64,000 nt of DNA from contig NZ_CP041191.1 in the NCBI RefSeq assembly GCF_006517275.1, forward strand, positions 1,917,001-1,981,000. The letters are read 5' to 3'. Every line of letters begins with the position of its first letter. The first letter of the stretch is position 1. A program made the translations under genes and the position numbers. The stretch is from Labrenzia sp. PHM005 (lineage in GTDB: Bacteria > Pseudomonadota > Alphaproteobacteria > Rhizobiales > Stappiaceae). Below, one piece after another: positions 1-64,000 of this stretch. The notes beneath the pieces are model-generated. The model saw nothing but the letters and a program-made list of their open reading frames with translations, made no database searches and was not told where the DNA came from.

Positions 1-842
1 TTCGCGATTGCATACTGGTAGGCTTCAAGCTTGTCTGCCGGCAGGCCGGGGGCTGCGAAGAAACCACGCCAGTTGACAAAGTGCGTATCAATGCCCTGCT
101 CCTTCATTGTCGGCGCATCTTTGTAAGTGTCTACGCGTTCGTTAGACGTTACGCCGATGATTTTGACTTCGCCCGCGTTTGCAAGGTCAACTGCTTCCGA
201 GAAACCGGTCGACAGAGCAGCGATCTCACCGGAAAGCAAAGCGGCCATAGCTTTTCCGCCAGCATCATACGGGATGTATTTGAAAGCTGTCGGGTCTTCA
301 CCAGCTGCCTGCATCGCCATGGCCGCAACCAAGTGATCCATGCCGCCAGGCACAGAACCGCCGCCAATCGCTGTACCAGACGGATCAGCTTTATAGGCTG
401 CGATCAGGTCTGTCATGGAGTTGATAGGGCTGTCTTTGCCAACAACAAGCGCAGCGTAATCACCGATGGTTCCTGCAACGAGTGTCAGGTCGCGGAAGTT
501 CTGCGGGAAAACGCCTGTCAGGGACCGAATGACGATCGGGGTCGAGTTGACCATGAGCGTGCCATGGTTGGAGGCAGCATTTTCGATCAGGTAGCCGATG
601 GCCTTGCCGCCGCCGCCGCCAGACATGTTTTCGTAGGAAGCTGTGCCAACGAGGCCAGACTTCGTAAGAGCTTCACCAGTTCCACGTGCAGTGCCGTCCC
701 AACCGCCACCTGCACCACCAGGGATCAGGAAGTGAATGGAATCGACAATCTTGTGGTTGTCTGCCATCGCAGGCATAGCAAATGTCATGGAAGCTGCTGC
801 CGCAGCCAGAACGACCCGGCGGGTCATTTTCATAAGTGTCAT
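1..842 (-). CDS. tctC: TctC-like tricarboxylate transporter substrate-binding protein (partial, cut by left edge)
   Basis: Periplasmic substrate-binding protein of a tripartite tricarboxylate transporter (TTT, Bug/TctC family), which captures a carboxylate and hands it to the TctAB membrane pair. Translation of the complement gives a Sec signal peptide (Arg-Arg, then an Ala-rich core ending AMPAMA-D at about residue 27), a glycine-rich loop FLIPGGAGGGWDGTA typical of Bug proteins, and the family's alternating domain pattern through NWRGFFAAPGLPADKLEA. The frame runs off the left edge, so the C-terminus (about 50 residues by family length) and any tctB/tctA lie outside. The start at 842 is chosen because GGAGG lies 5 nt upstream; in-frame ATGs at 833 and 827 are alternatives. 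It is divergent from tctDE, the usual regulators of such transporters. The substrate (citrate-like or another carboxylate) is not readable from sequence. Confidence 0.85.
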   Translation of the reverse strand, partial: MTLMKMTRRVVLAAAAASMTFAMPAMADNHKIVDSIHFLIPGGAGGGWDGTARGTGEALTKSGLVGTASYENMSGGGGGKAIGYLIENAASNHGTLMVNSTPIVIRSLTGVFPQNFRDLTLVAGTIGDYAALVVGKDSPINSMTDLIAAYKADPSGTAIGGGSVPGGMDHLVAAMAMQAAGEDPTAFKYIPYDAGGKAMAALLSGEIAALSTGFSEAVDLANAGEVKIIGVTSNERVDTYKDAPTMKEQGIDTHFVNWRGFFAAPGLPADKLEAYQYAIA

Positions 843-1019
843 GTTTTCCTCCACATGGTCCGGCCCTTTGGTGGGCCGATTAGAGCCGCTGGACCGCAGG
901 TGCGGACCCTCCCAGCGGGCTTGCTCTCAGCCTAACGCCGAACCCTGTCATCAACCTGTCACCCTATGCCGCCGCGCTTGCATGTGCCGATCAAGCGGGG
1001 CAAGAGTGAAAGAAGGAGG

Positions 1020-1700
1020 ATGAAAAAAGTGCGTTTGCTGCTGGTTGAAGACACATTTGACATGGCCGAGGCGATTATGATCCGGCTGGACCGGAGCGGT
1101 ATTGCCTGTGATCTTGCAAAGACGCTGGACGAAGCCCGGTCGCTGCTCGATGTGCAGCGCTACGATGTGATCGTTCTGGATTTGAATTTGCCGGATGGCC
1201 TCGGGACAGACCTTCTTAAAGAGATGCGCGCGAAAGCTGACCGCACACCGGTTCTGGTACTAACGGCAGAATTTTCCGTTGATGACCGGGTGTCCACGCT
1301 GAATTCCGGCGCGGATGACTATCTGGTGAAGCCGTTTGACCATCGTGAATTGGAAGCCCGTATCCAGGCCCTTTTCCGGCGCGAAAAAGGCGACAAGGCC
1401 GAAGAGATTTTGCTCGGAGATCTAACTTTTAATGCCACTGCCCGCGTCGTTCGGCACAAGGACACGCCGGTTAATCTGACACGGCGGGAATTTTCCCTTT
1501 TGGAACTTCTCATCCGCAACCGGGGCAAAATCCTAAGTAAGGAACGGCTCTTTGAGGGTGTATTCAGTTTTCAAGATACCGACGTCAGCATGAACGCTTT
1601 GGAGCTTTACATTGCGCGCTTGCGTAAAAAACTGTCTGGCAGTTCGGTGCGCATCGAAACCCAAAGAGGGCTTGGCTACAAGCTGGAAACAGATGGCTAG
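1020..1700 (+). CDS. tctD: TctD-like OmpR-family response regulator
   Basis: DNA-binding response regulator that, with the next gene, should control the divergent tricarboxylate transporter. An N-terminal receiver (residues 1-115) has the acidic pair ED at 10-11, phospho-acceptor D54 in VLDLNLPDG and K104 in LVKPFD. A C-terminal OmpR/PhoB winged helix (about 130-225) contains LTRREFSLLELLIRNRG and ends RGLGYKLE. An upstream extension to 966 is unlikely. The ATG at 1020 directly abuts AGGAGG (1014-1019), which is too close; a GTG at 1029 has that same ribosome site at 9 nt and may be the true start. The stop overlaps the kinase start by 8 nt, indicating translational coupling. Confidence 0.88.
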   Translation: MKKVRLLLVEDTFDMAEAIMIRLDRSGIACDLAKTLDEARSLLDVQRYDVIVLDLNLPDGLGTDLLKEMRAKADRTPVLVLTAEFSVDDRVSTLNSGADDYLVKPFDHRELEARIQALFRREKGDKAEEILLGDLTFNATARVVRHKDTPVNLTRREFSLLELLIRNRGKILSKERLFEGVFSFQDTDVSMNALELYIARLRKKLSGSSVRIETQRGLGYKLETDG

Positions 1701-3090
1701 CCTTCTCAACAGATTGGGGGCGACCTCACTCACGGCCCGAGTTGCGCTGGGAGTGACCTTTCTGTTGGCATTCGGCGGTGTGATCGTCTCGGTCGCCGCA
1801 TTTGCATACGGCCGGGAAGCCGCGCGGTCCGCCTACGACCGGCTGTTGGTGGGAGCTGCGAATGATATTGCTTCTGCGATTGCCGTTGTGGACGGCAGTC
1901 CGGTTCTGGTTTTGCCTCATTCTGCTTTTGAACTTCTCGCACTCGCCCCTGATGACCGCATCGGTTATCGGATCTTGGGACCGGATGGAGAAACGCTCAC
2001 AGGTTACGATGAAATCGTACTTCCTGACGGGCTGACGGGTTTTCAGGATGTTTTCTTTGATGCGCCGTTTTTTGGTGAAAATGCCCGGTATGTTGTCGTT
2101 TCGCGTCAATTTGCAGAACGTACCTGGAGTGGGACCGTCCGGATCGTTGTCGGTCAGACGTTGCTTGCCCGGGAAGCCATGGCCTTCGATATTACCCGGA
2201 AAGCGCTCTATGTGCTGGCTGCGTCCGGGTTCGCAATGATGCTGTTGGCGGTGCTCGTTGTGCGGGCCGTCTTCAATCCCTTGAAGCGTATTGCAAGTGG
2301 CTTGGCAGCGCGGGACCCACATGATCTTACGCCTTTGGATACGGATGTCCCGCGCGAAACAGCGATTATGATCCAAGCACTGAACGGGTTCATGGGACGG
2401 CTCGACAGGCAGATGAATTCGATGAGGCATTTGATTTCCGACACCGCTCATCAACTGCGGACGCCTGTTGCAGCACTCCGGGCGCAGGCGGATCTCTTTT
2501 CTGACGAGAAGGATCCGGAGCGCAGAGAACGTGTTGTTGAACGGATTCAAACCCGGTCTTCCAGTCTCGGCCGTTTGCTCGATCAAATGCTGAGTCAGGC
2601 GCTTGTCATTCACCGCGGCGACAGTGTCCGCCGCGAACGGGTTGATTTGCGCGACGTCGTACTCGATGTTTTTGAGGATGGCGACCACACGGTGTTGATG
2701 CCGCATATGGAAGTTGTTCCGACAGTGGCGGACCATCCGATATTGGTTCTGGCGGATGCAACGTCACTTCAGGAGGCCGTCAAGAACCTACTGAGTAATG
2801 CTTTGAAATACGGGCGGGCTCCGGTGCGGATCGGGGCGACGCTTGAAGGTGATACCGCTTCAATATGGGTCGAAGACAGCGGTGGAGGCCCCGACCCTGA
2901 TGTTCTTTCTGCTCTTGGGTCGCGATTCAATCAGGCAGGACCAATCCGGCAAAACAGTTCAGGCCTTGGCTTGGCAATTGCGCATGCTGTCGCAAACTCC
3001 TTTGAAGGGCGGCTCGTTTTGGAAAATCGGCAAGGGGAAACGTTTCGCGCTGCGCTCCTATTTCCGGCAATCAAAGCGGAGAGCTCATGA
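1693..3090 (+). CDS. tctE: TctE-like sensor histidine kinase
   Basis: Membrane sensor kinase partner of the preceding regulator. There are two membrane segments (about residues 17-38 and 172-192) flanking a roughly 130-residue periplasmic sensor region of the 2CSK_N type found in TctE/QseC-like kinases. A HAMP-like linker follows, then a HisKA domain with H253 in DTAHQLRTPVAALRAQ, and a HATPase_c domain with N-box NLLSNALKYG, G1-box EDSGGGPD and G2-box GLGLAIAHAV. The length of 465 aa is normal. The start at 1693 (ATG) is chosen because it overlaps the tctD stop and begins a typical N-terminus; the longer frame back to 1612 would lie inside tctD. The next gene starts in the overlapping ATGA at its stop, so all three form one operon. 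Confidence 0.88.
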   Translation: MASLLNRLGATSLTARVALGVTFLLAFGGVIVSVAAFAYGREAARSAYDRLLVGAANDIASAIAVVDGSPVLVLPHSAFELLALAPDDRIGYRILGPDGETLTGYDEIVLPDGLTGFQDVFFDAPFFGENARYVVVSRQFAERTWSGTVRIVVGQTLLAREAMAFDITRKALYVLAASGFAMMLLAVLVVRAVFNPLKRIASGLAARDPHDLTPLDTDVPRETAIMIQALNGFMGRLDRQMNSMRHLISDTAHQLRTPVAALRAQADLFSDEKDPERRERVVERIQTRSSSLGRLLDQMLSQALVIHRGDSVRRERVDLRDVVLDVFEDGDHTVLMPHMEVVPTVADHPILVLADATSLQEAVKNLLSNALKYGRAPVRIGATLEGDTASIWVEDSGGGPDPDVLSALGSRFNQAGPIRQNSSGLGLAIAHAVANSFEGRLVLENRQGETFRAALLFPAIKAESS

Positions 3091-4172
3091 GACATCGATC
3101 CACGTGTTGGGCGGCCTTGTCGTTTCTGCTGAGCCTGGGCCTGGCGGTTCAGGTGACACAAGGATTTGCAAATGAGCCGGAACTGATCGAACGATTTGAA
3201 ACCCCATCCGCGACACAGACACTGATCGTCCGGTCGACCGCCGATATTTCGATCTATGCACCAGTTGTCGAGGCGTTTCTCGAAACCCAGTCAGATCTTG
3301 CCATTGTTTATGAACAATGGGGGTCGAACGATCTCTACAGCCAGACACGGCAGGAATGCAGGGAAGATGCACCTGCAGCAGATGTGGTCATCAGTTCCGG
3401 CGTGCATCAGATGGTTAAGCTGGTCAATGAAGCGTGTGCGCAAAGCCATGTTTCCAGGGAGACTGAGCAGTTGCCACCCGCACTTCGCTGGCGCGATGAA
3501 CTGTGGGGCATCACTCGGGAACCGGCTGTCGTCGTCTACAATCAGGAACTTGTTCCGCCCGATGAAGTGCCGAAATCTCGGTTCGACCTTTTGGATCTAT
3601 TGCGGCCGACTTACACAAGATACGCGGGTAGGATCGCCACTTACGACATAGAGCGCTCCGGCTTGGGCTATCTTTTTGCATTCATTGATGCTCAGGAAGC
3701 CTCGACCTTTGGGGCGCTGCAAGAGGCTTTTGTGCGTACTCAGGCCGTCCTGTCCTGCTGTTCTTCGGACATTATCCGGGGGGTTGCAGAAGGGCGTTAC
3801 CTGATCGCCTACAATGTGCTTGGATCCTATGCGCAAGGGTATCAGCAAACGGATGACCGGATCGGGATTGTTCTTCCCTCTGATTATACACTTGTTTTGT
3901 CGCGCGCACTCATGATCCCCAAAGGCGCAGATAATACCGCGGCAGCTGCCGAGTTTCTTGATTTTCAACTGTCACCGGCCGGGCAGCGCGCACTCCGCGA
4001 AGCTTTATTGATCAGTCCGCTTTTGGAAACGGAGGAAGGAGCAGAGGGAGAAACACTCAGTTCGACAGCCCTCCGGCCAATCGGCCTGTCACCTTCTTTG
4101 ATGGTGGCGCGCGATCAGCTAACCCGCGAGACATTTCTGAAACGCTGGCGTGTGACGTTTCCGGTGCCATAA
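3087..4172 (+). CDS. Periplasmic solute-binding protein in the tctDE operon
   Basis: 361-aa exported protein with a Sec signal peptide (hydrophobic LSFLLSLGLAVQVTQGFA, cleavage near residue 27) and the layout of an ABC-type (cluster D) periplasmic binding protein: an early beta-strand TLIVRSTADISIYAPVVEAF, a middle hinge, and a late helix DFQLSPAGQRALREALL as in iron/sulfate-type binding proteins. No permease or ATPase gene is nearby. Its ATG overlaps the kinase stop by 4 nt, so it is made together with TctD and TctE. Inference: rather than serving transport, it may be an accessory ligand-binding sensor presented to the periplasmic domain of the kinase, or a binding protein shared with a distant transporter. 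Two adjacent cysteines (LSCCSSD) could form a disulfide or bind a metal. Confidence 0.72.
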   Translation: MRHRSTCWAALSFLLSLGLAVQVTQGFANEPELIERFETPSATQTLIVRSTADISIYAPVVEAFLETQSDLAIVYEQWGSNDLYSQTRQECREDAPAADVVISSGVHQMVKLVNEACAQSHVSRETEQLPPALRWRDELWGITREPAVVVYNQELVPPDEVPKSRFDLLDLLRPTYTRYAGRIATYDIERSGLGYLFAFIDAQEASTFGALQEAFVRTQAVLSCCSSDIIRGVAEGRYLIAYNVLGSYAQGYQQTDDRIGIVLPSDYTLVLSRALMIPKGADNTAAAAEFLDFQLSPAGQRALREALLISPLLETEEGAEGETLSSTALRPIGLSPSLMVARDQLTRETFLKRWRVTFPVP

Positions 4173-4174
4173 GG

Positions 4175-5095
4175 TTATGACGTTAGGAAAAACTCTTCCT
4201 TGAAGGTCTTGCGCGCTTGGATGCTTGCGCCTTGCAAACCTCCGTTGTCTGCAAATGTTCCGCGCAAGACCAGCGGAGTCTCATAGGCCGCCAAGGTCAA
4301 TGCACGGGTCTTGCTGTCGATTTCCTTCAGCAATTCTTCATCCGCGCTGAGCCCGCCGCTCACCGGTATGACGTCCGGTCCGAGCAGATTGACCACCATA
4401 CTGAGGGCGCGGGATAGAAGCGTCGTATAGACGTCAATTGTCTTGGTTGCGTCAAGATCACCTGCATGCCAAGCGCTGGTAATTTGAATGCTTGAAAGGT
4501 CTGTTCCGTGGAGGGCTTGGTGCAGTTTCTCCAGGCCACGGGCCGATCCATAGGCATCCAGGCAGCCGGTCTGTCCGCAGCCGCATTCAAAATGGGGAAT
4601 ACCTGACAGGGTGCCGGCAGCCGTTGGGTCGACAACAGGGCCGTGCCCCCATTCCCCAGCAATACCGCCATGTCCGGTTACCAACATGCCCTTATGGGTC
4701 AACCCGCCGCCAACGCCAGAGCCGAGAATGATGGCAAAGACAGTGTCTTTTCCGGCACCGGCGCCGTCCACCGCCTCAGCTAGAGCAAATGCATTGGCAT
4801 CATTGATGATCTGAACCGGGACACCCAATTCTTCGCTCAAGTCTGAAGCGACGCGGCGGCCATGAAGGCATGGAATGTTGGCGACGTCAGCCAGGCCAGT
4901 CTCGGCATCAAAGGCACCGGCTAGGGAGATAACCGCAGGACCGGCAGGGTCAGGAAGACAGCTTCGAAGAGCGTCAACAAAGTCCGGCCAGGAATTGAGC
5001 GGCGTTGGCACGCGCCCTGCCTCAACAGCTAGGCCGGCCGCCAGAGGGCGAGCAAACCGGATGAAGCTGCCGCCAATATCAAATGAGGTCACCAT
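4175..5095 (-). CDS. ROK-family sugar kinase
   Basis: 306-aa cytoplasmic kinase of the ROK family, which phosphorylates hexoses or N-acetylhexosamines with ATP. Visible signatures: N-terminal phosphate loop FDIGGSFIRFA; the ATP/sugar region DANAFALAEAV; the GSGVGGGL motif; and the ROK zinc knuckle, His then CGCGQTGCLDAYGS. There is no N-terminal helix-turn-helix, so it is an enzyme and not a NagC/XylR-type repressor. It converges tail to tail with the tctDE operon with a 2-nt gap and is separated from the hut genes downstream on the same strand. N-acetylglucosamine or N-acetylmannosamine kinase is plausible from the knuckle, but no amino-sugar genes adjoin it, so the substrate stays open. The start has no clear Shine-Dalgarno; a GTG directly after the ATG is possible. 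Confidence 0.82.
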   Translation of the reverse strand: MVTSFDIGGSFIRFARPLAAGLAVEAGRVPTPLNSWPDFVDALRSCLPDPAGPAVISLAGAFDAETGLADVANIPCLHGRRVASDLSEELGVPVQIINDANAFALAEAVDGAGAGKDTVFAIILGSGVGGGLTHKGMLVTGHGGIAGEWGHGPVVDPTAAGTLSGIPHFECGCGQTGCLDAYGSARGLEKLHQALHGTDLSSIQITSAWHAGDLDATKTIDVYTTLLSRALSMVVNLLGPDVIPVSGGLSADEELLKEIDSKTRALTLAAYETPLVLRGTFADNGGLQGASIQARKTFKEEFFLTS

Positions 5096-5222
5096 ATCGA
5101 AGTCGTCTGTCCCAGTTCGTTCAACGATCTACGGAAGTTTGCAGTGGTTTTATCCAGTTTGAATAGATGGGTTTTGGGGACCCGTCTCGGATCTTTTTGG
5201 GAAGGCGAACCGGTATGTACTG

Positions 5223-5924
5223 TTAAAGAGCCGTGCGCATCCTATAACCGGGTGCATACACCAGTTTCACATGCGTGATTGGTTGTTCGCCTGCCCAGGT
5301 AATGCGTTCCATTGCAAACAGAGCACTGCCCGGCGCCGTATCCAGTTTTTCGGCAGCCGCCTTATCTGCACTCATTGCAAAAAGGGAGAGGTCGCCGTGG
5401 CTGTAAGGCGCGTTTTGAACGAGCCATTCGTTGGCACTGATTTTGGTGAAATCCGCCTTGGTCGCCTCCGGCGCGGCTTGCAGGTTGATGTACCGTTCTT
5501 CGAAGGCATAGGGACGTTTGTCGGCGAAATGCAGTGTTTTTAGATAAAGAACATCGCCGCTAAGGGCGGCTTGAAAGGCGCCATGTAGCATTGGTGGCAG
5601 TGGCCGCTGATCGCGGATCAGCAGGCTGTGCCGGTAGGCCTTGCCCAGGGCTTCGACTTCTTCCCGGATGATGGGAATGGTCAAGGTTGCCCGCTGCGGC
5701 GGATTAAGCACGACGCGCGTACCGGCCCGACGTTTACGGACGACAAGGCCGCTTTCGGCAAGATCCCTGAGGGCACGGTTCACAGTGGTTCTGGCACAGC
5801 CGAATTCCTCGGCGAGATCCGCTTCATGCGGGATCAGTTCGCCGGGTTGCCAAATCCGGTCATGGATCCGCTGCAACAGTTCTTCCCGGATGCCGGTCCA
5901 GGTATGGGACTCGCCAGAAGCCAC
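5223..5924 (-). CDS. hutC: HutC-family GntR transcriptional repressor of histidine utilisation
   Basis: 233-aa GntR/HutC regulator; HutC proteins repress hut genes until urocanate binds. The N-terminal winged helix-turn-helix (about residues 8-72) includes ELIPHEADLAEEFGCARTTV and ALRDLAESGLVVRKRRAGT. The C-terminal UTRA effector domain (about 85-230) ends with the typical ITHVKLVYAPGYRMR. The start is a GTG at 5924 with GAGGAGG 9 nt upstream. It lies 14 nt after hutF and is probably co-transcribed with it. The predicted operator is the palindrome between hutF and hutI at 7345-7362. Confidence 0.88.
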   Translation of the reverse strand: MASGESHTWTGIREELLQRIHDRIWQPGELIPHEADLAEEFGCARTTVNRALRDLAESGLVVRKRRAGTRVVLNPPQRATLTIPIIREEVEALGKAYRHSLLIRDQRPLPPMLHGAFQAALSGDVLYLKTLHFADKRPYAFEERYINLQAAPEATKADFTKISANEWLVQNAPYSHGDLSLFAMSADKAAAEKLDTAPGSALFAMERITWAGEQPITHVKLVYAPGYRMRTAL

Positions 5925-5938
5925 GTGGGATTACCTCC

Positions 5939-7318
5939 TCATAACCGGTCGCGTAAGGACGCCATAGTGGCGCGGTACTTCGCCCGGATCGCCTCGCCTT
6001 GTACATGTTTTGCGCCTTGAACAACATGGCGGCCTGCAGACCAGACATCAGTCACCATGCGGTCGTCGCCAGCAAAGATGTAGGTATCGAGGATTTCGTC
6101 GCCTTCGCGGCCGTCCAGATCGATATGCGTGCCATCAAGGGCTATCAGATCTGCATAGGCTCCTTCGGCAATTGCCCCTGACTGCCGGCCGATGGCCTGT
6201 GCGCCGCCGGCAACCACACCGTCAAACAGAACCCGGCCGGTCGATTTCTCTTCTGTAGCCACAGATGCGCGGCACTTGTCGCGCAGGCGCTGAGAGTATT
6301 CCAGCGTGCGCAATTCTTCAGACAAGGAAATCCGGATGTTAGAATCTGACCCAACACCGAACTGCCCATCCGCACCGAGATAACGCACACCATCAAAAAT
6401 GCCGTCTCCAAGGCTGGATTCTGTGATTGGGCAAAGGCCTGCGACAGCACCCGTCTTGGCCAATCCCAAAGTTTCTTCCGGTGTCATTTGGGTGCAGTGG
6501 ATCAGGCACCAGTTGTGCGACACCTCATGTGTATTCAAAAGCCAGTCAACGGGCCGTTTCCCCTTCGCCTCCAATACCTCTTCAACTTCAGCCACCTGTT
6601 CGGCCAAATGCATGTGCAGCGGAGCTGATCCGGCGAGTGCGATGGCGGCGGATAGGCCGGCGTCATCCACTGCACGCAAAGAGTGGGGAGCGACGCCGAT
6701 CACAGCATCCTTCGGAAGTGATTTCAGTTGATCGGATGCCATTTCATGGAGTTTCTGGAAGCGCTCAAAATCATTGCCGAAACGGATCTGACCCGGCGCC
6801 AAATCCCGCTTGTCACAACCACCATAGGTGTAAAGTACCGGCAGATGTGTAAGGCCGATGCCGGTTTCGGTGGCCGCGGCCATGATCCGATCAGACATTT
6901 CGGCAAGATTATCGGACGGCGTCCCACCTGGCTGATGGTGCAAATAGTGAAACTCGCCTACGGCCGCATAACCGGCTTCCAGCATCTCCATCTGTACGAA
7001 GGCGGCAATGGCTTCGACATCATCCGGTGACAGCGCATCAAGGAAGCGGAACATGATCTGCCGCCAAGTCCAGAAACTGTCGGTCGGTTCGGATCCACGC
7101 CGTTCGCTCATGCCGGCCATGGCTCGCTGAAATGCGTGGCTGTGCAGGTTTGACGGGGCGGGTAACAGGATTTGTGTTGCTGTGCCGCTTTGGTTGGCGC
7201 CAGTTTCAACAGAGGTAATCTTTCCCTCGCGATCCAGATGAACCGCAACGTCCTTTGCCCATCCGTTCGGAAGCAGCGCCGTTTTTGCATAAACCGTTTG
7301 GGTGGAGATTTTGGTCAT
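5939..7318 (-). CDS. hutF: Formimidoylglutamate deiminase
   Basis: 459-aa zinc-dependent amidohydrolase converting N-formimidoyl-L-glutamate to N-formyl-L-glutamate plus ammonia, the fourth step of the five-step histidine pathway. Metal-site motifs are visible in order: SNLHSHAFQRAMAG (HxH), LHMHLAEQ, IHCTQMT and a late SDSNIRISL aspartate. The length matches the family. It is divergent from hutI across an 80-bp regulatory gap and followed by hutC. Its presence together with hutG fixes the route as formylglutamate rather than the one-step formimidoylglutamase. Confidence 0.93.
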   Translation of the reverse strand: MTKISTQTVYAKTALLPNGWAKDVAVHLDREGKITSVETGANQSGTATQILLPAPSNLHSHAFQRAMAGMSERRGSEPTDSFWTWRQIMFRFLDALSPDDVEAIAAFVQMEMLEAGYAAVGEFHYLHHQPGGTPSDNLAEMSDRIMAAATETGIGLTHLPVLYTYGGCDKRDLAPGQIRFGNDFERFQKLHEMASDQLKSLPKDAVIGVAPHSLRAVDDAGLSAAIALAGSAPLHMHLAEQVAEVEEVLEAKGKRPVDWLLNTHEVSHNWCLIHCTQMTPEETLGLAKTGAVAGLCPITESSLGDGIFDGVRYLGADGQFGVGSDSNIRISLSEELRTLEYSQRLRDKCRASVATEEKSTGRVLFDGVVAGGAQAIGRQSGAIAEGAYADLIALDGTHIDLDGREGDEILDTYIFAGDDRMVTDVWSAGRHVVQGAKHVQGEAIRAKYRATMASLRDRL

Positions 7319-7344
7319 ACAGGCTTTTCCCTCGTTGACACCTT

Positions 7345-7362
7345 AATATGTGCATGCATATT
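7345..7362. promoter_or_regulatory. Candidate HutC operator in the hutF-hutI divergent region
   Basis: Perfect 6-bp inverted repeat AATATG-N6-CATATT, with a central TGCATG, lying between the divergent hutF (start 7318) and hutI (start 7401). Position and AT-rich symmetry suit a GntR/HutC-type dimer that would shut off both transcription units. No binding data can be read from sequence. Confidence 0.5.
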
Positions 7363-7400
7363 ATCTTATAACGCAATCTAATCAAGCCGGAGTTTTAAGG

Positions 7401-8606
7401 GTGTCTGAGCGTTTGCTGATAAATGCCCGTCTCGCCACGATGACCGCCAACGGCGCGCCATATGGTCTGATCGAAGATGGAGCACTTGTGCTCAACGGCG
7501 ACCAAATCACCTGGGTCAGCGCGCGCAAGGATTTGCCGGCGGATTACCGCGATTTGCCTGCGGAAGACCTTGGTGGGCGCCTTGTGACGCCGGGCCTGAT
7601 TGATTGTCATACCCATGTTGTTTTTGGCGGCAACCGGGCCAAGGAATTCGAGATGCGGCTGGAAGGGGCATCTTATGAAGAAGTTGCTCGGGCCGGCGGT
7701 GGCATTGTTTCGACTGTAACAGCGACCCGCCAAGCGAGCGAAGAAGAGCTTTTGGTCTCCGCTCTAGCCCGTGTTGATGCCCTGATTGCTGAAGGTGTAA
7801 CCGCGCTAGAAATCAAATCCGGTTATGGACTGAATATCGACACTGAACTCAGCATGCTGCGCGTTGCCCGGAAGATCTCCGAGGTCCGCCCGGTCGAAGT
7901 GCGGACCAGTTATCTCGCTGCGCACGCCGTCCCAGCGGAATACAAGGGCCGCGCCGACGCTTATCTCGACGAAGTTTGTCTTCCGGGATTGGAGCAAGCC
8001 CATGCCGATCGCCTTGTCGATGCTGTCGACGGGTTTTGTGAAGGCATTGCCTTCTCGCCGGATCAGATGAAGCAGGTCTTTGATAAGGCGACGGACCTCG
8101 GTCTATCGGTCAAACTCCATGCAGAGCAACTGTCCAATCTGGGTGGTGCCGTTTTGGCCGCATCCTATCAGGCGCTGTCCGCGGATCATCTGGAATATCT
8201 GGATGAAACGGGCGTCAAGGCGATGGCGGAAAACGGGACGGTCGCAGTGTTGTTACCTGGCGCGTTCTACACGCTTCGTGAAAAACAGCTGCCGCCGCTG
8301 GAGCTTTTGCGCCAGCACAAGGTGCCTGTGGCTTTGGCGACGGACTGTAATCCAGGCTCTTCCCCCTTGGCCTCCCTTCTTCTGACTATGAATATGGGCT
8401 GCACCTTGTTCCGCATGACACCGGAAGAGGCGTTGACCGGTGTGACGTGTATTGCAGCACAGGCGCTTGGATTTGCCGACCGCGGTACTTTGGAAGCTGG
8501 CAAACGCGCCGATCTAGCGGTCTGGAATGTCGATCATCCGGCAGAGTTATCTTACCGGATCGGCTTCAACGCTCTTGAAAAACGCATCTTTGGAGGAGCT
8601 GCATGA
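7401..8606 (+). CDS. hutI: Imidazolonepropionase
   Basis: 401-aa amidohydrolase that hydrolyses 4-imidazolone-5-propanoate to N-formimidoylglutamate, the third step of histidine breakdown. Motifs: [20 protein letters not shown] (metal HxH and substrate loop), the KLHAEQLSN histidine and a late [12 protein letters not shown] metal aspartate. The start is a GTG at 7401 with CGGAG 8 nt upstream; an in-frame ATG at 7350 would overlap the operator palindrome and is less likely. First gene of hutI-hutH-hutG-hutU; its stop overlaps the hutH start (ATGA). Confidence 0.93.
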
Positions 8607-10159
8607 GCGCTCTTGTTGTTAAGCCGGGCGATGTTCGTCTTCCCGAGCTGGAACGCATTTACCGTGACAGTCTGGCTGTACAGGTGGATCGCTGTGCAGA
8701 GCCGGCGATTAAACTGGCGGCTGAGCGGGTTGCCAAAGCCGCGCAAGGGGATGAGGCCGTTTATGGCGTCAACACCGGTTTCGGTAAATTGGCAAGCGTC
8801 AAGATCGCGGCTGAAGATACGGAAACCCTGCAGCGCAATTTGATCCTATCCCACTGCTGCGGGGTCGGCGATCCGCTCGATACGGCGACCACACGCCTGA
8901 TGATGGTCTTGAAGCTCCTGTCCTTGGGCCGGGGGGCTTCAGGTGTCCGCTTTGAGGTTCTGGAACTTATTGAGGGCTGCCTTGCAAAGGGCGTCACACC
9001 GATCGTCCCGTCTCAAGGATCAGTGGGTGCTTCGGGCGATCTCGCACCGCTCGCGCATATGGCAGCGGTCCTGATTGGCGAAGGTGAGGCAGAGTTTGCC
9101 GGAGAGCGGATGCAGGGCGGGACTGCGCTCAAGAAAGCCGGTCTGACACCGGTTGTTCTGGGGCCAAAGGAGGGCCTCGGGCTTATCAACGGGACACAAT
9201 TTTCAACGGCCTGCGCGCTAGTTGGACTGTTTGAGGCTTGGCGGTTAGCGGAAGCCACCATATTGACCGCGAGCCTCTCAACCGATGCCATCATGGGATC
9301 GACCGCGCCGCTGTTGCCGGAAATCCATGAACTGCGCGGCCATCGGGGCCAGATCGAAGTTGCGGCAAGCATGCGCGCCGTGATGGCGGGATCGGAGATC
9401 CGGGAAAGCCACCGGGAAGATGATGCAAGGGTGCAGGATCCGTACTGCATCCGCTGTCAGCCGCAAGTGACCGGCGCCTGTGTCGATCTTCTCAGAATGG
9501 TGGCCACCACTTTGGAAGTCGAAGCCAATGCGGCGACTGACAATCCGCTGGTTTTGATCGATGCGGACCGGATTGTTTCCGGCGGCAATTTTCACGCAGA
9601 ACCGGTCGCATTTGCTGCAGATCAGATTGCGCTCGCAATTGCCGAACTCGGCGCGATTGCTCAGCGGCGCATTGCCCTGATGGTTGACCCTGCGCTCTCG
9701 TTCAACCTACCACCGTTCCTGACGCCGGAACCGGGTTTGAATTCCGGATTGATGATTGCCGAAGTCACCACTGCGGCTTTGATGAGTGAAAACAAACATC
9801 TGGCCAATCCTTGTTCGACCGACAGCACGCCGACCAGCGCCAATCAGGAAGATCATGTGTCGATGGCCGCTCATGGCGCTCGCCGCCTGGAACGTATGAA
9901 CAAGAACCTTGCACAGATCCTGGGTGTGGAGCTCTTGTGTGGTGCGGCCGGAATTGAGTTCCGGGCGCCGCTCAAAACCAGTCCCCTGTTGCACAGTGTG
10001 ATTGAAAAGCTGCGTCAATCGGTGCTGAAACTTGGAGATGACCGGTTCCTGGCTCCGGATTTGGAAACTGCTGCCGATTTGATACGGACCCGGAAACTGG
10101 TCGAGCTTCTAGATGGCGCGGGCAACCTGACGCTCGGAGGTGACCATGCAGCCGGTTGA
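8603..10159 (+). CDS. hutH: Histidine ammonia-lyase
   Basis: 518-aa lyase that converts L-histidine to trans-urocanate and ammonia, the first step of the pathway. The residues A143-S144-G145 in [14 protein letters not shown] form the self-made methylidene-imidazolone cofactor. Other family blocks: [13 protein letters not shown] near the N-terminus, GLALING-type stretch [13 protein letters not shown], and the substrate-proximal [12 protein letters not shown]. The length is slightly above the usual 505-510. It overlaps hutI by 4 nt and hutG by about 14 nt, indicating tight coupling. Confidence 0.95.
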
Positions 10160-10979
10160 GGTTTTTTCGGGAGATGGCCCGATTGTTTTGGGGGTGCCGC
10201 ATGCGGGCACCTATGTGCCGCCGGAAATCTGGTCGCGCTTGAATGAGACCGGCCAGAAACTTGCCGATACGGATTGGCATGTCGACCGGCTGTATTCGGA
10301 CCTCCTGCCTGGCGCAGCAATGGTGAAGGCGAACTTTCATCGTTATGTCATTGATGCCAACCGGGATCCGGAGGGCGTCAGCCTTTATCCGGGACAAAAC
10401 ACGACAACCTTGTGCCCGGTAACAGACTTCGACGGCCGCCCGATTTATCGCGATGGCGAAGAACCGGATGCAAAAGAGATCGAAGCACGTCGCGCCAAAT
10501 GGCATGCGCCCTATCATGAGGCGCTGACTGCCGAGCTGGAGCGTGTCCGGCAAAAACATGGCATCGCAATTCTCTATGATTGCCATTCCATCCGCTCTCA
10601 GGTGCCATTTCTGTTTGAGGGAACCCTGCCGGATTTCAACACCGGCACCAATGGCGGAACGACCTGCGCACCGGATATCGAACAGGCCGTCGTTGCCGAG
10701 ACAACGAATTCGGTTGGCTACACCTCCGTCTTGAATGGCCGCTTTAAAGGCGGATGGACAACGCGCCATTACGGTCAGCCGGTGACCGGCATTCACGCCA
10801 TTCAGATGGAGTTGGCGCAATCAACGCATCTGGCCACTGAAGATACGCCCTTTGCCTATGACGAAAGCAAAGCAGACCGCTTGCGCGTTCATTTGAAAGA
10901 CATTCTGACGGCGCTGGAGGATCTCGCGCCGGAACTCAAGACAAAACGACAAGAAATCCTGGGAGAAGCCCATGACTGA
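10146..10979 (+). CDS. hutG: N-formylglutamate deformylase
   Basis: 277-aa zinc amidohydrolase releasing L-glutamate and formate from N-formylglutamate, the last step of the pathway. Family marks: [12 protein letters not shown] near the N-terminus, [10 protein letters not shown], the [12 protein letters not shown] block, and [17 protein letters not shown] with the metal-binding aspartate/histidine. The start is placed at the ATG at 10146, 5 nt after GGAGG (10136-10140), inside the hutH end; a GTG at 10140 overlaps that ribosome site and is less likely. Its stop overlaps hutU by 8 nt. Confidence 0.93.
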
Positions 10980-12645
10980 CCGCCGCCACAACGCTCGAGA
11001 TGTTTTTCCGCCGACCGGAACAGATCTCAATACCAAGTCCTGGTTGACTGAGGCGCCCTTGCGGATGCTGATGAACAATCTCCATCCGGACGTTGCTGAA
11101 AACCCGCAGGAGCTGGTGGTTTACGGCGGCATCGGCCGGGCCGCGCGCACCTGGGAGGACTTCGACCGGATCGTTTCCAGTCTGAAGTCCTTGGAAGAGG
11201 ACGAGACACTTATGGTGCAGTCCGGCAAGCCGGTCGGTATCTTCAAGACTCACAAGGATGCGCCGCGCGTCTTGATCGCCAACTCCAACCTAGTGCCGAA
11301 TTGGGCGAACTGGGATCACTTCCACGAGCTCGATAAAAAGGGCTTGGCCATGTACGGCCAGATGACAGCGGGTTCGTGGATCTACATCGGCACACAAGGC
11401 ATCGTTCAAGGCACCTATGAAACCTTTATGGAAGCTGGCCGCCAGCATTATGAGGGTAATCTCAAAGGCCGCTGGATCCTGACCGGTGGGCTTGGCGGCA
11501 TGGGCGGCGCTCAGCCGCTGGCCGCTGTCATGGCCGGCGCCTGCTGCTTGGCCGTTGAATGCGATGAAAAGAGCGCCAACTTCCGGCTGCGCACACGATA
11601 TGTCGACGAAAAGACGCACTCTCTGGACGAAGCGCTGGAGTTGATCGACCGCTGGACCAAGGCGGGTGAAGCCAAGTCAGTCGCCCTGATCGGCAATGCT
11701 GCAGATGTGTTCCCGGAACTGGTCAAGCGCGGTGTGAAGCCGGACATTGTTACCGACCAGACGTCCGCCCATGACCCGGTGAACGGTTACTTGCCGCAGG
11801 GTTGGACCGTGGCTGAGTGGCGTTCAAAAGCGGAAAGCGATCCGAAAGCGGTTGAGAAGGCCGCCCGTGCTTCAATGAAGGTCCACGTGCAGGCAATGGT
11901 CGACTTCTGGAATGCCGGTGTTCCGACCCTCGATTATGGCAACAACATTCGCCAGATGGCGTTGGAAGAGGGGCTGGAAGATGCCTTTGCCTTCCCCGGG
12001 TTCGTTCCGGCGTATATCCGTCCGCTGTTCTGCCGCGGTGTTGGCCCATTCCGTTGGTGTGCGCTCTCCGGTGATCCGGAAGACATTTACAAGACCGATG
12101 CCAAAGTGAAAGAGCTGATCCCGGATGATCCGCATTTGCACAATTGGCTGGATATGGCGCGTGAGCGGATTTCTTTCCAGGGGCTGCCAGCTCGGATCTG
12201 CTGGGTTGGCCTCGGTCAGCGTCACCGCCTGGGCCTCGCCTTCAACGAAATGGTTCGCAATGGCGAATTGAAAGCACCGGTCGTCATTGGCCGCGATCAC
12301 CTAGACAGCGGTTCTGTGGCTTCGCCAAACCGCGAAACGGAGAGCATGAAGGACGGATCAGACGCAGTGTCCGACTGGCCGCTTCTTAATGCGCTTCTAA
12401 ACACAGCCTCTGGCGCAACCTGGGTGTCGCTGCATCACGGCGGGGGTGTCGGCATGGGCTTTTCGCAGCACTCCGGCATGGTCATTTGCTGCGATGGTAC
12501 GGATGACGCGGCCCGCCGGGTTGAACGCGTGCTTTGGAACGATCCGGCCACCGGCGTGATGCGCCATGCAGATGCCGGCTACGAGATTGCGCTGGATTGC
12601 GCAAAAGAACAGGGGCTGAACCTGCCGGGTATCCTTGGGAGATAA
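10972..12645 (+). CDS. hutU: Urocanate hydratase
   Basis: 557-aa NAD+-dependent hydratase forming imidazolonepropionate from urocanate, the second step. The full-length family sequence is evident: [16 protein letters not shown] near the start, the Rossmann glycine run [14 protein letters not shown] (about residue 175), and the C-terminal [18 protein letters not shown] containing conserved active-site glycines. The start overlaps hutG. It is last of the hut operon; the next gene, a TRAP binding protein, begins 49 nt downstream without a clear terminator, so read-through into the transporter is possible. Confidence 0.95.
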
Positions 12646-12694
12646 TGACAACGGCGGACATCCCCAAAACAACCTTTCAAATAACGAGGACAGC

Positions 12695-13792
12695 ATGAAA
12701 AGACGTGATTTTCTAAAAGCCGGTGCCATCGGCGCAACTGGGGCAGCAGCAACATCTCTGGCAGCCCCTGCGATTGCACAGGATGTTCATCAGTGGCGGA
12801 TGGTCACTGCGTGGCCGAAGAACCTGCCAGGTCCGGGCGTTGCCGCTCAAATGCTGGCAGACCGCATCACCACGCTTTCCGGTGGGCGCATCGAAGTTAA
12901 ACTCTTTGCTGCCGGCGAGATCGTTCCGGGCAACGGCGTTTTCGACGCGGTTGGCCAAGGCACAGCTGAGCTTTACCATGCTGTTCCGGCTTACTGGGGC
13001 TCCAAGTCCAAGGGCATTCTGCTGTTCGGTTCGCAGCCGTTTGGTCTGACAGCTCCGGAACAGGCGGGGTGGCTGATCCACGGTGGCGGTCAGGCGCTTT
13101 ATGATGAGATGTATGCCCGTTTTAACCTGAAGCCATTCTTGTGTGGAAACTCTGGTCCGCAGTGGGCTGGTTGGTTCCGAAACGAGATCAACAGCGTTGA
13201 TGACCTGAAAGGTCTCAAATTCCGCTCCACCGGTCTTGCCTCTGAAATGTGCACTAAGCTTGGTATGGCGGTTCAGGCGATGAGCGGCCCGGCGATGTTC
13301 CAAGCGTTGCAGTCCGGCGCATTGGATGCGGGTGAGTTCATTGGTCCGTGGACCGATAGTGCGCTTGGCTATTACCAGATCGCCAAAAACTACTACTGGC
13401 CTGGTGTTGGTGAACCGTCTTCTGCCGAAGAATGCGCGGTCAATCTGGATGCCTTCAATAAGCTGCCGGACGATCTGAAAGACGTTGTCACCCAGGCCTG
13501 TGCCAGCCTCTACAACGATGTCTTGACCGAGTACAACACCAAGCACGCTCAGGCCCTGACCAAACTGGTCGATGAGCATGGTGTGATGGTGCGCAAACTT
13601 CCGGACGATGTCATCGTCGCCATGGGCAATGCCGCGGGTGAGGTGATTGCGGATCTGCGCGCCGACAGCGATGATCTGGTCAAGAAGATCACCCAAAGCT
13701 TCCTCGGCTACCGCAAGCTGATGCGTGAGTACATGCCTTACGCCGACAACGGCCAGATGAACGCGCGTCTTCTGGACTACAAATACGACTAA
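12695..13792 (+). CDS. TakP-like TRAP transporter substrate-binding protein
   Basis: 365-aa periplasmic binding protein of a TRAP transporter. A twin-arginine-type leader (KRRDFLKAGAIGA, ending APAIAQ-D near residue 29) precedes a DctP fold resembling the alpha-keto-acid protein TakP: WRMVTAWPKNLPG, AAGEIVPGNGVFDAV, GWFRNEINSVDDLKGLKFR (with the conserved substrate arginine) and GEFIGPWTDSALGYY. The start is the ATG at 12695 behind CGAGGA; the frame extends upstream but has no ribosome site there. Its place directly after hutU suggests uptake of histidine-derived or keto-acid substrates, which is inference. Confidence 0.85.
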   Translation: MKRRDFLKAGAIGATGAAATSLAAPAIAQDVHQWRMVTAWPKNLPGPGVAAQMLADRITTLSGGRIEVKLFAAGEIVPGNGVFDAVGQGTAELYHAVPAYWGSKSKGILLFGSQPFGLTAPEQAGWLIHGGGQALYDEMYARFNLKPFLCGNSGPQWAGWFRNEINSVDDLKGLKFRSTGLASEMCTKLGMAVQAMSGPAMFQALQSGALDAGEFIGPWTDSALGYYQIAKNYYWPGVGEPSSAEECAVNLDAFNKLPDDLKDVVTQACASLYNDVLTEYNTKHAQALTKLVDEHGVMVRKLPDDVIVAMGNAAGEVIADLRADSDDLVKKITQSFLGYRKLMREYMPYADNGQMNARLLDYKYD

Positions 13793-14092
13793 GTTCAATC
13801 CGGGATGACCAATCAACGAAGTCATCCCGGACGAATTTGGTGCGATCCGGGATCGGGGAGCTGCTGCATTTTCAAAGTGCTTGGGGTTTTCCGGTTCCGG
13901 ATCGTGTTCCACTTGGCCAAGATGTCATACTGAATGGAACGTCAATACTTAGACCGTCATCCCATGGCTTGACCATGGGAGCCATTCCGTTTTCCTTACC
14001 ACGGGCGAATGCGCTGTCATGCCGGGGTGCGGAATGCCGGATCAAGTCCGGCAATGACCAAATGAGAATTCGCCGGGAACAGGAAGACCGCG
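13793..14092. repeat. Intergenic palindromic repeats inside the TRAP operon
   Basis: The 300-bp gap between binding protein and small permease holds three palindromes of a GTCAT/CCGG-rich family: CCGGGATGAC with GTCATCCCGG at 13800-13830, CCCATGG-N5-CCATGGG at 13961-13979 (preceded by GTCAT), and TGCCGGA-N5-TCCGGCA at 14035-14053, flanked by GTCAT and ATGAC. These look like dispersed alphaproteobacterial short palindromes. They could stabilise the binding-protein mRNA end and lower expression of the membrane subunits. No ORF with a ribosome site is seen here. Confidence 0.7.
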
Positions 14093-14596
14093 ATGGCAAG
14101 ACTTGCGGACGTGTTGGAGCGCGTCAATTTGGTAATAGGCAATACGCTGTGCTGGGCGGCGCTTGGCATGTTGCTGTTGCAATTCGTGATCGTTCTCCTG
14201 CGTTATGTCTTCGGCTACAGCTTCATTTTCCTCGATGAAGGCGTGCTATATTTTCATGCCGCGATTTTCATGATCGGAGCCGGGTATACGTTTCTCGTAA
14301 ACGCCCATGTCCGGGTCGATATCTTTTATGCAAAGGCAAGTGAGAGGGCTCAGGCCTGGATCGATGTCTTTGGGCATCTGTTCCTGCTGACACCGGCTCT
14401 GTTGGTCCTTTTGTGGTTCTCCTGGCCCACTGTCCGCGGCAGCTGGGCCATCTTGGAAGGACCGATTTCGGTTGGCGGAATCCCTGCGTCTTTCCTTTTG
14501 AAAACTCTCATTCCCGCCTATTGCGTGCTTCTCCTGGTGCAAGGAGCAGCAGCTTTGATCCGTGATATCGCCCGCTTGAAAGATACGCCCGCATGA
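14093..14596 (+). CDS. TRAP transporter small permease (DctQ family)
   Basis: 167-aa membrane protein with four predicted helices (about residues 15-35, 48-68, 92-112 and 133-153), the DctQ layout. The tract FIFLDEGVLYFHAAIFMIGAGYTF matches the family's conserved second-helix region with an acidic residue, followed by the NAHVRVDIF block. It couples the periplasmic binding protein to the large permease. The gene overlaps the next by 4 nt (ATGA). Confidence 0.88.
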   Translation: MARLADVLERVNLVIGNTLCWAALGMLLLQFVIVLLRYVFGYSFIFLDEGVLYFHAAIFMIGAGYTFLVNAHVRVDIFYAKASERAQAWIDVFGHLFLLTPALLVLLWFSWPTVRGSWAILEGPISVGGIPASFLLKTLIPAYCVLLLVQGAAALIRDIARLKDTPA

Positions 14597-16143
14597 GCCT
14601 GCCGCTTGACCTGATAATGTTCGGCGCGTTGATCGCCTTTATTCTGCTGGGTTATCCCGTTGCTTTCACAATTGCAGGCGTCGCCACTGGATTTGCGCTG
14701 CTTGGCTGGGGCTTGGGCGAATTCAACATTCAGCTGATGGGCGCCATGGGACAACGGTTCTTTGGTGTACTCACCAATCCGGTGCTGACGGCCATTCCGC
14801 TGTTTGTGCTGATGGGCGTGATCCTTGAAAAGAGCCGGATTGCTGAAGAGCTTCTCGAAACCATGGGCCGGCTGTTCGGCAAGATGAATGGCGGACTCGG
14901 TGTTTCTGTGGTGTTGGTCGGCGCTCTTTTAGCCGCCTCCACCGGGATCGTTGGAGCCACGGTTGTTGCGATGGGGCTGATCGCCCTGCCGACCATGCTG
15001 CGCAATGGCTATGATCCAAAACTGGCGTCCGGCATGGTTTGCACGGCCGGAACTTTGGGGCAGATCATTCCGCCATCGACCCTGCTGATTATTCTGGCTG
15101 ACGTGATGTCGAACGCCTTTCAGCAGGCGCAATACGCTCAAGGCAAATTTACGATCGAGACCATCTCGGTCGGCCAGACCTTCGCTGCAGCGATGGTGCC
15201 GGGTCTGTTGCTGGTGGCTGTCTACTGCGTCTATATCATCGCCCGGGCGAAACTGTTTCCCTCCGATGCCCCAGCGATGACGGAGAGCGTTGAGAAACCG
15301 GATTTCAAGGAAATCACCTCGGCCATCGTTCCGCCAATTCTTTTGATCATCGCGGTCCTGGGCTCGATTCTCGGCGGCGTGGCCTCGCCGAATGAAGCTG
15401 CGTCAGTCGGCGCCATCGGAGCAATCCTGCTCGCGGGGCGGCGGCTTGGAGTTCCTGCCAAGCTTATCATTCTGGCCACGGTTGCCTTGTTGATCCTTGC
15501 TGTCGCCGCGGCGGTTTTTCCGGTACGTTTGCAGAGATCCGATGTGACGTTTGGCGGGTATATTCTTGCTGCGATCTATGCCGGTCTCGCGCTGTTTTCC
15601 GTTGGTGTGGTTCTAAAGATTCTGAAAGCGGCTTTTACGGACGGCCTGTTGAAGTCATCTCTCTTGTCGACCCTGACCGTGACCTCAATGATCTTTGCGA
15701 CAATCCTGATGGCAAGTTTCTTCAGCTTGGTGTTTGTCGGTCTTGGGGGAGAGGAGCGGGTCCATGAGCTCTTGCAGGAAATGCCCGGTGGACCAACAGG
15801 TGCTCTGATTTTCGCAATGCTGTTTGTCTTTGTGCTCGGATTTTTCCTGGACTTCGTCGAGATCTCGGTGATCTTGCTGCCCGTCCTGATCCCGCCGCTC
15901 ATCCTGATGGGCATCGATCCGATCTGGCTGACAGTGCTGATCGCGATCAATCTGCAGACCTCGTTCTTGACGCCGCCTTTTGGTTTCTCGCTGTTTTATC
16001 TGAGGGGGGCGGCGCCAAAGGAAATCACCACGGGCCAGATTTACCGAGGTGTCGTGCCGTTTATTGGTTTGCAGATTGCGGCCGTTGCGATCCTTTGGAT
16101 GTTCCCGGTCATCGCAACCTGGCTGCCGCGCTGGCTTTATTGA
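14593..16143 (+). CDS. TRAP transporter large permease (DctM family, long form)
   Basis: 516-aa ion-coupled membrane subunit with many hydrophobic segments. Typical DctM blocks: FFGVLTNPVLTAIPLFVLMG, the SSTGIVGATV-like AASTGIVGATVVAMGLIALP, and GTLGQIIPPSTLLIILADV. It is about 80 residues longer than the usual 425-435 because of an extra central membrane-rich section (about 280-350), as in the long permeases paired with TakP-type binding proteins. The end, PPFGFSLFYLRGAAPKEI, matches the family's C-terminal motif. Confidence 0.88.
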   Translation: MSLPLDLIMFGALIAFILLGYPVAFTIAGVATGFALLGWGLGEFNIQLMGAMGQRFFGVLTNPVLTAIPLFVLMGVILEKSRIAEELLETMGRLFGKMNGGLGVSVVLVGALLAASTGIVGATVVAMGLIALPTMLRNGYDPKLASGMVCTAGTLGQIIPPSTLLIILADVMSNAFQQAQYAQGKFTIETISVGQTFAAAMVPGLLLVAVYCVYIIARAKLFPSDAPAMTESVEKPDFKEITSAIVPPILLIIAVLGSILGGVASPNEAASVGAIGAILLAGRRLGVPAKLIILATVALLILAVAAAVFPVRLQRSDVTFGGYILAAIYAGLALFSVGVVLKILKAAFTDGLLKSSLLSTLTVTSMIFATILMASFFSLVFVGLGGEERVHELLQEMPGGPTGALIFAMLFVFVLGFFLDFVEISVILLPVLIPPLILMGIDPIWLTVLIAINLQTSFLTPPFGFSLFYLRGAAPKEITTGQIYRGVVPFIGLQIAAVAILWMFPVIATWLPRWLY

Positions 16144-16210
16144 GAACATTCAGTGGCCGTATTTGGCGCGTTGAGGCAAACCGACAAACCACCTGACCCT
16201 GAATTGCCGT

Positions 16211-16320
16211 CCCGGTTTGGCGTGTAAACGCCAAGACCGGGATCCAGTATTCTGCGTCGTTGGTCCTGAAAAGACAGTTTTCTCATGAGATTACTGGATC
16301 CCAACCTTCGCTGGGATGAC
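16211..16320. repeat. Palindromic repeat cluster after the TRAP operon
   Basis: Nested inverted repeats: CCCGGTTTGGCG pairs with CGCCAAGACCGGG (16211-16241, one unpaired G), and GGGATCCAGTA (from about 16240) pairs with TACTGGATCCC about 50 nt later. The latter is followed by a short CCCA/TGGG hairpin ending in GATGAC. Convergent genes flank it, so it may act as a two-way terminator as well as a dispersed repeat. Confidence 0.6.
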
Positions 16321-16358
16321 AATATGAGATGCAAGTTTCCTTGCTGCCCGACGTTGCA

Positions 16359-17408
16359 TTATTTCTTTCGCGAGGGGCCTTCGCGCTCAGAAGACGCAGC
16401 CCAAAGGTTGATGTTGGCGTCCTTGGCAGTTGCGTCGATTTCTGCAAGTTCAGCATCGCTGAAGTCGAGATTGTTGATCGCGCCCACACAATCGATGACC
16501 TGGGCCGCCCGGCTCGCGCCGATCAGGGCGGTGGTCACGCGGCCATGGCGCAGCACCCAGGCAAGGGCCATTTGAGCCAGCGTTTGATCGCGCCGTTCGG
16601 CGATCGCATTGAGTGACCGGACCATTTTCAGGTTCTCTTCACTCAGGAATTGTTCTTGCAAGGATTTGCCTTGAGTCGCGCGGCTGCCTTCCGGAATGTC
16701 TTTTAGGTATTTGCTGGTCAGCATACCCTGGGCCAGTGGTGAGAACGCGATGGAGCCGATCCCGTGTTCATCCAACGTATCAAGCAGGCCGTCGTCTTCC
16801 ACCCAGCGGTTGATCATCGAATAACTCGGCTGATGGATCAGGCAGGGTGTTCCGAGGTCCTTCAGGATCGCGGCCGCCTCCCGCGTGCGCTTTGCATTGT
16901 ATGAGGAAATGCCGACATAAAGCGCCCGACCGGAGCGGACGATGTGATCGAGCGCCATCATGGTTTCTTCCAGCGGCGTTTCCGGATCGAAGCGGTGGGA
17001 ATAAAAGATATCGACGTAGTCGAGGCCCAAGCGTTTGAGTGATTGATCGCAAGAGGCAATCAGGTATTTCCGGCTGCCCCACTCGCCATAGGGGCCTGGC
17101 CACATGTCATAACCGGCTTTGGACGAAATGATCATCTCATCCCGGTAGGGCGCAAAATCTGTTCTCAGCAGCTCGCCAAAGGCGCTTTCCGCAGCGCCTT
17201 TTTTCGGTCCGTAGTTGTTGGCAAGATCAAAATGCGTGATGCCGAGGTCAAAAGCTGTTCGGGCAATTTCCTGCTTGCGCTGATGCGGTGTGTCATCGCC
17301 GAAATTGTGCCAGAGGCCGAGGGAGATCACAGGCAGTTTCAATCCCGATTTACCGCAGCGGCGATATTCCATTGAGTGGTATCGGTCAGGTGATGCGGTC
17401 CAAGTCAT
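16359..17408 (-). CDS. Aldo/keto reductase (YghZ/AKR14-like)
   Basis: 349-aa NADPH-dependent reductase of the aldo/keto reductase superfamily; YghZ-type members reduce methylglyoxal, L-glyceraldehyde-3-phosphate and similar aldehydes. Motifs: FDLANNYGPKKGAAE with the catalytic Asp and Tyr, IISSKAGYDMWPGPYGEWGS, YVDIFYSHRFDPETPLEET with the catalytic His, and the NADP-binding SRAAQVIDCVGA near the C-terminus. The length fits. It stands alone between the TRAP operon and the sox terminator, so its physiological role is not indicated by neighbours. Confidence 0.88.
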   Translation of the reverse strand: MTWTASPDRYHSMEYRRCGKSGLKLPVISLGLWHNFGDDTPHQRKQEIARTAFDLGITHFDLANNYGPKKGAAESAFGELLRTDFAPYRDEMIISSKAGYDMWPGPYGEWGSRKYLIASCDQSLKRLGLDYVDIFYSHRFDPETPLEETMMALDHIVRSGRALYVGISSYNAKRTREAAAILKDLGTPCLIHQPSYSMINRWVEDDGLLDTLDEHGIGSIAFSPLAQGMLTSKYLKDIPEGSRATQGKSLQEQFLSEENLKMVRSLNAIAERRDQTLAQMALAWVLRHGRVTTALIGASRAAQVIDCVGAINNLDFSDAELAEIDATAKDANINLWAASSEREGPSRKK

Positions 17409-17570
17409 GGGGTGTCCCTTTTAGGCAGCACTTCTGGTCAAACTGCAGGGAGGCAGCTTAAGGCAAGAAGCAGATGTTTCGATGCTGAGTGTAGGCCGGT
17501 ATCACCGGAGGTTGGACCAAATTCTTTGCATTATCTGCCGGGAATGTGAAGTTAAATGTATATTAAACGC

Positions 17571-17616
17571 AAAAAAAACGAAACCGTCAGCGGCTGCCTC
17601 GGCAGCCGCTGACGGT
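17571..17616 (-). terminator. Rho-independent terminator of the sox operon
   Basis: A perfect 16-bp stem (17583-17598 with 17601-17616) and a minimal loop. On the minus strand, just after the soxF stop, it is followed by TTTCG and a run of eight Ts. One of the strongest intrinsic terminators in the window. Confidence 0.9.
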
Positions 17617-17621
17617 GGGTA

Positions 17622-18899
17622 TCAGGCGCCGAAGATGTCGGTGGTAATGCCTTTATACCAGCCAACGGATTCTTCGTAAGTGGCTTGGCGCATTGCTGCG
17701 TCTTCGCCAGTCTGGCTGATGAACTTTGATGTCGACGCGATTTTTTCAGGCGACGGCGCATATTGTGCACCAACTTTCACACCGTCATTGGTTTCAATGA
17801 GGCTCCAGCAAGTGTTGGAGTATTTCGCAGGGAAGACTTTCGAGCCGGTGAGATCCCCACGGATCGCCATCGCGGCAACCTTCGCCTGACTGTTGGCCGA
17901 GAAACCAGACTTCGGCATGTCACCGGCGATTGAGGCATCGCCAATGACGAAGATGTTCGCATCCGCTTGCGAGCGCATCGATTTTGGATCGATTGGACAG
18001 AACCCACTTTCATTGGTGAGGGCCGTTTTAGCGGCGATCATGCCGGCTTTCTGGGCCGGGATGACATTCACCAGATCGCCTTTAAATGTGTCGAAATCCG
18101 TTTCCACTTCTCCCGTTGATGGGTCGACCTTGACGATGCCGCCATGCACATCCGGGCCATACCATTCGATCATGCCGGGATAATGCTTCTCCCAGCCTTC
18201 CTGGAAAAGCGCCTGTTTGGAAAATTTCGGTTTCGGATCAATGATCGTGATCTTGCTGTCGTTAAAACCTTTTTCCTTCAGGATATGGGCCATCATGGAC
18301 ACCCGCTCATAGGGGCCAGGAGGACAGCGGTAGGGATTGGGCGGCGTGACCATGACGATCTGCTGGCCGTTTTCGATCGCATCGAGTTTGGCTTTCAGGA
18401 GTTGGGTCTGCGGTCCAGCTTTCCAGGAATGCGGCATGATCTCAGCCGCGTCTTCAGAATATCCCGGGACACTGTCGTAAATGAGATCAATTCCCGGTGC
18501 GATGATCAGCCGGTCATAAGGCACCTTGGAGCCATCGGCCATCACGACCATTTTTGCGTCCCGGTCGACCGCGTCGGCCATACCATTGACGACGGTGATG
18601 CCGTAGTTGGAGGCGAGTGTATCGTAGCTGTGCGTGATCGATTCAAAGGTGCGGAAACCGCCGAGATAAAGATTGGAAAAGAAACAGGTCGTATATGCGG
18701 GGTTGGCTTCAATAAGCGTCACATCGAGATCTTCACCCGCATCCTTGGCCATATACCGGGCGGCCGTTGCACCACCCGCGCCACCGCCGATTACAACGGC
18801 TTTGGGTTTGCCTTGCGCGCGGGCATAATAGGGCAGGGCCAGTGACGTCGCCCCGGCGCCCACGAGAGCTCCAAAGCTGCGGCGTGATAGATTTGGCAT
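17622..18899 (-). CDS. soxF: SoxF flavoprotein (flavocytochrome c sulfide dehydrogenase FAD subunit)
   Basis: 425-aa FAD-containing sulfide dehydrogenase subunit (SoxF/FccB). A twin-arginine leader (LSRRSFGALVGAGATSLALP) directs export of the folded flavoprotein; the FAD-binding GGGAGGATAARYMAKDA follows, then VTLIEANPAYTTCFFSNLYLGG with the family's first redox cysteine. The second pair member lies further on in RCPPGPYERVSM. The C-terminal FCSD flavin-binding domain contains IFVIGDASIAGDMPKSGFSA. The start is the ATG at 18899 behind GGGAGGAA; the longer frame has no ribosome site. It partners the dihaem SoxE encoded just upstream and should pass electrons from sulfide (or reactivate Sox components) to cytochrome c. 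Confidence 0.9.
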   Translation of the reverse strand: MPNLSRRSFGALVGAGATSLALPYYARAQGKPKAVVIGGGAGGATAARYMAKDAGEDLDVTLIEANPAYTTCFFSNLYLGGFRTFESITHSYDTLASNYGITVVNGMADAVDRDAKMVVMADGSKVPYDRLIIAPGIDLIYDSVPGYSEDAAEIMPHSWKAGPQTQLLKAKLDAIENGQQIVMVTPPNPYRCPPGPYERVSMMAHILKEKGFNDSKITIIDPKPKFSKQALFQEGWEKHYPGMIEWYGPDVHGGIVKVDPSTGEVETDFDTFKGDLVNVIPAQKAGMIAAKTALTNESGFCPIDPKSMRSQADANIFVIGDASIAGDMPKSGFSANSQAKVAAMAIRGDLTGSKVFPAKYSNTCWSLIETNDGVKVGAQYAPSPEKIASTSKFISQTGEDAAMRQATYEESVGWYKGITTDIFGA

Positions 18900-18948
18900 G
18901 TCATTTCCTCCCAGATGTGCAGCCTGACCCAGGCAATCTGGCGGAGAC

Positions 18949-19707
18949 CTATTGCGGATCAATCGTCCCGAAATAGGCGGCCAAAGCTGCGATTTCCTCG
19001 TTGCCGAGATTAACTGTCATGTTCTGCATGACTTGGTGACTTCGGATGTTGGTCTTGTATTCAAACAAGGCCCGGATGAAAGGTTTCTTCGGCCAGCCGA
19101 TGATAGACGGAATGCCGTCGGCGCGCCCGGAGACTTGGTGGCAGGTTACACATTCACTTGATAGATACTCGCCATAGTCCGGGTCGCCGTCAATCTGCAT
19201 GGCAACGGCACCCATCTCAGCCCGGCTTTTTGGTTCCTGACCGTTGGCGGCTGGTTCAGCCTGTGACAATTCCTGAAGATAAGCGATGATGTGGGTCCGG
19301 TCTTCCGGATTTCTCATGCCGCGGTAGGACATTCGGGTGCCAGGGACATAGTCGCGCGGTTTTTTCAAATAGAGATCTAATGTTGTCTCGTTCCAGACCA
19401 AACCTTCTTGGCCTTGCTTCTTCATCGCGCTGGAGTATTTGAACCCCTCCAAAGATCCGGCTGACCGTTCAAACAATCCATCAAGATGGGGCCCCACACC
19501 GTTCCGCGCATTGGGGCCAACTTCATGGCAGGACACACAGGCCCTGAAAAGTTTTTCTCCCTTGTCTGGATCGCCCTCCGCAGCAAGGGCTGCGGGGTTT
19601 TGCTGTATGAAGACAATGGCAACAAAAGCCAGCCATGCGGGCAAGGGCAGGTGTTTTATTTTGGACCTGCCGTCGCGTCCAGGTGTCTTTTCCAAGTCTC
19701 TGTCCAT
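18949..19707 (-). CDS. soxE: SoxE dihaem c-type cytochrome
   Basis: 252-aa exported dihaem cytochrome, partner of SoxF. After a membrane/signal segment (LAFVAIVFIQQNPAALA) there are two haem motifs: CVSCH (about residue 57) in a class I domain with axial Met in GTRMSYRGM, and CVTCH in a shorter C-terminal domain. The start is the ATG at 19707, behind GGGAGG. The first domain closely resembles the first domain of SoxD next door (same VGPHL-LF-R-AG-GF/YKYS-AM pattern), indicating an internal duplication in the cluster. It would shuttle electrons between SoxF and the respiratory chain. Confidence 0.88.
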   Translation of the reverse strand: MDRDLEKTPGRDGRSKIKHLPLPAWLAFVAIVFIQQNPAALAAEGDPDKGEKLFRACVSCHEVGPNARNGVGPHLDGLFERSAGSLEGFKYSSAMKKQGQEGLVWNETTLDLYLKKPRDYVPGTRMSYRGMRNPEDRTHIIAYLQELSQAEPAANGQEPKSRAEMGAVAMQIDGDPDYGEYLSSECVTCHQVSGRADGIPSIIGWPKKPFIRALFEYKTNIRSHQVMQNMTVNLGNEEIAALAAYFGTIDPQ

Positions 19708-19735
19708 ACCGGGTTCCTCCCGCAAACCGGTTGGG

Positions 19736-20851
19736 TCAGTCGACGGCACCAGCGCCGGCGTTGTCACCTTCGTCCGAATCTGGGGTCACGTCCAATATCC
19801 GGGCGCGCATGGTGACCTTCACTTCGTTAGCCACACAATCCGTCATGCATGGCTCTGCCTTTTCCGCGTAATGTGGCTCCTCATAGCGGTCATCTGCAAT
19901 GAAGTTCGCCTCATTTGGCAAACGGATGTCCAGGAAATTCTTATCTGACAGTTCGAATTCCTCATCGTCAACCTGATCGTTCAGGTAGAGGAGGTAGGCG
20001 GTGATGGCGTAGACATCATCATCCGACAACGACCGGGCGTCGCCAAAAGGCATGGCGCGGCGCACATAATCATAAACAGTCGACAAATACGGCCAGTAGG
20101 AGCCGATTGTTTTTTCGGGGCGTTCCTCAGTTAAGGTGTCATGGCCACCGGCCAAAACAGGCCAACGGTCCACGCCTTCACCAAAGTCGCCATGACAGCT
20201 GGCGCATTTTTCAGTGAACAAGACCTCGCCATCGGCCACTGTTCCTGAGCCAACCGGCAGGCCTTGTCCATCGGGGCGGACGTCAATGTCCCAAGCTGCA
20301 ATTTCCGCTTCCGTTGCCACACGTCCAAGACCGAAAACACCGCCTTCACGCGTGTTGGAGACCGGAGTTGCAACGGGCTCTGCGCTTGTGGTTTTGGTTT
20401 CTGCGGAGGTCTCTGTCGCCTCGGGTGCTGCGGCTGCATCACTGGCGGCCGGAACTGCGGTAGAAAAGGTTTCCAGATAGGCAATAATGTTTGCGACATC
20501 GGCTTCCTTGCGCAGACCTGCAAAGGCCATCTTGGTGCCTTTGATCATGCCTTTTGGCTTTTCCAGGTAGGTGCCAACTGTTGCAGCATCCCAGAAAAGG
20601 CCCTCTTGTCCTGCCTTGATCATGGCTTTCGAGTACTTGTAGCCATCAATGCCACCGGCCGTCCGTCCAAACAAATCGTTCAGATGTGGGCCGACTTTGT
20701 TCTTTGCCTTCTCACCAACCGCGTGACAGGCCTTGCATTTTTTGAAGACCTTTTCGCCCTTGGCAACGTCCCCGGCGATTGCTGTTGAGACCATTGCCGG
20801 ATAAACGACCAGAGCTGAACCGAGTGCGAGCGTTTTAAGCAACTTCGACAT
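19736..20851 (-). CDS. soxD: SoxD dihaem cytochrome c of sulfane dehydrogenase
   Basis: 371-aa dihaem subunit of SoxCD, which oxidises the sulfane sulfur bound to SoxY and lets thiosulfate go fully to sulfate. A signal peptide (TLALGSALVVYPAMVSTAIA) precedes haem 1 CKACH with methionine in GTKMAFAGL, an Ala/Thr/Glu-rich linker (about residues 125-165), then haem 2 CASCH and the typical RAMPFGDARSLSDDDVYA. The start is the ATG at 20851, overlapping soxC by 17 nt, with GGGAG upstream; the longer frame runs into soxC. The acidic C-terminal tail with CMTDC looks partly lineage-specific. Confidence 0.9.
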   Translation of the reverse strand: MSKLLKTLALGSALVVYPAMVSTAIAGDVAKGEKVFKKCKACHAVGEKAKNKVGPHLNDLFGRTAGGIDGYKYSKAMIKAGQEGLFWDAATVGTYLEKPKGMIKGTKMAFAGLRKEADVANIIAYLETFSTAVPAASDAAAAPEATETSAETKTTSAEPVATPVSNTREGGVFGLGRVATEAEIAAWDIDVRPDGQGLPVGSGTVADGEVLFTEKCASCHGDFGEGVDRWPVLAGGHDTLTEERPEKTIGSYWPYLSTVYDYVRRAMPFGDARSLSDDDVYAITAYLLYLNDQVDDEEFELSDKNFLDIRLPNEANFIADDRYEEPHYAEKAEPCMTDCVANEVKVTMRARILDVTPDSDEGDNAGAGAVD

Positions 20852-22109
20852 TTTCAACGCTCCCGTCTGCTTTGACATGCCAGGTCTGGATGCCGTTGTT
20901 GTGGTAGATCGAGTTTTCACCACGGGAGATCCGCAGTTCGTTTTTGGTGGGCTGATAAAAGCCGTGTTCGTCCATGGCACGCGATTGCAGCAGCATGTCC
21001 GAGCCGTCCCATTCAATGTCGAGATAAAAGCGGTGCAGCGACTTCGACAGGCTTGGTCCGTCAATGCGCGCTGTTTTCCAATTGCGGCCACCGTCCAGCG
21101 AAACATCAACACGGGTGATGCGCCCATTGCCGGACCAGGCAAGACCTGAGATCACCATCGGGCCCTTGCCATGTGCGATCGGCATTTGCGGGCTCGGGCT
21201 GGTGATGACTGATTTCGGATCCATGACCCAGGTAAAGCGGCGGGCCTTGCCGGTTTCCAGAAGGTCTGTGTATTTGGACGTCTCTTCGCGGTGGTGCCAA
21301 GGCTGGTCGCCGACTTCTAAACGGCGGAGCCATTTGACCCACATGTTGCCTTCCCAGCCGGGAACGACAAGACGCAGCGGATACCCTTGCTCGGGGCGCA
21401 AGGCCTCACCGTTCATTTTCCAGGCTACAAGACAGTCATCCAGTGCCTTTTCCATCGGGATGGAGCGGGTCATATGGGAGGCATCAGCTCCTTCCGGCAA
21501 GACCCACTTGCCATTGGTTTTGACACCGGCTTCTTCGAGAAGCGTCTTGAGTTTCACACCGGTGTACATGACGTTGTGCACCATGCCGTGGGTGAATTGG
21601 CAGCCGTTCAATTGGGCGCCCCGCCACTCCATGCCGCCGTTGGCTGCGCACTCCAGGAAATAGACATGGTTCTCGCGCGGGAAGCGTTTCAGGTCTTCCA
21701 TGGTGAAGACGAGCGGCGTGTCGACCAGGCCGTTGATCATCAACCGGTGATCCTGTGGCCGGATTTGAGCCACACCGCCATGATGACGTTCAAAACACAG
21801 ACCATTCGGTGTGATGATGCCGTCGAGCTCGTGCAGAGGCGTGAAGTTGATCGAGGCAACCGCATCGGCAGTCAGCCAGGGAACGTTGCGCCGGACAACG
21901 TCGGCCTCGAACTCTGATGGCAGGCCATAGGGCGCAGCATCAACGCCATCGCCCAGGTAGCGGTTCCAGTCTTGAATTTCGGTGATCAGCGGATCGCCGC
22001 CTGCGCGGGCGGCGCCTGCTGATCCGGCAACAGCACCTGCCGCAAGACCTGCCTTGAGCAGGGACCGGCGGGAAAGATCGGGTGATTTGGAAACCTTGGT
22101 ATCACTCAT
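20835..22109 (-). CDS. soxC: SoxC molybdoprotein, sulfane dehydrogenase subunit
   Basis: 424-aa molybdenum-cofactor protein of the sulfite-oxidase fold; with SoxD it removes six electrons from the SoxY-bound sulfane sulfur. A twin-arginine leader (LSRRSLLKAGLAAGAVAG) is followed by an oxidoreductase Mo-pterin domain with the molybdenum cysteine in YFLECAANGGMEW and a C-terminal dimerisation domain (WSGNGRITRVDVSLDGGRNW). I place the start at the ATG at 22109, 7 nt after GAGGA; a GTG at 22148, right after the soxB stop, is in frame but poorly supplied with a ribosome site. The leader holds a 13-codon tandem-like duplication. Confidence 0.9.
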   Translation of the reverse strand: MSDTKVSKSPDLSRRSLLKAGLAAGAVAGSAGAARAGGDPLITEIQDWNRYLGDGVDAAPYGLPSEFEADVVRRNVPWLTADAVASINFTPLHELDGIITPNGLCFERHHGGVAQIRPQDHRLMINGLVDTPLVFTMEDLKRFPRENHVYFLECAANGGMEWRGAQLNGCQFTHGMVHNVMYTGVKLKTLLEEAGVKTNGKWVLPEGADASHMTRSIPMEKALDDCLVAWKMNGEALRPEQGYPLRLVVPGWEGNMWVKWLRRLEVGDQPWHHREETSKYTDLLETGKARRFTWVMDPKSVITSPSPQMPIAHGKGPMVISGLAWSGNGRITRVDVSLDGGRNWKTARIDGPSLSKSLHRFYLDIEWDGSDMLLQSRAMDEHGFYQPTKNELRISRGENSIYHNNGIQTWHVKADGSVENVEVA

Positions 22110-22150
22110 GATGTTGTCCTCAAGGGTGTCCTCAAGCGTATTCGTCACGA

Positions 22151-23845
22151 TCAGCCGGCAAGTTTGACGGACTGGTTGTCCGGCAACTTGACGACTGGGT
22201 TCTTGGAGATGTGGGTTTCAACGACGTCCCAGATGGCGGGACCTTCGGTGTCTTCGTTCACGGATGCCCAACCGGCAACAACGTAATCCTTGGCCGGATC
22301 AATGGCCTCGCCGGTGGCCAGCAAGGTCATTTCGGAGATGCGCTCGCCGATCTCCTTATTGGGATCGATGGTGTAGCCCATGCCGCCGACACGAACCATG
22401 TCGCCGCCTTGCTGGTAATAGGGGTCTTTGTTGAAGAGGTTATCGCCGACGTCCTCCAGGATGTCCTTCACCATCTGGCCGCTCATGGTGGAGCGATAAG
22501 CGGCCGGATAGGTCATGGCGCAGGCGTTGTGGAGGTCTTCCAGTGTGATGTCCTGGCCAGGAAGCACGCTGGTCCCCCACCGGAAGCCGGGTGAGAGAGC
22601 GATTTGAGCGTCGCGCTCTTCCAACAGAGCCTGACAGATCAGATCGTCGAAGGTGCCGTTGAAGTTGCCACGCCGGTAGAGGAGGCTTTCCGTTTTGCCC
22701 AGAACCCGGGAAAGATCGGCTTCATAGGGGGCGCGGACTTCGTCAATCAGGGCCGCCATATCGGCGTCCGGGGTGATTACATCGGAGAAGATCGGGATCA
22801 GCCGGTAACCATATCCGGCCACCTTGCCGTCTTTCACATCAAGGTCGACCCGGGAGACGAACTTGCCATTTGAGCCTGAGGCGATCACCAGCGTGCCGTC
22901 AACAATGACCGGCTCCGGCAAGGCATCGTGCGTATGACCCGTCAGGATCACGTCAATGCCGCTGACCCTGGAGGCCAGTTTACGATCGACGTCAAAGCCG
23001 TTGTGAGAGAGGAGGACAACGACTTCGGCACCTTCGCTGCGGGCTTCTTCGACATGTTTTGCGATGTCGTCTTCACGGATACCAAATGACCAGCCCGGGA
23101 TCATCCAGCGTGGATTGGCGATGGGAGTGTAAGGGAAAGCCTGGCCGATAACCGCGATCTTGGAGCCGCCGCGTTCAAACATTTTCCAGGCTTCAAAAGC
23201 GGGTTCATCCCACTCATTGTCGTAGATGTTGGAGCCAAGGAAGGAGAAGGGGAGTTCGTCAATGATTTCCTGGACACGGTCGGTGCCGTAAGTGAACTCC
23301 CAATGGCCGGTCATCGCGTCCGGCTCGAAAGAATTCATGACAGTGATCATGTCCTGGCCAAGGGTCATGTTGGAGGTGTAGCTGCCTTGCCAGGTGTCGC
23401 CGCCGTCGAGCAGCAGCACATTGTCCGCTCCGCGTTCAGCCCGGATACGCTTGATAACGGTGGCGATCCGGTCCATGCCGCCCATCTTGCCGTAGGACTT
23501 GGCCAACGCTGCAAAGTCTTCTGAGGTCAGCGCATAGGCGTCCGGAGAACCAGCTTCGATGTTGTAAAGCTTTAGAAAGTCGGCGCCGGTCACATGGGGA
23601 GGTTTGCCTGTGACGTCGCCAATGCCGAGGTTGATGGAGGGCTCGCGGAAATAAATTGGTTTCAGCTGGGCGTGAATGTCTGTGATGTGGATCAAGGTCA
23701 GAGACCCGGTTGGTTCCATCGCCAGCAGCTGGTCTTCGCTCAAAGACTGTTGCGCCATCAGCTTTGACCAGGACCCGGCCATGCCAGAGCCGATCAAGGC
23801 ACTGGTGGCTGTCGCCGCCATCAAGAACTCGCGTCTTGAAAACAT
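22151..23845 (-). CDS. soxB: SoxB sulfate thiohydrolase
   Basis: 564-aa dimanganese hydrolase that removes the terminal sulfone group from SoxY-bound thiosulfonate as sulfate. A twin-arginine leader (FSRREFLMAATATSALIG) precedes a calcineurin-like metallophosphatase domain with metal motifs HITDIHAQL, LDGGDTWQGS, GHWEFTYG (a SoxB hallmark), LLSHNGFDVD and TGHTHDALPEP. A 5'-nucleotidase C-terminal domain follows. The length is typical. A 198-nt gap separates it from soxA upstream with no ORF I can support. Confidence 0.95.
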   Translation of the reverse strand: MFSRREFLMAATATSALIGSGMAGSWSKLMAQQSLSEDQLLAMEPTGSLTLIHITDIHAQLKPIYFREPSINLGIGDVTGKPPHVTGADFLKLYNIEAGSPDAYALTSEDFAALAKSYGKMGGMDRIATVIKRIRAERGADNVLLLDGGDTWQGSYTSNMTLGQDMITVMNSFEPDAMTGHWEFTYGTDRVQEIIDELPFSFLGSNIYDNEWDEPAFEAWKMFERGGSKIAVIGQAFPYTPIANPRWMIPGWSFGIREDDIAKHVEEARSEGAEVVVLLSHNGFDVDRKLASRVSGIDVILTGHTHDALPEPVIVDGTLVIASGSNGKFVSRVDLDVKDGKVAGYGYRLIPIFSDVITPDADMAALIDEVRAPYEADLSRVLGKTESLLYRRGNFNGTFDDLICQALLEERDAQIALSPGFRWGTSVLPGQDITLEDLHNACAMTYPAAYRSTMSGQMVKDILEDVGDNLFNKDPYYQQGGDMVRVGGMGYTIDPNKEIGERISEMTLLATGEAIDPAKDYVVAGWASVNEDTEGPAIWDVVETHISKNPVVKLPDNQSVKLAG

Positions 23846-24043
23846 TCACTTAACTCCCAAAATCAGCGGAGGCTTAGGCCTCCAAAAAGCCAATGGCGAA
23901 TGGCATAGTTTATCTGTTGGCGCATGAAACCCCATGCACCTGAATCACTCTATAGATCGGTGTCGGTTTGTTCAGTTTGCCGGAAACCGGCTTGTTTTGT
24001 TGGGAGCGGCAGTGAGCCGCCGCGCCCATTTCTCAGTGTATAA

Positions 24044-24904
24044 TTACTGGCGGACAGCTGGTGTTTCGACCGATAAGCCGGACCCGCGCCAGGCCAGATA
24101 CAATTCTAGTGAGGTGAATTCATCCCCGCCCGGTTTGAACGGAGTGGCCCGGATGTTTTTCATGCAGCCCTTGAACCGGCGGTGCATCGAACCAAGTCCC
24201 TGCCACTTCAGACGGTATGTCGGAAAGCCGTTGATCTGGCCCTGGCTCAAATGGTCGGCCCGGATCATGTTGCCGTAGTTGTCTTCGTGGCAATTCGAAC
24301 AGGACATGTCGAGCTGTCCAACGCGGGTGTAATAAAGCTCCTTGCCCTTGTTGAACCACTCTTCAGCTGGCCCGTCGACTTTTACGTTGACCGGCATGCC
24401 GCGGGACTGCAGGCCGATAAAGGCGGTCATCGCCAGCATTTCAGCGCTTTCCCATTTCCATGGATCGGCGCCCTGATGTTCTTTTCTGGACCAGTTGATG
24501 TGGTCTTCGAGCGTCATCAGAGTTTCTTCACCGTCATGCCACTTTGGCATGGAGGCGCGCAGGCCTTTCATGCTTTCCGAGGCATCGCCATGGCAAGACG
24601 CGCAAGACTTGCCGGAAGTCCCTGCTTCTTCTTCCCAAAGTTCGGCGCCATAGTCGACAGAGGTGAATGCCGGATTGTCAAAGTCATCCGTTTGCAAAGC
24701 TTGGGTTTCATCAGACCGAAAGCGCCAGCCCGACAGGATTTCATCCAGCGGATGGCCCTCCGGTGCCGCGACTTTGGTTACGATCTTTTCGCCTTCAATA
24801 CTCAATTCAGCGTTTTCATCTGCGATTGATGGAACGGCTGCAAGTGACAAGACCAAACCAGTTGCAAGGGCAACTGCGGTCGTCCGTCCGGTGTAATTCG
24901 TCAT
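24044..24904 (-). CDS. soxA: SoxA dihaem cytochrome c, thiosulfate-conjugating enzyme subunit
   Basis: 286-aa periplasmic subunit of SoxXA, which oxidatively links thiosulfate to the SoxY cysteine. A Sec signal peptide (TAVALATGLVLSLAAVPSIA) precedes haem motifs CASCH (about residue 106) and CSNCH (about 207). The catalytic haem ligand cysteine lies in HRRFKGCMKNIRA, as in dihaem SoxA of Paracoccus. An ATG start at 24904 is given, but a TTG at 24910 has the better ribosome spacing (GGAGGAG, 5 nt) and may be used. soxZ lies 48 nt upstream. Confidence 0.92.
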   Translation of the reverse strand: MTNYTGRTTAVALATGLVLSLAAVPSIADENAELSIEGEKIVTKVAAPEGHPLDEILSGWRFRSDETQALQTDDFDNPAFTSVDYGAELWEEEAGTSGKSCASCHGDASESMKGLRASMPKWHDGEETLMTLEDHINWSRKEHQGADPWKWESAEMLAMTAFIGLQSRGMPVNVKVDGPAEEWFNKGKELYYTRVGQLDMSCSNCHEDNYGNMIRADHLSQGQINGFPTYRLKWQGLGSMHRRFKGCMKNIRATPFKPGGDEFTSLELYLAWRGSGLSVETPAVRQ

Positions 24905-24952
24905 GGTCAAATCGTCTCCTCCCGATTTGTGCGACCTGATTGTCCGCAGACA

Positions 24953-25282
24953 CTACTCAACCTTGATTTTCTTTTCGGTCTCATAGACGCTGCCGTCGTC
25001 ATCGACCCACGTGAACTTGAAAGTTCCGCTGTTGTCGACCTTGGCGCTGAACTGCAGATACGGGTTGGCCGACACTGCGGGGTCGAGGTCACAAGAAAAG
25101 ACCACCTGACCTTCGAACTCACAGGTGAACTTGTTGATGATTTTGCGCGGGATCAGCTCGCCGGTTTTTTTATCCTTGCGCTGGCCCGATTCCATCGGGT
25201 GGCTGATCAGCGTCTTGATGGTGATGACTTCACCCTTGTCGGCCTTCTTGGGCACTTTTACGCGGGGTTTTGGGGATGCCAT
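24953..25282 (-). CDS. soxZ: SoxZ, sulfur carrier partner
   Basis: 109-aa immunoglobulin-like protein without a signal peptide, which forms the SoxYZ carrier and is exported by hitch-hiking on SoxY. Family signature: ASPKPRVKVPKKADKGEVI, the TLISHPMESGQRKDK block and the C-terminal FKFTWVDDDGSVYE. One interior cysteine pair (FTCEFEGQVVFSCDL) is seen, as in other SoxZ. It sits between soxY and soxA. Confidence 0.94.
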   Translation of the reverse strand: MASPKPRVKVPKKADKGEVITIKTLISHPMESGQRKDKKTGELIPRKIINKFTCEFEGQVVFSCDLDPAVSANPYLQFSAKVDNSGTFKFTWVDDDGSVYETEKKIKVE

Positions 25283-25313
25283 GTTGCGTTTCCTCTTGTC
25301 CGGTCTTCGTCAG

Positions 25314-25763
25314 TTAGCCGCCGCAGCCGCCAATGGTGACCTTGACTTCTTTGGTGTCCATGAAGGTTGATCCGTCGCTCATTTTTGCGACTGCAATGAC
25401 GTTCTGCGTCTTGGCCAACCGGATTCGGGTTTTAGCTTCTGCAGCTCCGCTCATTGCAGAGAAGTGGAACGTAGCAACAGCCGGGTTCGGGTTGCCATCG
25501 GCCAGGATCAGAACCGAAGCCACATAGTTGTCAGATGTCATCGGGCTGTCGACAGAAACGCCGACCGGAACGGTGTTGCCGTTTTCCGCGATTTCAGGCG
25601 TGTCGAGGGACACTGTTCCTGCAGTCGGGGAGGCTCCGCCGGTGAACGCCTTGATGGCAGCTTCCGTGTCAGAGGTCGCCGCAAAGGTGAGGCGCGGGCT
25701 TAGTGCCAGAAAGGCCGCCGTTCCTGCGGTCAGGCCGAGGGCCTGGCGTCGTGTGAGTGTCAT
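25314..25763 (-). CDS. soxY: SoxY, sulfur-carrying protein
   Basis: 149-aa periplasmic carrier on which thiosulfate is bound and processed. A twin-arginine leader (LTRRQALGLTAGTAAFLAL) supports export with SoxZ. The mobile C-terminal arm ends exactly in GGCGG, the substrate-carrying cysteine motif. The start is the ATG at 25763, 6 nt after GGAG; an upstream in-frame TTG is not needed. Confidence 0.95.
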   Translation of the reverse strand: MTLTRRQALGLTAGTAAFLALSPRLTFAATSDTEAAIKAFTGGASPTAGTVSLDTPEIAENGNTVPVGVSVDSPMTSDNYVASVLILADGNPNPAVATFHFSAMSGAAEAKTRIRLAKTQNVIAVAKMSDGSTFMDTKEVKVTIGGCGG

Positions 25764-25786
25764 TTTTTGCTCCTTCAATCCGGAGA

Positions 25787-26266
25787 TCAGTTCTCTTTAA
25801 GGGTCAGCAGGTAGGCGACCACATCTTCGACTTCCTGAGCCGAAAGGATCGTCTTACCGGTGAATTTTTCCGCAATACGGTCGCCTAGGGATGTGGTGTA
25901 AAAACCTGGCATGATGGTGTGGTCGCCAAAGACCTGTTTGCTGTCGACAACGATCGCGCGCAGCTCTTCAGTGCTCCAACGGTCGGCGACGCCATTTAGT
26001 TCCGGGCCGACTTCGCCGTGGAACAGCAACTCGCCAAGATCTGCATTCACGTGGCAGGCAAGGCAATTGCCTTTCTTCCGGTTGGCGAAAGTTTCGCGTC
26101 CCGCAACCGGATCACCCGGTTTTCCGGTCAGCGATGTTTTGGCTTCCATGTCGACAATGTTGACATCAGTCGGGGCAACTGTTTCTGCGTGCAATGGGCT
26201 TGCGGAAATCGTTCCGGCCAAGCAGATTGCAAAAGCAGCGCCCCAAATTCTTGCGCCCTGGGTCAT
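25787..26266 (-). CDS. soxX: SoxX monohaem cytochrome c
   Basis: 159-aa subunit of SoxXA. Signal peptide (GAAFAICLAGTISASPLHA), haem motif CLACH in KKGNCLACHVNADLGELLFHGEVGP (CLACH at about residue 67) and the distal methionine in DHTIMPGFY match the family. The start is the ATG at 26266 with an AGGAAA ribosome site upstream. Directly upstream, between soxX and soxW, is the palindrome 26368-26384, so soxX probably heads a second promoter (wx) inside the cluster. Confidence 0.93.
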   Translation of the reverse strand: MTQGARIWGAAFAICLAGTISASPLHAETVAPTDVNIVDMEAKTSLTGKPGDPVAGRETFANRKKGNCLACHVNADLGELLFHGEVGPELNGVADRWSTEELRAIVVDSKQVFGDHTIMPGFYTTSLGDRIAEKFTGKTILSAQEVEDVVAYLLTLKEN

Positions 26267-26367
26267 GTTATTGGCTTTCCTCCTCAGTGTGGGTACGCTC
26301 CACCGCACCCATGGTGAACCAGTGTTTCCAGTTCACCTGTCCTCCTCACATTAAAAGATATGATTTT

Positions 26368-26385
26368 TTGCATATATTATGCAAT
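26368..26385. promoter_or_regulatory. Candidate SoxR operator in the soxW-soxX (wx) region
   Basis: Perfect inverted repeat TTGCATA-N3-TATGCAA about 100 bp upstream of the soxX start. The 15-mer at 26371-26385 matches the soxV-soxS intergenic 15-mer (27822-27836) at 13 of 15 positions. In a related sox system SoxR is known to act at exactly these two intergenic regions. Confidence 0.6.
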
Positions 26386-26419
26386 AGGCCTTTTTGCGAA
26401 GACCCGATTTTCTGTGTTC

Positions 26420-27013
26420 TCAGTTTTCCGAAAGGCGGCCTTGTTCCCGTAACTCATTGATAATACGGGCATGATACTTCTGAAAGTGCTCGTCGCTTTC
26501 ATAGCCTTTTTCTTTCACCCAGCGGAACATATTCAAAAAAGTCCACTTGCCGAAGGAGCCTGGCATGGTCGCGACTGCCGATTCTGCTGTTGTTCCATCT
26601 TCCGGAGCAGTCTCGGGCAAAAAGACAATTGTGGGTGTGAAAACGTAGCCCCATTTGCGGGCGGCGGTCTTTTCGGTGAGTTCATCACCATTCAGATCAA
26701 TGACCTCTTCGTCGCCGAACATGTTGTATTGGACGACCATGAAATTGGCCTTGATGTAGTCGGCCACTTCCGGATCGCTCAGGATTGTTTCATGCATTTT
26801 CCGGCAATAAATACAACCGCGCTGCTCAAAGACGATAGCCAGGCGTTTATCCTCTGCTGCAGCTGTTTCGATGTCTTCGGCCATGTCTTTGAAGGTAACT
26901 GTGAACCACGGCTGCTTGTGCAAGCCGTCTTCGCCAACCGTCGCGGCACTGCTGGAACAAATACCAGCCAAAACAAAGGCCGCCGCCAAGACCGATTTTG
27001 TAATTGCACGCAT
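26420..27013 (-). CDS. soxW: SoxW thioredoxin-like protein
   Basis: 197-aa periplasmic thioredoxin. A signal peptide (SVLAAAFVLAGICSSSAA) precedes a thioredoxin fold with active site CIYC in FEQRGCIYCRKMHE and a cis-proline region VFTPTIVFL. It receives electrons from the membrane protein SoxV and keeps the SoxY cysteine reduced. The start has GGAGG at 9 nt; soxV is 23 nt upstream. Confidence 0.9.
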   Translation of the reverse strand: MRAITKSVLAAAFVLAGICSSSAATVGEDGLHKQPWFTVTFKDMAEDIETAAAEDKRLAIVFEQRGCIYCRKMHETILSDPEVADYIKANFMVVQYNMFGDEEVIDLNGDELTEKTAARKWGYVFTPTIVFLPETAPEDGTTAESAVATMPGSFGKWTFLNMFRWVKEKGYESDEHFQKYHARIINELREQGRLSEN

Positions 27014-27036
27014 AAAGAAAATCCTCCCGGATATGT

Positions 27037-27771
27037 TCAGCCGATTTTCGAGAAAACTGGAAATGTCTCCAAAAGCCAGAAGGCGATGGCTGACATTTGG
27101 CCGGTGATGAAAAGGATGCCGGTTAGAACCAGCAAGCCGCCCATGATTTTTTCAATAAGCCCCATGTGTTTGCGGAACCGGCTGGCCCAGTCGAGAAAAC
27201 GGCTGGCAAACGCTGCTGCCAGGATAAATGGCAGACCAAGCCCGAGCGCATATATGGCTAGAAGCCCGGCGCCGTTCCAAATAGTGTCGGAAGACCCCGC
27301 AACAAACAGGATTGCGGCTAATACGGGGCCGACACAGGGCGTCCAGCCAAAGGCGAAGGCCAGTCCCATGATGAAAGCGCCGACCAGTCCGGCAGGTTTG
27401 CTTTCCACGTGAACACGCGCCTCGCGGAACAACAGCCCAATCCGGAATACGCCCAGGAAATGTAGGCCCATCACAATGATGATGGTTCCCGCGATATAGG
27501 ACAAAACATCGTAGTAGCGGGCGATGGACTGGCCAATGACGCTGGCCGTTGCCCCCAAGGCGACAAACACAACGGAAAAGCCAAAAACAAAGGCGATGGC
27601 AGCCAGAATAATCCGCCGTCCGGTATCCGATGTGGCCGCTTCGCCTTTTAACTCGTCAACACTGACGCCAGCGAGATAACACAGATATGGCGGTACGATG
27701 GGCAACACGCACGGGGAGACAAAAGATAGAAGCCCAGCCAGAAAGGCTGCACCTAATGAGACTTCCAGCAT
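27037..27771 (-). CDS. soxV: SoxV, CcdA-family thiol-disulfide membrane transporter
   Basis: 244-aa integral membrane protein with six predicted helices, moving reducing power from cytoplasmic thioredoxin to periplasmic SoxW. Redox cysteines lie in the paired motifs SFVSPCVLPIVPPY and FGWTPCVGPVLAA of the CcdA family. The start is the ATG at 27771, 6 nt after GGAGG; the longer frame reaches into the soxS promoter and is rejected. First gene of soxVWXYZABCDEF. Confidence 0.92.
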   Translation of the reverse strand: MLEVSLGAAFLAGLLSFVSPCVLPIVPPYLCYLAGVSVDELKGEAATSDTGRRIILAAIAFVFGFSVVFVALGATASVIGQSIARYYDVLSYIAGTIIIVMGLHFLGVFRIGLLFREARVHVESKPAGLVGAFIMGLAFAFGWTPCVGPVLAAILFVAGSSDTIWNGAGLLAIYALGLGLPFILAAAFASRFLDWASRFRKHMGLIEKIMGGLLVLTGILFITGQMSAIAFWLLETFPVFSKIG

Positions 27772-27807
27772 ACATGTCCTCCCAGAAATGCTTTGTGTCC
27801 GGTTTAA

Positions 27808-27836
27808 AATATTCAAATTCTCATATATATTGCAAT
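27808..27836. promoter_or_regulatory. Candidate SoxR operator in the soxV-soxS (sv) region
   Basis: AT-rich site between the divergent soxV and soxS starts: AATATTC (27808-27814) joined to a CATATAT-TTGCAAT element (27822-27836). The second half matches the wx operator at 13 of 15 positions; the first resembles half of the ATTC-N8-GAAT site at 30992. It probably serves both divergent promoters. Confidence 0.55.
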
Positions 27837-27854
27837 GACAGAAAACGCGGAGAA

Positions 27855-28250
27855 ATGATAGTGCGCGCTTTGAATATTCCCGGGATAGTAGTCTGCTTTG
27901 CGATTGTACTAGGAATTTCAGTCGCTTCGGAAAAGTCAGAAGCTGCTGAACTTGTCATGCTGGAACAGCAAGGGTGTGCTTGGTGTGAAGTCTGGAACGA
28001 GGAAATCGGTGTTGCTTATCCCAAGACCGACGAAGGCAAGACTGCGCCCTTGCGCCGCGTTGATATTACGGACCCATGGCCGGAAGATTTGGTAAAGGTC
28101 CAAAAGGAACCGCTGACCCCGACGTTTATTCTCGTTGAAGACGGCGAGGAGGTGGCGCGCCTGCGTGGGTATCCCGGTGAGCACTTCTTTTGGCCGATGC
28201 TGAGCAAAATGCTCGACAAACTGCAAGAACATGAAAAAAGTGGCAGTTGA
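27855..28250 (+). CDS. soxS: SoxS periplasmic thioredoxin-like protein
   Basis: 131-aa exported thioredoxin-fold protein; SoxS proteins keep SoxYZ active by reduction of inactivating disulfides. A signal peptide (IPGIVVCFAIVLGISVA) precedes the redox motif CAWC in EQQGCAWCEVWNEE and a cis-Pro region LTPTFILVEDGEEVARLRGYPG. The ATG at 27855 is only 2 nt from GGAG; a GTG at 27861 is 8 nt away and may be the real start. It opens soxS-soxR-soxT, the order known from Pseudaminobacter. Confidence 0.88.
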   Translation: MIVRALNIPGIVVCFAIVLGISVASEKSEAAELVMLEQQGCAWCEVWNEEIGVAYPKTDEGKTAPLRRVDITDPWPEDLVKVQKEPLTPTFILVEDGEEVARLRGYPGEHFFWPMLSKMLDKLQEHEKSGS

Positions 28251-28261
28251 TTGAGATAGAT

Positions 28262-28307
28262 TATTGCATCATGTAAGCAGAATGATCACTGCTGCTGCGA
28301 TGCAATA
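28262..28307. promoter_or_regulatory. Inverted repeat upstream of soxR
   Basis: Nine-base arms TATTGCATC (28262-28270) and GATGCAATA (28299-28307) separated by 28 nt, within the 90-nt gap before soxR. The left arm and its flank match the complement of the wx operator at 12 of 15 positions. Possible autoregulatory site. Confidence 0.4.
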
Positions 28308-28340
28308 TGCGTCTAATGAAGTTGGGACCGGAACCGTTCG

Positions 28341-28691
28341 ATGAATTTGCCAGTCTTCAATAAGGATATGAGCACCGAAGACTTTGACCAGTTGATGGGA
28401 CAAGCGCGTAAGGCAAGTGACCTCTTAAAAGCGCTGTCTCACGAAGTTCGGTTGGTGATCTTGTGCCTGTTGTCCGAAGGCGAAAAATCGGTGTCCGAGT
28501 TGGAAGAAATTCTCACCGTCCCGCAAGCGGCCGTCTCTCAGCAACTGGCGCGGCTCCGGCTGGAAGGCCTGGTTCAAACCCGCCGGGAAGGGCGGATGAT
28601 CTTCTACAGTCTGGTCGATGACGAAGTCAGCTCGATTATCTCTACGCTCTATGATCTGTTCTGCAGGGACGTGCGGTCAGATCAGGGGTGA
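28341..28691 (+). CDS. soxR: SoxR, ArsR-family (per)sulfide-responsive repressor
   Basis: 116-aa winged-helix repressor. The HTH lies at about residues 50-80 (SVSELEEILTVPQAAVSQQL, RLRLEGLVQTRREG). Two cysteines, C42 in LVILCLLSEGE and C108 in LFCRDV, match the pair that forms a tetrasulfide link in SqrR/BigR-type sensors of reactive sulfur. It is expected to repress the sox promoters until sulfane sulfur accumulates. The start is weakly supported by a ribosome site; an ATG at 28368 is an alternative that keeps the whole domain. Confidence 0.9.
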   Translation: MNLPVFNKDMSTEDFDQLMGQARKASDLLKALSHEVRLVILCLLSEGEKSVSELEEILTVPQAAVSQQLARLRLEGLVQTRREGRMIFYSLVDDEVSSIISTLYDLFCRDVRSDQG

Positions 28692-28838
28692 GATTACAGA
28701 GCTGAGACCGCTTTTCGGATTGCGCTGCAGCATGATCGGTCGTTGAAGTGGTGATATTGCCTTGCTAGATTTTGACCAATCCGCAGGTGTGCGGTTGGAG
28801 GAGACGCGGAAAGGGGCCGGAACGGGCCGCCAGCTGAC

Positions 28839-29945
28839 ATGCTTGATTTCGACATGACGATTATGTTGCCGCTGTTCGGTGTTTTCGCCGGATGTGCTTT
28901 GGGTTTTGTCGGGCGGGCGACACACTTTTGCACCCTGTCAGCATTAGAGCGGCATTGGTATGCCGGCGACAGCAGTGGCCTTCGAACCTGGGTTCTGGCC
29001 GCCATGGTTGCCTTGATTGGTACGCAGGTTCTGGTGGCGCTCGGTATCGCGAATCCTGCCGCTTCCTTTTACCTAGAGCCAGGGTTCCCCTGGACAGGTG
29101 CAATTTTGGGCGGAGCCATGTTTGGGCTCGGTATGGCCCTGGTCGGTACCTGCGGTTTTGGTGCAGTGCTGCGTTTGGGTGGCGGCAGCCTTCGAGCTCT
29201 GGTGGTGCTGACTGTAATCGGGCTGGCGGCACTTGCCGCTCAACGCGGGATCGTCGGTCTGATCCGAGTGCCGCTCGTCGACGACCACATCATCACTTTC
29301 GCAAGTGCGGGCAGCCAATCCATGGGCGATATTGTGTCCAGCTGGGCCGGGTTGGACCTGCGCTGGCTGGTTGCGTTATTGATCATTGGACTCGGCCTTG
29401 GCTGGGTGTTCCGGTCGAAGGTCTATCGCGGCGCTTTCGGCAAAATAGCATCGGCTGTTGCCATCGGGTTGGTCATACCTTTCGGCTGGTGGGCGACGAC
29501 TTTTGTGGCCGCGCAGTCGTTCGAGCCGGTACAAATCGAAGCCGGCTCCTTTGTCGTGCCGGTTGGCGACAGCATATTGCAGTTGATCACGTATACCGGC
29601 GTTTGGCCGGACTATGGCGTCGGTTTGATTGCTGGCACGCTTATCGGTGCTGTAATCGCTGCACTCTGGAAACGGGACATCCGCTGGGAAGCCTGTGACG
29701 ATGCTCGCGAGCTTGGCCGTCATATTTTGGGAGGCACGTTGATGGGTGTCGGCGGTGTGTTTGCGATGGGATGTACTGTTGGACAGGGCATCACCGGGTT
29801 CTCAACGATGGCGATCTCGGCGCCAATCGTCATGCTGTCGATGGCTTTTGGCGCCCGCGTTGGACTTGCTTGGCTGGTTGAAGGTTCAGCACTCGCCGCC
29901 TTCCGCCGCAACCACGATGCGGGCCATCAGCATCCAGCAGAATAG
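28839..29945 (+). CDS. soxT: SoxT, YeeE/YedE-family sulfur-compound transporter (copy 1)
   Basis: 368-aa membrane protein with about nine to ten hydrophobic helices. Two family repeats carry conserved cysteines: GRATHFCTLSALERHW and VGTCGFGAVLRLGGGSLRAL in the first half, FAMGCTVGQGITGFS in the second. YeeE/TsuA members carry thiosulfate across the inner membrane by relay between such cysteines. It follows soxR. 28692-28838 upstream contains no other gene. A second related gene is at 31099. Confidence 0.85.
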   Translation: MLDFDMTIMLPLFGVFAGCALGFVGRATHFCTLSALERHWYAGDSSGLRTWVLAAMVALIGTQVLVALGIANPAASFYLEPGFPWTGAILGGAMFGLGMALVGTCGFGAVLRLGGGSLRALVVLTVIGLAALAAQRGIVGLIRVPLVDDHIITFASAGSQSMGDIVSSWAGLDLRWLVALLIIGLGLGWVFRSKVYRGAFGKIASAVAIGLVIPFGWWATTFVAAQSFEPVQIEAGSFVVPVGDSILQLITYTGVWPDYGVGLIAGTLIGAVIAALWKRDIRWEACDDARELGRHILGGTLMGVGGVFAMGCTVGQGITGFSTMAISAPIVMLSMAFGARVGLAWLVEGSALAAFRRNHDAGHQHPAE

Positions 29946-29975
29946 TGTCAGCAGAGTTGTGCGGATTGGTGCAGT

Positions 29976-30022
29976 CCCGGTCTTGAGCCGGTACCATTTT
30001 GAGGCCCCGGCTCAAGACCGGG
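29976..30022. terminator. Bidirectional hairpin between convergent soxT and soxH
   Basis: Perfect 16-base arms CCCGGTCTTGAGCCGG (29976-29991) and its complement (30007-30022) with a 15-nt loop. It sits between the stops of two convergent genes and can end transcription from both sides. The core CTTGAGCCGG recurs at 35641, so it also belongs to a repeat family. Confidence 0.65.
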
Positions 30023-30036
30023 GCGGGTTCGCAGCT

Positions 30037-30975
30037 TTAGCCCGCGACAAAACGATAAGCAGCTCCTGAACGCTCCACACGGCCGATACCCATGTTGGGC
30101 AAGTGGAACCCAATCAAGCGGCTCTGGTCGGTCGCCAGCCGGTCCAGGAGGGCTTTGCGGGTTTCAATGCCCTTTTGCGGATCCTGGTCTGATCCGGAAT
30201 TCCACTCCGGCTTTTCAAAGGAGATCACGGAGTTGGTAATCGCATCGCCAACCACAAGAACAGACTCGCTGCCACCATGGATCAGAAAAGACATATGGCC
30301 GGGCGTGTGTCCGGATGTGTCGACAGCTTCTACGCCCGGAATCACTTCCATACCTGGTTTGATCATTTGAACCTGATCTTCCATGGTTTCAAAACGCGAT
30401 TGTGCCCCGACAACAAAGCTCTTGCGGGCCTCAGGTGTTTTCGCAAGCGTGTCATCTGCACGCCAATAATCCCACTCGGCCTGCGGAACCCATAACGTGG
30501 CCTCTGAATAGAGGACGTCATCGAAGTCATCGAGAATGCCCCACAGATGATCTGGATGAGCGTGGGTGAAGACAACATCGGTGACGTCCGCCGGATCAAT
30601 TCCCGCGTCATCCAGACCGGACAAAAGTTCTCCAGCGGAGGATTGGAAATTGGCTCCTGCGCCTGCATCAAACAGAACCAGCCGGTCATCCTGGCGCAGA
30701 ACGGTAATGTTGCAATCCGGTGTGGCCGCATCGGTTGGCAGGCCATGCGGTTTGAACAAGGCTTCAATTTCTTCTGCACTTCGGTCCGGAAGAAGGAAAT
30801 TCATCGGAAGGCTAAGGTTGCCGTCGGATATGACTGTCACCTCATTTGCCCCGAGCTTTATAGGGTCGGACATGGCAAACGATGGCCGAATGCCGGCAAA
30901 GGCAGCAACACCCAGTCCTAACCCGGTTTTGAGCAGCGTCCGGCGCGATAATTGATCCGGCGACGTGATAGCCAT
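30037..30975 (-). CDS. soxH: SoxH-like MBL-fold hydrolase
   Basis: 312-aa metallo-beta-lactamase-fold protein with a twin-arginine leader (LSRRTLLKTGLGLGVAAFAG). Metal ligands: THAHPDHLWG (HxHxDH), a later His in DTSGHTPGHMSFL, the bridging Asp in LVVGDAITN, and a final His in IGFHLPNMG. Sox clusters of Paracoccus end with such proteins (SoxG, SoxH); their exact reaction is unsettled. It faces the second YeeE gene across the ATTC-N8-GAAT site. Confidence 0.82.
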   Translation of the reverse strand: MAITSPDQLSRRTLLKTGLGLGVAAFAGIRPSFAMSDPIKLGANEVTVISDGNLSLPMNFLLPDRSAEEIEALFKPHGLPTDAATPDCNITVLRQDDRLVLFDAGAGANFQSSAGELLSGLDDAGIDPADVTDVVFTHAHPDHLWGILDDFDDVLYSEATLWVPQAEWDYWRADDTLAKTPEARKSFVVGAQSRFETMEDQVQMIKPGMEVIPGVEAVDTSGHTPGHMSFLIHGGSESVLVVGDAITNSVISFEKPEWNSGSDQDPQKGIETRKALLDRLATDQSRLIGFHLPNMGIGRVERSGAAYRFVAG

Positions 30976-30991
30976 GAATTTCCCTCCACAT

Positions 30992-31007
30992 ATTCAAATT
31001 TATGAAT
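30992..31007. promoter_or_regulatory. SqrR/SoxR-type operator ATTC-N8-GAAT
   Basis: ATTCAAATTTATGAAT lies between the divergent soxH and second YeeE genes, 17 bp from the soxH start codon. It matches the ATTC-N8-GAAT rule described for SqrR-type ArsR repressors. Likely controlled by SoxR at 28341. Confidence 0.6.
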
Positions 31008-31098
31008 TTATCTATGTTTCCTTGAGAAACGTCAATGCACAACAACAAAAGGCGGCGCAATCGTATTGGGTGCACGTTAGTGAAGGCGGCGGACTGCC

Positions 31099-32187
31099 AT
31101 GGATCTGACCTATTTCCTGGACCGTTTTTCCGAACCCTGGGTTCTAACCATCGGGGGCTTTTTAGCTGGCGCCTTGTTTGGCGGCTTTGCGCAGCAAAGC
31201 CGCTTTTGCCTTCGCGCTGCTGCCTTGGACTTTGCTCACGGCGTTTTTGGCGTGCGGTTGTCGATCTGGCTGTTTGCCTTTTCAGCAGCACTTTTGGGGA
31301 CCCAGCTCCTTGTCGGAGTAGGCGAAGTTCAATCCCAGGAAGCGCGGCAGCTGGCATCTCCGCAGAGCCTATCCGGGGCCGCGCTGGGCGGGATCATGTT
31401 CGGTGTCGGCATGGTTTTGGCGCGTGGTTGCGCCAGCCGCCTATTGGTGCTCTCGGCAACGGGCAACTTGCGGGCGCTTTTGTCCGGGCTGGTGTTTGCT
31501 GTAATCGCACAAGCCAGTCTGCGCGGGATCTTGAAGCCCTTTCGTGAATGGTTGGCAGGCCTTTGGACCACGGCCGATATCGGCGGCAATGATCTGATTG
31601 CCCACTTGGGTCTCTCTCAAACCGTAGTTATCGCTTTCGCGCTTTTGTGGTTCGCCGCTGGACTTGCGATTGCGATCCGTGCAAGGACGGCGCCTTGGCA
31701 GGCGTTTTCCGCATGCGTTGCGGGGTTCGCAGTACCTTTGGCCTGGTGGTTCACATCGTCTGTGGCAAGTCAGGCCTTCGATCCGGTGCAGATTGAAGGC
31801 ATCACCTTTACCGGTCCGTCTGCTGATACGTTGATGCTGTTTTTGTCCCCGGCACATTCGGCACTCGATTTTGGAATTGGTTTGGTCCCCGGTGTTTTTG
31901 CAGGTTCTTTTGTTGCTGCACTGCTGACCCGCGAACTTGAGCTTCAAGGTTTTGAAGGTGGCCGGTCTATGGCGCGCTACGGAACGGGTGCGGGCCTGAT
32001 GGGGTTTGGCGGCATGCTGGCGGGTGGTTGCGCTGTTGGCGCAGGCATCACAGGAGCCTCGGTATTTGCTGTGACGGCCTGGATCACGCTCTCTGCGATC
32101 TGGTTGTCAGCGGGGCTGACCGACTATGCCTTGAATGGCCGTCCAGTGCGCAATGGGCAGGCCGGGGCGGCCATGGAAACACCTTAA
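31099..32187 (+). CDS. soxT: YeeE/YedE-family sulfur-compound transporter (copy 2)
   Basis: 362-aa membrane protein homologous to the gene at 28839. Conserved cysteine blocks: QQSRFCLRAAALDF, GVGMVLARGCASRLLVL and LAGGCAVGAGITGASVF. Inference: with copy 1 it may bring in different oxidation states (for example thiosulfate versus a sulfane intermediate), or form paired imports. It converges with the LysR gene, 7 nt apart. Confidence 0.82.
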   Translation: MDLTYFLDRFSEPWVLTIGGFLAGALFGGFAQQSRFCLRAAALDFAHGVFGVRLSIWLFAFSAALLGTQLLVGVGEVQSQEARQLASPQSLSGAALGGIMFGVGMVLARGCASRLLVLSATGNLRALLSGLVFAVIAQASLRGILKPFREWLAGLWTTADIGGNDLIAHLGLSQTVVIAFALLWFAAGLAIAIRARTAPWQAFSACVAGFAVPLAWWFTSSVASQAFDPVQIEGITFTGPSADTLMLFLSPAHSALDFGIGLVPGVFAGSFVAALLTRELELQGFEGGRSMARYGTGAGLMGFGGMLAGGCAVGAGITGASVFAVTAWITLSAIWLSAGLTDYALNGRPVRNGQAGAAMETP

Positions 32188-32194
32188 GACAGGG

Positions 32195-33070
32195 TCATTT
32201 GAGGATGTGTCTGAGCCAATCCTTGACCGTTTCGACCTCCTGACGGGTCCGGGTTTTGTGATCCCGTTCAACCAGGTAATGGTCTTGGCCGAGCGGAATG
32301 CTGGTTTTCAAAGGAATGGCCAACCTGCCTGTGTCTTTTTGCCGGATCGCTGCACGTTCCAAAATCAAAGCAACGCCGGCTCCGGATGCGGCAAGCTCGG
32401 CTGCGGCCAGAGTGGTGTCCGCCATGACACGCGGGTGGTCTTCTGATGGTGTCAGACCGCAATGGGCAAAATACCGGCTCCACTGATCTTCAAATCCCAG
32501 AATGTGAATGAGTGGAGTGAAACACAGCGCTTCCGGTGACTTGATTTCTTGCGAAAGCGAGGGGGTACACACTGGAACAATGGTGTCTTTTGCCAAGAGC
32601 TCTGCATGACCGTCCGGCCACTTTCCATTTCCGAGGCGAATGTCGATGTCGACTTCGGTTTCCAGAACCGTTTCCGCCCAAATTGCCGATAAAAGCCTGA
32701 CGTTGATCAACGGATTTGCCTTTAGAAACTCTGGTAACTGAGGGGCTATGACCAGGACTGTTGTTGAAATCGGGGCGCGTAAGGTGATGGTGCTGGAGTG
32801 TTTTGCGCCAAACAGGCCTGCGGTTGAGAGGGCCAGTTCGTCAATCGCTTTGCGCACGGACGGCAGATAGGCCTTGCCAATTTCAGTCATCGTCAACTTC
32901 CGCGTCGACCGCCGGAAGAGCGAATAGCCAAGCTGGCTTTCCAGATTGCGGATATGGGTGCTGACAGCCGCCTGGGTGAGGCCAAGTTCTTGGGCTGCCG
33001 CGGTAAAGCTGCCGAGCCGGGCCGCAGATTCAAAGCTTCGCAGCCATAACAGATTGGGCAAGTTGGACAT
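32195..33070 (-). CDS. LysR-family regulator (GcvA-like)
   Basis: 291-aa regulator with an N-terminal LysR HTH (residues 4-63; LRSFESAARLGSFTAAAQEL, LTQAAVSTHIRNLESQLGY) and a substrate-binding domain from about 90. The sequence pattern resembles the GcvA subfamily. It is divergent from the dehydrogenase pair starting at 33188 with a 117-bp gap, so by the usual LysR logic it regulates that operon and itself. Confidence 0.88.
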   Translation of the reverse strand: MSNLPNLLWLRSFESAARLGSFTAAAQELGLTQAAVSTHIRNLESQLGYSLFRRSTRKLTMTEIGKAYLPSVRKAIDELALSTAGLFGAKHSSTITLRAPISTTVLVIAPQLPEFLKANPLINVRLLSAIWAETVLETEVDIDIRLGNGKWPDGHAELLAKDTIVPVCTPSLSQEIKSPEALCFTPLIHILGFEDQWSRYFAHCGLTPSEDHPRVMADTTLAAAELAASGAGVALILERAAIRQKDTGRLAIPLKTSIPLGQDHYLVERDHKTRTRQEVETVKDWLRHILK

Positions 33071-33187
33071 GTCTTTATTGATAAAAAGAATCGCTAAATG
33101 TCCATCGATTTATTCGTTTTTCTTTCTGAAAAAAGTCGCTGATGCTTGGCCCAATTGAATTGGTATTTCGGACACACAGAGGCTGAC

Positions 33188-34162
33188 ATGAACGTAGGAT
33201 TTATCGGGCTGGGGAACGTGGGCGGCAAACTAGCCGGCAGCATCTTGCGCAATGGATTTGAGCTGACGGTTCTTGATCTCGACGAAAACTTGATGGCCAA
33301 ATTTGTCGCGAACGGCGCCAAGCGGGGCGAAAGCCCGCGGCAATTGGCGGAAACCTGTGATGTGGTGATCACTTGCCTACCCAGCCCGGCCGCTTGCGCG
33401 GATGTTGTTGAAGGCCCGGACGGTATTCTCGAAGGCATAGGCCCCGGCACCATCTGGGCGGAAATGTCGACCACGGACGCGAGTGAAGTCAAACGTCTAG
33501 CCAGTCTTGTGATCGCAAATGGTGGCGAAGCAATCGAATGTCCGGTCTCCGGTGGCTGCCATCGCGCCGCGACGGGCAACATTTCCATTTTCGCCGGCTG
33601 CAGCCGTGAGACCTTTGAAAAGGCCTTGCCATTCTTGACCGTCCTCGGGCGGAGAGTGTTGCACACCGGTGAGATCGGTTCAGCATCAGTCCTAAAAGTG
33701 GTCACCAATTATCTGGCGACGGCCAATCTTGTTTCAGTGTGTGAGGCGCTGACAACGTGTAAGGCGGCTGGTATGGATTTGAACACGGCCTATGAAGCGA
33801 TCAAGATTTCGTCTGGCACGTCCTTCGTTCACGAGACGGAGGGTCAGGTTATCTTGAATGGGTCGCGGGATATTTCCTTCACGATGGATCTGGTTGCCAA
33901 GGATATTGGCTTGTTTCAAGCGATTGCCGAAGCGCATCAGGTGCCGCTCGAATTGTCGCCGCTCCTGAACAAGATTTTTGCTGATGGCATCGAACGTTAC
34001 GGTCCGCGGGAGCCTTCACCCAACATCATCAAGCGTCTGGAAGAGGACACCGGCCTAACAATTCTCGGCGATGGGTTCCCGGCCGAAATGTCGGACGATG
34101 AACCGGAAGAGCCGGGCTATGAAGTTGTTGCAAATCGTGCTCAAAGTGTTGCGGCTGAATAG
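33188..34162 (+). CDS. NAD(P)-dependent 3-hydroxyisobutyrate-dehydrogenase-family oxidoreductase
   Basis: 324-aa beta-hydroxyacid dehydrogenase. N-terminal Rossmann MNVGFIGLGNVGGKLAGSIL, substrate-binding CPVSGGCHRAATGNISIF (family DAPVSGG region) and the catalytic lysine in VLKVVTNYLATANL. The start is the ATG at 33188 (AGAGG upstream), not the longer frame from 33146. The extra acidic C-terminal tail (EMSDDEPEEPGYEVV) makes it longer than typical 290-300-aa members. It is followed 20 nt later by an aldehyde dehydrogenase, which suggests a two-step oxidation of a hydroxyacid to an acid; the substrate is unknown. Confidence 0.84.
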   Translation: MNVGFIGLGNVGGKLAGSILRNGFELTVLDLDENLMAKFVANGAKRGESPRQLAETCDVVITCLPSPAACADVVEGPDGILEGIGPGTIWAEMSTTDASEVKRLASLVIANGGEAIECPVSGGCHRAATGNISIFAGCSRETFEKALPFLTVLGRRVLHTGEIGSASVLKVVTNYLATANLVSVCEALTTCKAAGMDLNTAYEAIKISSGTSFVHETEGQVILNGSRDISFTMDLVAKDIGLFQAIAEAHQVPLELSPLLNKIFADGIERYGPREPSPNIIKRLEEDTGLTILGDGFPAEMSDDEPEEPGYEVVANRAQSVAAE

Positions 34163-34182
34163 GGATAGGCGCGAAAACAATC

Positions 34183-35607
34183 ATGTTGGACAAAAGACAA
34201 TTCTATATTGATGGCCAGTGGGTTGATCCGGTCGAAGGCAAGGATTTTGAGGTGATCAATCCGGCAACCGAACAGCCGGTTGCCGTGATTTCTCTCGGGT
34301 CTTCTTCGGACCTCGACAAGGCCGTCGCGGCTGCCAAAGTTGCCTTTGAAACCTGGTCAGAAACGTCCGTTGAAGACCGGGCGGCTTTAATCGAACGTGT
34401 GATCAAAATTTATGAGCGCCGCTCAGCTGAAATGGATGACGCAATCCGTCTGGAAATGGGTGCCCCGGCCAAGTTCGTGCGTGAGCAGCAGACACCCGCC
34501 GGATCAGGTCATTTTCAGGCAACGCTTGAAGCGCTCAAATCCCATCAATGGGAGCGGCCAAGCCCGCGCGGCGGCAGCACCTTGCGGGATGAGCCGATCG
34601 GCGTCTGCGGCCTGATCACACCTTGGAACTGGCCGATCAACCAAATCGCGGCAAAGGTTGCACCGGCATTGGCCGCTGGATGCACCATGGTCTTGAAGCC
34701 AAGTGAGGTTGCGCCGCTCTCGGCAATGCTATTCGCAGAAATTCTTCATGAGGCCGGTTGTCCGGCTGGCGTGTTCAATCTGGTGAATGGTGACGGGTTG
34801 GGTGTCGGCGCGCCGATGTCCTCCCACCAGGATATCGACATGGTGTCTTTCACCGGATCGACGCGGGCCGGAACGTCAGTCTCTCAGAACGCCGCGCCGA
34901 CGGTCAAAAGGGTGGCGCTGGAGTTGGGTGGCAAGTCGGCCAATCTTCTGTTTGCAGATGCCGATCTCGAAACGGCGGTCCGGACATCGGTTGAGGGCTG
35001 TTTTTCTAACTCCGGCCAGTCGTGTGACGCTCCAACCCGGCTGTTGGTTGAGCGCTCCGTCTACGATGAGGCCGTCACGTTGGCCAAACGGTTTGCGGAA
35101 GAAACCGAAGTCGGCAATCCAGAAAAGGACGGTGATCATATCGGACCCGTCGTCAGTCAACTCCAGTATGACCGCATCCAAGGGCATATCGAAGCCGGTT
35201 TGAAAGATGACAATAAACTGATCACCGGCGGCCCTGGCAAACCGGAAGGTCTGGAAACCGGGTACTATGTCCGCCCGACGATCTTTGCCGATGTGAGCAA
35301 TGACATGCATGTCGCGCGGGAAGAGATCTTTGGACCAGTGCTTGCGATTCTGCCGTTTGACACGGAAATAGATGCCATCCGGATCGCCAACGATACGCCC
35401 TACGGGTTGGCCGCCTATATTCAGACCGGTGATCCGGAACGGGCCAATCGGGTTGCCCGGAAACTGCGTGCTGGCAACGTTTATATAAACGGCGCAGGCA
35501 TTGACTACGACGTGCCGTTCGGCGGCTACAAACAGTCCGGCAACGGCCGCGAATTTGGTCAGTTTGGTCTTGAAGACTTTTTGGAGCTGAAGGCGATTAC
35601 GGCCTGA
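34183..35607 (+). CDS. NAD-dependent aldehyde dehydrogenase
   Basis: 474-aa ALDH-superfamily enzyme. NAD site ITPWNWPINQIAAKVAPALA, FTGSTRAG, catalytic glutamate in VALELGGKSANLLF and catalytic cysteine in FSNSGQSCDAPTRLL (about residue 284). The C-terminal PFGGYKQSGNGREFG is typical. Together with the preceding dehydrogenase it forms a short operon under the divergent LysR. Semialdehyde or betaine-type aldehydes are possible substrates. Confidence 0.9.
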   Translation: MLDKRQFYIDGQWVDPVEGKDFEVINPATEQPVAVISLGSSSDLDKAVAAAKVAFETWSETSVEDRAALIERVIKIYERRSAEMDDAIRLEMGAPAKFVREQQTPAGSGHFQATLEALKSHQWERPSPRGGSTLRDEPIGVCGLITPWNWPINQIAAKVAPALAAGCTMVLKPSEVAPLSAMLFAEILHEAGCPAGVFNLVNGDGLGVGAPMSSHQDIDMVSFTGSTRAGTSVSQNAAPTVKRVALELGGKSANLLFADADLETAVRTSVEGCFSNSGQSCDAPTRLLVERSVYDEAVTLAKRFAEETEVGNPEKDGDHIGPVVSQLQYDRIQGHIEAGLKDDNKLITGGPGKPEGLETGYYVRPTIFADVSNDMHVAREEIFGPVLAILPFDTEIDAIRIANDTPYGLAAYIQTGDPERANRVARKLRAGNVYINGAGIDYDVPFGGYKQSGNGREFGQFGLEDFLELKAITA

Positions 35608-35640
35608 GGCCGGTTTCGCCATATCAGTCCCGCTTGCGCC

Positions 35641-35700
35641 GCCCCGGCCTTGAGCCGGGGCCTTGACGTTTGGCAGGGTGATCCCGGCTCAGGGCCGGGA
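35641..35700. terminator. Tandem GC-rich hairpins
   Basis: Two hairpins in a row: GCCCCGGC-CTTGA-GCCGGGGC (35641-35661) and TCCCGGC with GCCGGGA (35682-35700). They lie between the convergent ALDH and small cox-side ORF, can end transcription both ways, and share the CTTGAGCCGG core with 29976. Confidence 0.6.
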
Positions 35701-35748
35701 CGGCCAAGCCTTGGTTCGCATGCTGATGCCTCTGCTTAGCCGGAAACG

Positions 35749-35934
35749 TCAGCCAGCCGAAGAACAGATCTGCAGGAGCGCTGCTATTTGGGGCGTTGTG
35801 AGGCCCAGGCAGCAGGCGTGAACTGTTGCCAGGAAAATAGTCAGCACGCTTCCGGTTCCAAGGGCCAGCAGGAGAGAACTATCCTGCCGGATCTCGCTCC
35901 AAGCATCTTTCACGGAAATTGTTTCTGCGGTCAT
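35749..35934 (-). CDS. Small Cys-containing membrane protein at the end of the cox operon
   Basis: 61-codon ORF not matching any family I recognise. GGAGG lies 9 nt before the ATG, an optimal ribosome site, which argues that it is translated. A hydrophilic N-terminus (about 18 residues) leads into a membrane segment LLLALGTGSVLTIFLATVHA, then CCLGLTTPQIAALLQICSSAG with three cysteines. It follows coxG by 57 nt on the same strand and precedes a terminator, so it seems to be the last gene of the cox operon. Role unknown; haem, metal or membrane anchoring of CO dehydrogenase is speculation. Confidence 0.6.
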   Translation of the reverse strand: MTAETISVKDAWSEIRQDSSLLLALGTGSVLTIFLATVHACCLGLTTPQIAALLQICSSAG

Positions 35935-35991
35935 TCGTGGTGTCCTCCCAAATCAGTCTATTCCAGCACAGCTGAATACTAATCCGTGTTC

Positions 35992-36567
35992 CTATTCAGC
36001 AGCCTCTTGTGGCTGGTCATCTGTTTTCTTGCCGCCGAACAGGCTGCCCAGCCAGCCTTTCTTTTCTTTCGGAGCTTCCGCTGCCTCAGCATCTACTTCA
36101 GCGTCGACGTCTTCAGCTGGAGCACTCGGAGCAACTTGTTCTGCGAAAGCGGTAAAGAACTCGCCTGCCAGTCGCTTTGCTGTTGAGTCAATCAGCCGTG
36201 CTCCGAGTTGCGCCAACTTGCCGCCGACTTTGGCGTCAACGTCGTAATGAAGAATGGTCGCCTCCGGGCCATCCTCTTCAAGGCGGACAACCGCGCCGCC
36301 GCGGGCAAAACCAGCAACGCCGCCTGCACCTTCGCCCTCAATGCGGTAACCGTTCGGTGGATCGAGATCGAGCAGTTCAACCTTGCCGCCGAAGGTTGCC
36401 TTCACGGGGCCGACCTTCAACTTCACCTTGGCCTCAAGTTCTGTATCGGAGTTTTTGGTGAGCTCTTCACAGCCTGGAATGGAGGCTTTCAGGATGTCCG
36501 GATCATTCAGAGCATCCCACACGGTTTCGCGCGGCGCCTCGATCCTTCGGCTGTCGGTCATTTTCAT
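35992..36567 (-). CDS. coxG: CoxG, carbon monoxide dehydrogenase subunit G
   Basis: 191-aa SRPBCC-fold protein of the CoxG family, implicated in attachment of CO dehydrogenase to the membrane. N-terminal RRIEAPRETVWDALNDPDI, middle FGGKVELLDLDPPNGYRI, and a C-terminal extension rich in acidic/Ala residues ending in EKKGWLGSLFGGKK. It lies 33 nt downstream of coxF on the same strand. Confidence 0.88.
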   Translation of the reverse strand: MKMTDSRRIEAPRETVWDALNDPDILKASIPGCEELTKNSDTELEAKVKLKVGPVKATFGGKVELLDLDPPNGYRIEGEGAGGVAGFARGGAVVRLEEDGPEATILHYDVDAKVGGKLAQLGARLIDSTAKRLAGEFFTAFAEQVAPSAPAEDVDAEVDAEAAEAPKEKKGWLGSLFGGKKTDDQPQEAAE

Positions 36568-36600
36568 AAAGGGTGTCTCCGTGGTGTCTATGAAACGGTG

Positions 36601-37473
36601 TTAGATGAGATGAATGTCCGTGCCGCGTTGGCCTTTTCTGCGGACCATCAGAAGTTCGGCGAGAATGGAGAGCGCGATCTCTTCTGGTGTGATCGCGCCA
36701 AGGTCAAGACCAGCCGGGCCACTGATCCGGTCCAAATACGCTTCTTGAATGTCCTTTTCGCGCAGCTTGTCTTTAAGCGCGGCGATCTTCCGGTTGCTAC
36801 CGACAAAGGCGATGTGTTTTGACCGGGCTGCGAGGGCTGCCTCAAGGGCGGCGAGATCCCCGCGTCCTTGTGTGGAGACCACGATAAACCGGTCCGCATT
36901 GCTGTTTTCTGGGACACCAAAGCCGTCGATCCACTCGCAGTATTCGGGGAACGCGGACAGATCGTCTAGCGGAGCGTAGGCGACACAGTCAAAACCAATT
37001 GAAGGGCCCTGTTTCGCTAGCGCTACCGCAACCGGGCTGGAGCCCAGAATGACAAGTTTGGGCCGTGGCAGAACGGGCTCAACGAAAATATCCATTGTTC
37101 CCCGGCTCGGGCACATGTTTTTGGCGAATTGAATGCCTTCGCGATTGTCGCCAGCTTCGACACCGAGTTCGGCCAGGAGTTCTTCCGGCTGGATCGAAAT
37201 CAGCTTGGTTTCACCGTCCTCAATCGCAGCTTTTGCCGCTTTCACCACCGCCGAGCGGGCACAGCCGCCGCCAATCCATCCACCAGCAATACTACCGTCT
37301 GCACCGATCACCGCCTTTGCGCCAGCTTTGGCAGCTGTGACAGAAATCGTACGGACAACAGTTGCCACGGCAAAGGGTTCAGCCTCATTGCGGAGGCGGT
37401 CCGTCAGAGTGGCAAGATCGTCCGTCAAGGTCGGGTGGACTGTGCCGATGGTCGCCGGATCGGAGTGTTTCAT
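36601..37473 (-). CDS. coxF: CoxF/XdhC-family molybdenum-cofactor maturation protein
   Basis: 290-aa XdhC/CoxI-type protein that delivers or sulfurates the molybdenum cofactor for CO dehydrogenase. The N-terminal XdhC_CoxI domain has FAVATVVRTISVTAAKAGAK and GGWIGGGCARSAVV; the C-terminal Rossmann domain starts near PKLVILGSSPVAVALAKQ. The ATG at 37473 is chosen, with GGGAG 8 nt upstream; upstream codons overlap coxE. Confidence 0.86.
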   Translation of the reverse strand: MKHSDPATIGTVHPTLTDDLATLTDRLRNEAEPFAVATVVRTISVTAAKAGAKAVIGADGSIAGGWIGGGCARSAVVKAAKAAIEDGETKLISIQPEELLAELGVEAGDNREGIQFAKNMCPSRGTMDIFVEPVLPRPKLVILGSSPVAVALAKQGPSIGFDCVAYAPLDDLSAFPEYCEWIDGFGVPENSNADRFIVVSTQGRGDLAALEAALAARSKHIAFVGSNRKIAALKDKLREKDIQEAYLDRISGPAGLDLGAITPEEIALSILAELLMVRRKGQRGTDIHLI

Positions 37474-37492
37474 AGGTTTTTCTCCCATCGCA

Positions 37493-38692
37493 TCAAAGGC
37501 TCGCAAGATAAGGTTCAAGGGCAGCGAGGCTGTTCAGATTATGGGCCGGTGCAAACAGGTCGACATGGGGTAGAGCGGCCTGCATGCCGCTGGTCACCGG
37601 TTCGTAGCCATCCCAGCCAATCATTGGATTGAGCCAAACGATCCGCCTGCAGCGTTTGCGCAGGCGGTTCATTTCTTCGCCGAGTTGGTCCGGAGTGCCC
37701 GTGTCATAGCCGTCAGAGAGGATCATCACGCAAGTGCGGGAATGAATGACGCGGGCCGCATGGTTCTGGTTAAAGTCGGCCAGTGCTTCGCCAATTTTGG
37801 TGCCGCCGCCGATGCCTTGTGCCATCAGGCCCATCCGGTCGAGCGCGCGCGTTGCGTCGCGTTCCGAAAGAGCGGATGAGACATGCACCAGGCGGGTGTG
37901 AAAGAGAAACGCCTCGGCTTCCCGGAAACTGTCGAGCATACCGTGCACAAACCGGGTGAAGACACCTGTGTAGTTGCTCATGGAGCCGGACGCATCCAAC
38001 AGGATCACCAGGCGTAGCTGGCGCGCGCGCGGACCCTTGTGGATCAGTTCAATTGGCGTGCCACCGTGAGCGATGGAATGATGGATTGTCTTGCGCAGAT
38101 CCAGGCGCGGACCCTTGCGTTTTTGTTTGTCGCGCCGGGTAAGGCGGATCCGCATGGCTCTTGCGAGCTTTTCTGCCAATTCATGCGCCTTGGCCATTTC
38201 ATCCGGATCATGGATGTTGCGGAAGTCCACCTTGCCGAGGTTTTCCGCAATGCTGGCGCCTTCCCGGCGGCCTGACGGTGTGTCGTCGCTCGGTTCGTCC
38301 TCTTCGCCCGGAATACGCTCAACATCGCCTGCGATAGTGTCCTGACGCGCGCCTTGCGCATCCACCAGTTCGCGGATGGTCTTCATGGATTTCTTTGAGC
38401 TGGAGCCAGATACCTTGATGCCGGATTTCACGCCGCGCCCAAGCCAATAGGCATCGAAAAGCTCGTCGAATTTCTTCCAATCCGAAAGCCGGGCACAGAA
38501 AAGCGCCCGGAACGCTTCTTTCAGTATTTGCGGCCGTTTGAGCGCCTCAGACCGCAAGAGCTTGACGGCATCTTCCGTTTCTCCCAATCCCACCTTGTAG
38601 CCGCTGTCGCGCAGCGAGCGCACAAATCCGGCGAGCCGAACCCGGAGGGCGGCGCCAAGGTCGTTGCGGGTTTTAAGGGAAAGGCTTGTCAC
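37493..38692 (-). CDS. coxE: CoxE, von Willebrand factor A domain protein
   Basis: 399-aa VWA protein that works with the AAA+ protein CoxD in copper insertion into the Mo-S-Cu site. The MIDAS motif is visible as LDASGSMSNYTG (DxSxS), with TKIGEAL and ILSDGYDTGTPDQL completing it. The N-terminus contains a long helical, charged region. It lies 3 nt after coxD. Confidence 0.9.
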   Translation of the reverse strand: MTSLSLKTRNDLGAALRVRLAGFVRSLRDSGYKVGLGETEDAVKLLRSEALKRPQILKEAFRALFCARLSDWKKFDELFDAYWLGRGVKSGIKVSGSSSKKSMKTIRELVDAQGARQDTIAGDVERIPGEEDEPSDDTPSGRREGASIAENLGKVDFRNIHDPDEMAKAHELAEKLARAMRIRLTRRDKQKRKGPRLDLRKTIHHSIAHGGTPIELIHKGPRARQLRLVILLDASGSMSNYTGVFTRFVHGMLDSFREAEAFLFHTRLVHVSSALSERDATRALDRMGLMAQGIGGGTKIGEALADFNQNHAARVIHSRTCVMILSDGYDTGTPDQLGEEMNRLRKRCRRIVWLNPMIGWDGYEPVTSGMQAALPHVDLFAPAHNLNSLAALEPYLASL

Positions 38693-38695
38693 GGA

Positions 38696-39577
38696 TCAGG
38701 CCACCTTTCCAAGCAGGCGGTCGGTGACTTCCGGCGTGATGCGCGCCTGATCCTCACGGGTTTTCAGAACACACACGAGCGTGTCGAAAACCAGTTCACG
38801 CTGCTCAAGGAGTTTTTTCGTCCCGAGACCCACAAGGGCTGCCGCCCAATCAATAGTTTCGGCCACACCTGGAACCTTCGTCAGATCCTCTTTCCGCAAT
38901 TTGCCCATCAATTCGGCGATTTGCAGGGCAAGGGCCGTGTCCAGCCCGTCGACGCGGCTCAAGAGAATGCGGGCTTCACGGCTAGTGTCCGGGTAATCGA
39001 CGTAATGGTAGAGGCATCGCCGGCGCAGCGCGTCCGAGAGTTCACGGGTTCCGTTTGAAGTGAGGATTACCCGAGGAATGCTTTTGGCTTCAATCGTGCC
39101 AAGTTCGGGAATGGACACCTGAAAGTCCGACAGAAGTTCCAGAAGAAAGGCTTCGAATTCCTCGTCGGCCCGGTCAACTTCGTCGATCAGAAGAACCGGA
39201 GCCTTGTCCTGCCGGATGGCCGCCAGCAAGGGGCGTTCAAGGAGATACTTTTCGGAAAAAACCGCCTCTTCAACCGTTTCGGCATCTGCGCCGCTGCTTT
39301 CGCGCGCCTTAATGGCGAGAAGCTGGCGCTGATAATTCCATTCATAAATGGCATCGGACCGGTCGAGGCCTTCATAACACTGCAGCCGGATCAGATCCGT
39401 GTCTTCTAGCTTTGCCAGCGCCTTGGCGACTTCGGTCTTGCCAACGCCGGCCTCGCCTTCAAGAAGCAGAGGACGTTTCAGCATCTCAGTCAAAAGAAGC
39501 GCCATCGCCAGTCCGTCATCGGCGACGTAGCCCGTGGCGGCCAGCGCTTCGGCAAGGGTTTCTTTTGTCTGGGTCAT
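38696..39577 (-). CDS. coxD: CoxD, MoxR-type AAA+ ATPase
   Basis: 293-aa AAA+ chaperone needed to mature the CO dehydrogenase active site. Walker A EGEAGVGKTEVAKAL, Walker B VLLIDEVDRADEEFE, sensor 1 VILTSNGTRELSDAL and an arginine-finger pair RRRCLYHYVDYP. The length matches Oligotropha CoxD. The ATG at 39577 is chosen by homology; an ATG at 39613, overlapping the preceding 47-codon ORF by 11 nt, is possible. Confidence 0.9.
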   Translation of the reverse strand: MTQTKETLAEALAATGYVADDGLAMALLLTEMLKRPLLLEGEAGVGKTEVAKALAKLEDTDLIRLQCYEGLDRSDAIYEWNYQRQLLAIKARESSGADAETVEEAVFSEKYLLERPLLAAIRQDKAPVLLIDEVDRADEEFEAFLLELLSDFQVSIPELGTIEAKSIPRVILTSNGTRELSDALRRRCLYHYVDYPDTSREARILLSRVDGLDTALALQIAELMGKLRKEDLTKVPGVAETIDWAAALVGLGTKKLLEQRELVFDTLVCVLKTREDQARITPEVTDRLLGKVA

Positions 39578-39602
39578 CTTGGTCCGTTCAGCGGCATCCT
39601 CA

Positions 39603-39746
39603 TTAAGATGCATCGGCCTTTTCCGGTCTGTTCTGGTTGGGTTTCGGCCAAACAACCAACCCGTTTGCGATGGCGATCTCGAACATGCGCGGGTAGGACG
39701 TTCCGGCTTGCAAGATCAGGTCATCGATCTGAATTATGCTGCTCAT
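39603..39746 (-). CDS. 47-codon ORF between coxL and coxD
   Basis: Short ORF filling the coxL-coxD gap, encoding MSSIIQIDDLILQAGTSYPR and then a continuous sequence ending NRPEKADAS. A GGGA stretch precedes the ATG, and the stop overlaps the possible upstream coxD start. It has no recognisable domain or membrane segment. Its composition looks protein-like rather than random, but the evidence for translation is moderate. Confidence 0.42.
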   Translation of the reverse strand: MSSIIQIDDLILQAGTSYPRMFEIAIANGLVVWPKPNQNRPEKADAS

Positions 39747-39811
39747 AAGGCGTTCCCTATTCTTTCCTCCCTCCCGGAAGTCCGGGAGAGAGGTGTCTTG
39801 CGGAGTTGCCA

Positions 39812-42232
39812 TTAACCGTGGGCACCAAGGTCCTTGGCTGCTTGCCAGATCCGCCAGGCATCGTGTGGCATCTGGATATGCGTAGAGCCCAAGAACTGGA
39901 AGGCATCATTGACAGCATTTGAGAAGGCCGGGACACCGCCGACATTCGGGCTTTCACCGACACCCTTGGCACCGATTGGGTGATGTGGGCTCGGAGTGAC
40001 CGTGTGGTCTGTCTCCCAATGGGGTGTTTCCACGGCCGTTGGGATGAAGAAGTCCATGAAGGACGCGCCCATCACATTGCCCAATTCATCGTAACGGATT
40101 TCCTGACCCATCGCGATGGCGAAGGCTTCTGTCAAACCACCGTGCACCTGGCCCTCGATGATCATCGGATTGATGCGCGTGCCGCAATCATCCAGTGCGT
40201 AGAAGCGCCGGGTTTTTGCAACGCCTGTGTCGACGTCGATGTCCATGACACAGAAATAGGCGCCAAACGGATAGGTCATGTTGGGCGGATCGTAGTAACT
40301 GACCGCTTCCAGACCCGGCTCCATATTGGGCGGCGGAGCGTTGTAGGCCGCCCAAGCAATTTCCTTCATGGATTTGCGTGCTTGCGGATTGCCTTTCACC
40401 TGAAAACCATCAACATCCCACTCAAGGTCGTATTCGGAGACCTCCAGCATGTGTGCTGCGATCATCTGAGCCTTGTTGCGGATCTTGCGCGCGGCAAGGG
40501 CAATCGCAGCACCGGCGACCGGCGTCGAGCGGGAGCCATAGGTGCCAAGGCCATAGGGCGCGGTGTCGGTGTTACCTTCCTCGACCATGATGTCGTCGGC
40601 CGGTATGCCGATTTCAGTCGCGATGATCTGGGCCCAGGTCGTCTCATGGCCCTGGCCTTGAGACTTGGTGCCCATGCGAGAAATGACCGATCCTGTCGGA
40701 TGGACGCGGATTTCGGCACTGTCGAACATGGCGACACCGAGGATGTCGCAGTTCTTGGACGGCCCTGCGCCAACGATCTCGGTAAAGAACGAGATGCCGA
40801 TGCCCATGATCTCACGGGTTTCGCCGCGCTTGAAAGCGTCCTGTTTTGCCTTTTGCTCTTCACGCAGTTGGCGGTAGCCGATGGTGTCCATCGCCTTCTG
40901 CATGGCGGTATGATAGTCGCCACTGTCATACTCCCAGCCGAGAGCGGACTGATATGGGAACTGTTCCTTCTTGACGAAGTTTTTCATGCGCAGATCGGCC
41001 GGATCCATCTCAAGTTTTTGCGCCAGGATGTCCATGGCCCGCTCGATACAGTAGGCGGCTTCCGTCACGCGGAAGGAACACCGGTAGGCCACGCCGCCTG
41101 GCGCCTTATTGGTGTAGACACCGTCGACTTCGAGATGCGCCGCCGGGAAGTCATAAGACCCGGTGACGATGTTCATGAAGCCGGCCGGCCATTTGGATGG
41201 ATCGGCACAGGCGTCAAAACCGCCGTGGTCGGCGAGAACGTGCACTTTTAGTCCGGTCACGGTGCCATCTTTTTTCGCGGCGATTTCCGTGGTCATGTGA
41301 TAGTCGCGGGCAAAGGATGTGGTGGAGAGGTTCTCCATCCGGTCTTCAACCCATTTCACCGGAACACCGGTGACAATGGAGGCAACGATCGAGCAGATGT
41401 AGCCCGGATAAGCGCCCACCTTGTTGCCGAAGCCGCCGCCAATATCCGGTGCAATCACATGGATCTTGTGCTCTGGAATGGTTGAGAGCAGGGAGGCGAC
41501 CGTCCGGATGACATGTGGCGCCTGGAAGGTGCCCCAAACCGTCAATTCGCCTTTCACCTTGTCCATAGATGCCACGCACTGGCAGGTCTCCAGCGGAGAC
41601 GGGTGCGTGCGGTGGTAGGAGATCATGTCTTTGGTGGTGATGTCGGCTTCGGCGAAGGCTTTCGCGGTTTCGTCCTTATCGCCCACCTGCCATTTGAAGA
41701 TGTGATTGTGATGGTCGCGTGGACCATGCGCACCTTCGGTTTTACCTTCCAAATCCGGGCGCAGAACCGGCGCATCCGGATCCATTGATTTGAACGGATC
41801 GACCAGAACCGGCAATTCCTCATAGTCGACTTCAACGAGCTGGATGGCATCATCTGCGATGTAGCGGTTTTCCGCGACCACGAAGGCGACTTCCTGGTTC
41901 TGGTAGAGCACTTTGCCGTCCGCCAGCACCATTTGGACATCACCGGCCAGCGTCGGCATCCAGGCAAGGTTCACGCCTTTCAGGTCTTCGGCCGTCAGGA
42001 CAGCAATCACACCTGGGATTTTGAGAGCTTCGGTTGCGTCGATCTTGGTGATCTTCGCGTGTGCATAAGGCGAGCGTACGAAGTCACCGAAGACCATGCC
42101 CGGCAGTTTCAGATCGTCGACATACTGGCCCTGGCCTTGCGTGAAACGAACATCTTCCACGCGCTTGCGTTTGCAGCCCATGCCTTCAAGGGCTGCTTCC
42201 CGCTGTTCCCGTGTCGGGGTCATATCATTCAT
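39812..42232 (-). CDS. coxL: CoxL, large (molybdenum) subunit of aerobic carbon monoxide dehydrogenase, form I
   Basis: 806-aa catalytic subunit oxidising CO to CO2 at a Mo-S-Cu centre. The sequence carries AYRCSFR (382-388, Cu-binding C385), the signature AYXCSFR of genuine form I enzymes as opposed to AYRGAGR of form II. Other blocks: [15 protein letters not shown] near 265, the molybdopterin regions ending [14 protein letters not shown] with the catalytic glutamate. The length is close to the 809 aa of Oligotropha CoxL. It overlaps coxS by 4 nt. Confidence 0.95.
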
Positions 42233-42738
42233 TCTGCAGCCTCCTGGAATTCAGTGCCGTTGAGCTTGGCCGCGGCATACTGGATGGCTTTGACGATGTT
42301 CTGGTATCCGGTGCAGCGGCAGAGGTTGCCGGCAATGCCCATGCGGATTTCTTCTTCCGATGGGTTCGGGTTTTCCTTCAAAAGAACATGCGCGCGCATG
42401 ATCATGCCCGGGGTGCAGAAACCGCACTGAAGGCCGTGCATCTGGCGGAAACCTTCTTGCAGTGCCGACAACGTCCCGTCGGCATTCGCCATGCCTTCAA
42501 CAGTTGTTAGCTCCGCGCCGTTCGCTTGAGCTGCAAATATTGTGCAGGTTTTCACCGACATGCCGTTCATCTCAACCGTGCAAGCACCGCAATGTGAGGT
42601 CTCGCAGCCGATATGAGGGCCGGTGATATTCAAATCTTCCCGCAGGAAATGGATCAAAAGTGTGCGCGGTTCGACAAAGCGCTGCACCTTCTTGCCGTTC
42701 ACCGTCATTGTGACCGGGATTTGTTCAATATCGCTCAT
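42229..42738 (-). CDS. coxS: CoxS, iron-sulfur subunit of carbon monoxide dehydrogenase
   Basis: 169-aa subunit with two [2Fe-2S] clusters that carry electrons from the Mo site to FAD. The plant-type ferredoxin cluster is [16 protein letters not shown] with a distant fourth cysteine (VKTC); the second, helical cluster is CGFCTPGM with [15 protein letters not shown]. It lies between coxM (21-nt gap) and coxL (4-nt overlap). Confidence 0.95.
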
Positions 42739-42759
42739 CTATTTCTCCCTCGTCACCGT

Positions 42760-43626
42760 TTATGAGCTTGCGCGTTCCGCTGCGCGGGCAAGGGCCCGTT
42801 CCAGCATGATGCCAGCCATCTTGGTGCGGTATTCCGCCGGACCACGTCCGTCAGATGCCGGTTCCGTAATTGCTTCTGCTGCAGCGATAGCTTTTTTGAT
42901 GGTTTCGGCGTCCAGGCTGGACCCTGTCAAAATGGCTTCCGCATCTGCGGCATGAAGCGGTGTGTCCGCCACATTCGTCAGCGCGATGGAACAGGACGAA
43001 ACTGTGCCTCCGTCCATCGTTAAAACGACTGCGGCGGCTGCGGTGGCATAGTCGCCGACCTTACGCTTCAGCTTTTCATAGGCGTAACCATGACCTGCCG
43101 GCGGTGTTGGAATGCGGACGGCTGTCAGGATTTCTTCCGGGGCTAAGGCCGTAAAATAAGCCGCCTCATAAAAGTCGCGCGCAGCCACTTCACGGTCACC
43201 TTCTTGACCCGTTAGAACGTAGCTCGCATTGAGACATTGCATCAGCGCCGGCATGTCATTGCCCGGGTCGCCGTTGGCAACATTGCCGCCGAGTGTGCCG
43301 AGATAGCGGATTTGCGGGTCGGCAATCAGCAGCGACGTTTCGCGGATGATCGGTAGCTTTTCGCTCAGAAGGTCCGAGTGGATCATCTCGTGCTGTGTTG
43401 TCATCGCGCCTATGACAATGGTGCCGGCGTCCTCCTTAATCCCCTTGAGGCTTTCAACGCCTGCCAGATCAACCAGGTGTTCCGGCGCTGCCATGCGTAA
43501 CTTCATCATGGGAATTAGGCTATGTCCGCCAGACAATGGCCGGGCTTCATCGCCGTGTTCGGCCAAAATCGAAACCGCTTCGGCAACGGTTGATGGCCGG
43601 TGGTAGATAAACTCACCAGGGATCAC
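42760..43626 (-). CDS. coxM: CoxM, FAD subunit of carbon monoxide dehydrogenase
   Basis: 288-aa FAD-binding subunit. FAD motifs GGHSLIPMMKLRMAAPEHL (family AGGHSLLP) and TLGGNVANGDPGNDMPALM are visible, and the C-terminal CO_deh_flav_C region follows. The start is taken at a GTG (43626) 6 nt after GGAGGAG; the longer upstream reading is untranslated leader. First structural gene of the coxMSL operon. Confidence 0.94.
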   Translation of the reverse strand: MIPGEFIYHRPSTVAEAVSILAEHGDEARPLSGGHSLIPMMKLRMAAPEHLVDLAGVESLKGIKEDAGTIVIGAMTTQHEMIHSDLLSEKLPIIRETSLLIADPQIRYLGTLGGNVANGDPGNDMPALMQCLNASYVLTGQEGDREVAARDFYEAAYFTALAPEEILTAVRIPTPPAGHGYAYEKLKRKVGDYATAAAAVVLTMDGGTVSSCSIALTNVADTPLHAADAEAILTGSSLDAETIKKAIAAAEAITEPASDGRGPAEYRTKMAGIMLERALARAAERASS

Positions 43627-44022
43627 GTTGGTCTCCTCCCTCATTCTGTACTGCGGTCTGCACCTGGCGTCAGCAGGTGAGCCACATCGACGTCCCAAAC
43701 CTCTCATTCGGGTGATGTCTCGACATTCAGTCTGCTACCAAGGGTGGATGGTGTTGCGTTGCACCCTCAAGGCCGAGTGCACCGGAAGCCTTAAAATTGC
43801 ACAAACTGCGGAGGCTATTGCACGAAGTACGACAGAGATGCTGTCGTATTTTGCGTCTATGAGAAACTACGTAGATTTGCAGAACGGCCTAACTGGCTGA
43901 GCTATCTGTATTAGGCCGTCTCTGCAGACATTAGAGAGTAAGCTCGGGCCGAAAGGTGCCGCCATTCGTGCAAAACCACTTGTTTGGCGGTTTTGGGCGG
44001 CGCTGTGGCAAGAAGGTTGAAA
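43627..44022. promoter_or_regulatory. cox control region between coxC and coxM
   Basis: 396-bp gap with no supported ORF. It contains TTGCAC-type direct repeats at 43758-43764, 43776-43782 (as GTGCAC), 43796-43802 and 43817-43823, with start-to-start distances of 18, 20 and 21 bp. LytTR regulators recognise direct repeats spaced by two helical turns, so the pair ATTGCAC at 43796 and 43817 is the best candidate for CoxC binding, about 190 bp upstream of the coxM start. Confidence 0.5.
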
Positions 44023-45285
44023 TTATTGCGCTGCAGCGGTGGACGGGTCGCCGCTGGGTTGCTCAAGGGAGGTCAATTTGGATTTGACATGGCCCCATCG
44101 TGACCGGCTTACCGGAACCGTTTGACCGTCGTCTCCCGCTAGGTGCAGAACGCCACCGTCTCCGGCTCTTTTGAAATTGATGACTTTTGTCAGGTTGACG
44201 ATATGGCTGCGGTGGACCCGATTGAAAATTTTGGGATCCAGCTGCTGCTCTGCTTCACTGATCGACAGGGGGCAGAAATACTCGCGGCGGCTGTCGTGGA
44301 GCCGGGTGTAGTGCGCATCCGCATGGATGGCGACGATCTCAGCGGGATCTATTTGCGTTTTCCGGCCATCAAATTCAATCGGTATCGGCTTGCGAATGGC
44401 GCTGGCCGACTTGCGGACGGCTTTTGCTGCAGCTTGCAGACCAGAGGCTGGCTTCGGCTGCAGGCCTGTCTTTTGTTCAATCGAATGGGAGGTTGCTTCA
44501 TCTGGGGCGACTTCAGCGGAAATGTTGGCCGTAGGTGCGGAAAATGCGGTGCCTGCTTCCGCTTCACCTGATTTGTCACCGGACTGTGCTGGGACCAGCG
44601 CCAACAAAAACAGCGCCGATACCAAAAAAGCGACGCAGGAGACCAGAATAGCCAATGCTCCCGGCCCCAGCGAGGGGGCAGTTAAACTGGCCGCTGATTG
44701 AGCCGGGTCAAAGGTCAATCCGGTCATTGCTGTGTAATGCATGGCGGAAATCGCAAGGCCCATGACAACGGCCGACACGACAATAGGCGGTCGCCGGCCT
44801 GCGCTGAACAAGAGCCAAAGTGCCAAACCGGCAGCATTAAACGCGATCAAAAAGCTGGCGAGGACATAGGCGGGGTCATGCGCCATATGCAAAGACGTGT
44901 GCAAGGCATACATGCCGAGGTAGTGCATGGTGCAAATCCCGGCCCCCATCACAAAGGCAGACAGGCCGAGGCGGAGTGGGGTTAGGCGTTTGTTGCTGGC
45001 CGCAAAAACCGCAATGCCGACAACCAGCACACACACAAGAAACGACAGCAAGGTTGGCAGAACCAAATAGTCGATGGTGACCTGAAACTTTGCTGCCAGG
45101 ATGCCGACAAAATGCATGGACCAGATGGCGAGGGCCAGTGTCAGCGCAGCGCCTGCCAGTAAATGGCGGCGGCGTGGATCTTGAGCGCTGCCGACCTGGA
45201 CTGCCAAGCTTAATCCAACAAAACTCCCTTGGAAGGCCATAACCAAGGAAAGTGCCACGAGCCAAGGCTCGTGCGTCACTGTCAT
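44023..45285 (-). CDS. coxC: CoxC-like MHYT-LytTR regulator of CO oxidation
   Basis: 420-aa membrane regulator. N-terminal MHYT sensor of about seven helices with three Met-His motifs: SMHFVG (residues 57-58), TMHYLGM (120-121) and AMHYTAM (182-183), proposed to bind copper or a diatomic gas. A linker (about 230-300) leads to a C-terminal LytTR DNA-binding domain (about 305-405): IVAIHADAHYTRLHDSRREY and RVHRSHIVNLTKVINFK. The same architecture is found in CoxC and CoxH next to Oligotropha CO dehydrogenase. It lies directly upstream of coxM on the same strand, so it is expected to sense CO and activate cox. Confidence 0.88.
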   Translation of the reverse strand: MTVTHEPWLVALSLVMAFQGSFVGLSLAVQVGSAQDPRRRHLLAGAALTLALAIWSMHFVGILAAKFQVTIDYLVLPTLLSFLVCVLVVGIAVFAASNKRLTPLRLGLSAFVMGAGICTMHYLGMYALHTSLHMAHDPAYVLASFLIAFNAAGLALWLLFSAGRRPPIVVSAVVMGLAISAMHYTAMTGLTFDPAQSAASLTAPSLGPGALAILVSCVAFLVSALFLLALVPAQSGDKSGEAEAGTAFSAPTANISAEVAPDEATSHSIEQKTGLQPKPASGLQAAAKAVRKSASAIRKPIPIEFDGRKTQIDPAEIVAIHADAHYTRLHDSRREYFCPLSISEAEQQLDPKIFNRVHRSHIVNLTKVINFKRAGDGGVLHLAGDDGQTVPVSRSRWGHVKSKLTSLEQPSGDPSTAAAQ

Positions 45286-45605
45286 CGTGATGCCCCTCCC
45301 GTCTAGTGCCGTTCTCGCGCCTGACTCGGCTTTCCGGGAATTTATGATAGGCGAAGACCGTCAATTGTCCAAGTGTCTGCAAAAACACCGCGATTGGGTT
45401 TGCAGAACCTGGTGACAGCTTCCTAAGGTCGCTGTGTTTTGGGAAGTCTGCTGCAATCAATCTTGGGAAAGCGGATTTTTTGTGCCGCCGAGGGGCGGAG
45501 ATTAATTCAGTTTTTAATGCAACTCATTCGCAACTGGGTTGACAGTTGCGAATGAGTTGCAATATCAATTGCGAGAAGGGTCAATACTCAAAGGGACATT
45601 TCAAA
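45286..45605. promoter_or_regulatory. sit promoter region with a Mur/Fur-like dyad
   Basis: 320-bp gap before sitA, with no gene supported. The arms TGCAACTCATTCGCAACTG (45518-45536) and its exact complement (45543-45561) form a perfect 19-base inverted repeat with a 6-base spacer. Each arm resembles a Mur/Irr/Fur-type box (TTGC-N9-GCAA). A further TTGCGA half-site lies near 45570. Probable Mn2+-dependent repression by Mur. Confidence 0.65.
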
Positions 45606-46505
45606 GTGAAAAAGACATTTCTCTTCGCCGCAGTTGCGGCAGTTGCCGTGGCAGCGGCTTCAGGGGCCTCGGCCAAGGACAAGATGAAGGTTGTGACGAC
45701 CTTCACTGTGATCGCTGATATGGCTGCAAATGTTGCCGGCGACGCTGCTGAGGTTGTCTCTATCACAAAGCCGGGGGCTGAAATCCATGGTTATGAGCCG
45801 ACACCTCAAGACATCGTTCGGGCCCATGATGCCGATCTGATCCTTTGGAACGGTATGAACCTCGAGCTCTGGTTTGAACAGTTCCTGGCCAATGTTGGTG
45901 AGGTTCCATCCGCCACTTTGACCGACGGTATCGACCCGATTTCCATCAAAAGCGGATCTTATGAGGGCAAGCCCAATCCGCACGCCTGGATGGGTCTTGG
46001 CAATGCGCAGATCTATATCGACAACATTGCAGCAGCGTTTTCAAAACATGATCCGGACAACGCGGCGACGTATGAAAAGAATGCCGAAGCCTACAAACAA
46101 GAACTGCGTGCGGTCATTGAACCTCTGCAGGCAACGATCAACAAGGTCCCGGAAAACAAGCGCTGGCTGGTCACTTGTGAAGGCGCCTTTAGTTATCTCG
46201 CCCGCGATTTCGGCATGAAGGAACTGTATCTGTGGCCAATGAACGCCGATCAGGTCGGGACACCGAAACAGGTGCGGTCTGTGATTGATGGTGTCAGGGA
46301 AAACAATATTCCGGTCGTTTTTTGTGAGAGCACGGTCAATACGGCGCCTGCCGAACAGGTCGCCCGGGAAACCGGCGTGTCTTATGGCGGCGTCCTCTAC
46401 GTCGACTCCCTCAGTGAAGCCGATGGCGCCGTTCCAACTTACCTCGATCTTTTGAAAGTCACCTCAAGCACGGTCGCTGAAGGCCTTGCAGCTGCAACCA
46501 ACTGA
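45606..46505 (+). CDS. sitA: SitA-like manganese/iron ABC transporter substrate-binding protein
   Basis: 299-aa cluster A-I (TroA-fold) metal-binding protein. Signal peptide (TFLFAAVAAVAVAAASGASA), His in GAEIHGYEPTP, His in PNPHAWMGL, Glu in VTCEGAFSYLARDFG (Mn/Fe proteins have Glu here, zinc ZnuA has His), and Asp in YVDSLS. This suits Mn2+/Fe2+ rather than zinc. The start is a GTG at 45606, with AAGGGA 9 nt upstream. First gene of sitABCD. Confidence 0.9.
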   Translation: MKKTFLFAAVAAVAVAAASGASAKDKMKVVTTFTVIADMAANVAGDAAEVVSITKPGAEIHGYEPTPQDIVRAHDADLILWNGMNLELWFEQFLANVGEVPSATLTDGIDPISIKSGSYEGKPNPHAWMGLGNAQIYIDNIAAAFSKHDPDNAATYEKNAEAYKQELRAVIEPLQATINKVPENKRWLVTCEGAFSYLARDFGMKELYLWPMNADQVGTPKQVRSVIDGVRENNIPVVFCESTVNTAPAEQVARETGVSYGGVLYVDSLSEADGAVPTYLDLLKVTSSTVAEGLAAATN

Positions 46506-46624
46506 GTGCGTTTGTCTGCTGAGCCCTGTTATTGCAGTTGTTTTGCAGATGAATGCAGCACACAATCACCTAAAGCGTCTAAGGGCGAAAAAGCTGCATG
46601 TTGAATGTTTTGAGGGAAGCGGGA

Positions 46625-47497
46625 ATGGAGGTGGCTCCAGACCAAGCCGACAATGGGATTTCGGCTGAAGACGTGACGGTCACTTACCGAAACGGCCATA
46701 CCGCTCTTTGGAATGCAAGTTTTGACATTCCGCGCGGCACGGTGACAGCTTTGGTCGGGGTCAACGGTGCCGGAAAATCGACCCTCTTTAAGGCGATCAT
46801 GGGTTTTGTGCCTGCGGCCAAGGGCGATATCCGAATTCTCGATATGAGCGTCCGTGAGGCCTTACGGAAAAACCTGGTCGCTTATGTCCCTCAATCGGAA
46901 GAAGTAGATTGGTCGTTTCCGGTGCTGGTCGAAGATGTGGTCATGATGGGCCGTTATGGCCACATGGGCTTTCTGCGCTGGCCAAAAAAGGCAGATCACG
47001 AGGCGGTGTCAGAGGCGCTTGCCAGGGTCAATATGCAGGATTTCCGGCACCGTCAGATCGGGGAACTTTCCGGCGGACAAAGAAAACGGGTGTTTCTAGC
47101 CAGAGCATTGGCGCAGGACGGTCAAGTCATCTTGCTGGATGAACCCTTTACCGGCGTTGATGTGAAAACCGAAGAGCAGATTGTCGAGCTCCTGCGCGAG
47201 CTGCGTGCAGAAGGCCGGGTCATGCTGGTATCTACACACAATCTCGGTTCTGTGCCGGAATTCTGTGACCGGACGGTGCTGGTCAAAGGAACCGTGCTGG
47301 CGCATGGCCCAACGGAGACAACGTTCACGCGTGAGAACCTGGAGCATGCCTTTGGCGGGGTTCTGCGCCACTTTACCATCAGTGATCAGACGCTTCACAC
47401 AGATGGGGACGACCGCACGGTCACCATCCTGACCGACGATGAGCGGCCCTTTGTGCAGTATGGTGGTGAAGTGCAAACCACTGAGGGGCGGAAATGA
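46625..47497 (+). CDS. sitB: SitB-like manganese/iron ABC transporter ATPase
   Basis: 290-aa ATP-binding subunit. Walker [16 protein letters not shown]-loop [14 protein letters not shown], signature [15 protein letters not shown], Walker [13 protein letters not shown] and H-loop VSTHNLG. The ATG at 46625, 7 nt after GAGGGA, is preferred; an ATG at 46598 would add nine residues. It overlaps sitC by 4 nt. Confidence 0.92.
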
Positions 47498-48396
47498 TAT
47501 CCGTTCTATTGGAGCCGTTCAGTTACAGTTACATGACCAATGCCATGTGGGTGTCGGCCCTGGTCGGCGGGGTCTGCGCATTTTTGTCTGCTTACCTGAT
47601 GCTCAAAGGCTGGTCGCTGATCGGCGATGCGCTGTCTCACTCGGTGGTGCCAGGTGTGGCGGGCGCCTATATCCTCGGCCTGCCGTTCGCGCTGGGCGCC
47701 TTTATCGCAGGAGGGCTCGCAGCCGGGGCCATGCTGTTTCTGTCCGAACGATCTGGCTTGAAGGTCGATGTCATCATCGGGCTGATCTTCACTTCCTTCT
47801 TTGGACTGGGCCTGTTCATCGTTTCGGTCAATCCCATGTCGGTGTCGATCCAAACCATCACGATGGGCAACATTCTGGCGATCACACCTGAAGACACCCT
47901 GCAGCTTGCGATCATTGGATTTGTCTCGTTGGCTGTTCTTCTCGTTAAGTGGAAGGACCTGATGGTGACCTTCTTTGACGAGAACCATGCCCGGACAATT
48001 GGGCTTCGGCCTGGCCTTTTAAAGGCCGTCTTCTTTATCCTGCTGTCGGCCTCTGTTGTGGCAGCGATGCAAACGGTTGGGGCTTTTCTTGTTATTGCCA
48101 TGGTCGTAACACCCGGCGCGACGGCCTATCTGCTGTGCGACCGCTTTCCACGGTTGATCATGCTGTCGGTCGTGATCGGATCGCTCACCAGTTTTGTTGG
48201 CGCCTACATCAGCTATTTTCTGGACGGTGCAACGGGCGGAATCATCGTCACCCTGCAAACACTGATCTTTCTCGTGGCCTTTGTGTTTGCGCCCAAACAC
48301 GGCCTTCTGGCTGCCCGCCGCAAGGCGGCTGAAGCTCTGCGCCAAGGGCCGGCTGACACAAACATGCACCAGACCGTCATCGGGGAGGACCTGTGA
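47494..48396 (+). CDS. sitC: SitC-like manganese/iron ABC transporter permease
   Basis: 300-aa integral membrane subunit of the ABC-3 family with about eight to nine helices. Characteristic [21 protein letters not shown] near the N-terminus and [19 protein letters not shown] later. It overlaps sitB and sitD by 4 nt each. The protein pairs with SitD to form the membrane channel. Confidence 0.92.
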
Positions 48397-49262
48397 TAGA
48401 CCTCGATTTGTTGATGCTGCCGTTCAAATTCGCGTTCATGCAGAACGCCTTTTTGATTTGCATGCTTGTTTCCGTTCCAACCGCGCTCTTGTCCTGCTTT
48501 CTGGTGATGAAGGGTTGGGCCTTGATGGGGGATGCTGTCAGCCACGCTGTGCTGCCCGGCATTGTGCTTGCCTACATCTTCGGAATTCCTCTGATCCTGG
48601 GGGCGTTTGGAGCAGGAATGATCTGCGCCGTTGCGACGGGCTATTTGTCCGGCAACAGCCGGGTCAAGCAAGACACGGTCATGGGGGTCGTCTTCTCCGG
48701 CATGTTTGGTCTTGGCATTGTGCTTTATGTTTCGATCGAAACGAATGCGCACCTAGATCACATCCTTTTTGGCAACATGCTGGGGGTTGGCAGTCAGAAC
48801 CTTTGGACAGCGGGCATTATTTCGGTGCTGGTTGCTGGTGCGCTTGTCTTGAAATGGAAAGATCTTGTGCTGCACAGTTTTGATGCCGCTCAGGCGCAAG
48901 CGTCCGGCCTTCCGGTCAATGTGCTGCACTACGGAATGCTGGCAGCCCTGTCCTTAACGATTGTTGCCACGTTGTCTGCGGCCGGATTGATCCTCGCGAT
49001 CGGCTTGCTGATCGCTCCGGGCGCGATTGCCTTTTTACTGGTGCGCAAGTTTGGCACCATGCTTTGGATCTCTGTGATTGTCTGTATGGGATCCATGCTT
49101 GCCGGGACTTACCTGAGCTTCTTTTTGGACAGTGCCCCGGCGCCGACGATCGTGCTGATCCTGACGGCTGTCTTTATGATTGCGTTTATCCGGCGCCAAA
49201 TTGTGACCCGGCGAATGTCGATGCGCCGGATTTCTCAGACTGAAGCGACTGCATCGGAATAA
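48393..49262 (+). CDS. sitD: SitD-like manganese/iron ABC transporter permease
   Basis: 289-aa second ABC-3 permease. Family blocks: GWALMGDAVSHAVLPGIVLAY and GLLIAPGAIAFLLVRKFG. The start is a GTG at 48393 (GGGGAGGA upstream), overlapping the sitC stop. It is the last gene of sitABCD and is followed by the hairpin at 49268. Confidence 0.92.
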   Translation: MIDLDLLMLPFKFAFMQNAFLICMLVSVPTALLSCFLVMKGWALMGDAVSHAVLPGIVLAYIFGIPLILGAFGAGMICAVATGYLSGNSRVKQDTVMGVVFSGMFGLGIVLYVSIETNAHLDHILFGNMLGVGSQNLWTAGIISVLVAGALVLKWKDLVLHSFDAAQAQASGLPVNVLHYGMLAALSLTIVATLSAAGLILAIGLLIAPGAIAFLLVRKFGTMLWISVIVCMGSMLAGTYLSFFLDSAPAPTIVLILTAVFMIAFIRRQIVTRRMSMRRISQTEATASE

Positions 49263-49295
49263 AAAAAAGCCGGCTCACGCACTCGCGGGCCGGCT
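49261..49295 (-). terminator. Intrinsic terminator for the minus-strand MBL gene
   Basis: Stem AGCCGGC (49268-49274) with GCCGGCT (49289-49295). On the minus strand it is followed by eight Ts (49261-49268), a strong terminator for the gene ending at 49322. The same hairpin may also block sitD read-through, although the plus side has no T-run. Confidence 0.75.
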
Positions 49296-49321
49296 CAATT
49301 GTTTGATCAAGGATCTTTCGA

Positions 49322-50380
49322 TCAGTTCTGCACTGGTAGAGTTAGAGAGACCAGGTCAGTCCCAACAATCGTGTCTCCTTCAAACCCGCTGTCCGAAACT
49401 GCGCCGAGATAATCTTCATTGGCCAAGGCGCCGTCAGGCAACTTGTAAGGGCCTTGGCGCGGTGCGCCAACGGGTGGGATCAAATGGGTCAGCATGAGAT
49501 GTTTGACACCAGCCCGGCGGGCCAAATGGCCAAGATCGGTGGCATTGCTTTGCCGGAAATAGATCGGCGGCGGGAAGCCGGTGCCGCCATCGGGACCCAT
49601 CACCGGATGGATCGTGGAATGAACCACGATGTCAGCGCCATTCGCAAGTTTTTCAACCTGGGCTGATGTAGACGTTTCCCGAGGTGGCTTACGGGTGTCG
49701 TTTCCAGCGTCCCCGCCGATTACGACACTGCCGGCCGGCGTATCGACCCGGTAGGAAGCATGACCTGCAATATGAGTTGAGCGGATTGCACTGACTGTGA
49801 CATCGCCCTTGGCCCAAACCTGTTTCGCATCCTCTTCAGGCTTGAAGTCTTTCACGTTGATCAGGTCTGCAGGGCCACCGGGGAGCCGTTTTTTGTTTTC
49901 GGCAAGACGCTGGGCGATTTCTCCAGAATTGATGAGCGCATCCCCGATATGTTTGGCAAAGCGTTCGCAGCTCAGGGCAAAACCAAGAGGAGACTTGGTT
50001 TCCTCGCTGCACACCAAATCCACCTTCGGACCGCCTGAATTGAAGTGCCAGCGCAACTGCATCATGTCGGCCAGGCCTTCGGTGTGGTCGGAGTGCAGAT
50101 GGGTTAGAAAAACCGCGTCTAGTTTTCCGACCGGAACACCAGCCTGTGACAGGCGTTGTGTGGTTCCCCGCCCGGTGTCGAACTGCAGGCGAACGTCATT
50201 GCATTTGTTTTCCTGCGATCCGTATTGAACAAGAGTACCGGCACCCGCCTGTCCTTGAAAGACAGGAGGTCCGCCTTGGGTGCCGGTTAGTGTCACTTTT
50301 AGGCAAGGTTCCGCCATGGCAGTCTGAGCAGCAAAGGTACCCAAACCAATCAGCATTCCTGAGATTACTGTTCTCAACAT
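49322..50380 (-). CDS. Periplasmic MBL-fold metallohydrolase
   Basis: 352-aa exported hydrolase of the metallo-beta-lactamase fold, closest in pattern to the ribonuclease Z/arylsulfatase-like group. The signal peptide (VISGMLIGLGTFAAQTAMA) is followed by metal motifs THLHSDHTEG (HxHxDH), GHASYRV, VIGGDAGND and late TIHPVMGPD and LTHLIPP. The start is the ATG at 50380 with GGAGG 5 nt upstream. Its place beside YciI and the FAH/dioxygenase operon suggests hydrolysis of an ester or lactone from an aromatic substrate, which is inference. Confidence 0.78.
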   Translation of the reverse strand: MLRTVISGMLIGLGTFAAQTAMAEPCLKVTLTGTQGGPPVFQGQAGAGTLVQYGSQENKCNDVRLQFDTGRGTTQRLSQAGVPVGKLDAVFLTHLHSDHTEGLADMMQLRWHFNSGGPKVDLVCSEETKSPLGFALSCERFAKHIGDALINSGEIAQRLAENKKRLPGGPADLINVKDFKPEEDAKQVWAKGDVTVSAIRSTHIAGHASYRVDTPAGSVVIGGDAGNDTRKPPRETSTSAQVEKLANGADIVVHSTIHPVMGPDGGTGFPPPIYFRQSNATDLGHLARRAGVKHLMLTHLIPPVGAPRQGPYKLPDGALANEDYLGAVSDSGFEGDTIVGTDLVSLTLPVQN

Positions 50381-50475
50381 TATCTCCTCCCAACAGTTTT
50401 CGTTTTGAACGGCGTGTTTTTGTTGGGCCACCGGAGCTCAGGATTGGCTGCCGGCCGCCAGTTAGCTTTTTGATG

Positions 50476-50862
50476 TCATTTGAAGTCGATTTTTCCAGTA
50501 GACAGGCCGACCGATAGGGTGAAGCTGCCTTCATTGATCAGCCAGCGGCGGATTGTGTAGCTGCGTACTCCGCGCGCATGCATGGGGTCACCATCTGCAA
50601 GTTCCCGAGCGGCATCGAGCGATTCAGCTCTGTAAACAATCATACCTTCTCCGAACATCTCTTCACCGCTTTCGTCAGAGACAGGGCCGGCGAATGCGAG
50701 ACTGCCTGCGGCCTCCATTTTGGCTTGGTAGGCAAGATGATCGGGCAGGGTGCCTGGAATATCTGCGTCGGGTCCTACTGGCTTGGTATTCACTACATAA
50801 AGCTCAAGCGCCAGGGCGCCTCGTTCTTTGGCTGTGCGTTTGTAATCTTCCCACTTGGGCAT
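50476..50862 (-). CDS. YciI-family protein
   Basis: 128-aa ferredoxin-like-fold protein of the YciI/YCII group. The pattern DHLAYQAKMEAAGSLAFAGPVS and the MIVYRAESLDAARELADGDP block are typical, with the family His-Asp pair near the start (PDHL). Family members include TftG, which removes chloride from 5-chlorohydroxyquinol. Here it stands back to back with an operon ending in an intradiol dioxygenase. The shared promoter region holds the operator-like site at 50891-50907. Confidence 0.78.
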   Translation of the reverse strand: MPKWEDYKRTAKERGALALELYVVNTKPVGPDADIPGTLPDHLAYQAKMEAAGSLAFAGPVSDESGEEMFGEGMIVYRAESLDAARELADGDPMHARGVRSYTIRRWLINEGSFTLSVGLSTGKIDFK

Positions 50863-50890
50863 TCCGTTTCTCCCGATTTTTGGTGAGTAT

Positions 50891-50907
50891 AAAAAAATCG
50901 ATATTAT
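50891..50907. promoter_or_regulatory. Candidate operator of the GntR regulator at the FAH operon
   Basis: The complement of this 17-mer (ATAATATCGATTTTTTT) matches 16 of 17 positions with 57652-57668, next to the start of the FadR-type GntR gene. Located between divergent YciI and FAH genes. The TTGACA at 50908-50913 right beside it could be a -35 element. Confidence 0.6.
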
Positions 50908-50966
50908 TTGACAAATGAAAAAAACGTCGTCAAAGTGGAGTCAGATTTCGAAACACCGAGGAAACT

Positions 50967-51848
50967 ATGCGCTTCATTGTGGGAACGGGGCCGGCAGGGC
51001 CAGGCGTCTACCTGAACGAGGGGGAACAGGCGTGGAATTTAACGGCACTCGACAATGCCGTTGGCCATGATCTGATGGGACTAATTGCCGGTGCAGCTGA
51101 TGCTGCGGCTTTAGCGGCCCGCAAGGACGGTGTGGCCGCGTGTGACGCTGCAGCCATCACACCTGCGCTACCGGTAACGAAGCCCGGTAAGATTATCTGT
51201 CTCGGCCTCAATTACGTCGACCACATCAAAGAGGGTGGATACGATGTGCCCACCTATCCTGCGCTGTTTATGCGTTCTACCACCTCAATGATCCCTGCAG
51301 GCGCGCCAATGGTCCGGCCTTCCTGTTCTGAGCAGCTGGATTATGAAGCCGAATTGATGGTGATCATCGGCAAAGGCGGGCGGCATATCAGCGAAGCTGA
51401 TGCTCTTGATCATGTCTTTGGCTACACGCTGTTTAATGATGGGTCCGTGCGCGAATACCAGCGCAAGACGCACCAGTGGACGCCGGGCAAAAATTTTGAT
51501 GGCACAGGCCCAATTGGTCCAGTCGTCGTCACTCCGGATGAGCTTCCCGCGGGCGCAGAAGGGCTGAAGATTGAAAGCCGCGTCGGCAGCGAGATCCTTC
51601 AAAGCGCGACCACATCCGATATGCTTTGGAGTGTTGCGCGCACCATTTCCACCGTCTCTGAATATACGACTCTCGAGCCGGGTGATTATCTGGCGATGGG
51701 CACCCCTCCAGGGGTTGGTCATGCCAAGACTCCGCAGCGCTGGTTGCGCCCAGGCGAGATTGTCGAAGTTGAGATTGAGGGCATCGGCATATGCGCCAAT
51801 CCGATTGTAGCCGAAGAAGATATATCTGCGACGGAGGCCGCTGAATGA
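50967..51848 (+). CDS. Fumarylacetoacetate hydrolase-family enzyme
   Basis: 293-aa FAH-superfamily protein, covering hydratases, isomerases and C-C hydrolases acting on beta-diketone or oxo-acid ring-cleavage products. Motifs KPGKIICLGLNYVDHIKE, metal ligands in LDYEAELMVIIGKGGR and FNDGSVREYQRKTHQW, and MGTPPGVGHAKTP near the end. The N-terminal extension (about 60 residues) is also typical. First gene of the plus-strand operon; overlaps the nitroreductase gene by 4 nt. Confidence 0.86.
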   Translation: MRFIVGTGPAGPGVYLNEGEQAWNLTALDNAVGHDLMGLIAGAADAAALAARKDGVAACDAAAITPALPVTKPGKIICLGLNYVDHIKEGGYDVPTYPALFMRSTTSMIPAGAPMVRPSCSEQLDYEAELMVIIGKGGRHISEADALDHVFGYTLFNDGSVREYQRKTHQWTPGKNFDGTGPIGPVVVTPDELPAGAEGLKIESRVGSEILQSATTSDMLWSVARTISTVSEYTTLEPGDYLAMGTPPGVGHAKTPQRWLRPGEIVEVEIEGIGICANPIVAEEDISATEAAE

Positions 51849-52525
51849 CGATGTCTGCCTCAGTCGCGCCTGTTGGTGAGGCCCTGGAAAAACTCCGGGC
51901 CGAGGCGCAAGACGTGGTGCGGTCCTTGCGGGGCCGGATCCCGCACCTTGACGATGATGGAATAGATCTCATTCTTCGGGGAGCACGCTCGCATTATGCT
52001 TGGCAGGACAAGCCTGTGTCCCGTGAGAATTTGGAAGCGCTTTACGAGATCACCGCTTCCGGTCCGACAAGCATGAATACCTGCCCGGCGCGGTTCTTCT
52101 TCGTTGAAAGCATGGAGGCCAAACAGCGGCTGGCAAAATCGCTGAAGGACAAGAACATCGACAAGATGATGTCAGCGCCGGTGAGCGTCATCATCGCCCA
52201 TGATCTCGAATTCTGGAGAGAACTGCCGTTCCTATTTCCGCATGAGGACCGCAGGCCGCATTTTGTAGGCAAACCCGAGCACTCGGAGACAACAGCGTTT
52301 CGCAATGGAACCTTGCAAGGCGCCTACTTCATGATTGCGGCGCGGGCGCTAGGGCTTGATGTTGGGGCCATGTCCGGATTTTCGAACCAGATCGTGGATG
52401 AAGAGTTTTTTGCAGGGACAACTCTCAAGTCCAACTTCCTGTGTAATTTGGGCTATGCGGATGAAAGCGCATTGTTCCAGAAATTGCCACGGTTGCCGTT
52501 TGAGACGGCTTGCAAGTTTCTCTGA
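51845..52525 (+). CDS. Nitroreductase-family protein (RutE/HadB-like)
   Basis: 226-aa flavoprotein reductase. ITASGPTSMNTCPARFFFV (FMN loop), MSGFSNQIVDEEFFAGT and SNFLCNLGYADESALFQKLPR match the RutE/HadB subgroup, which reduces malonic semialdehyde or related small aldehydes. It lies between FAH and OsmC genes. No uracil-catabolic rutABCDF genes are visible, so here it probably serves another pathway. Confidence 0.82.
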   Translation: MTMSASVAPVGEALEKLRAEAQDVVRSLRGRIPHLDDDGIDLILRGARSHYAWQDKPVSRENLEALYEITASGPTSMNTCPARFFFVESMEAKQRLAKSLKDKNIDKMMSAPVSVIIAHDLEFWRELPFLFPHEDRRPHFVGKPEHSETTAFRNGTLQGAYFMIAARALGLDVGAMSGFSNQIVDEEFFAGTTLKSNFLCNLGYADESALFQKLPRLPFETACKFL

Positions 52526-52534
52526 GGGACTCAG

Positions 52535-52990
52535 ATGGCCATTCGGCAAAAAACAGTCATTACGGTTCGTATGACCGGCACTGCCAGCAGCCATTCCCGC
52601 TGCGAGGTTCTGGTGCGCGATCTGAAGTCCGAGATTGATGAACCGGTTGAACGAGGCGGCACCAACACCGGGTTCTCTCCGACCGAAACCGCTTATGCGG
52701 CGCTGATCGGCTGCACGAACACCATCGGCAACAAATGTGCAGACAAGCTTGGGGCCGATATCGGCCACCTCAGCTTTCAAATGGAAATTGATTTCGACCG
52801 GCGGGGCGTCCTCTTGATGGAGGAAGTGGATGTTCCATTCAAGGAAATCCGGCTCGACATCACGTCCGATGGCCCGGCGAGTGACGAAGAACTCGCGCAG
52901 GTCGCGGAAGAAACAGCCAAATATTGCCCGATTTCAAAGCTCTATGAACAAGCGGGAACCAATCTCGTGATCAGCTGGAAGAAGGCCTGA
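52535..52990 (+). CDS. OsmC-family protein
   Basis: 151-aa OsmC/Ohr-fold protein with the family's two redox cysteines, C60 in AALIGCTNT and C121 in AKYCPISKLY. Usual role: thiol-dependent peroxide reduction. In this operon it may protect against quinone- or peroxide-type by-products. It follows the nitroreductase by 9 nt and precedes the TRAP binding protein. Confidence 0.85.
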   Translation: MAIRQKTVITVRMTGTASSHSRCEVLVRDLKSEIDEPVERGGTNTGFSPTETAYAALIGCTNTIGNKCADKLGADIGHLSFQMEIDFDRRGVLLMEEVDVPFKEIRLDITSDGPASDEELAQVAEETAKYCPISKLYEQAGTNLVISWKKA

Positions 52991-53020
52991 AACCTCGGAA
53001 GTTTTTTGGGAGGAAATACA

Positions 53021-54106
53021 ATGATCGGAAAACTGACTAGACGGAGCGTGATTGCACTTGCAGCGTTGAGCGCAACGGCAATGCCATCCTTCGCGACCGA
53101 AGTTATCAAAGCGGTAGCGATCGACGGCTATCCGTCCAGAGCTATGTGGGTGAAAGAATTCTCAGAGTTCTTCATCCCAGAAGTCGATAAGCGCCTTGCC
53201 AAGACCGGCAATTACAAGATCGAATGGCAAGAAAGCTATGGCGGTTCTATCGTCAAGCCGAAGGGCGTCCTTGAGGGGATTAAACTTGGCCTCGGCGACA
53301 TCGGTATCGTCACCACGATTTTCCATTCATCGAAACTGCCAAGCCAGGCTTTGTCGGCTGTGACACCGTTTATCGCGCCGGATGCAAGAGCGGTAGCGAA
53401 GGCGGTCGATGAAATCGCCAAAGAATTCCCGACCATGCAGAAGGAATTCGAGGCGCAGAATCAAGTCTATCTGGCAACGGGCGTCGTGCTCGATACCTAT
53501 CAGGTGTTCTCCAAGGAGCCGATTGATTCTATTTCCGATTTGGCCGGATCCAAAGTGGCCGGTGCAGGCATGAACCTGCGGTACCTGGAAGGCCTGGATA
53601 ATGCGGCTGGTGTTCGTGGTGGTCTGACTGACTTCTATAACATGCTGCAGACCGGGCTTGTCGACAATGCCATGTTGTGGCCGGAAGCTGCCAAGACGTT
53701 CAAGATCGCAGAAGTCGCCCCTTATATGCTCAAAGCGGATCTTGGTGCGGTAAATTCCAAGACGATCACCGTCAATAAGGACTACTGGGACAAGTTGCCG
53801 GATGAGGTCAAAGGTGTCCTTCAAGAGGTCGCCGTGGCCTATCGTGACCATGTTGCCGGTGTCGCCATGGACCGGGCGGATGCAAGCCGGACTGCCTACA
53901 TGGAATCGGGTGGAACCGTTGTTGAAATGGATCCGGCCGAGCGCGCTCAATGGGCTGCAAACATGCCGAATATTGCGGTTGAATGGGCAGCTGGTCTCGA
54001 TACGAAGGGCGAGCCGGGCAGTGATATGCTCAAGGCTTATACGGCCAAGCTCAAGGACGCAGGTTATACACCGGTCCGGGACTGGTCTGCGGAACTGACG
54101 CAATAA
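53021..54106 (+). CDS. TRAP transporter substrate-binding protein (DctP family)
   Basis: 361-aa exported binding protein. Signal peptide (RRSVIALAALSATAMPSFA-T), then the DctP fold: VLEGIKLGLGDIGIVTTIFH, GAGMNLRYLEGLDNA and NAMLWPEAAKTFKI. Its sequence is unlike the TakP-like protein at 12695. The ATG at 53021 is chosen, with GGGAGGAAA just upstream. It supplies substrate for the FAH-to-dioxygenase pathway. Confidence 0.84.
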   Translation: MIGKLTRRSVIALAALSATAMPSFATEVIKAVAIDGYPSRAMWVKEFSEFFIPEVDKRLAKTGNYKIEWQESYGGSIVKPKGVLEGIKLGLGDIGIVTTIFHSSKLPSQALSAVTPFIAPDARAVAKAVDEIAKEFPTMQKEFEAQNQVYLATGVVLDTYQVFSKEPIDSISDLAGSKVAGAGMNLRYLEGLDNAAGVRGGLTDFYNMLQTGLVDNAMLWPEAAKTFKIAEVAPYMLKADLGAVNSKTITVNKDYWDKLPDEVKGVLQEVAVAYRDHVAGVAMDRADASRTAYMESGGTVVEMDPAERAQWAANMPNIAVEWAAGLDTKGEPGSDMLKAYTAKLKDAGYTPVRDWSAELTQ

Positions 54107-54134
54107 GCGCCGTATCAGAAACAGGATAGCTCAT

Positions 54135-54695
54135 ATGCTGCGTCTTTTGGACATCGGCCTGCGGGCTATCTCAACAGTGGCCAACTGGGTGGCGATTGGC
54201 GCCAACGCAGTTGGCACATTGATCGTCCTCGCCCTCGTTCTGGTGGTAAGTTATGATGTGGTGGCGCGTGGATTTTTCAACGCGCCATTCAGGGGAGCTG
54301 TCGAAGTTGTACAGTTCTCAATGGTTCTCATTGTCTTCCTACAGTTGCCGGACGTAGTGCGTGTTGGCCGTCTGACCCGCTCGGATGGGTTTCTGACAGT
54401 TTTGGGGGTGACACGCCCTGGTCTTGTAAAGTCGCTCCGCCGGCTGATCGATTTTGCATCTGCCGTGTTCATGGCGCTTGTCGCCTATGCGATCTGGCCA
54501 GAATTCCTAGAAATGTATGAAACAAAAGACTTCTTTGGCGTGCCAGGTGTCTTCACCGCGCCTTGGTGGCCCATAAAACTCGCGATCTATCTCAGTGCGG
54601 GTCTGTGCACAGTGATATTCCTGCTGAAGGTCTATCGGCCAGAAACCAAGCTTCCGCCGTTGCGTATGAAAGTAAACAAAGAGGACCAGGCGTGA
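54135..54695 (+). CDS. TRAP transporter small permease (DctQ family)
   Basis: 186-aa protein with four hydrophobic helices (about 20-43, 55-75, 97-118, 145-165). The family-typical stretch FFNAPFRGAVEVVQFSMVLIV resembles the conserved DctQ region. Its stop overlaps the large-permease GTG start (GTGA). Confidence 0.86.
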   Translation: MLRLLDIGLRAISTVANWVAIGANAVGTLIVLALVLVVSYDVVARGFFNAPFRGAVEVVQFSMVLIVFLQLPDVVRVGRLTRSDGFLTVLGVTRPGLVKSLRRLIDFASAVFMALVAYAIWPEFLEMYETKDFFGVPGVFTAPWWPIKLAIYLSAGLCTVIFLLKVYRPETKLPPLRMKVNKEDQA

Positions 54696-55999
54696 CACCT
54701 TTTGAAATTGGCACTCTGTCCGTCATCGCGATCGTAGTCCTGGTCTATATCGGCGTTTACATTCCGATTGCGCTTGGCCTCGTGTCTTTCGTTTCCATCC
54801 TGTTGATGCGGGACAATTTTGACCTCGCCATCAATCTTTTGAAAATCGCCATTGGCGACAGTGTGATGGAATACACCTTCGCCACTGTCCCGCTGTTCAC
54901 GTTTATGGGACTGATCGTCTCAAAGGCGGGGCTGGGCGCCGATATATATCAGGTGATGAATTCCGGTTTCCGGAGGGTCAAAGGCGGGATCGGAATGGCA
55001 ACGGTCGGAGCCAATGCGGTCTTTGCCGCCGTGACTGGATCCTCTATCGCGTCTGCCTCGGTGTTTTCCAAGGTCTCTGTGCCGCAAATGCTGGCTTTCG
55101 ACTACAATCCACGCTTTGCCGTTGGGGTCGTCGCCGGATCGTCGGTACTCGGAATGATCATTCCGCCATCAGCGATGCTGATCATCTACTCTTTTGTGGC
55201 TGAGCAAAGTGTCGGCGATATGTTTTTGGCCGGGGTGGTTCCGGGACTGATGCTGGCCGCCGCTTATGTTGTCGCGATTTTCCTGATGGGCCGGCTGACG
55301 CCCAAATATGTTGGTGGCCGCTCGGTGGAAGAAACAGAGTGGATGTCACCGCTGGAAATCGCCGATAAGACTGTGCCAACGTTGGTGCTGATCGTTGCTG
55401 TCCTTGGTGGGATCTATACTGGCTGGTTGACGCCTGTGGAAGCGGGCGCTGCAGGATCGCTCCTGGGATTGTTGATCGCAGCGTTCCGCAAAAAATTGTC
55501 CCTGCAATCGCTGTGGCAGGCACTTTTGGAAACCGGTCATATCACCGCATCTATTTTGTTCCTGATCACGGCCGCTTCGATCTACAGCCGAATGCTCGGG
55601 CTTGCTGGTGTGCCGAATGAGCTTGGCGATCTACTCAACGACACACAGATGACCTTCTTCTGGATCATGGTCATCTATGTACTCATGATGATTTTTTTGG
55701 GCACGATCCTCGATACGGCGTCGATCATCCTTATCGTCGTGCCATTGTTCCTGCCGCTGGTCGAGCCTATGGGCCTGTCGCTTGTCTGGTTCGGCATTGT
55801 GACGGTTGTCGGGGCTGAAATCGGGCTCCTGACACCGCCGCTCGGCATCTCCTGTTTTGTCATCAAAGCCACGTTGAACGACCCCAGGATTTCGCTCAAG
55901 GACGTCTTTGTCGGCGCGTTTCCGTTCGCGCTGGTCATGCTGATTGTCCTGGTTGCCTTGATCCGCTGGCCGTCATTGAGCCTGGCCATCCTAAACTAA
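54692..55999 (+). CDS. TRAP transporter large permease (DctM family)
   Basis: 435-aa standard-length DctM permease. FTFMGLIVSKAGLGADIYQVM, FAAVTGSSIASASVFSKV and GVVAGSSVLGMIIPPSAMLI match conserved family blocks; the late GLLTPPLGISCFVIKA is the C-terminal motif. The GTG start at 54692 overlaps the DctQ stop; the longer frame begins inside dctQ and is rejected. Confidence 0.9.
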   Translation: MTPFEIGTLSVIAIVVLVYIGVYIPIALGLVSFVSILLMRDNFDLAINLLKIAIGDSVMEYTFATVPLFTFMGLIVSKAGLGADIYQVMNSGFRRVKGGIGMATVGANAVFAAVTGSSIASASVFSKVSVPQMLAFDYNPRFAVGVVAGSSVLGMIIPPSAMLIIYSFVAEQSVGDMFLAGVVPGLMLAAAYVVAIFLMGRLTPKYVGGRSVEETEWMSPLEIADKTVPTLVLIVAVLGGIYTGWLTPVEAGAAGSLLGLLIAAFRKKLSLQSLWQALLETGHITASILFLITAASIYSRMLGLAGVPNELGDLLNDTQMTFFWIMVIYVLMMIFLGTILDTASIILIVVPLFLPLVEPMGLSLVWFGIVTVVGAEIGLLTPPLGISCFVIKATLNDPRISLKDVFVGAFPFALVMLIVLVALIRWPSLSLAILN

Positions 56000-56008
56000 G
56001 AGGACTTC

Positions 56009-56878
56009 ATGCGCCGCGTCACCAAAGACAACATAACCGACGTTTTCATGAACTATTTCGGCGCGGATACAGACCCGCGGTTGAAGGAAATACTGAAGAG
56101 CCTCGTTACTCATTTGCATGATTTTGCACGTGATACGAACTTGACCCATGCCGAATGGCGTAAGGGCATTGAGTTTCTGGAGTGGGCTGGAAACATCTCT
56201 GATGAAGAGCGGCATGAATTTGTGCTGCTTTCCGACGTGCTAGGATTGTCGTCCCTTGTCGACATGCTGCATTCCAGCCCGGAGGGAACATCGTCAAGCG
56301 TGCTTGGTCCGTTCCATATTACCGGAGCACCAGCTTTGCCGATTGGTGGCGACCTCAGAAAAGACTTCAAAGAGCAAGTCCTTTTGGCCGAGGGCACGAT
56401 CCGGGACGTTATGGGGAACCCGATCGAGGGAGCGGAGCTGGATATCTGGCAAACCGCACCAAATGGGATGTATTCCAGTCAGGACCCGGATCAGGACACC
56501 TACTCCTTCCATGGGATTCAAACGACCGGAAAAGACGGGCGTTATGCTTTTACATCCGTAAAACCAATTAGTTACACGGTTCCTAGTGACGGGCCGGTTG
56601 GCGATATCTTGAATGCCAGCGGCCGCCACCCGTGGCGTCCGTCACACCTCCACTACATAGTAAAAGCGCCTGGGTATCGTGATCTGGTGACTGAAATTTT
56701 CCCGGATGATGATCCATATTTGGACGAAGACACTGTCTTTGGTGTCCGTGAAGATTTGATCATGACCTATGTCGAGCAGCCGGCCGGAAGTTTCCCGGAA
56801 GAAGGGTTCGAGCTCTCCGGCAAGGTCGATGGGCCCTTTTTAAAGGCTTCCTTCGACCTAATCCTGGTCAAGGCTTAG
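56009..56878 (+). CDS. Intradiol ring-cleavage dioxygenase (hydroxyquinol/catechol 1,2-dioxygenase type)
   Basis: 289-aa non-haem iron(III) dioxygenase. The N-terminal helical dimerisation domain is FMNYFGADTDPRLKEILKSL; the catalytic core has iron ligands Y155 (PNGMYSSQ), Y189 (KPISYTVPSDGPVG), H213 and H215 (RPSHLHYIVKA). It cleaves an ortho-dihydroxylated ring between the hydroxyls. The sequence resembles hydroxyquinol 1,2-dioxygenases, but no maleylacetate reductase gene is nearby, so the downstream route is unclear. Confidence 0.88.
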   Translation: MRRVTKDNITDVFMNYFGADTDPRLKEILKSLVTHLHDFARDTNLTHAEWRKGIEFLEWAGNISDEERHEFVLLSDVLGLSSLVDMLHSSPEGTSSSVLGPFHITGAPALPIGGDLRKDFKEQVLLAEGTIRDVMGNPIEGAELDIWQTAPNGMYSSQDPDQDTYSFHGIQTTGKDGRYAFTSVKPISYTVPSDGPVGDILNASGRHPWRPSHLHYIVKAPGYRDLVTEIFPDDDPYLDEDTVFGVREDLIMTYVEQPAGSFPEEGFELSGKVDGPFLKASFDLILVKA

Positions 56879-56894
56879 GCGGCAAAGCTTAAAA

Positions 56895-56930
56895 AAACAA
56901 AGGCGGGAGTTATGTGCCCGCCTTTTTTGT
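56895..56930 (+). terminator. Intrinsic terminator after the dioxygenase gene
   Basis: Stem AAGGCGGG (56900-56907) with CCCGCCTT (56917-56924) followed by a T-run. Ends the FAH-dioxygenase operon before the convergent GntR gene. Confidence 0.9.
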
Positions 56931-56963
56931 TGCTGTGTCTCGTTCTGAAATGAATCGTTCGCG

Positions 56964-57644
56964 TTACGCGACGGCTTCGGAAGAAAAGTGCTTTTCCAGA
57001 AAAGCCCCGGTCCGCTGATAGTGATCTAGCAGCAAGTGACAGGCTTTTTCAGTGTCGCGGTCGACCGCGGCATTCATGATCTCTGTATGCTCCTTGCCGA
57101 TGTCGCGAGTGGAATAATCCAGCGCTTTGCCAGCCAGATAACGATAACGGATATTGAGATCGTAGAGTTGATTGCAGAACTTCAGCAAGACATTCGATGT
57201 GCAGGCCCCGATCAGGCTCATGTGAAAGGCCTTATGCAGGTCTTCGAACCGCTCAACGTTACTGCGCGGTTCGCGCATCATTCTGTGATGGCTGATCACC
57301 AGCTGATCTTCCCAAGCCTGATTGGCATGCTCGATGCTCTCGCGCAGAGCCATCTCCTCAAGATGACAGCGAAGTTTCAAGATCTCTGCGAAATTCTCAG
57401 GACCGACCTCGGCGCTGCGGAACCCGCGTTGATCAAGCCGCTCCACCAAAAGGTCTGACACCAGCAACGTGAGGGCTTCGCGGATCGGTGAGCCGCCCAT
57501 GTCCAGGATTTTGCGGAGACTTTCTATTTTAAGCTTTTCACCCGGCGGTATTTCTCCAGTCAGGATCTTGTGCCGAAGCGCTAGATAAGCACGCTGGGTG
57601 GCGGACGGCTCTTGCGCCGGATCTAATTGGGCCTGGATGCTCAT
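56964..57644 (-). CDS. FadR-type GntR regulator (FCD domain)
   Basis: 226-aa regulator with an N-terminal wHTH (about residues 12-75; ALRHKILTGEIPPGEKLKIE, GGSPIREALTLLVSDLLVER) and a C-terminal FCD ligand domain with metal-site residues in HKAFHMSLIGACTS and HTEIMNAAVDRD. It converges with the dioxygenase gene. The ATG lacks a Shine-Dalgarno and follows 9 nt after the palindrome AATATCGATATT (57654-57665), so bound repressor would cover its own start. Confidence 0.88.
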   Translation of the reverse strand: MSIQAQLDPAQEPSATQRAYLALRHKILTGEIPPGEKLKIESLRKILDMGGSPIREALTLLVSDLLVERLDQRGFRSAEVGPENFAEILKLRCHLEEMALRESIEHANQAWEDQLVISHHRMMREPRSNVERFEDLHKAFHMSLIGACTSNVLLKFCNQLYDLNIRYRYLAGKALDYSTRDIGKEHTEIMNAAVDRDTEKACHLLLDHYQRTGAFLEKHFSSEAVA

Positions 57645-57651
57645 GAGGTTG

Positions 57652-57668
57652 ATAATATCGATATTTTT
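57652..57668. promoter_or_regulatory. Palindromic operator upstream of the GntR regulator
   Basis: Contains the perfect 12-base palindrome AATATCGATATT. The surrounding 17-mer recurs with one mismatch at 50891-50907, in the promoter region of the FAH/TRAP/dioxygenase operon. Suggests autorepression and control of that operon by the same protein. The remaining 57669-57836 gap shows no ORF or clear structure. Confidence 0.62.
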
Positions 57669-57836
57669 CGAAGTTTGTCAGATATCACGAAAATTTTAGG
57701 TCGCCTGTTGATACTACCTACTGCACAGAGTGTCCAGCGCTTGCGCGTTGCGAAACTCAAGGATCTTGGCCAGGGTTCCTGAAGGCTTCAGGTGTTGCAG
57801 CTTTCCGGTTAGGACAGACACACCGTCGCAGCGAAA

Positions 57837-59267
57837 TTACTTGCCGATCAAGCTCCCAACGCTCTTTTTGATCCGTGCTAGTATGATCGGGTCGGAAGCA
57901 TAGTGATCCTCCGCCTTGGCAAAAGCTGCTTCTGCTTTTTCGGTGTCACCCAGGGTCGCGTAAGACCGCACCAGCATTGTCCATCCATCAGGGTTGTCGG
58001 GGTTTTCTTCCAGCTTGGCGGCCAATCCTGCGACCATCCCTTGAATGAGGTCAGCTTGATCATCTTGTGACAGGCTTTGGACAGCAGCTACGTCTTCGTC
58101 GGTTATTCTTTTGGTGCCGGATTGGCTTTCAATGAGGTCCAAACCCAGATCAGTCGCAGTCTCATTGATCTTGGCAAGGACGAACGGGGCCGCGGCAAAC
58201 CGCTGACGGGCTTCTTCGATGGCCAAACGTGCCAGATCGTCTTCGCCGAGAGCAGCTCGGATTTGAGCCAGCTCCTGCCAGTCCTTGTAGTTGGTCGGGT
58301 CACCCACCAAGGATTGATCCAGATCTGCTGCCCGGTCGGCGAGGGCAACCGGATCCCTACCGTTGCCATCACCGCCGGCTCTGGCGACTTCGGTGTCGGT
58401 TGCTTCCGGCAAATAGTCTTTGACATCCCGTTTGGTGAAGCGGGCCATATTGACGATGTCGCGCCGGACGAGCTGCATCCATGGTGCGCGCGGATCGGAA
58501 TCTGCTGCAAGGGCGGTCCAGTCGTTCAATGCGCCCTCAAAATCTTGTGCCTGGGCCTTTGCAAGAGCCAGGTAATAGCGTGCCCGCGGGTCGTTGTTTT
58601 CTGCCCGGATTTGCTCGAACAGAATCTTTGCTGCCTGGGGAACCTTGTTGCCATTGGCCAAGGTCATGGATTCAGCATAAGTGGACAGAACGCTCGGATC
58701 ATTGCCGGACAATTCCGCTGCGCGTCTGTAAGCATCGGCTGCAGACGCATTGTCACCGGTCGCCGCATAGCTTTTTGCGAGCAGCCACCAGTTTTCAAAA
58801 GATTCCGGGCTCTCCTTGACTGCTTCAACCAAAAGCTGGATGCGGCTGTTGATGTCGCCTGCCTCCGCCTTGCGGATCAGGGTTTCCGTTTTACGAGCCG
58901 CCAGCGGCTGGTCTTGCAGTTCAGGATGGCCGAGCCAGAGGTATCCGCCGATCGACCCGACACAAACTGCGATCAAGACAAGGACTGCAACGATCGGTGA
59001 GCGGTGAGACACAGACATGCCGCCGACAGAATGACGGGCGGCCCGGAGGGCACGCGCTTCGATTTCTCTTTGGGCGGCATCAAACTCCGACTGTGAAATA
59101 AGCCCGGCATCCAGGTCTCGATGGACCTCATCGGCTTGATCCCGATAAATCGACAAGGCTGCGTCGGTTTCATCCCGTTCAACTTCGGTTCGGCGCAAAA
59201 ACGGCCAGACCAGCCAAAGGGCGCACAGACCCAAAGCGGCAATTGTCAGAATCCAAAAAGAGGTCAT
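57837..59267 (-). CDS. ccmI: CcmI/NrfG-type cytochrome c biogenesis protein
   Basis: 476-aa haem-lyase accessory protein. Two N-terminal membrane helices (FWILTIAALGLCALWLVWPF and IVAVLVLIAVCVGSIGGYLW) flank a cytoplasmic leucine-zipper-like loop, followed by a periplasmic TPR region (about 140-470) that binds apocytochrome. It is longer than many CcmI. It overlaps ccmH by 4 nt and is the last gene of the crp-ccmF-ccmH-ccmI unit. Confidence 0.9.
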   Translation of the reverse strand: MTSFWILTIAALGLCALWLVWPFLRRTEVERDETDAALSIYRDQADEVHRDLDAGLISQSEFDAAQREIEARALRAARHSVGGMSVSHRSPIVAVLVLIAVCVGSIGGYLWLGHPELQDQPLAARKTETLIRKAEAGDINSRIQLLVEAVKESPESFENWWLLAKSYAATGDNASAADAYRRAAELSGNDPSVLSTYAESMTLANGNKVPQAAKILFEQIRAENNDPRARYYLALAKAQAQDFEGALNDWTALAADSDPRAPWMQLVRRDIVNMARFTKRDVKDYLPEATDTEVARAGGDGNGRDPVALADRAADLDQSLVGDPTNYKDWQELAQIRAALGEDDLARLAIEEARQRFAAAPFVLAKINETATDLGLDLIESQSGTKRITDEDVAAVQSLSQDDQADLIQGMVAGLAAKLEENPDNPDGWTMLVRSYATLGDTEKAEAAFAKAEDHYASDPIILARIKKSVGSLIGK

Positions 59268-59752
59268 GACCGGCCATCCTTCAGTATTTTCTGCGCCGAA
59301 GAGCGTTCTTCCTCGGTCAGCGGCACCTCTTCAACAGGGTGCCTACGGGATCTCATATATCCGATGGCAGCCCCCAGGCTCAGCAGCAGTGCCATGACCG
59401 GCGTTAGCCAAAGGACAGCGTTTTTGAGCGACATACGCGGATTCAACAGGACATAATCGCCATAGCGGTCCGCGATGTAGGAGAGGATCTCCTTATCCGT
59501 TTCGCCTTCTTCCATACGGGTGCGCACCAGGACTCTGAGGTCTTTGGCCAAACCGGAATTGGAATCAAAGATCGACTGGTTCTGGCAGACCATGCATCGG
59601 AGCTGGCGGCCGATTTCCCGGGCGCGTTCTTCTTTGGTCGGGTCGGCAAACATTTCGCTGCCGTCAACCGCAAGGGCTGCGCCGGATGCAAGAGTTAAGG
59701 CGACAAGTGCTGCCAGAAGCTGTCTTATTGATAGCCGGAGAGCTGTGGTCAT
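59264..59752 (-). CDS. ccmH: CcmH/NrfF-type thiol oxidoreductase
   Basis: 162-aa membrane-anchored CcmL/CcmH protein keeping apocytochrome CxxCH cysteines reduced. Signal peptide (LLAALVALTLASGAALA), redox motif LRCMVCQNQSIFDSNSGLAK, one C-terminal transmembrane helix (LWLTPVMALLLSLGAAIGYM). It lies 11 nt after ccmF. No ccmE is encoded between them. Confidence 0.92.
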   Translation of the reverse strand: MTTALRLSIRQLLAALVALTLASGAALAVDGSEMFADPTKEERAREIGRQLRCMVCQNQSIFDSNSGLAKDLRVLVRTRMEEGETDKEILSYIADRYGDYVLLNPRMSLKNAVLWLTPVMALLLSLGAAIGYMRSRRHPVEEVPLTEEERSSAQKILKDGRS

Positions 59753-59763
59753 CAGACTGCCTC

Positions 59764-61749
59764 CTATTCGGCCGGTTGGGGCAGTGCCCCAGATGATTTG
59801 CGGGCAGTCGGAACGCCGACACGGAGGCGGCGGTCACCGAGCGAAATCAGTCCGGACAAGGAAATCAGCAGGGCGCCGAGCCACATCCAGGGCACGCCAG
59901 GATTATAGTAGAAGCGAACCACAAACTGGCCATTGGCAGCCGGATCGCCCAGCACTGCGTAGTAATCGCCGTGCCAGCGGGTTTCAATGCCGGCTTCTGT
60001 CGTGGGTTTTTGCTCAACCGGATACCAGCGGCGCTCGGGATAGAGCGTGGTCACCGGTTCGCCGCCTAAGGTGACGTCGACAGTGGCGACAGATGTCCTG
60101 TAATTCGGCCCAAAGCCGTCCTTGACCTGTACCAAGTTATATTCGTACCGGCCGACCTCAATCGGGATGCCCGGTGTGACGGTCTGTATCTTTTCGATGC
60201 TCCAGAGGGATGCAGCAACGACACCGGCCGAGGCGATTGCGATCCCTAGATGTCCGGTATAGAGCCCCCAAGCTGACAGCGGCAGGCCGAACAATCGTCT
60301 TGGAATAGCTGACCATCTTGCCGACCCGACACCGGCGCGGCGGGCGAGATCAAGGAGCGTTGCGACGCCTAGGAAAAGCGCGGTGCCGATGCCGAAGATG
60401 CTAACCGGATCGGGTGTGCCAAAGACAACTAGCAACAGGAGTCCCAGGACTGCAGTTGTCGATGCTGTTATCAGCGTATCCTTGCGGACACGGCGCATGT
60501 TGGCCCGTTTCCAGGACAAGAAAGGGCCAATTCCGGCGAGCAGAACAACACCTGCGAAGATGGGCAGGAAGGTTCGGTTGAAGTACGGTGCGCCGACGGT
60601 GATTTTTTCGCCTGTCGCGATATCAAGGAAGAGCGGGAACAACGTGCCGACAAAGACGGTTGCTGTGCAGGCACTCAACAGCACATTGTTCATCAGCAAA
60701 CCCGTCTCGCGGGAGAGTGTTCCGAAAGTTCCGCCTTCCCGGATGTGCGACGCCCGCGCTGCAAAGAGGGTCAAGGCTCCACCGATCGCCAGGACCAACA
60801 GCAGAAGGATGAAGACACCGCGTTCCGGATCGTTTGCGAATGCGTGAACGGACGACAGAATGCCGGACCGGACCAGGAAGGTGCCTACCAAACTCAGTGC
60901 AAAGGTCAGGATTGCCAGTAGGATTGTCCAGGTTAGGAGGGCTGCGCGTTTTTCAACGACGATGGCCGAGTGGAGCAGTGCCGTTCCCAGGAGCCAGGGC
61001 ATAAAGGACGCATTTTCAACCGGGTCCCAGAACCAGAAACCGCCCCAGCCGAGTTCGTAGTAAGCCCACCAGCTGCCAAGCGCGATACCGGCGGTCAAGC
61101 CGGACCAGGCCAGCAATACCCAGGGGCGCATCCAGCGGGCCCAGCTGGGATCAACTTGGCCACGAACCAGAGCTGCAATAGCAAAGGAGAACGCGGTCGA
61201 AAACCCGACATAACCGAGATAAAGCAGCGGCGGATGGAAGGCGACGCCCGGATCCTGAAGCAGCGGGTTCATGCCCTGGCCATCGAGCGGCGGATGCGGA
61301 ATGCGCTCAAACGGGTTTGATGTGAGCAGGATAAATCCGATGAAACCAACGCCGATCATGGCCTGGACGGCGAGCACTACGGAGCGCATGCTGACCGGAA
61401 TGGTCTTGCCGAAGAAGGCGATCAGAACACTGAACAAGGCCAAGATCAACACCCAGAGAAGCATCGACCCTTCGTGGTTCGCCCAGACACCCGTCACTTT
61501 GTAAAGTAGCGGCTTGCTGGAATGGCTGTTGAGCGCAACGTTCAGAACCGAGAAGTCGGACACCACATAAGCGTAGGTGAGAGCTCCAAAGGCGGCCGCG
61601 ATCGCAAGGAACTGGATCTCCGCTGCGTGATCCGCAAAGCGCATGGCGGAGGCGTTGTCGGTTTGAAGACCCCAAATCGGGACGATGGCCTGGAGAACGG
61701 CAACTGCAAGCGCCAAGACTAGACAAAAATGACCAAATTCGATGATCAT
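59764..61749 (-). CDS. ccmF: CcmF/NrfE-type haem lyase
   Basis: 661-aa integral membrane protein with about 14-15 helices; holds haem at the periplasmic face and attaches it to apocytochrome. The tryptophan-rich WWD motif is GSWWAYYELGWGGFWFWDPV; conserved His residues precede and follow it. It overlaps the crp gene by 4 nt. The order ccmF-ccmH-ccmI without ccmE mirrors nrfEFG, the dedicated lyase set for NrfA. Confidence 0.93.
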   Translation of the reverse strand: MIIEFGHFCLVLALAVAVLQAIVPIWGLQTDNASAMRFADHAAEIQFLAIAAAFGALTYAYVVSDFSVLNVALNSHSSKPLLYKVTGVWANHEGSMLLWVLILALFSVLIAFFGKTIPVSMRSVVLAVQAMIGVGFIGFILLTSNPFERIPHPPLDGQGMNPLLQDPGVAFHPPLLYLGYVGFSTAFSFAIAALVRGQVDPSWARWMRPWVLLAWSGLTAGIALGSWWAYYELGWGGFWFWDPVENASFMPWLLGTALLHSAIVVEKRAALLTWTILLAILTFALSLVGTFLVRSGILSSVHAFANDPERGVFILLLLVLAIGGALTLFAARASHIREGGTFGTLSRETGLLMNNVLLSACTATVFVGTLFPLFLDIATGEKITVGAPYFNRTFLPIFAGVVLLAGIGPFLSWKRANMRRVRKDTLITASTTAVLGLLLLVVFGTPDPVSIFGIGTALFLGVATLLDLARRAGVGSARWSAIPRRLFGLPLSAWGLYTGHLGIAIASAGVVAASLWSIEKIQTVTPGIPIEVGRYEYNLVQVKDGFGPNYRTSVATVDVTLGGEPVTTLYPERRWYPVEQKPTTEAGIETRWHGDYYAVLGDPAANGQFVVRFYYNPGVPWMWLGALLISLSGLISLGDRRLRVGVPTARKSSGALPQPAE

Positions 61750-62555
61750 GAACAGGCTCCGTCCCGGAAAGATTGAGGTGAGGTGGACCCAGTCAGGAAC
61801 TCCCTGACAACAGAGTTTGTCGAGGTCTCTGGCACAGGTAACGGCAACCGTCTTTGAAGCGCTGCCGGATCAATCAGAGAATAGGCATTGCGTGCCGGAA
61901 ACTGGACCAGTTTGCTTTTTTTCAGCCGGGTGAAGATCCGGCTAATGGTTTCGGTATTCAGCCCCAAATAGTCGGCAATGTCCTCCCGGGTCATCGGAAG
62001 TTCGACGTAGATGCCCTGGTTCACGGGCCGGCCAATCCGGTTAGCCATGTCCAAAAGAAACAGAGTGACCCGTTCGGTGCTGTCGAGCCGGCCGAGGGTA
62101 ACGAGATGCGCAGAACACTCTTCCAGCCGTTGATGCATGACATTGAAGAGTTCGCTCACCAGAGCTTCCGGGCAACCTTGCCTCGATCCGTCGCTCATTT
62201 GAACCATTGTTTGAAGGTCGAGCTCGCATAACATCGTGTCGCAGAGCGCCTCGATCCATTCACCCGTTCGGGGACCCGCGCTGGTCCCAACACCGCAAAT
62301 GACATTTCCGGCGGTTTCAATGCCGAGTATCTGGCGACGGCCGTCAGCCAGCCCAATGCAGATAGCGGTCATGCCGCTGAGAATGACCCAGATTTTCCGG
62401 CAAAACCCTTCTGAGATATCCAGTCTGTCGCCACGGCGCAGCATTTTGTGCCGGCGGCTTGAGTGAGTGGACTGTGCGCTCCGGCAAAGCCTGTGTGCAC
62501 ACATGGACTCGCCGCATTCCAGATTGCCATTTATCGAAACATTGTAACTCGACAT
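61746..62555 (-). CDS. Crp/Fnr-family transcriptional regulator with cysteine-rich N-terminus
   Basis: 269-aa regulator. A cNMP-binding-like domain (about 35-150) precedes a winged HTH (about 185-235) with MTREDIADYLGLNTETISRI; the ETISR recognition helix matches FNR-type proteins that read TTGA-TCAA sites. Three N-terminal cysteines (C14, C19, C24) and C110 could hold an Fe-S cluster, though the spacing differs from E. coli FNR. Likely redox or oxygen sensor controlling ccmFHI and the divergent multihaem gene. Confidence 0.85.
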   Translation of the reverse strand: MSSYNVSINGNLECGESMCAHRLCRSAQSTHSSRRHKMLRRGDRLDISEGFCRKIWVILSGMTAICIGLADGRRQILGIETAGNVICGVGTSAGPRTGEWIEALCDTMLCELDLQTMVQMSDGSRQGCPEALVSELFNVMHQRLEECSAHLVTLGRLDSTERVTLFLLDMANRIGRPVNQGIYVELPMTREDIADYLGLNTETISRIFTRLKKSKLVQFPARNAYSLIDPAALQRRLPLPVPETSTNSVVREFLTGSTSPQSFRDGACS

Positions 62556-62644
62556 GCGGCCCCCGCACGAACCTGTTGCCTACTTGACTTTGGTTAGTAA
62601 GGTTCACGCAAAGAACGCTACAGTGCCTTCGAACTCCTCTCTAT

Positions 62645-62664
62645 GATTTGAATCATTTCAAATC
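62645..62664. promoter_or_regulatory. FNR/DNR-type palindrome TTGA-N6-TCAA
   Basis: Perfect 8-base inverted repeat GATTTGAA-TCAT-TTCAAATC containing TTGA-N6-TCAA (62648-62661). It sits between the crp start (62555) and the multihaem cytochrome start (62787). The neighbouring Crp/Fnr protein with an ETISR recognition helix is the natural binder. Confidence 0.62.
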
Positions 62665-62786
62665 TTTGAAACTAAATATGTAACCTTTGATACCTGCTAA
62701 TTGCAGAACTCTGACAATTATCAGGGAATGAGATTCTGCTCCTTCGTAGCTTCAGGAAGACTGAACTCGGAGAGGAGTCGGGTCTT

Positions 62787-64000
62787 ATGAGAAACCTGTT
62801 GATTGCGATTGGCGTGCTGCTGTGTGGCTCTGCCTTTGCGCAAGAAGTGCCCGAAAAGGTCGACCTTGCGGTCGCCCAGGAAAAGGGCTGTTTGTCGTGC
62901 CACGAGGGAATTGAAAAATTCACTGGTGGCGTGATGATGGAAACCATTGAAGCCATGGGGCCGGATCTCGGCGATCCTGCTGGCTGTGTGGTTTGTCATG
63001 GCGGTAATCCGCAAGGGCTGACCGCCGAAGATGCCCACAAGGGCACAGTTCAAGATCTGGCTGATGCCGGTGGTCCGCATACTTTCTATCCCGACCCCGG
63101 AGCCTTGCCGATTGCGGAAAAAGCCTGTGGCCAGTGCCATGAAGGTTATACCGAGCGCTTGACCAAATCCCTGATGAACACCGAAGCCGGCAAGCTTCAG
63201 GGCAACCTGTGGTCCTGGGGCGTGATTGACGGCCGCCGTGCGGTCTACGGCAACTACACCCTGGTTGATGAAGACGGCAAAACCCCGGCTGTTGGGACGG
63301 ACAAGTACAAAGAGTACATGACCGCTTATGCCGAAGCGCATCCCGATCAGTTGCCGGACTCCATGGAGCAGGTGCCGGATGTGGATGTTGAGGCGGTATC
63401 TGATCACCCGAATCTGGCTGGTATCACCTATTCCCGTCAGCAGTGTCAGCGCTGTCACGTTGGTGTGACGGGCCGTGAAAAACGCGGTGACTTCCGCGGG
63501 GCCGGGTGCTCTTCCTGTCACGTTCCCTATTCGAACGATGGCTTTTATGAAGGCAACGACCCAACCATCGCGAAGGATCAGCCGGGCAAACTGCTGACCC
63601 ACCAGATGCAAGGATCTCGGAAGTCCAAGGTCAATCACAACGGTCTTGAGTATTCCGGTATTCCGACGGAATCCTGTGTGAGCTGTCATAACCGTGGCAA
63701 GCGGATCGGCGTCAGCTATCAAGGCATCATGGAATTCCCCTATGGCTCGCCATATGATGAAAAGGGTGGCAAACAGCCGAAGCTTCACACCAAGAAGTAC
63801 CTCTACATCAAGGAAGACCTGCACCACGCGCAAGAGTCGCGTCCGGGCAATCCGGAAGGCGGACTGCTATGCCAGGACTGTCACACAACCATCGACATGC
63901 ACGGTGACGGCAACCTGCCGGGAACCACACTGGCACAGGTTGAAGTTGAGTGTGAGGACTGTCACGGCACCGTCAGCCAGTTCCCGTGGGAGCTGCCGCT
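62787..64000 (+). CDS. Periplasmic multihaem cytochrome c, at least eight haems (partial, cut by right edge)
   Basis: First 404 codons of a secreted multihaem cytochrome. A signal peptide (LLIAIGVLLCGSAFA-Q) precedes eight CxxCH motifs: CLSCH, CVVCH, CGQCH, CQRCH, CSSCH, CVSCH, CQDCH and CEDCH, with additional His residues for bis-His ligation. The C-terminus lies outside the window. It does not match NrfA (five haems), and identification as an octahaem or larger oxidoreductase for nitrogen or sulfur species is open. Divergent from crp-ccmFHI, whose products would mature it. Confidence 0.8.
   Translation, partial: MRNLLIAIGVLLCGSAFAQEVPEKVDLAVAQEKGCLSCHEGIEKFTGGVMMETIEAMGPDLGDPAGCVVCHGGNPQGLTAEDAHKGTVQDLADAGGPHTFYPDPGALPIAEKACGQCHEGYTERLTKSLMNTEAGKLQGNLWSWGVIDGRRAVYGNYTLVDEDGKTPAVGTDKYKEYMTAYAEAHPDQLPDSMEQVPDVDVEAVSDHPNLAGITYSRQQCQRCHVGVTGREKRGDFRGAGCSSCHVPYSNDGFYEGNDPTIAKDQPGKLLTHQMQGSRKSKVNHNGLEYSGIPTESCVSCHNRGKRIGVSYQGIMEFPYGSPYDEKGGKQPKLHTKKYLYIKEDLHHAQESRPGNPEGGLLCQDCHTTIDMHGDGNLPGTTLAQVEVECEDCHGTVSQFPWELP

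Follow-up and report, generated by a model that had tools for sequence, protein, structure and literature searches.

Gene content of the locus

The window analyzed here is a stretch of 64,000 nucleotides from Labrenzia sp. PHM005 (the host). Between positions 49322 and 57644 it contains ten intact reading frames, each of which reaches the Pfam cut-off. The domains are metallo-beta-lactamase, YCII, FAA_hydrolase, nitroreductase, OsmC, DctP, DctQ, DctM, Dioxygenase N and C, and GntR with FCD (Table 1), which confirms the gene block and domains reported in the initial annotation. ORF clusters 10, 22, 38 and 49 were excluded by position as antisense or overlapping frames.

Table 1. Features of the block, in positions of the window
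Feature	Position	Strand	Evidence or location
Metallo-beta-lactamase-fold hydrolase, probably secreted	49322..50380	-	PF12706 and PF00753 over cut-off
YciI-like protein	50476..50862	-	PF03795, 48 bits (cut-off 24)
Operator 1, AAAATCGATATT (right side: ATTTGAC)	50894..50905		Divergent YciI/FAH promoter; host C2:1967894-1967905
FAH-superfamily enzyme	50967..51848	+	PF01557, 224.7 bits
RutE-like nitroreductase-family FMN reductase	51845..52525	+	NF003768, 259.8 bits (cut-off 152)
OsmC-like protein	52535..52990	+	PF02566
TRAP substrate-binding protein, DctP family	53021..54106	+	PF03480
TRAP small permease DctQ	54135..54695	+	PF04290
TRAP large permease DctM	54692..55999	+	PF06808; TIGR00786 over cut-off
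Hydroxyquinol-type intradiol ring-cleavage dioxygenase	56009..56878	+	PF04444 and PF00775
GntR/FCD regulator, presumed controller of the block	56964..57644	-	PF00392 and PF07729
Operator 2, AATATCGATATT	57654..57665		Adjoins the GntR start

The metallo-beta-lactamase-fold hydrolase has a signal peptide and an HLHSDH motif, both read by eye, and the ATG at 50380, ahead of the apparent signal peptide, fits better as its start than the GTG at 50431. Possible activities are aryl-sulfatase or lactonase/esterase; its top match in the PDB, to the arylsulfatase 8gyg (E 8.7e-13), spans just 51 residues, so that the arylsulfatase role stays a guess. For the YciI-like protein we can only guess at an isomerase/tautomerase or lactone-handling role; a PDB search up to E 0.1 returned a single match, HI0828 (E 0.095).

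The top NCBIfam model for the FAH-family enzyme is NF053535, a 2,4-diketo-acid hydrolase (184 bits, below its 500-bit cut-off); none of the seven models listed reached its own cut-off, and there was no curated equivalog assignment among them. The enzyme carries the metal ligands E127, E129 and D158, plus K175 and the dyad H86/E89, functional roles that we presume. The same residues occur in the HpcE decarboxylase, so the set is not discriminating and does not prove hydrolysis. The neighboring nitroreductase-family protein passes the model named malonic semialdehyde reductase, which is of the RutE type, while no other rut gene of the pyrimidine pathway lies among the ten genes. Its best PDB relative is IstO of the isatropolone system (7vqk, E 3.8e-31), described as oxidizing and reducing aglycones. 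We propose that the RutE-like protein acts as a quinone reductase. Pairs of the FAH and nitroreductase genes at 49-59% identity also occur in two loci, L117 and L118, with no copy of the block's dioxygenase nearby.

Conservation of the block and its operators

We kept 80 loci, and the 62 with at least 8.9 kb of upstream sequence form the basis of the locus counts. Loss of the neighborhood in relatives had been named beforehand as a refuting observation, and the block survives it: the nitroreductase, DctM and dioxygenase genes occur together in 57 of the 62 loci, and the FAH gene is present in 50 of these 57. An HMGL-like gene takes the place of FAH in the other seven, and no FAH homologue over 47% identity was found in those seven genomes; locus L115 has neither gene within 19.5 kb. 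The regulator was found in 56 of the 62 loci and OsmC, which we propose to be a dispensable peroxide or thiol protection protein, in 49; an annotated plasmid copy has the identical gene order minus OsmC. Among 87 genomes of the host family, 26 encode a dioxygenase of this subfamily (at least 66% identity). The FAH gene (at least 62%) is found in all 26 and in only one of the other 61. The gene set is carried by many marine bacteria, roseobacters and Roseibium among them.

A 16-mer, ATCGATATTATTTGAC, occurs within two mismatches in all 56 relatives with a scorable divergent promoter (33 exact, the motif having been derived from these same regions) and in none of 100 mononucleotide shuffles. In the relatives this one operator sits between the strand of YciI and the malonate (mat) genes and the strand running from FAH to the dioxygenase, and in 7 of 9 relatives the metallo-beta-lactamase gene has its own operator copy. 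Operator 2 is the sole exact copy of its sequence in the 6.19 Mb host genome and recurs at the GntR gene, within one mismatch, in 19 of 55 relatives (shuffle mean 0.02); GntR presumably regulates its own expression through it. When up to one mismatch was allowed, operator-like sites were found at 20 places in the host, compared with one for the reversed control; two of the 20 are in the window and ten inside a reading frame. The palindrome of the shared operator also lies ahead of GntR and, as one of these 20 sites, with one mismatch ahead of a TAXI importer encoded far away in the host genome. The shared operator supports the initial view of one regulated locus, and the block is best explained as the central part of a GntR-controlled regulon for breaking down a polyhydroxylated aromatic compound.

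Ring cleavage, the missing reductase and the malonate genes

The five best PDB relatives of the dioxygenase have E values of 5e-73 to 4e-59, and three of them are named hydroxyquinol or 6-chlorohydroxyquinol dioxygenase, in agreement with the type of ring-cleaving enzyme first assigned. Y155, Y189, H213 and H215, the two tyrosines and two histidines that we take to be the metal ligands, are invariant across 19 aligned sequences including that of the window. In the tree the subfamily forms one side of a branch with support 100/99; because long branches meet there, we mainly used the two-group split. Each of the seven control dioxygenases, at 42-48% identity, has a gene annotated as maleylacetate reductase no more than about 6 kb away, and 25 positions set the subfamily apart from them; at E 1e-10, none of the block's other genes found a match in their loci.

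Neither the locus nor the Fe-ADH matches of the host yielded a maleylacetate reductase. PF00465 matches three host proteins, two Fe-ADHs and one 3-dehydroquinate synthase, and the Fe-ADHs are 26-31% identical to the seven maleylacetate reductases, which are at least 47% identical to each other. Across 85 subfamily loci there was one maleylacetate reductase match (L066, 27-33%). The lack of this reductase, already noted from the first inspection, is well supported, and the different route after ring opening that was proposed then gains support from it. In two loci, L039 and L060, BKACE genes adjoin the dioxygenase.

Genes for malonyl-CoA decarboxylase (MatA), malonyl-CoA synthetase (MatB) or both lie on the YciI strand in 40 of the 57 relatives (837 and 753 bits with the synthase model, whose cut-off is 558; more than 300 bits with PF05292 for the decarboxylase). 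Placement relative to YciI could be scored for 61 mat genes, all of which share its strand and lie within 4.5 kb of it. In 17 of the 57 loci there is no mat gene; the decarboxylase is encoded elsewhere in 15 of these 17 genomes and was not found in the other two searched (L059 and L067). The decarboxylase is common regardless, being present in 50 of the 61 family genomes lacking the dioxygenase subfamily. MatA and MatB are absent from the window, and the host encodes them in a separate GntR-DctPQM-MatAB operon (67% and 75% identical, respectively, to those of locus L007). We regard the malonate linkage of the block as well supported; the mat genes beside YciI in relatives point to malonate as a product and so limit the substrate.

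In malonate operons, MatA and MatB are encoded together with TRAP importers and a GntR regulator. Like the matPQMAB operon, the block has a TRAP importer and a GntR regulator, and relatives of the block add MatA and MatB homologues, but neither its importer nor its regulator closely resembles the counterpart in the host mat operon: DctM is 31% identical, and neither DctP nor GntR gave a match at E 1e-5. The block DctP is 23-26% identical to two other host DctPs. Because the host mat operon has this different TRAP system, we do not favor the block TRAP system as a malonate importer.

A candidate breakdown route and its alternatives

From the domains, linkage, operator, mat linkage and the maleylacetate reductase not found, all read from the sequence, we infer a substrate and each reaction of a route that seems to depart from the textbook one. 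The TRAP system, together with the TAXI system behind the same operator, would import an aromatic acid or related anion, possibly freed beforehand by the secreted hydrolase; roseobacters offer a precedent for the uptake of an aromatic acid by a TRAP system, as described in PMC12442348. The RutE-like reductase would hold the ring compound in the hydroquinol state, and the dioxygenase would cut the ring between two hydroxyls, which for a 1,2,3,5-tetrahydroxy pattern would yield 2,4-dioxoadipate. This is a 2,4-diketo acid, the type split by FAH-superfamily acylpyruvases, and we propose that the FAH enzyme cleaves it to pyruvate and malonate. MatB and MatA would carry malonate to malonyl-CoA and acetyl-CoA, in place of the usual maleylacetate reductase route. 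Chemical reasoning suggests that, among benzene triols and tetrols, an acylpyruvate arises only from the 1,2,3,5 pattern. We give this reading as a whole, with a 1,2,3,5-tetrahydroxybenzene-type ring as substrate, about an even chance of being correct. There is no tetrol-forming hydroxylase in the window; an FAD monooxygenase like that of locus L075 was considered as the upstream hydroxylase and rejected, the best host matches being 27-29% identical over about 340 of 532 residues. Other observations that speak against the route are the seven loci with an HMGL-like gene where FAH would be, locus L115 with neither gene, the 17 loci lacking a mat gene, two of them in genomes where no decarboxylase was found, how common the decarboxylase is in family genomes lacking the subfamily, and the FAH-nitroreductase pairs of L117 and L118.

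A variant of the ordinary hydroxyquinol pathway, with the dioxygenase forming maleylacetate and the RutE-like reductase or FAH (as decarboxylase or hydrolase) replacing maleylacetate reductase, would suit both the nearest solved relatives of the dioxygenase, which are hydroxyquinol and 6-chlorohydroxyquinol enzymes, and the RutE-like reductase in 57 of 62 loci. We find it unlikely, since by our reasoning FAH-type chemistry on maleylacetate yields no malonate, so that the 40 mat linkages would go unexplained; the 25 positions noted above also argue against it. The block has the dioxygenase family of the hydroxyquinol/3-oxoadipate branch, but where that branch has maleylacetate reductase it has FAH, the RutE-like reductase, TRAP and, in relatives, mat genes. 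A reading with two adjoining functions, in which TRAP, GntR and MatAB serve the uptake of malonate (or a dicarboxylate) and the genes for ring cleavage are separate cargo, would follow the pairing in the host malonate operon. The divergence of that operon's TRAP and GntR proteins, the single operator between the two strands and the co-occurrence of FAH and dioxygenase throughout the 26 family genomes make this quite improbable.

Breakdown of a chlorinated or brominated hydroxyquinol, the direction first suggested, with the YciI protein as a dehydrohalogenase like TftG (which is YciI-like), is in our estimation very unlikely. The YciI domain is present, and PMC3975901 describes TftG and the nitroreductase-like TcpB acting beside hydroxyquinol-type dioxygenases in the tcp/tft clusters of chlorohydroxyquinol pathways. 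In the block, however, the similarity is at the family level, with no TftG among the YciI PDB matches up to E 0.1, and the ten genes include neither an FADH2 monooxygenase nor a maleylacetate reductase. The earlier interpretation is supported for the regulated locus, ring cleavage, reductase absence and different route, and not supported for the TftG link; it did not take in the mat genes of the relatives. A 1,2,4,5-tetrol, giving 3,4-dioxoadipate and then malonate and malonic semialdehyde, the latter reduced by the RutE-like enzyme, would account for the mat genes and the RutE model match alike. We see hardly any chance for it: the model that scores best for FAH describes a 2,4-diketo-acid hydrolase, and the route needs hydrolysis between two ketones, which is not a known FAH reaction.

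The preferred 1,2,3,5 route would share its substrate with the fungal 1,2,3,5-tetrahydroxybenzene central pathway. A 2026 paper describes that pathway as seemingly confined to fungi, and the fungal ring opening is assigned to a DUF3500/DUF3550 protein and not to an intradiol enzyme; by domain calls, no DUF3500 protein is among the ten genes. Our broader suggestion, held tentatively and at somewhat less than even probability, is that bacteria have a central pathway of their own for rings of the 1,2,3,5-tetrahydroxybenzene type, widespread among marine alphaproteobacteria, in which a hydroxyquinol-like intradiol dioxygenase and an FAH acylpyruvase yield pyruvate and malonate.

Hydroxyquinol-type dioxygenases are usually assumed to supply maleylacetate for 3-oxoadipate, and the block, in 57 of the 62 related loci with enough flank, appears to supply malonate instead. 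If so, gene names in roseobacters and Roseibium mislead on the lower pathway. The route would lead from aromatics to malonyl-CoA, of relevance to marine carbon cycling and malonyl-CoA engineering, and would be the bacterial counterpart, with another ring-opening enzyme, of a pathway so far reported from fungi alone. It could serve marine compounds derived from gallate, syringate or phloroglucinol.

Gene block and its conservation

The block comprises ten genes, all intact, and lies in a host genome of 6.19 Mb on two contigs, with the nearest named dioxygenases coming from Roseibium and Labrenzia.

Positions of the gene block, its flanks and related features (C2, host contig coordinates; L-numbers, relatives' loci)
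Feature	Position	Strand	Remark
MBL, YciI	block, window 49322-57644	minus	
FAH, nitroreductase (NTR), OsmC, DctP, DctQ, DctM, intradiol dioxygenase (DIOX)	block, window 49322-57644	plus	
GntR regulator	block, window 49322-57644	minus	
Metal-type ABC transporter genes	window 46598-49262		upstream of block; assigned by eye, seemingly unrelated
Cytochrome c maturation genes	window 57837-61749		downstream of block; assigned by eye, seemingly unrelated
TAXI importer, fused permease, cupin protein	host C2:5394844-5398392 (L144:9845-13393)		behind operator (1 mismatch), far from window
FAH-NTR-OsmC-GntR-DctP	L117:3561-12595		hydantoinase A gene near; DIOX absent from stretch
PF00884-type sulfatase genes near DIOX	L058:10433-12061; L074:7142-8722; L115:2109-3518		L115 by 32-33% similarity only
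Beta-keto acid cleavage enzymes adjoining DIOX	L039:5160-6002; L060:8015-8848		

A scan of species genomes gave 282 stretches encoding a DIOX relative. The 80 best loci were retained; 62 of these 80 had at least 8.9 kb upstream, and gene presence was scored by identity thresholds. In these 62 flank-filtered loci from the best 80 of 282, NTR, DctM and DIOX occurred together in 57, and FAH was present in 50 of those 57. YciI and GntR were each found in 56/62, OsmC in 49/62 and MBL in 9/62. Among 87 genomes of the host's family, DIOX of at least 66% identity was present in 26, and 20 held only a relative of at most 51%. FAH of at least 62% occurred in 27/87, namely all 26 with DIOX plus G346, a genome with no DIOX match. 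Among 289 genomes drawn across the class, the DIOX subfamily was found in two, the host and G034 (72%), the next match being 50%. The G034 locus, L115, encodes DIOX, DctMQP, OsmC, NTR, YciI and malonyl-CoA decarboxylase; FAH, HMGL and any close GntR are missing from its stretch, and the G034 genome gave no FAH match at 1e-85. DIOX also occurs together with a 46% FAH homologue in L076, a 3.2 kb contig assigned to Rhodopirellula, possibly through a binning error.

Maleylacetate reductase and the dioxygenase clade

An annotated maleylacetate reductase lies within about 6 kb of 7/7 plasmid-borne dioxygenases at 42-48% identity, which were chosen among 40 listed of 725 matching records and include that of Caballeronia NK8, whose record listing itself already named the reductase. 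At E 1e-10, neither the other block genes nor the malonyl-CoA decarboxylase and synthetase genes (mat genes) had a match in any of these seven loci, each fetched as a 12-17 kb stretch. The seven reductases are at least 47% identical to one another. Of the three host matches, two are Fe-alcohol dehydrogenases that share 26-31% identity with these reductases and score below every NCBIfam cut-off; the other is a 3-dehydroquinate synthase. Among these three matches, no MALEYLACETATE (maleylacetate) reductase was found in the host. No maleylacetate reductase match was obtained in 84/85 subfamily loci, L066 alone having a distant one (27-33%). In the DIOX tree, 83 subfamily rows split from the seven reductase-linked rows (support 100/99), and 25 positions tell the two groups apart.

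Proposed chemistry and malonate genes

Catechol, pyrogallol and hydroxyquinol would be expected to yield no 2,4-diketo acid on intradiol cleavage. Cleavage of a 1,2,3,5-tetrol would give 2,4-dioxoadipate, which acylpyruvase chemistry would convert to pyruvate and malonate. The nearest model to FAH is a 2,4-diketo-acid hydrolase (184 bits, below cut-off), and its catalytic residues are kept, as they also are in the HpcE decarboxylase. In a rival route, a 1,2,4,5-tetrol could give malonate and malonic semialdehyde, but this needs a type of bond breakage that FAH enzymes are not known to perform. NTR may reduce a quinone and OsmC may handle peroxide; any roles for YciI and MBL are guesses, and the sulfatase genes near DIOX perhaps point to sulfated substrates. 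An FAD monooxygenase gene directly follows FAH-DIOX in L075. Genes of its loose cluster also occur close to DIOX in L025, L063, L085 and L086; the host has no close homologue of the L075 enzyme.

With families assigned from example proteins, the decarboxylase is encoded on the YciI strand in 38/57 block loci, the synthetase in 24/57 and at least one of them in 40/57. All 61 mat genes scorable with YciI share its strand and lie at most 4.5 kb away; for about one third of the decarboxylases the distance to YciI is roughly 740 bases, with the GntR gene between them in Ruegeria-type loci. An annotated plasmid of Pacificitalea manganoxidans has the order synthetase, decarboxylase, YciI, FAH, reductase, DctPQM, dioxygenase, GntR, and in L121 and L122, from the host's genus, the synthetase adjoins YciI. 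Mat genes are absent from the host's block in the window; near C2:4.82 Mb the host has GntR-DctP-DctQ-DctM-decarboxylase-synthetase, whose importer and regulator are not close to the window's. By coordinates, a decarboxylase lies at most 5 kb from FAH in 16 of the 26 family genomes with the subfamily, and one is present anywhere in the genome in 26/26 of these versus 50/61 of those without it.

Several observations count against the proposed route. A genome search for the 17 block loci without mat genes (L072 and L073, with synthetase only, were left out) found a decarboxylase elsewhere in 15/17 and none in the genomes of L059 and L067. FAH-NTR pairs without DIOX nearby occur in L117 and L118 (49-59% identity). 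An HMGL-like gene is present in 7/57 block loci, the same seven without FAH, and in 0/50 with FAH; a search of these seven genomes, several being metagenome bins, gave no FAH homologue above 47%. The HMGL rows do not all group together in the DIOX tree, L066 and L070 standing apart from the Silicimonas group, although L070 is joined to a long branch. LeuA-like HMGL genes were seen near GntR in L031, L041, L049, L066, L069, L070 and L085, the seven FAH-less loci with sufficient flank, and also in L045, L063, L084 and L086.

In FAMeDB, 1,2,3,5-tetrahydroxybenzene is entered as an intermediate of ring opening in fungi, and its pathway is said to seem confined to fungi (PMC13094099); the conversion of gallate to the tetrol by Aspergillus is described in PMC12388069. 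Other articles treat TftG and TcpB (PMC3975901), count Yoonia hydroxyquinol dioxygenase genes under chlorobenzene degradation (PMC10673129) and describe TRAP import of 4-hydroxybenzoate in one roseobacter (PMC12442348); the words tetrahydroxybenzene, malonyl, malonate and intradiol are all absent from the last. By titles and abstract starts, no paper on the block was found in the open-licence literature.

Operator and regulon

The motif ATCGATATTATTTGAC was found with at most 2 mismatches in the YciI/FAH (or YciI/NTR) divergent region of 56/56 scorable loci (exact in 33), a count to be read knowing that the motif was derived from these same regions and is partly common by descent among related sequences. 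In 100 rounds of mononucleotide shuffling there were zero matches. The core palindrome AATATCGATATT has a single exact copy in the host genome, adjoining GntR, and occurs at GntR with at most 1 mismatch in 19/55 relatives versus a shuffle mean of 0.02. MBL has its own operator copy in 7/9 relatives; in L011, L013 and the window it lies behind YciI and lacks such a copy.

At C2:5394844 an operator copy precedes the host's genes for a TAXI binding protein, fused permease and cupin. Close homologues of this binding protein (59-85%) occur in 7 of 85 loci searched; upstream of these seven, the 12-mer operator was found with at most 1 mismatch in three and at most 2 in three, and was not found (4 mismatches) in one. 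An operator-like site separates the FAD monooxygenase gene from the TAXI gene in L063. Judged from these sequence patterns, the block is one predicted regulon.
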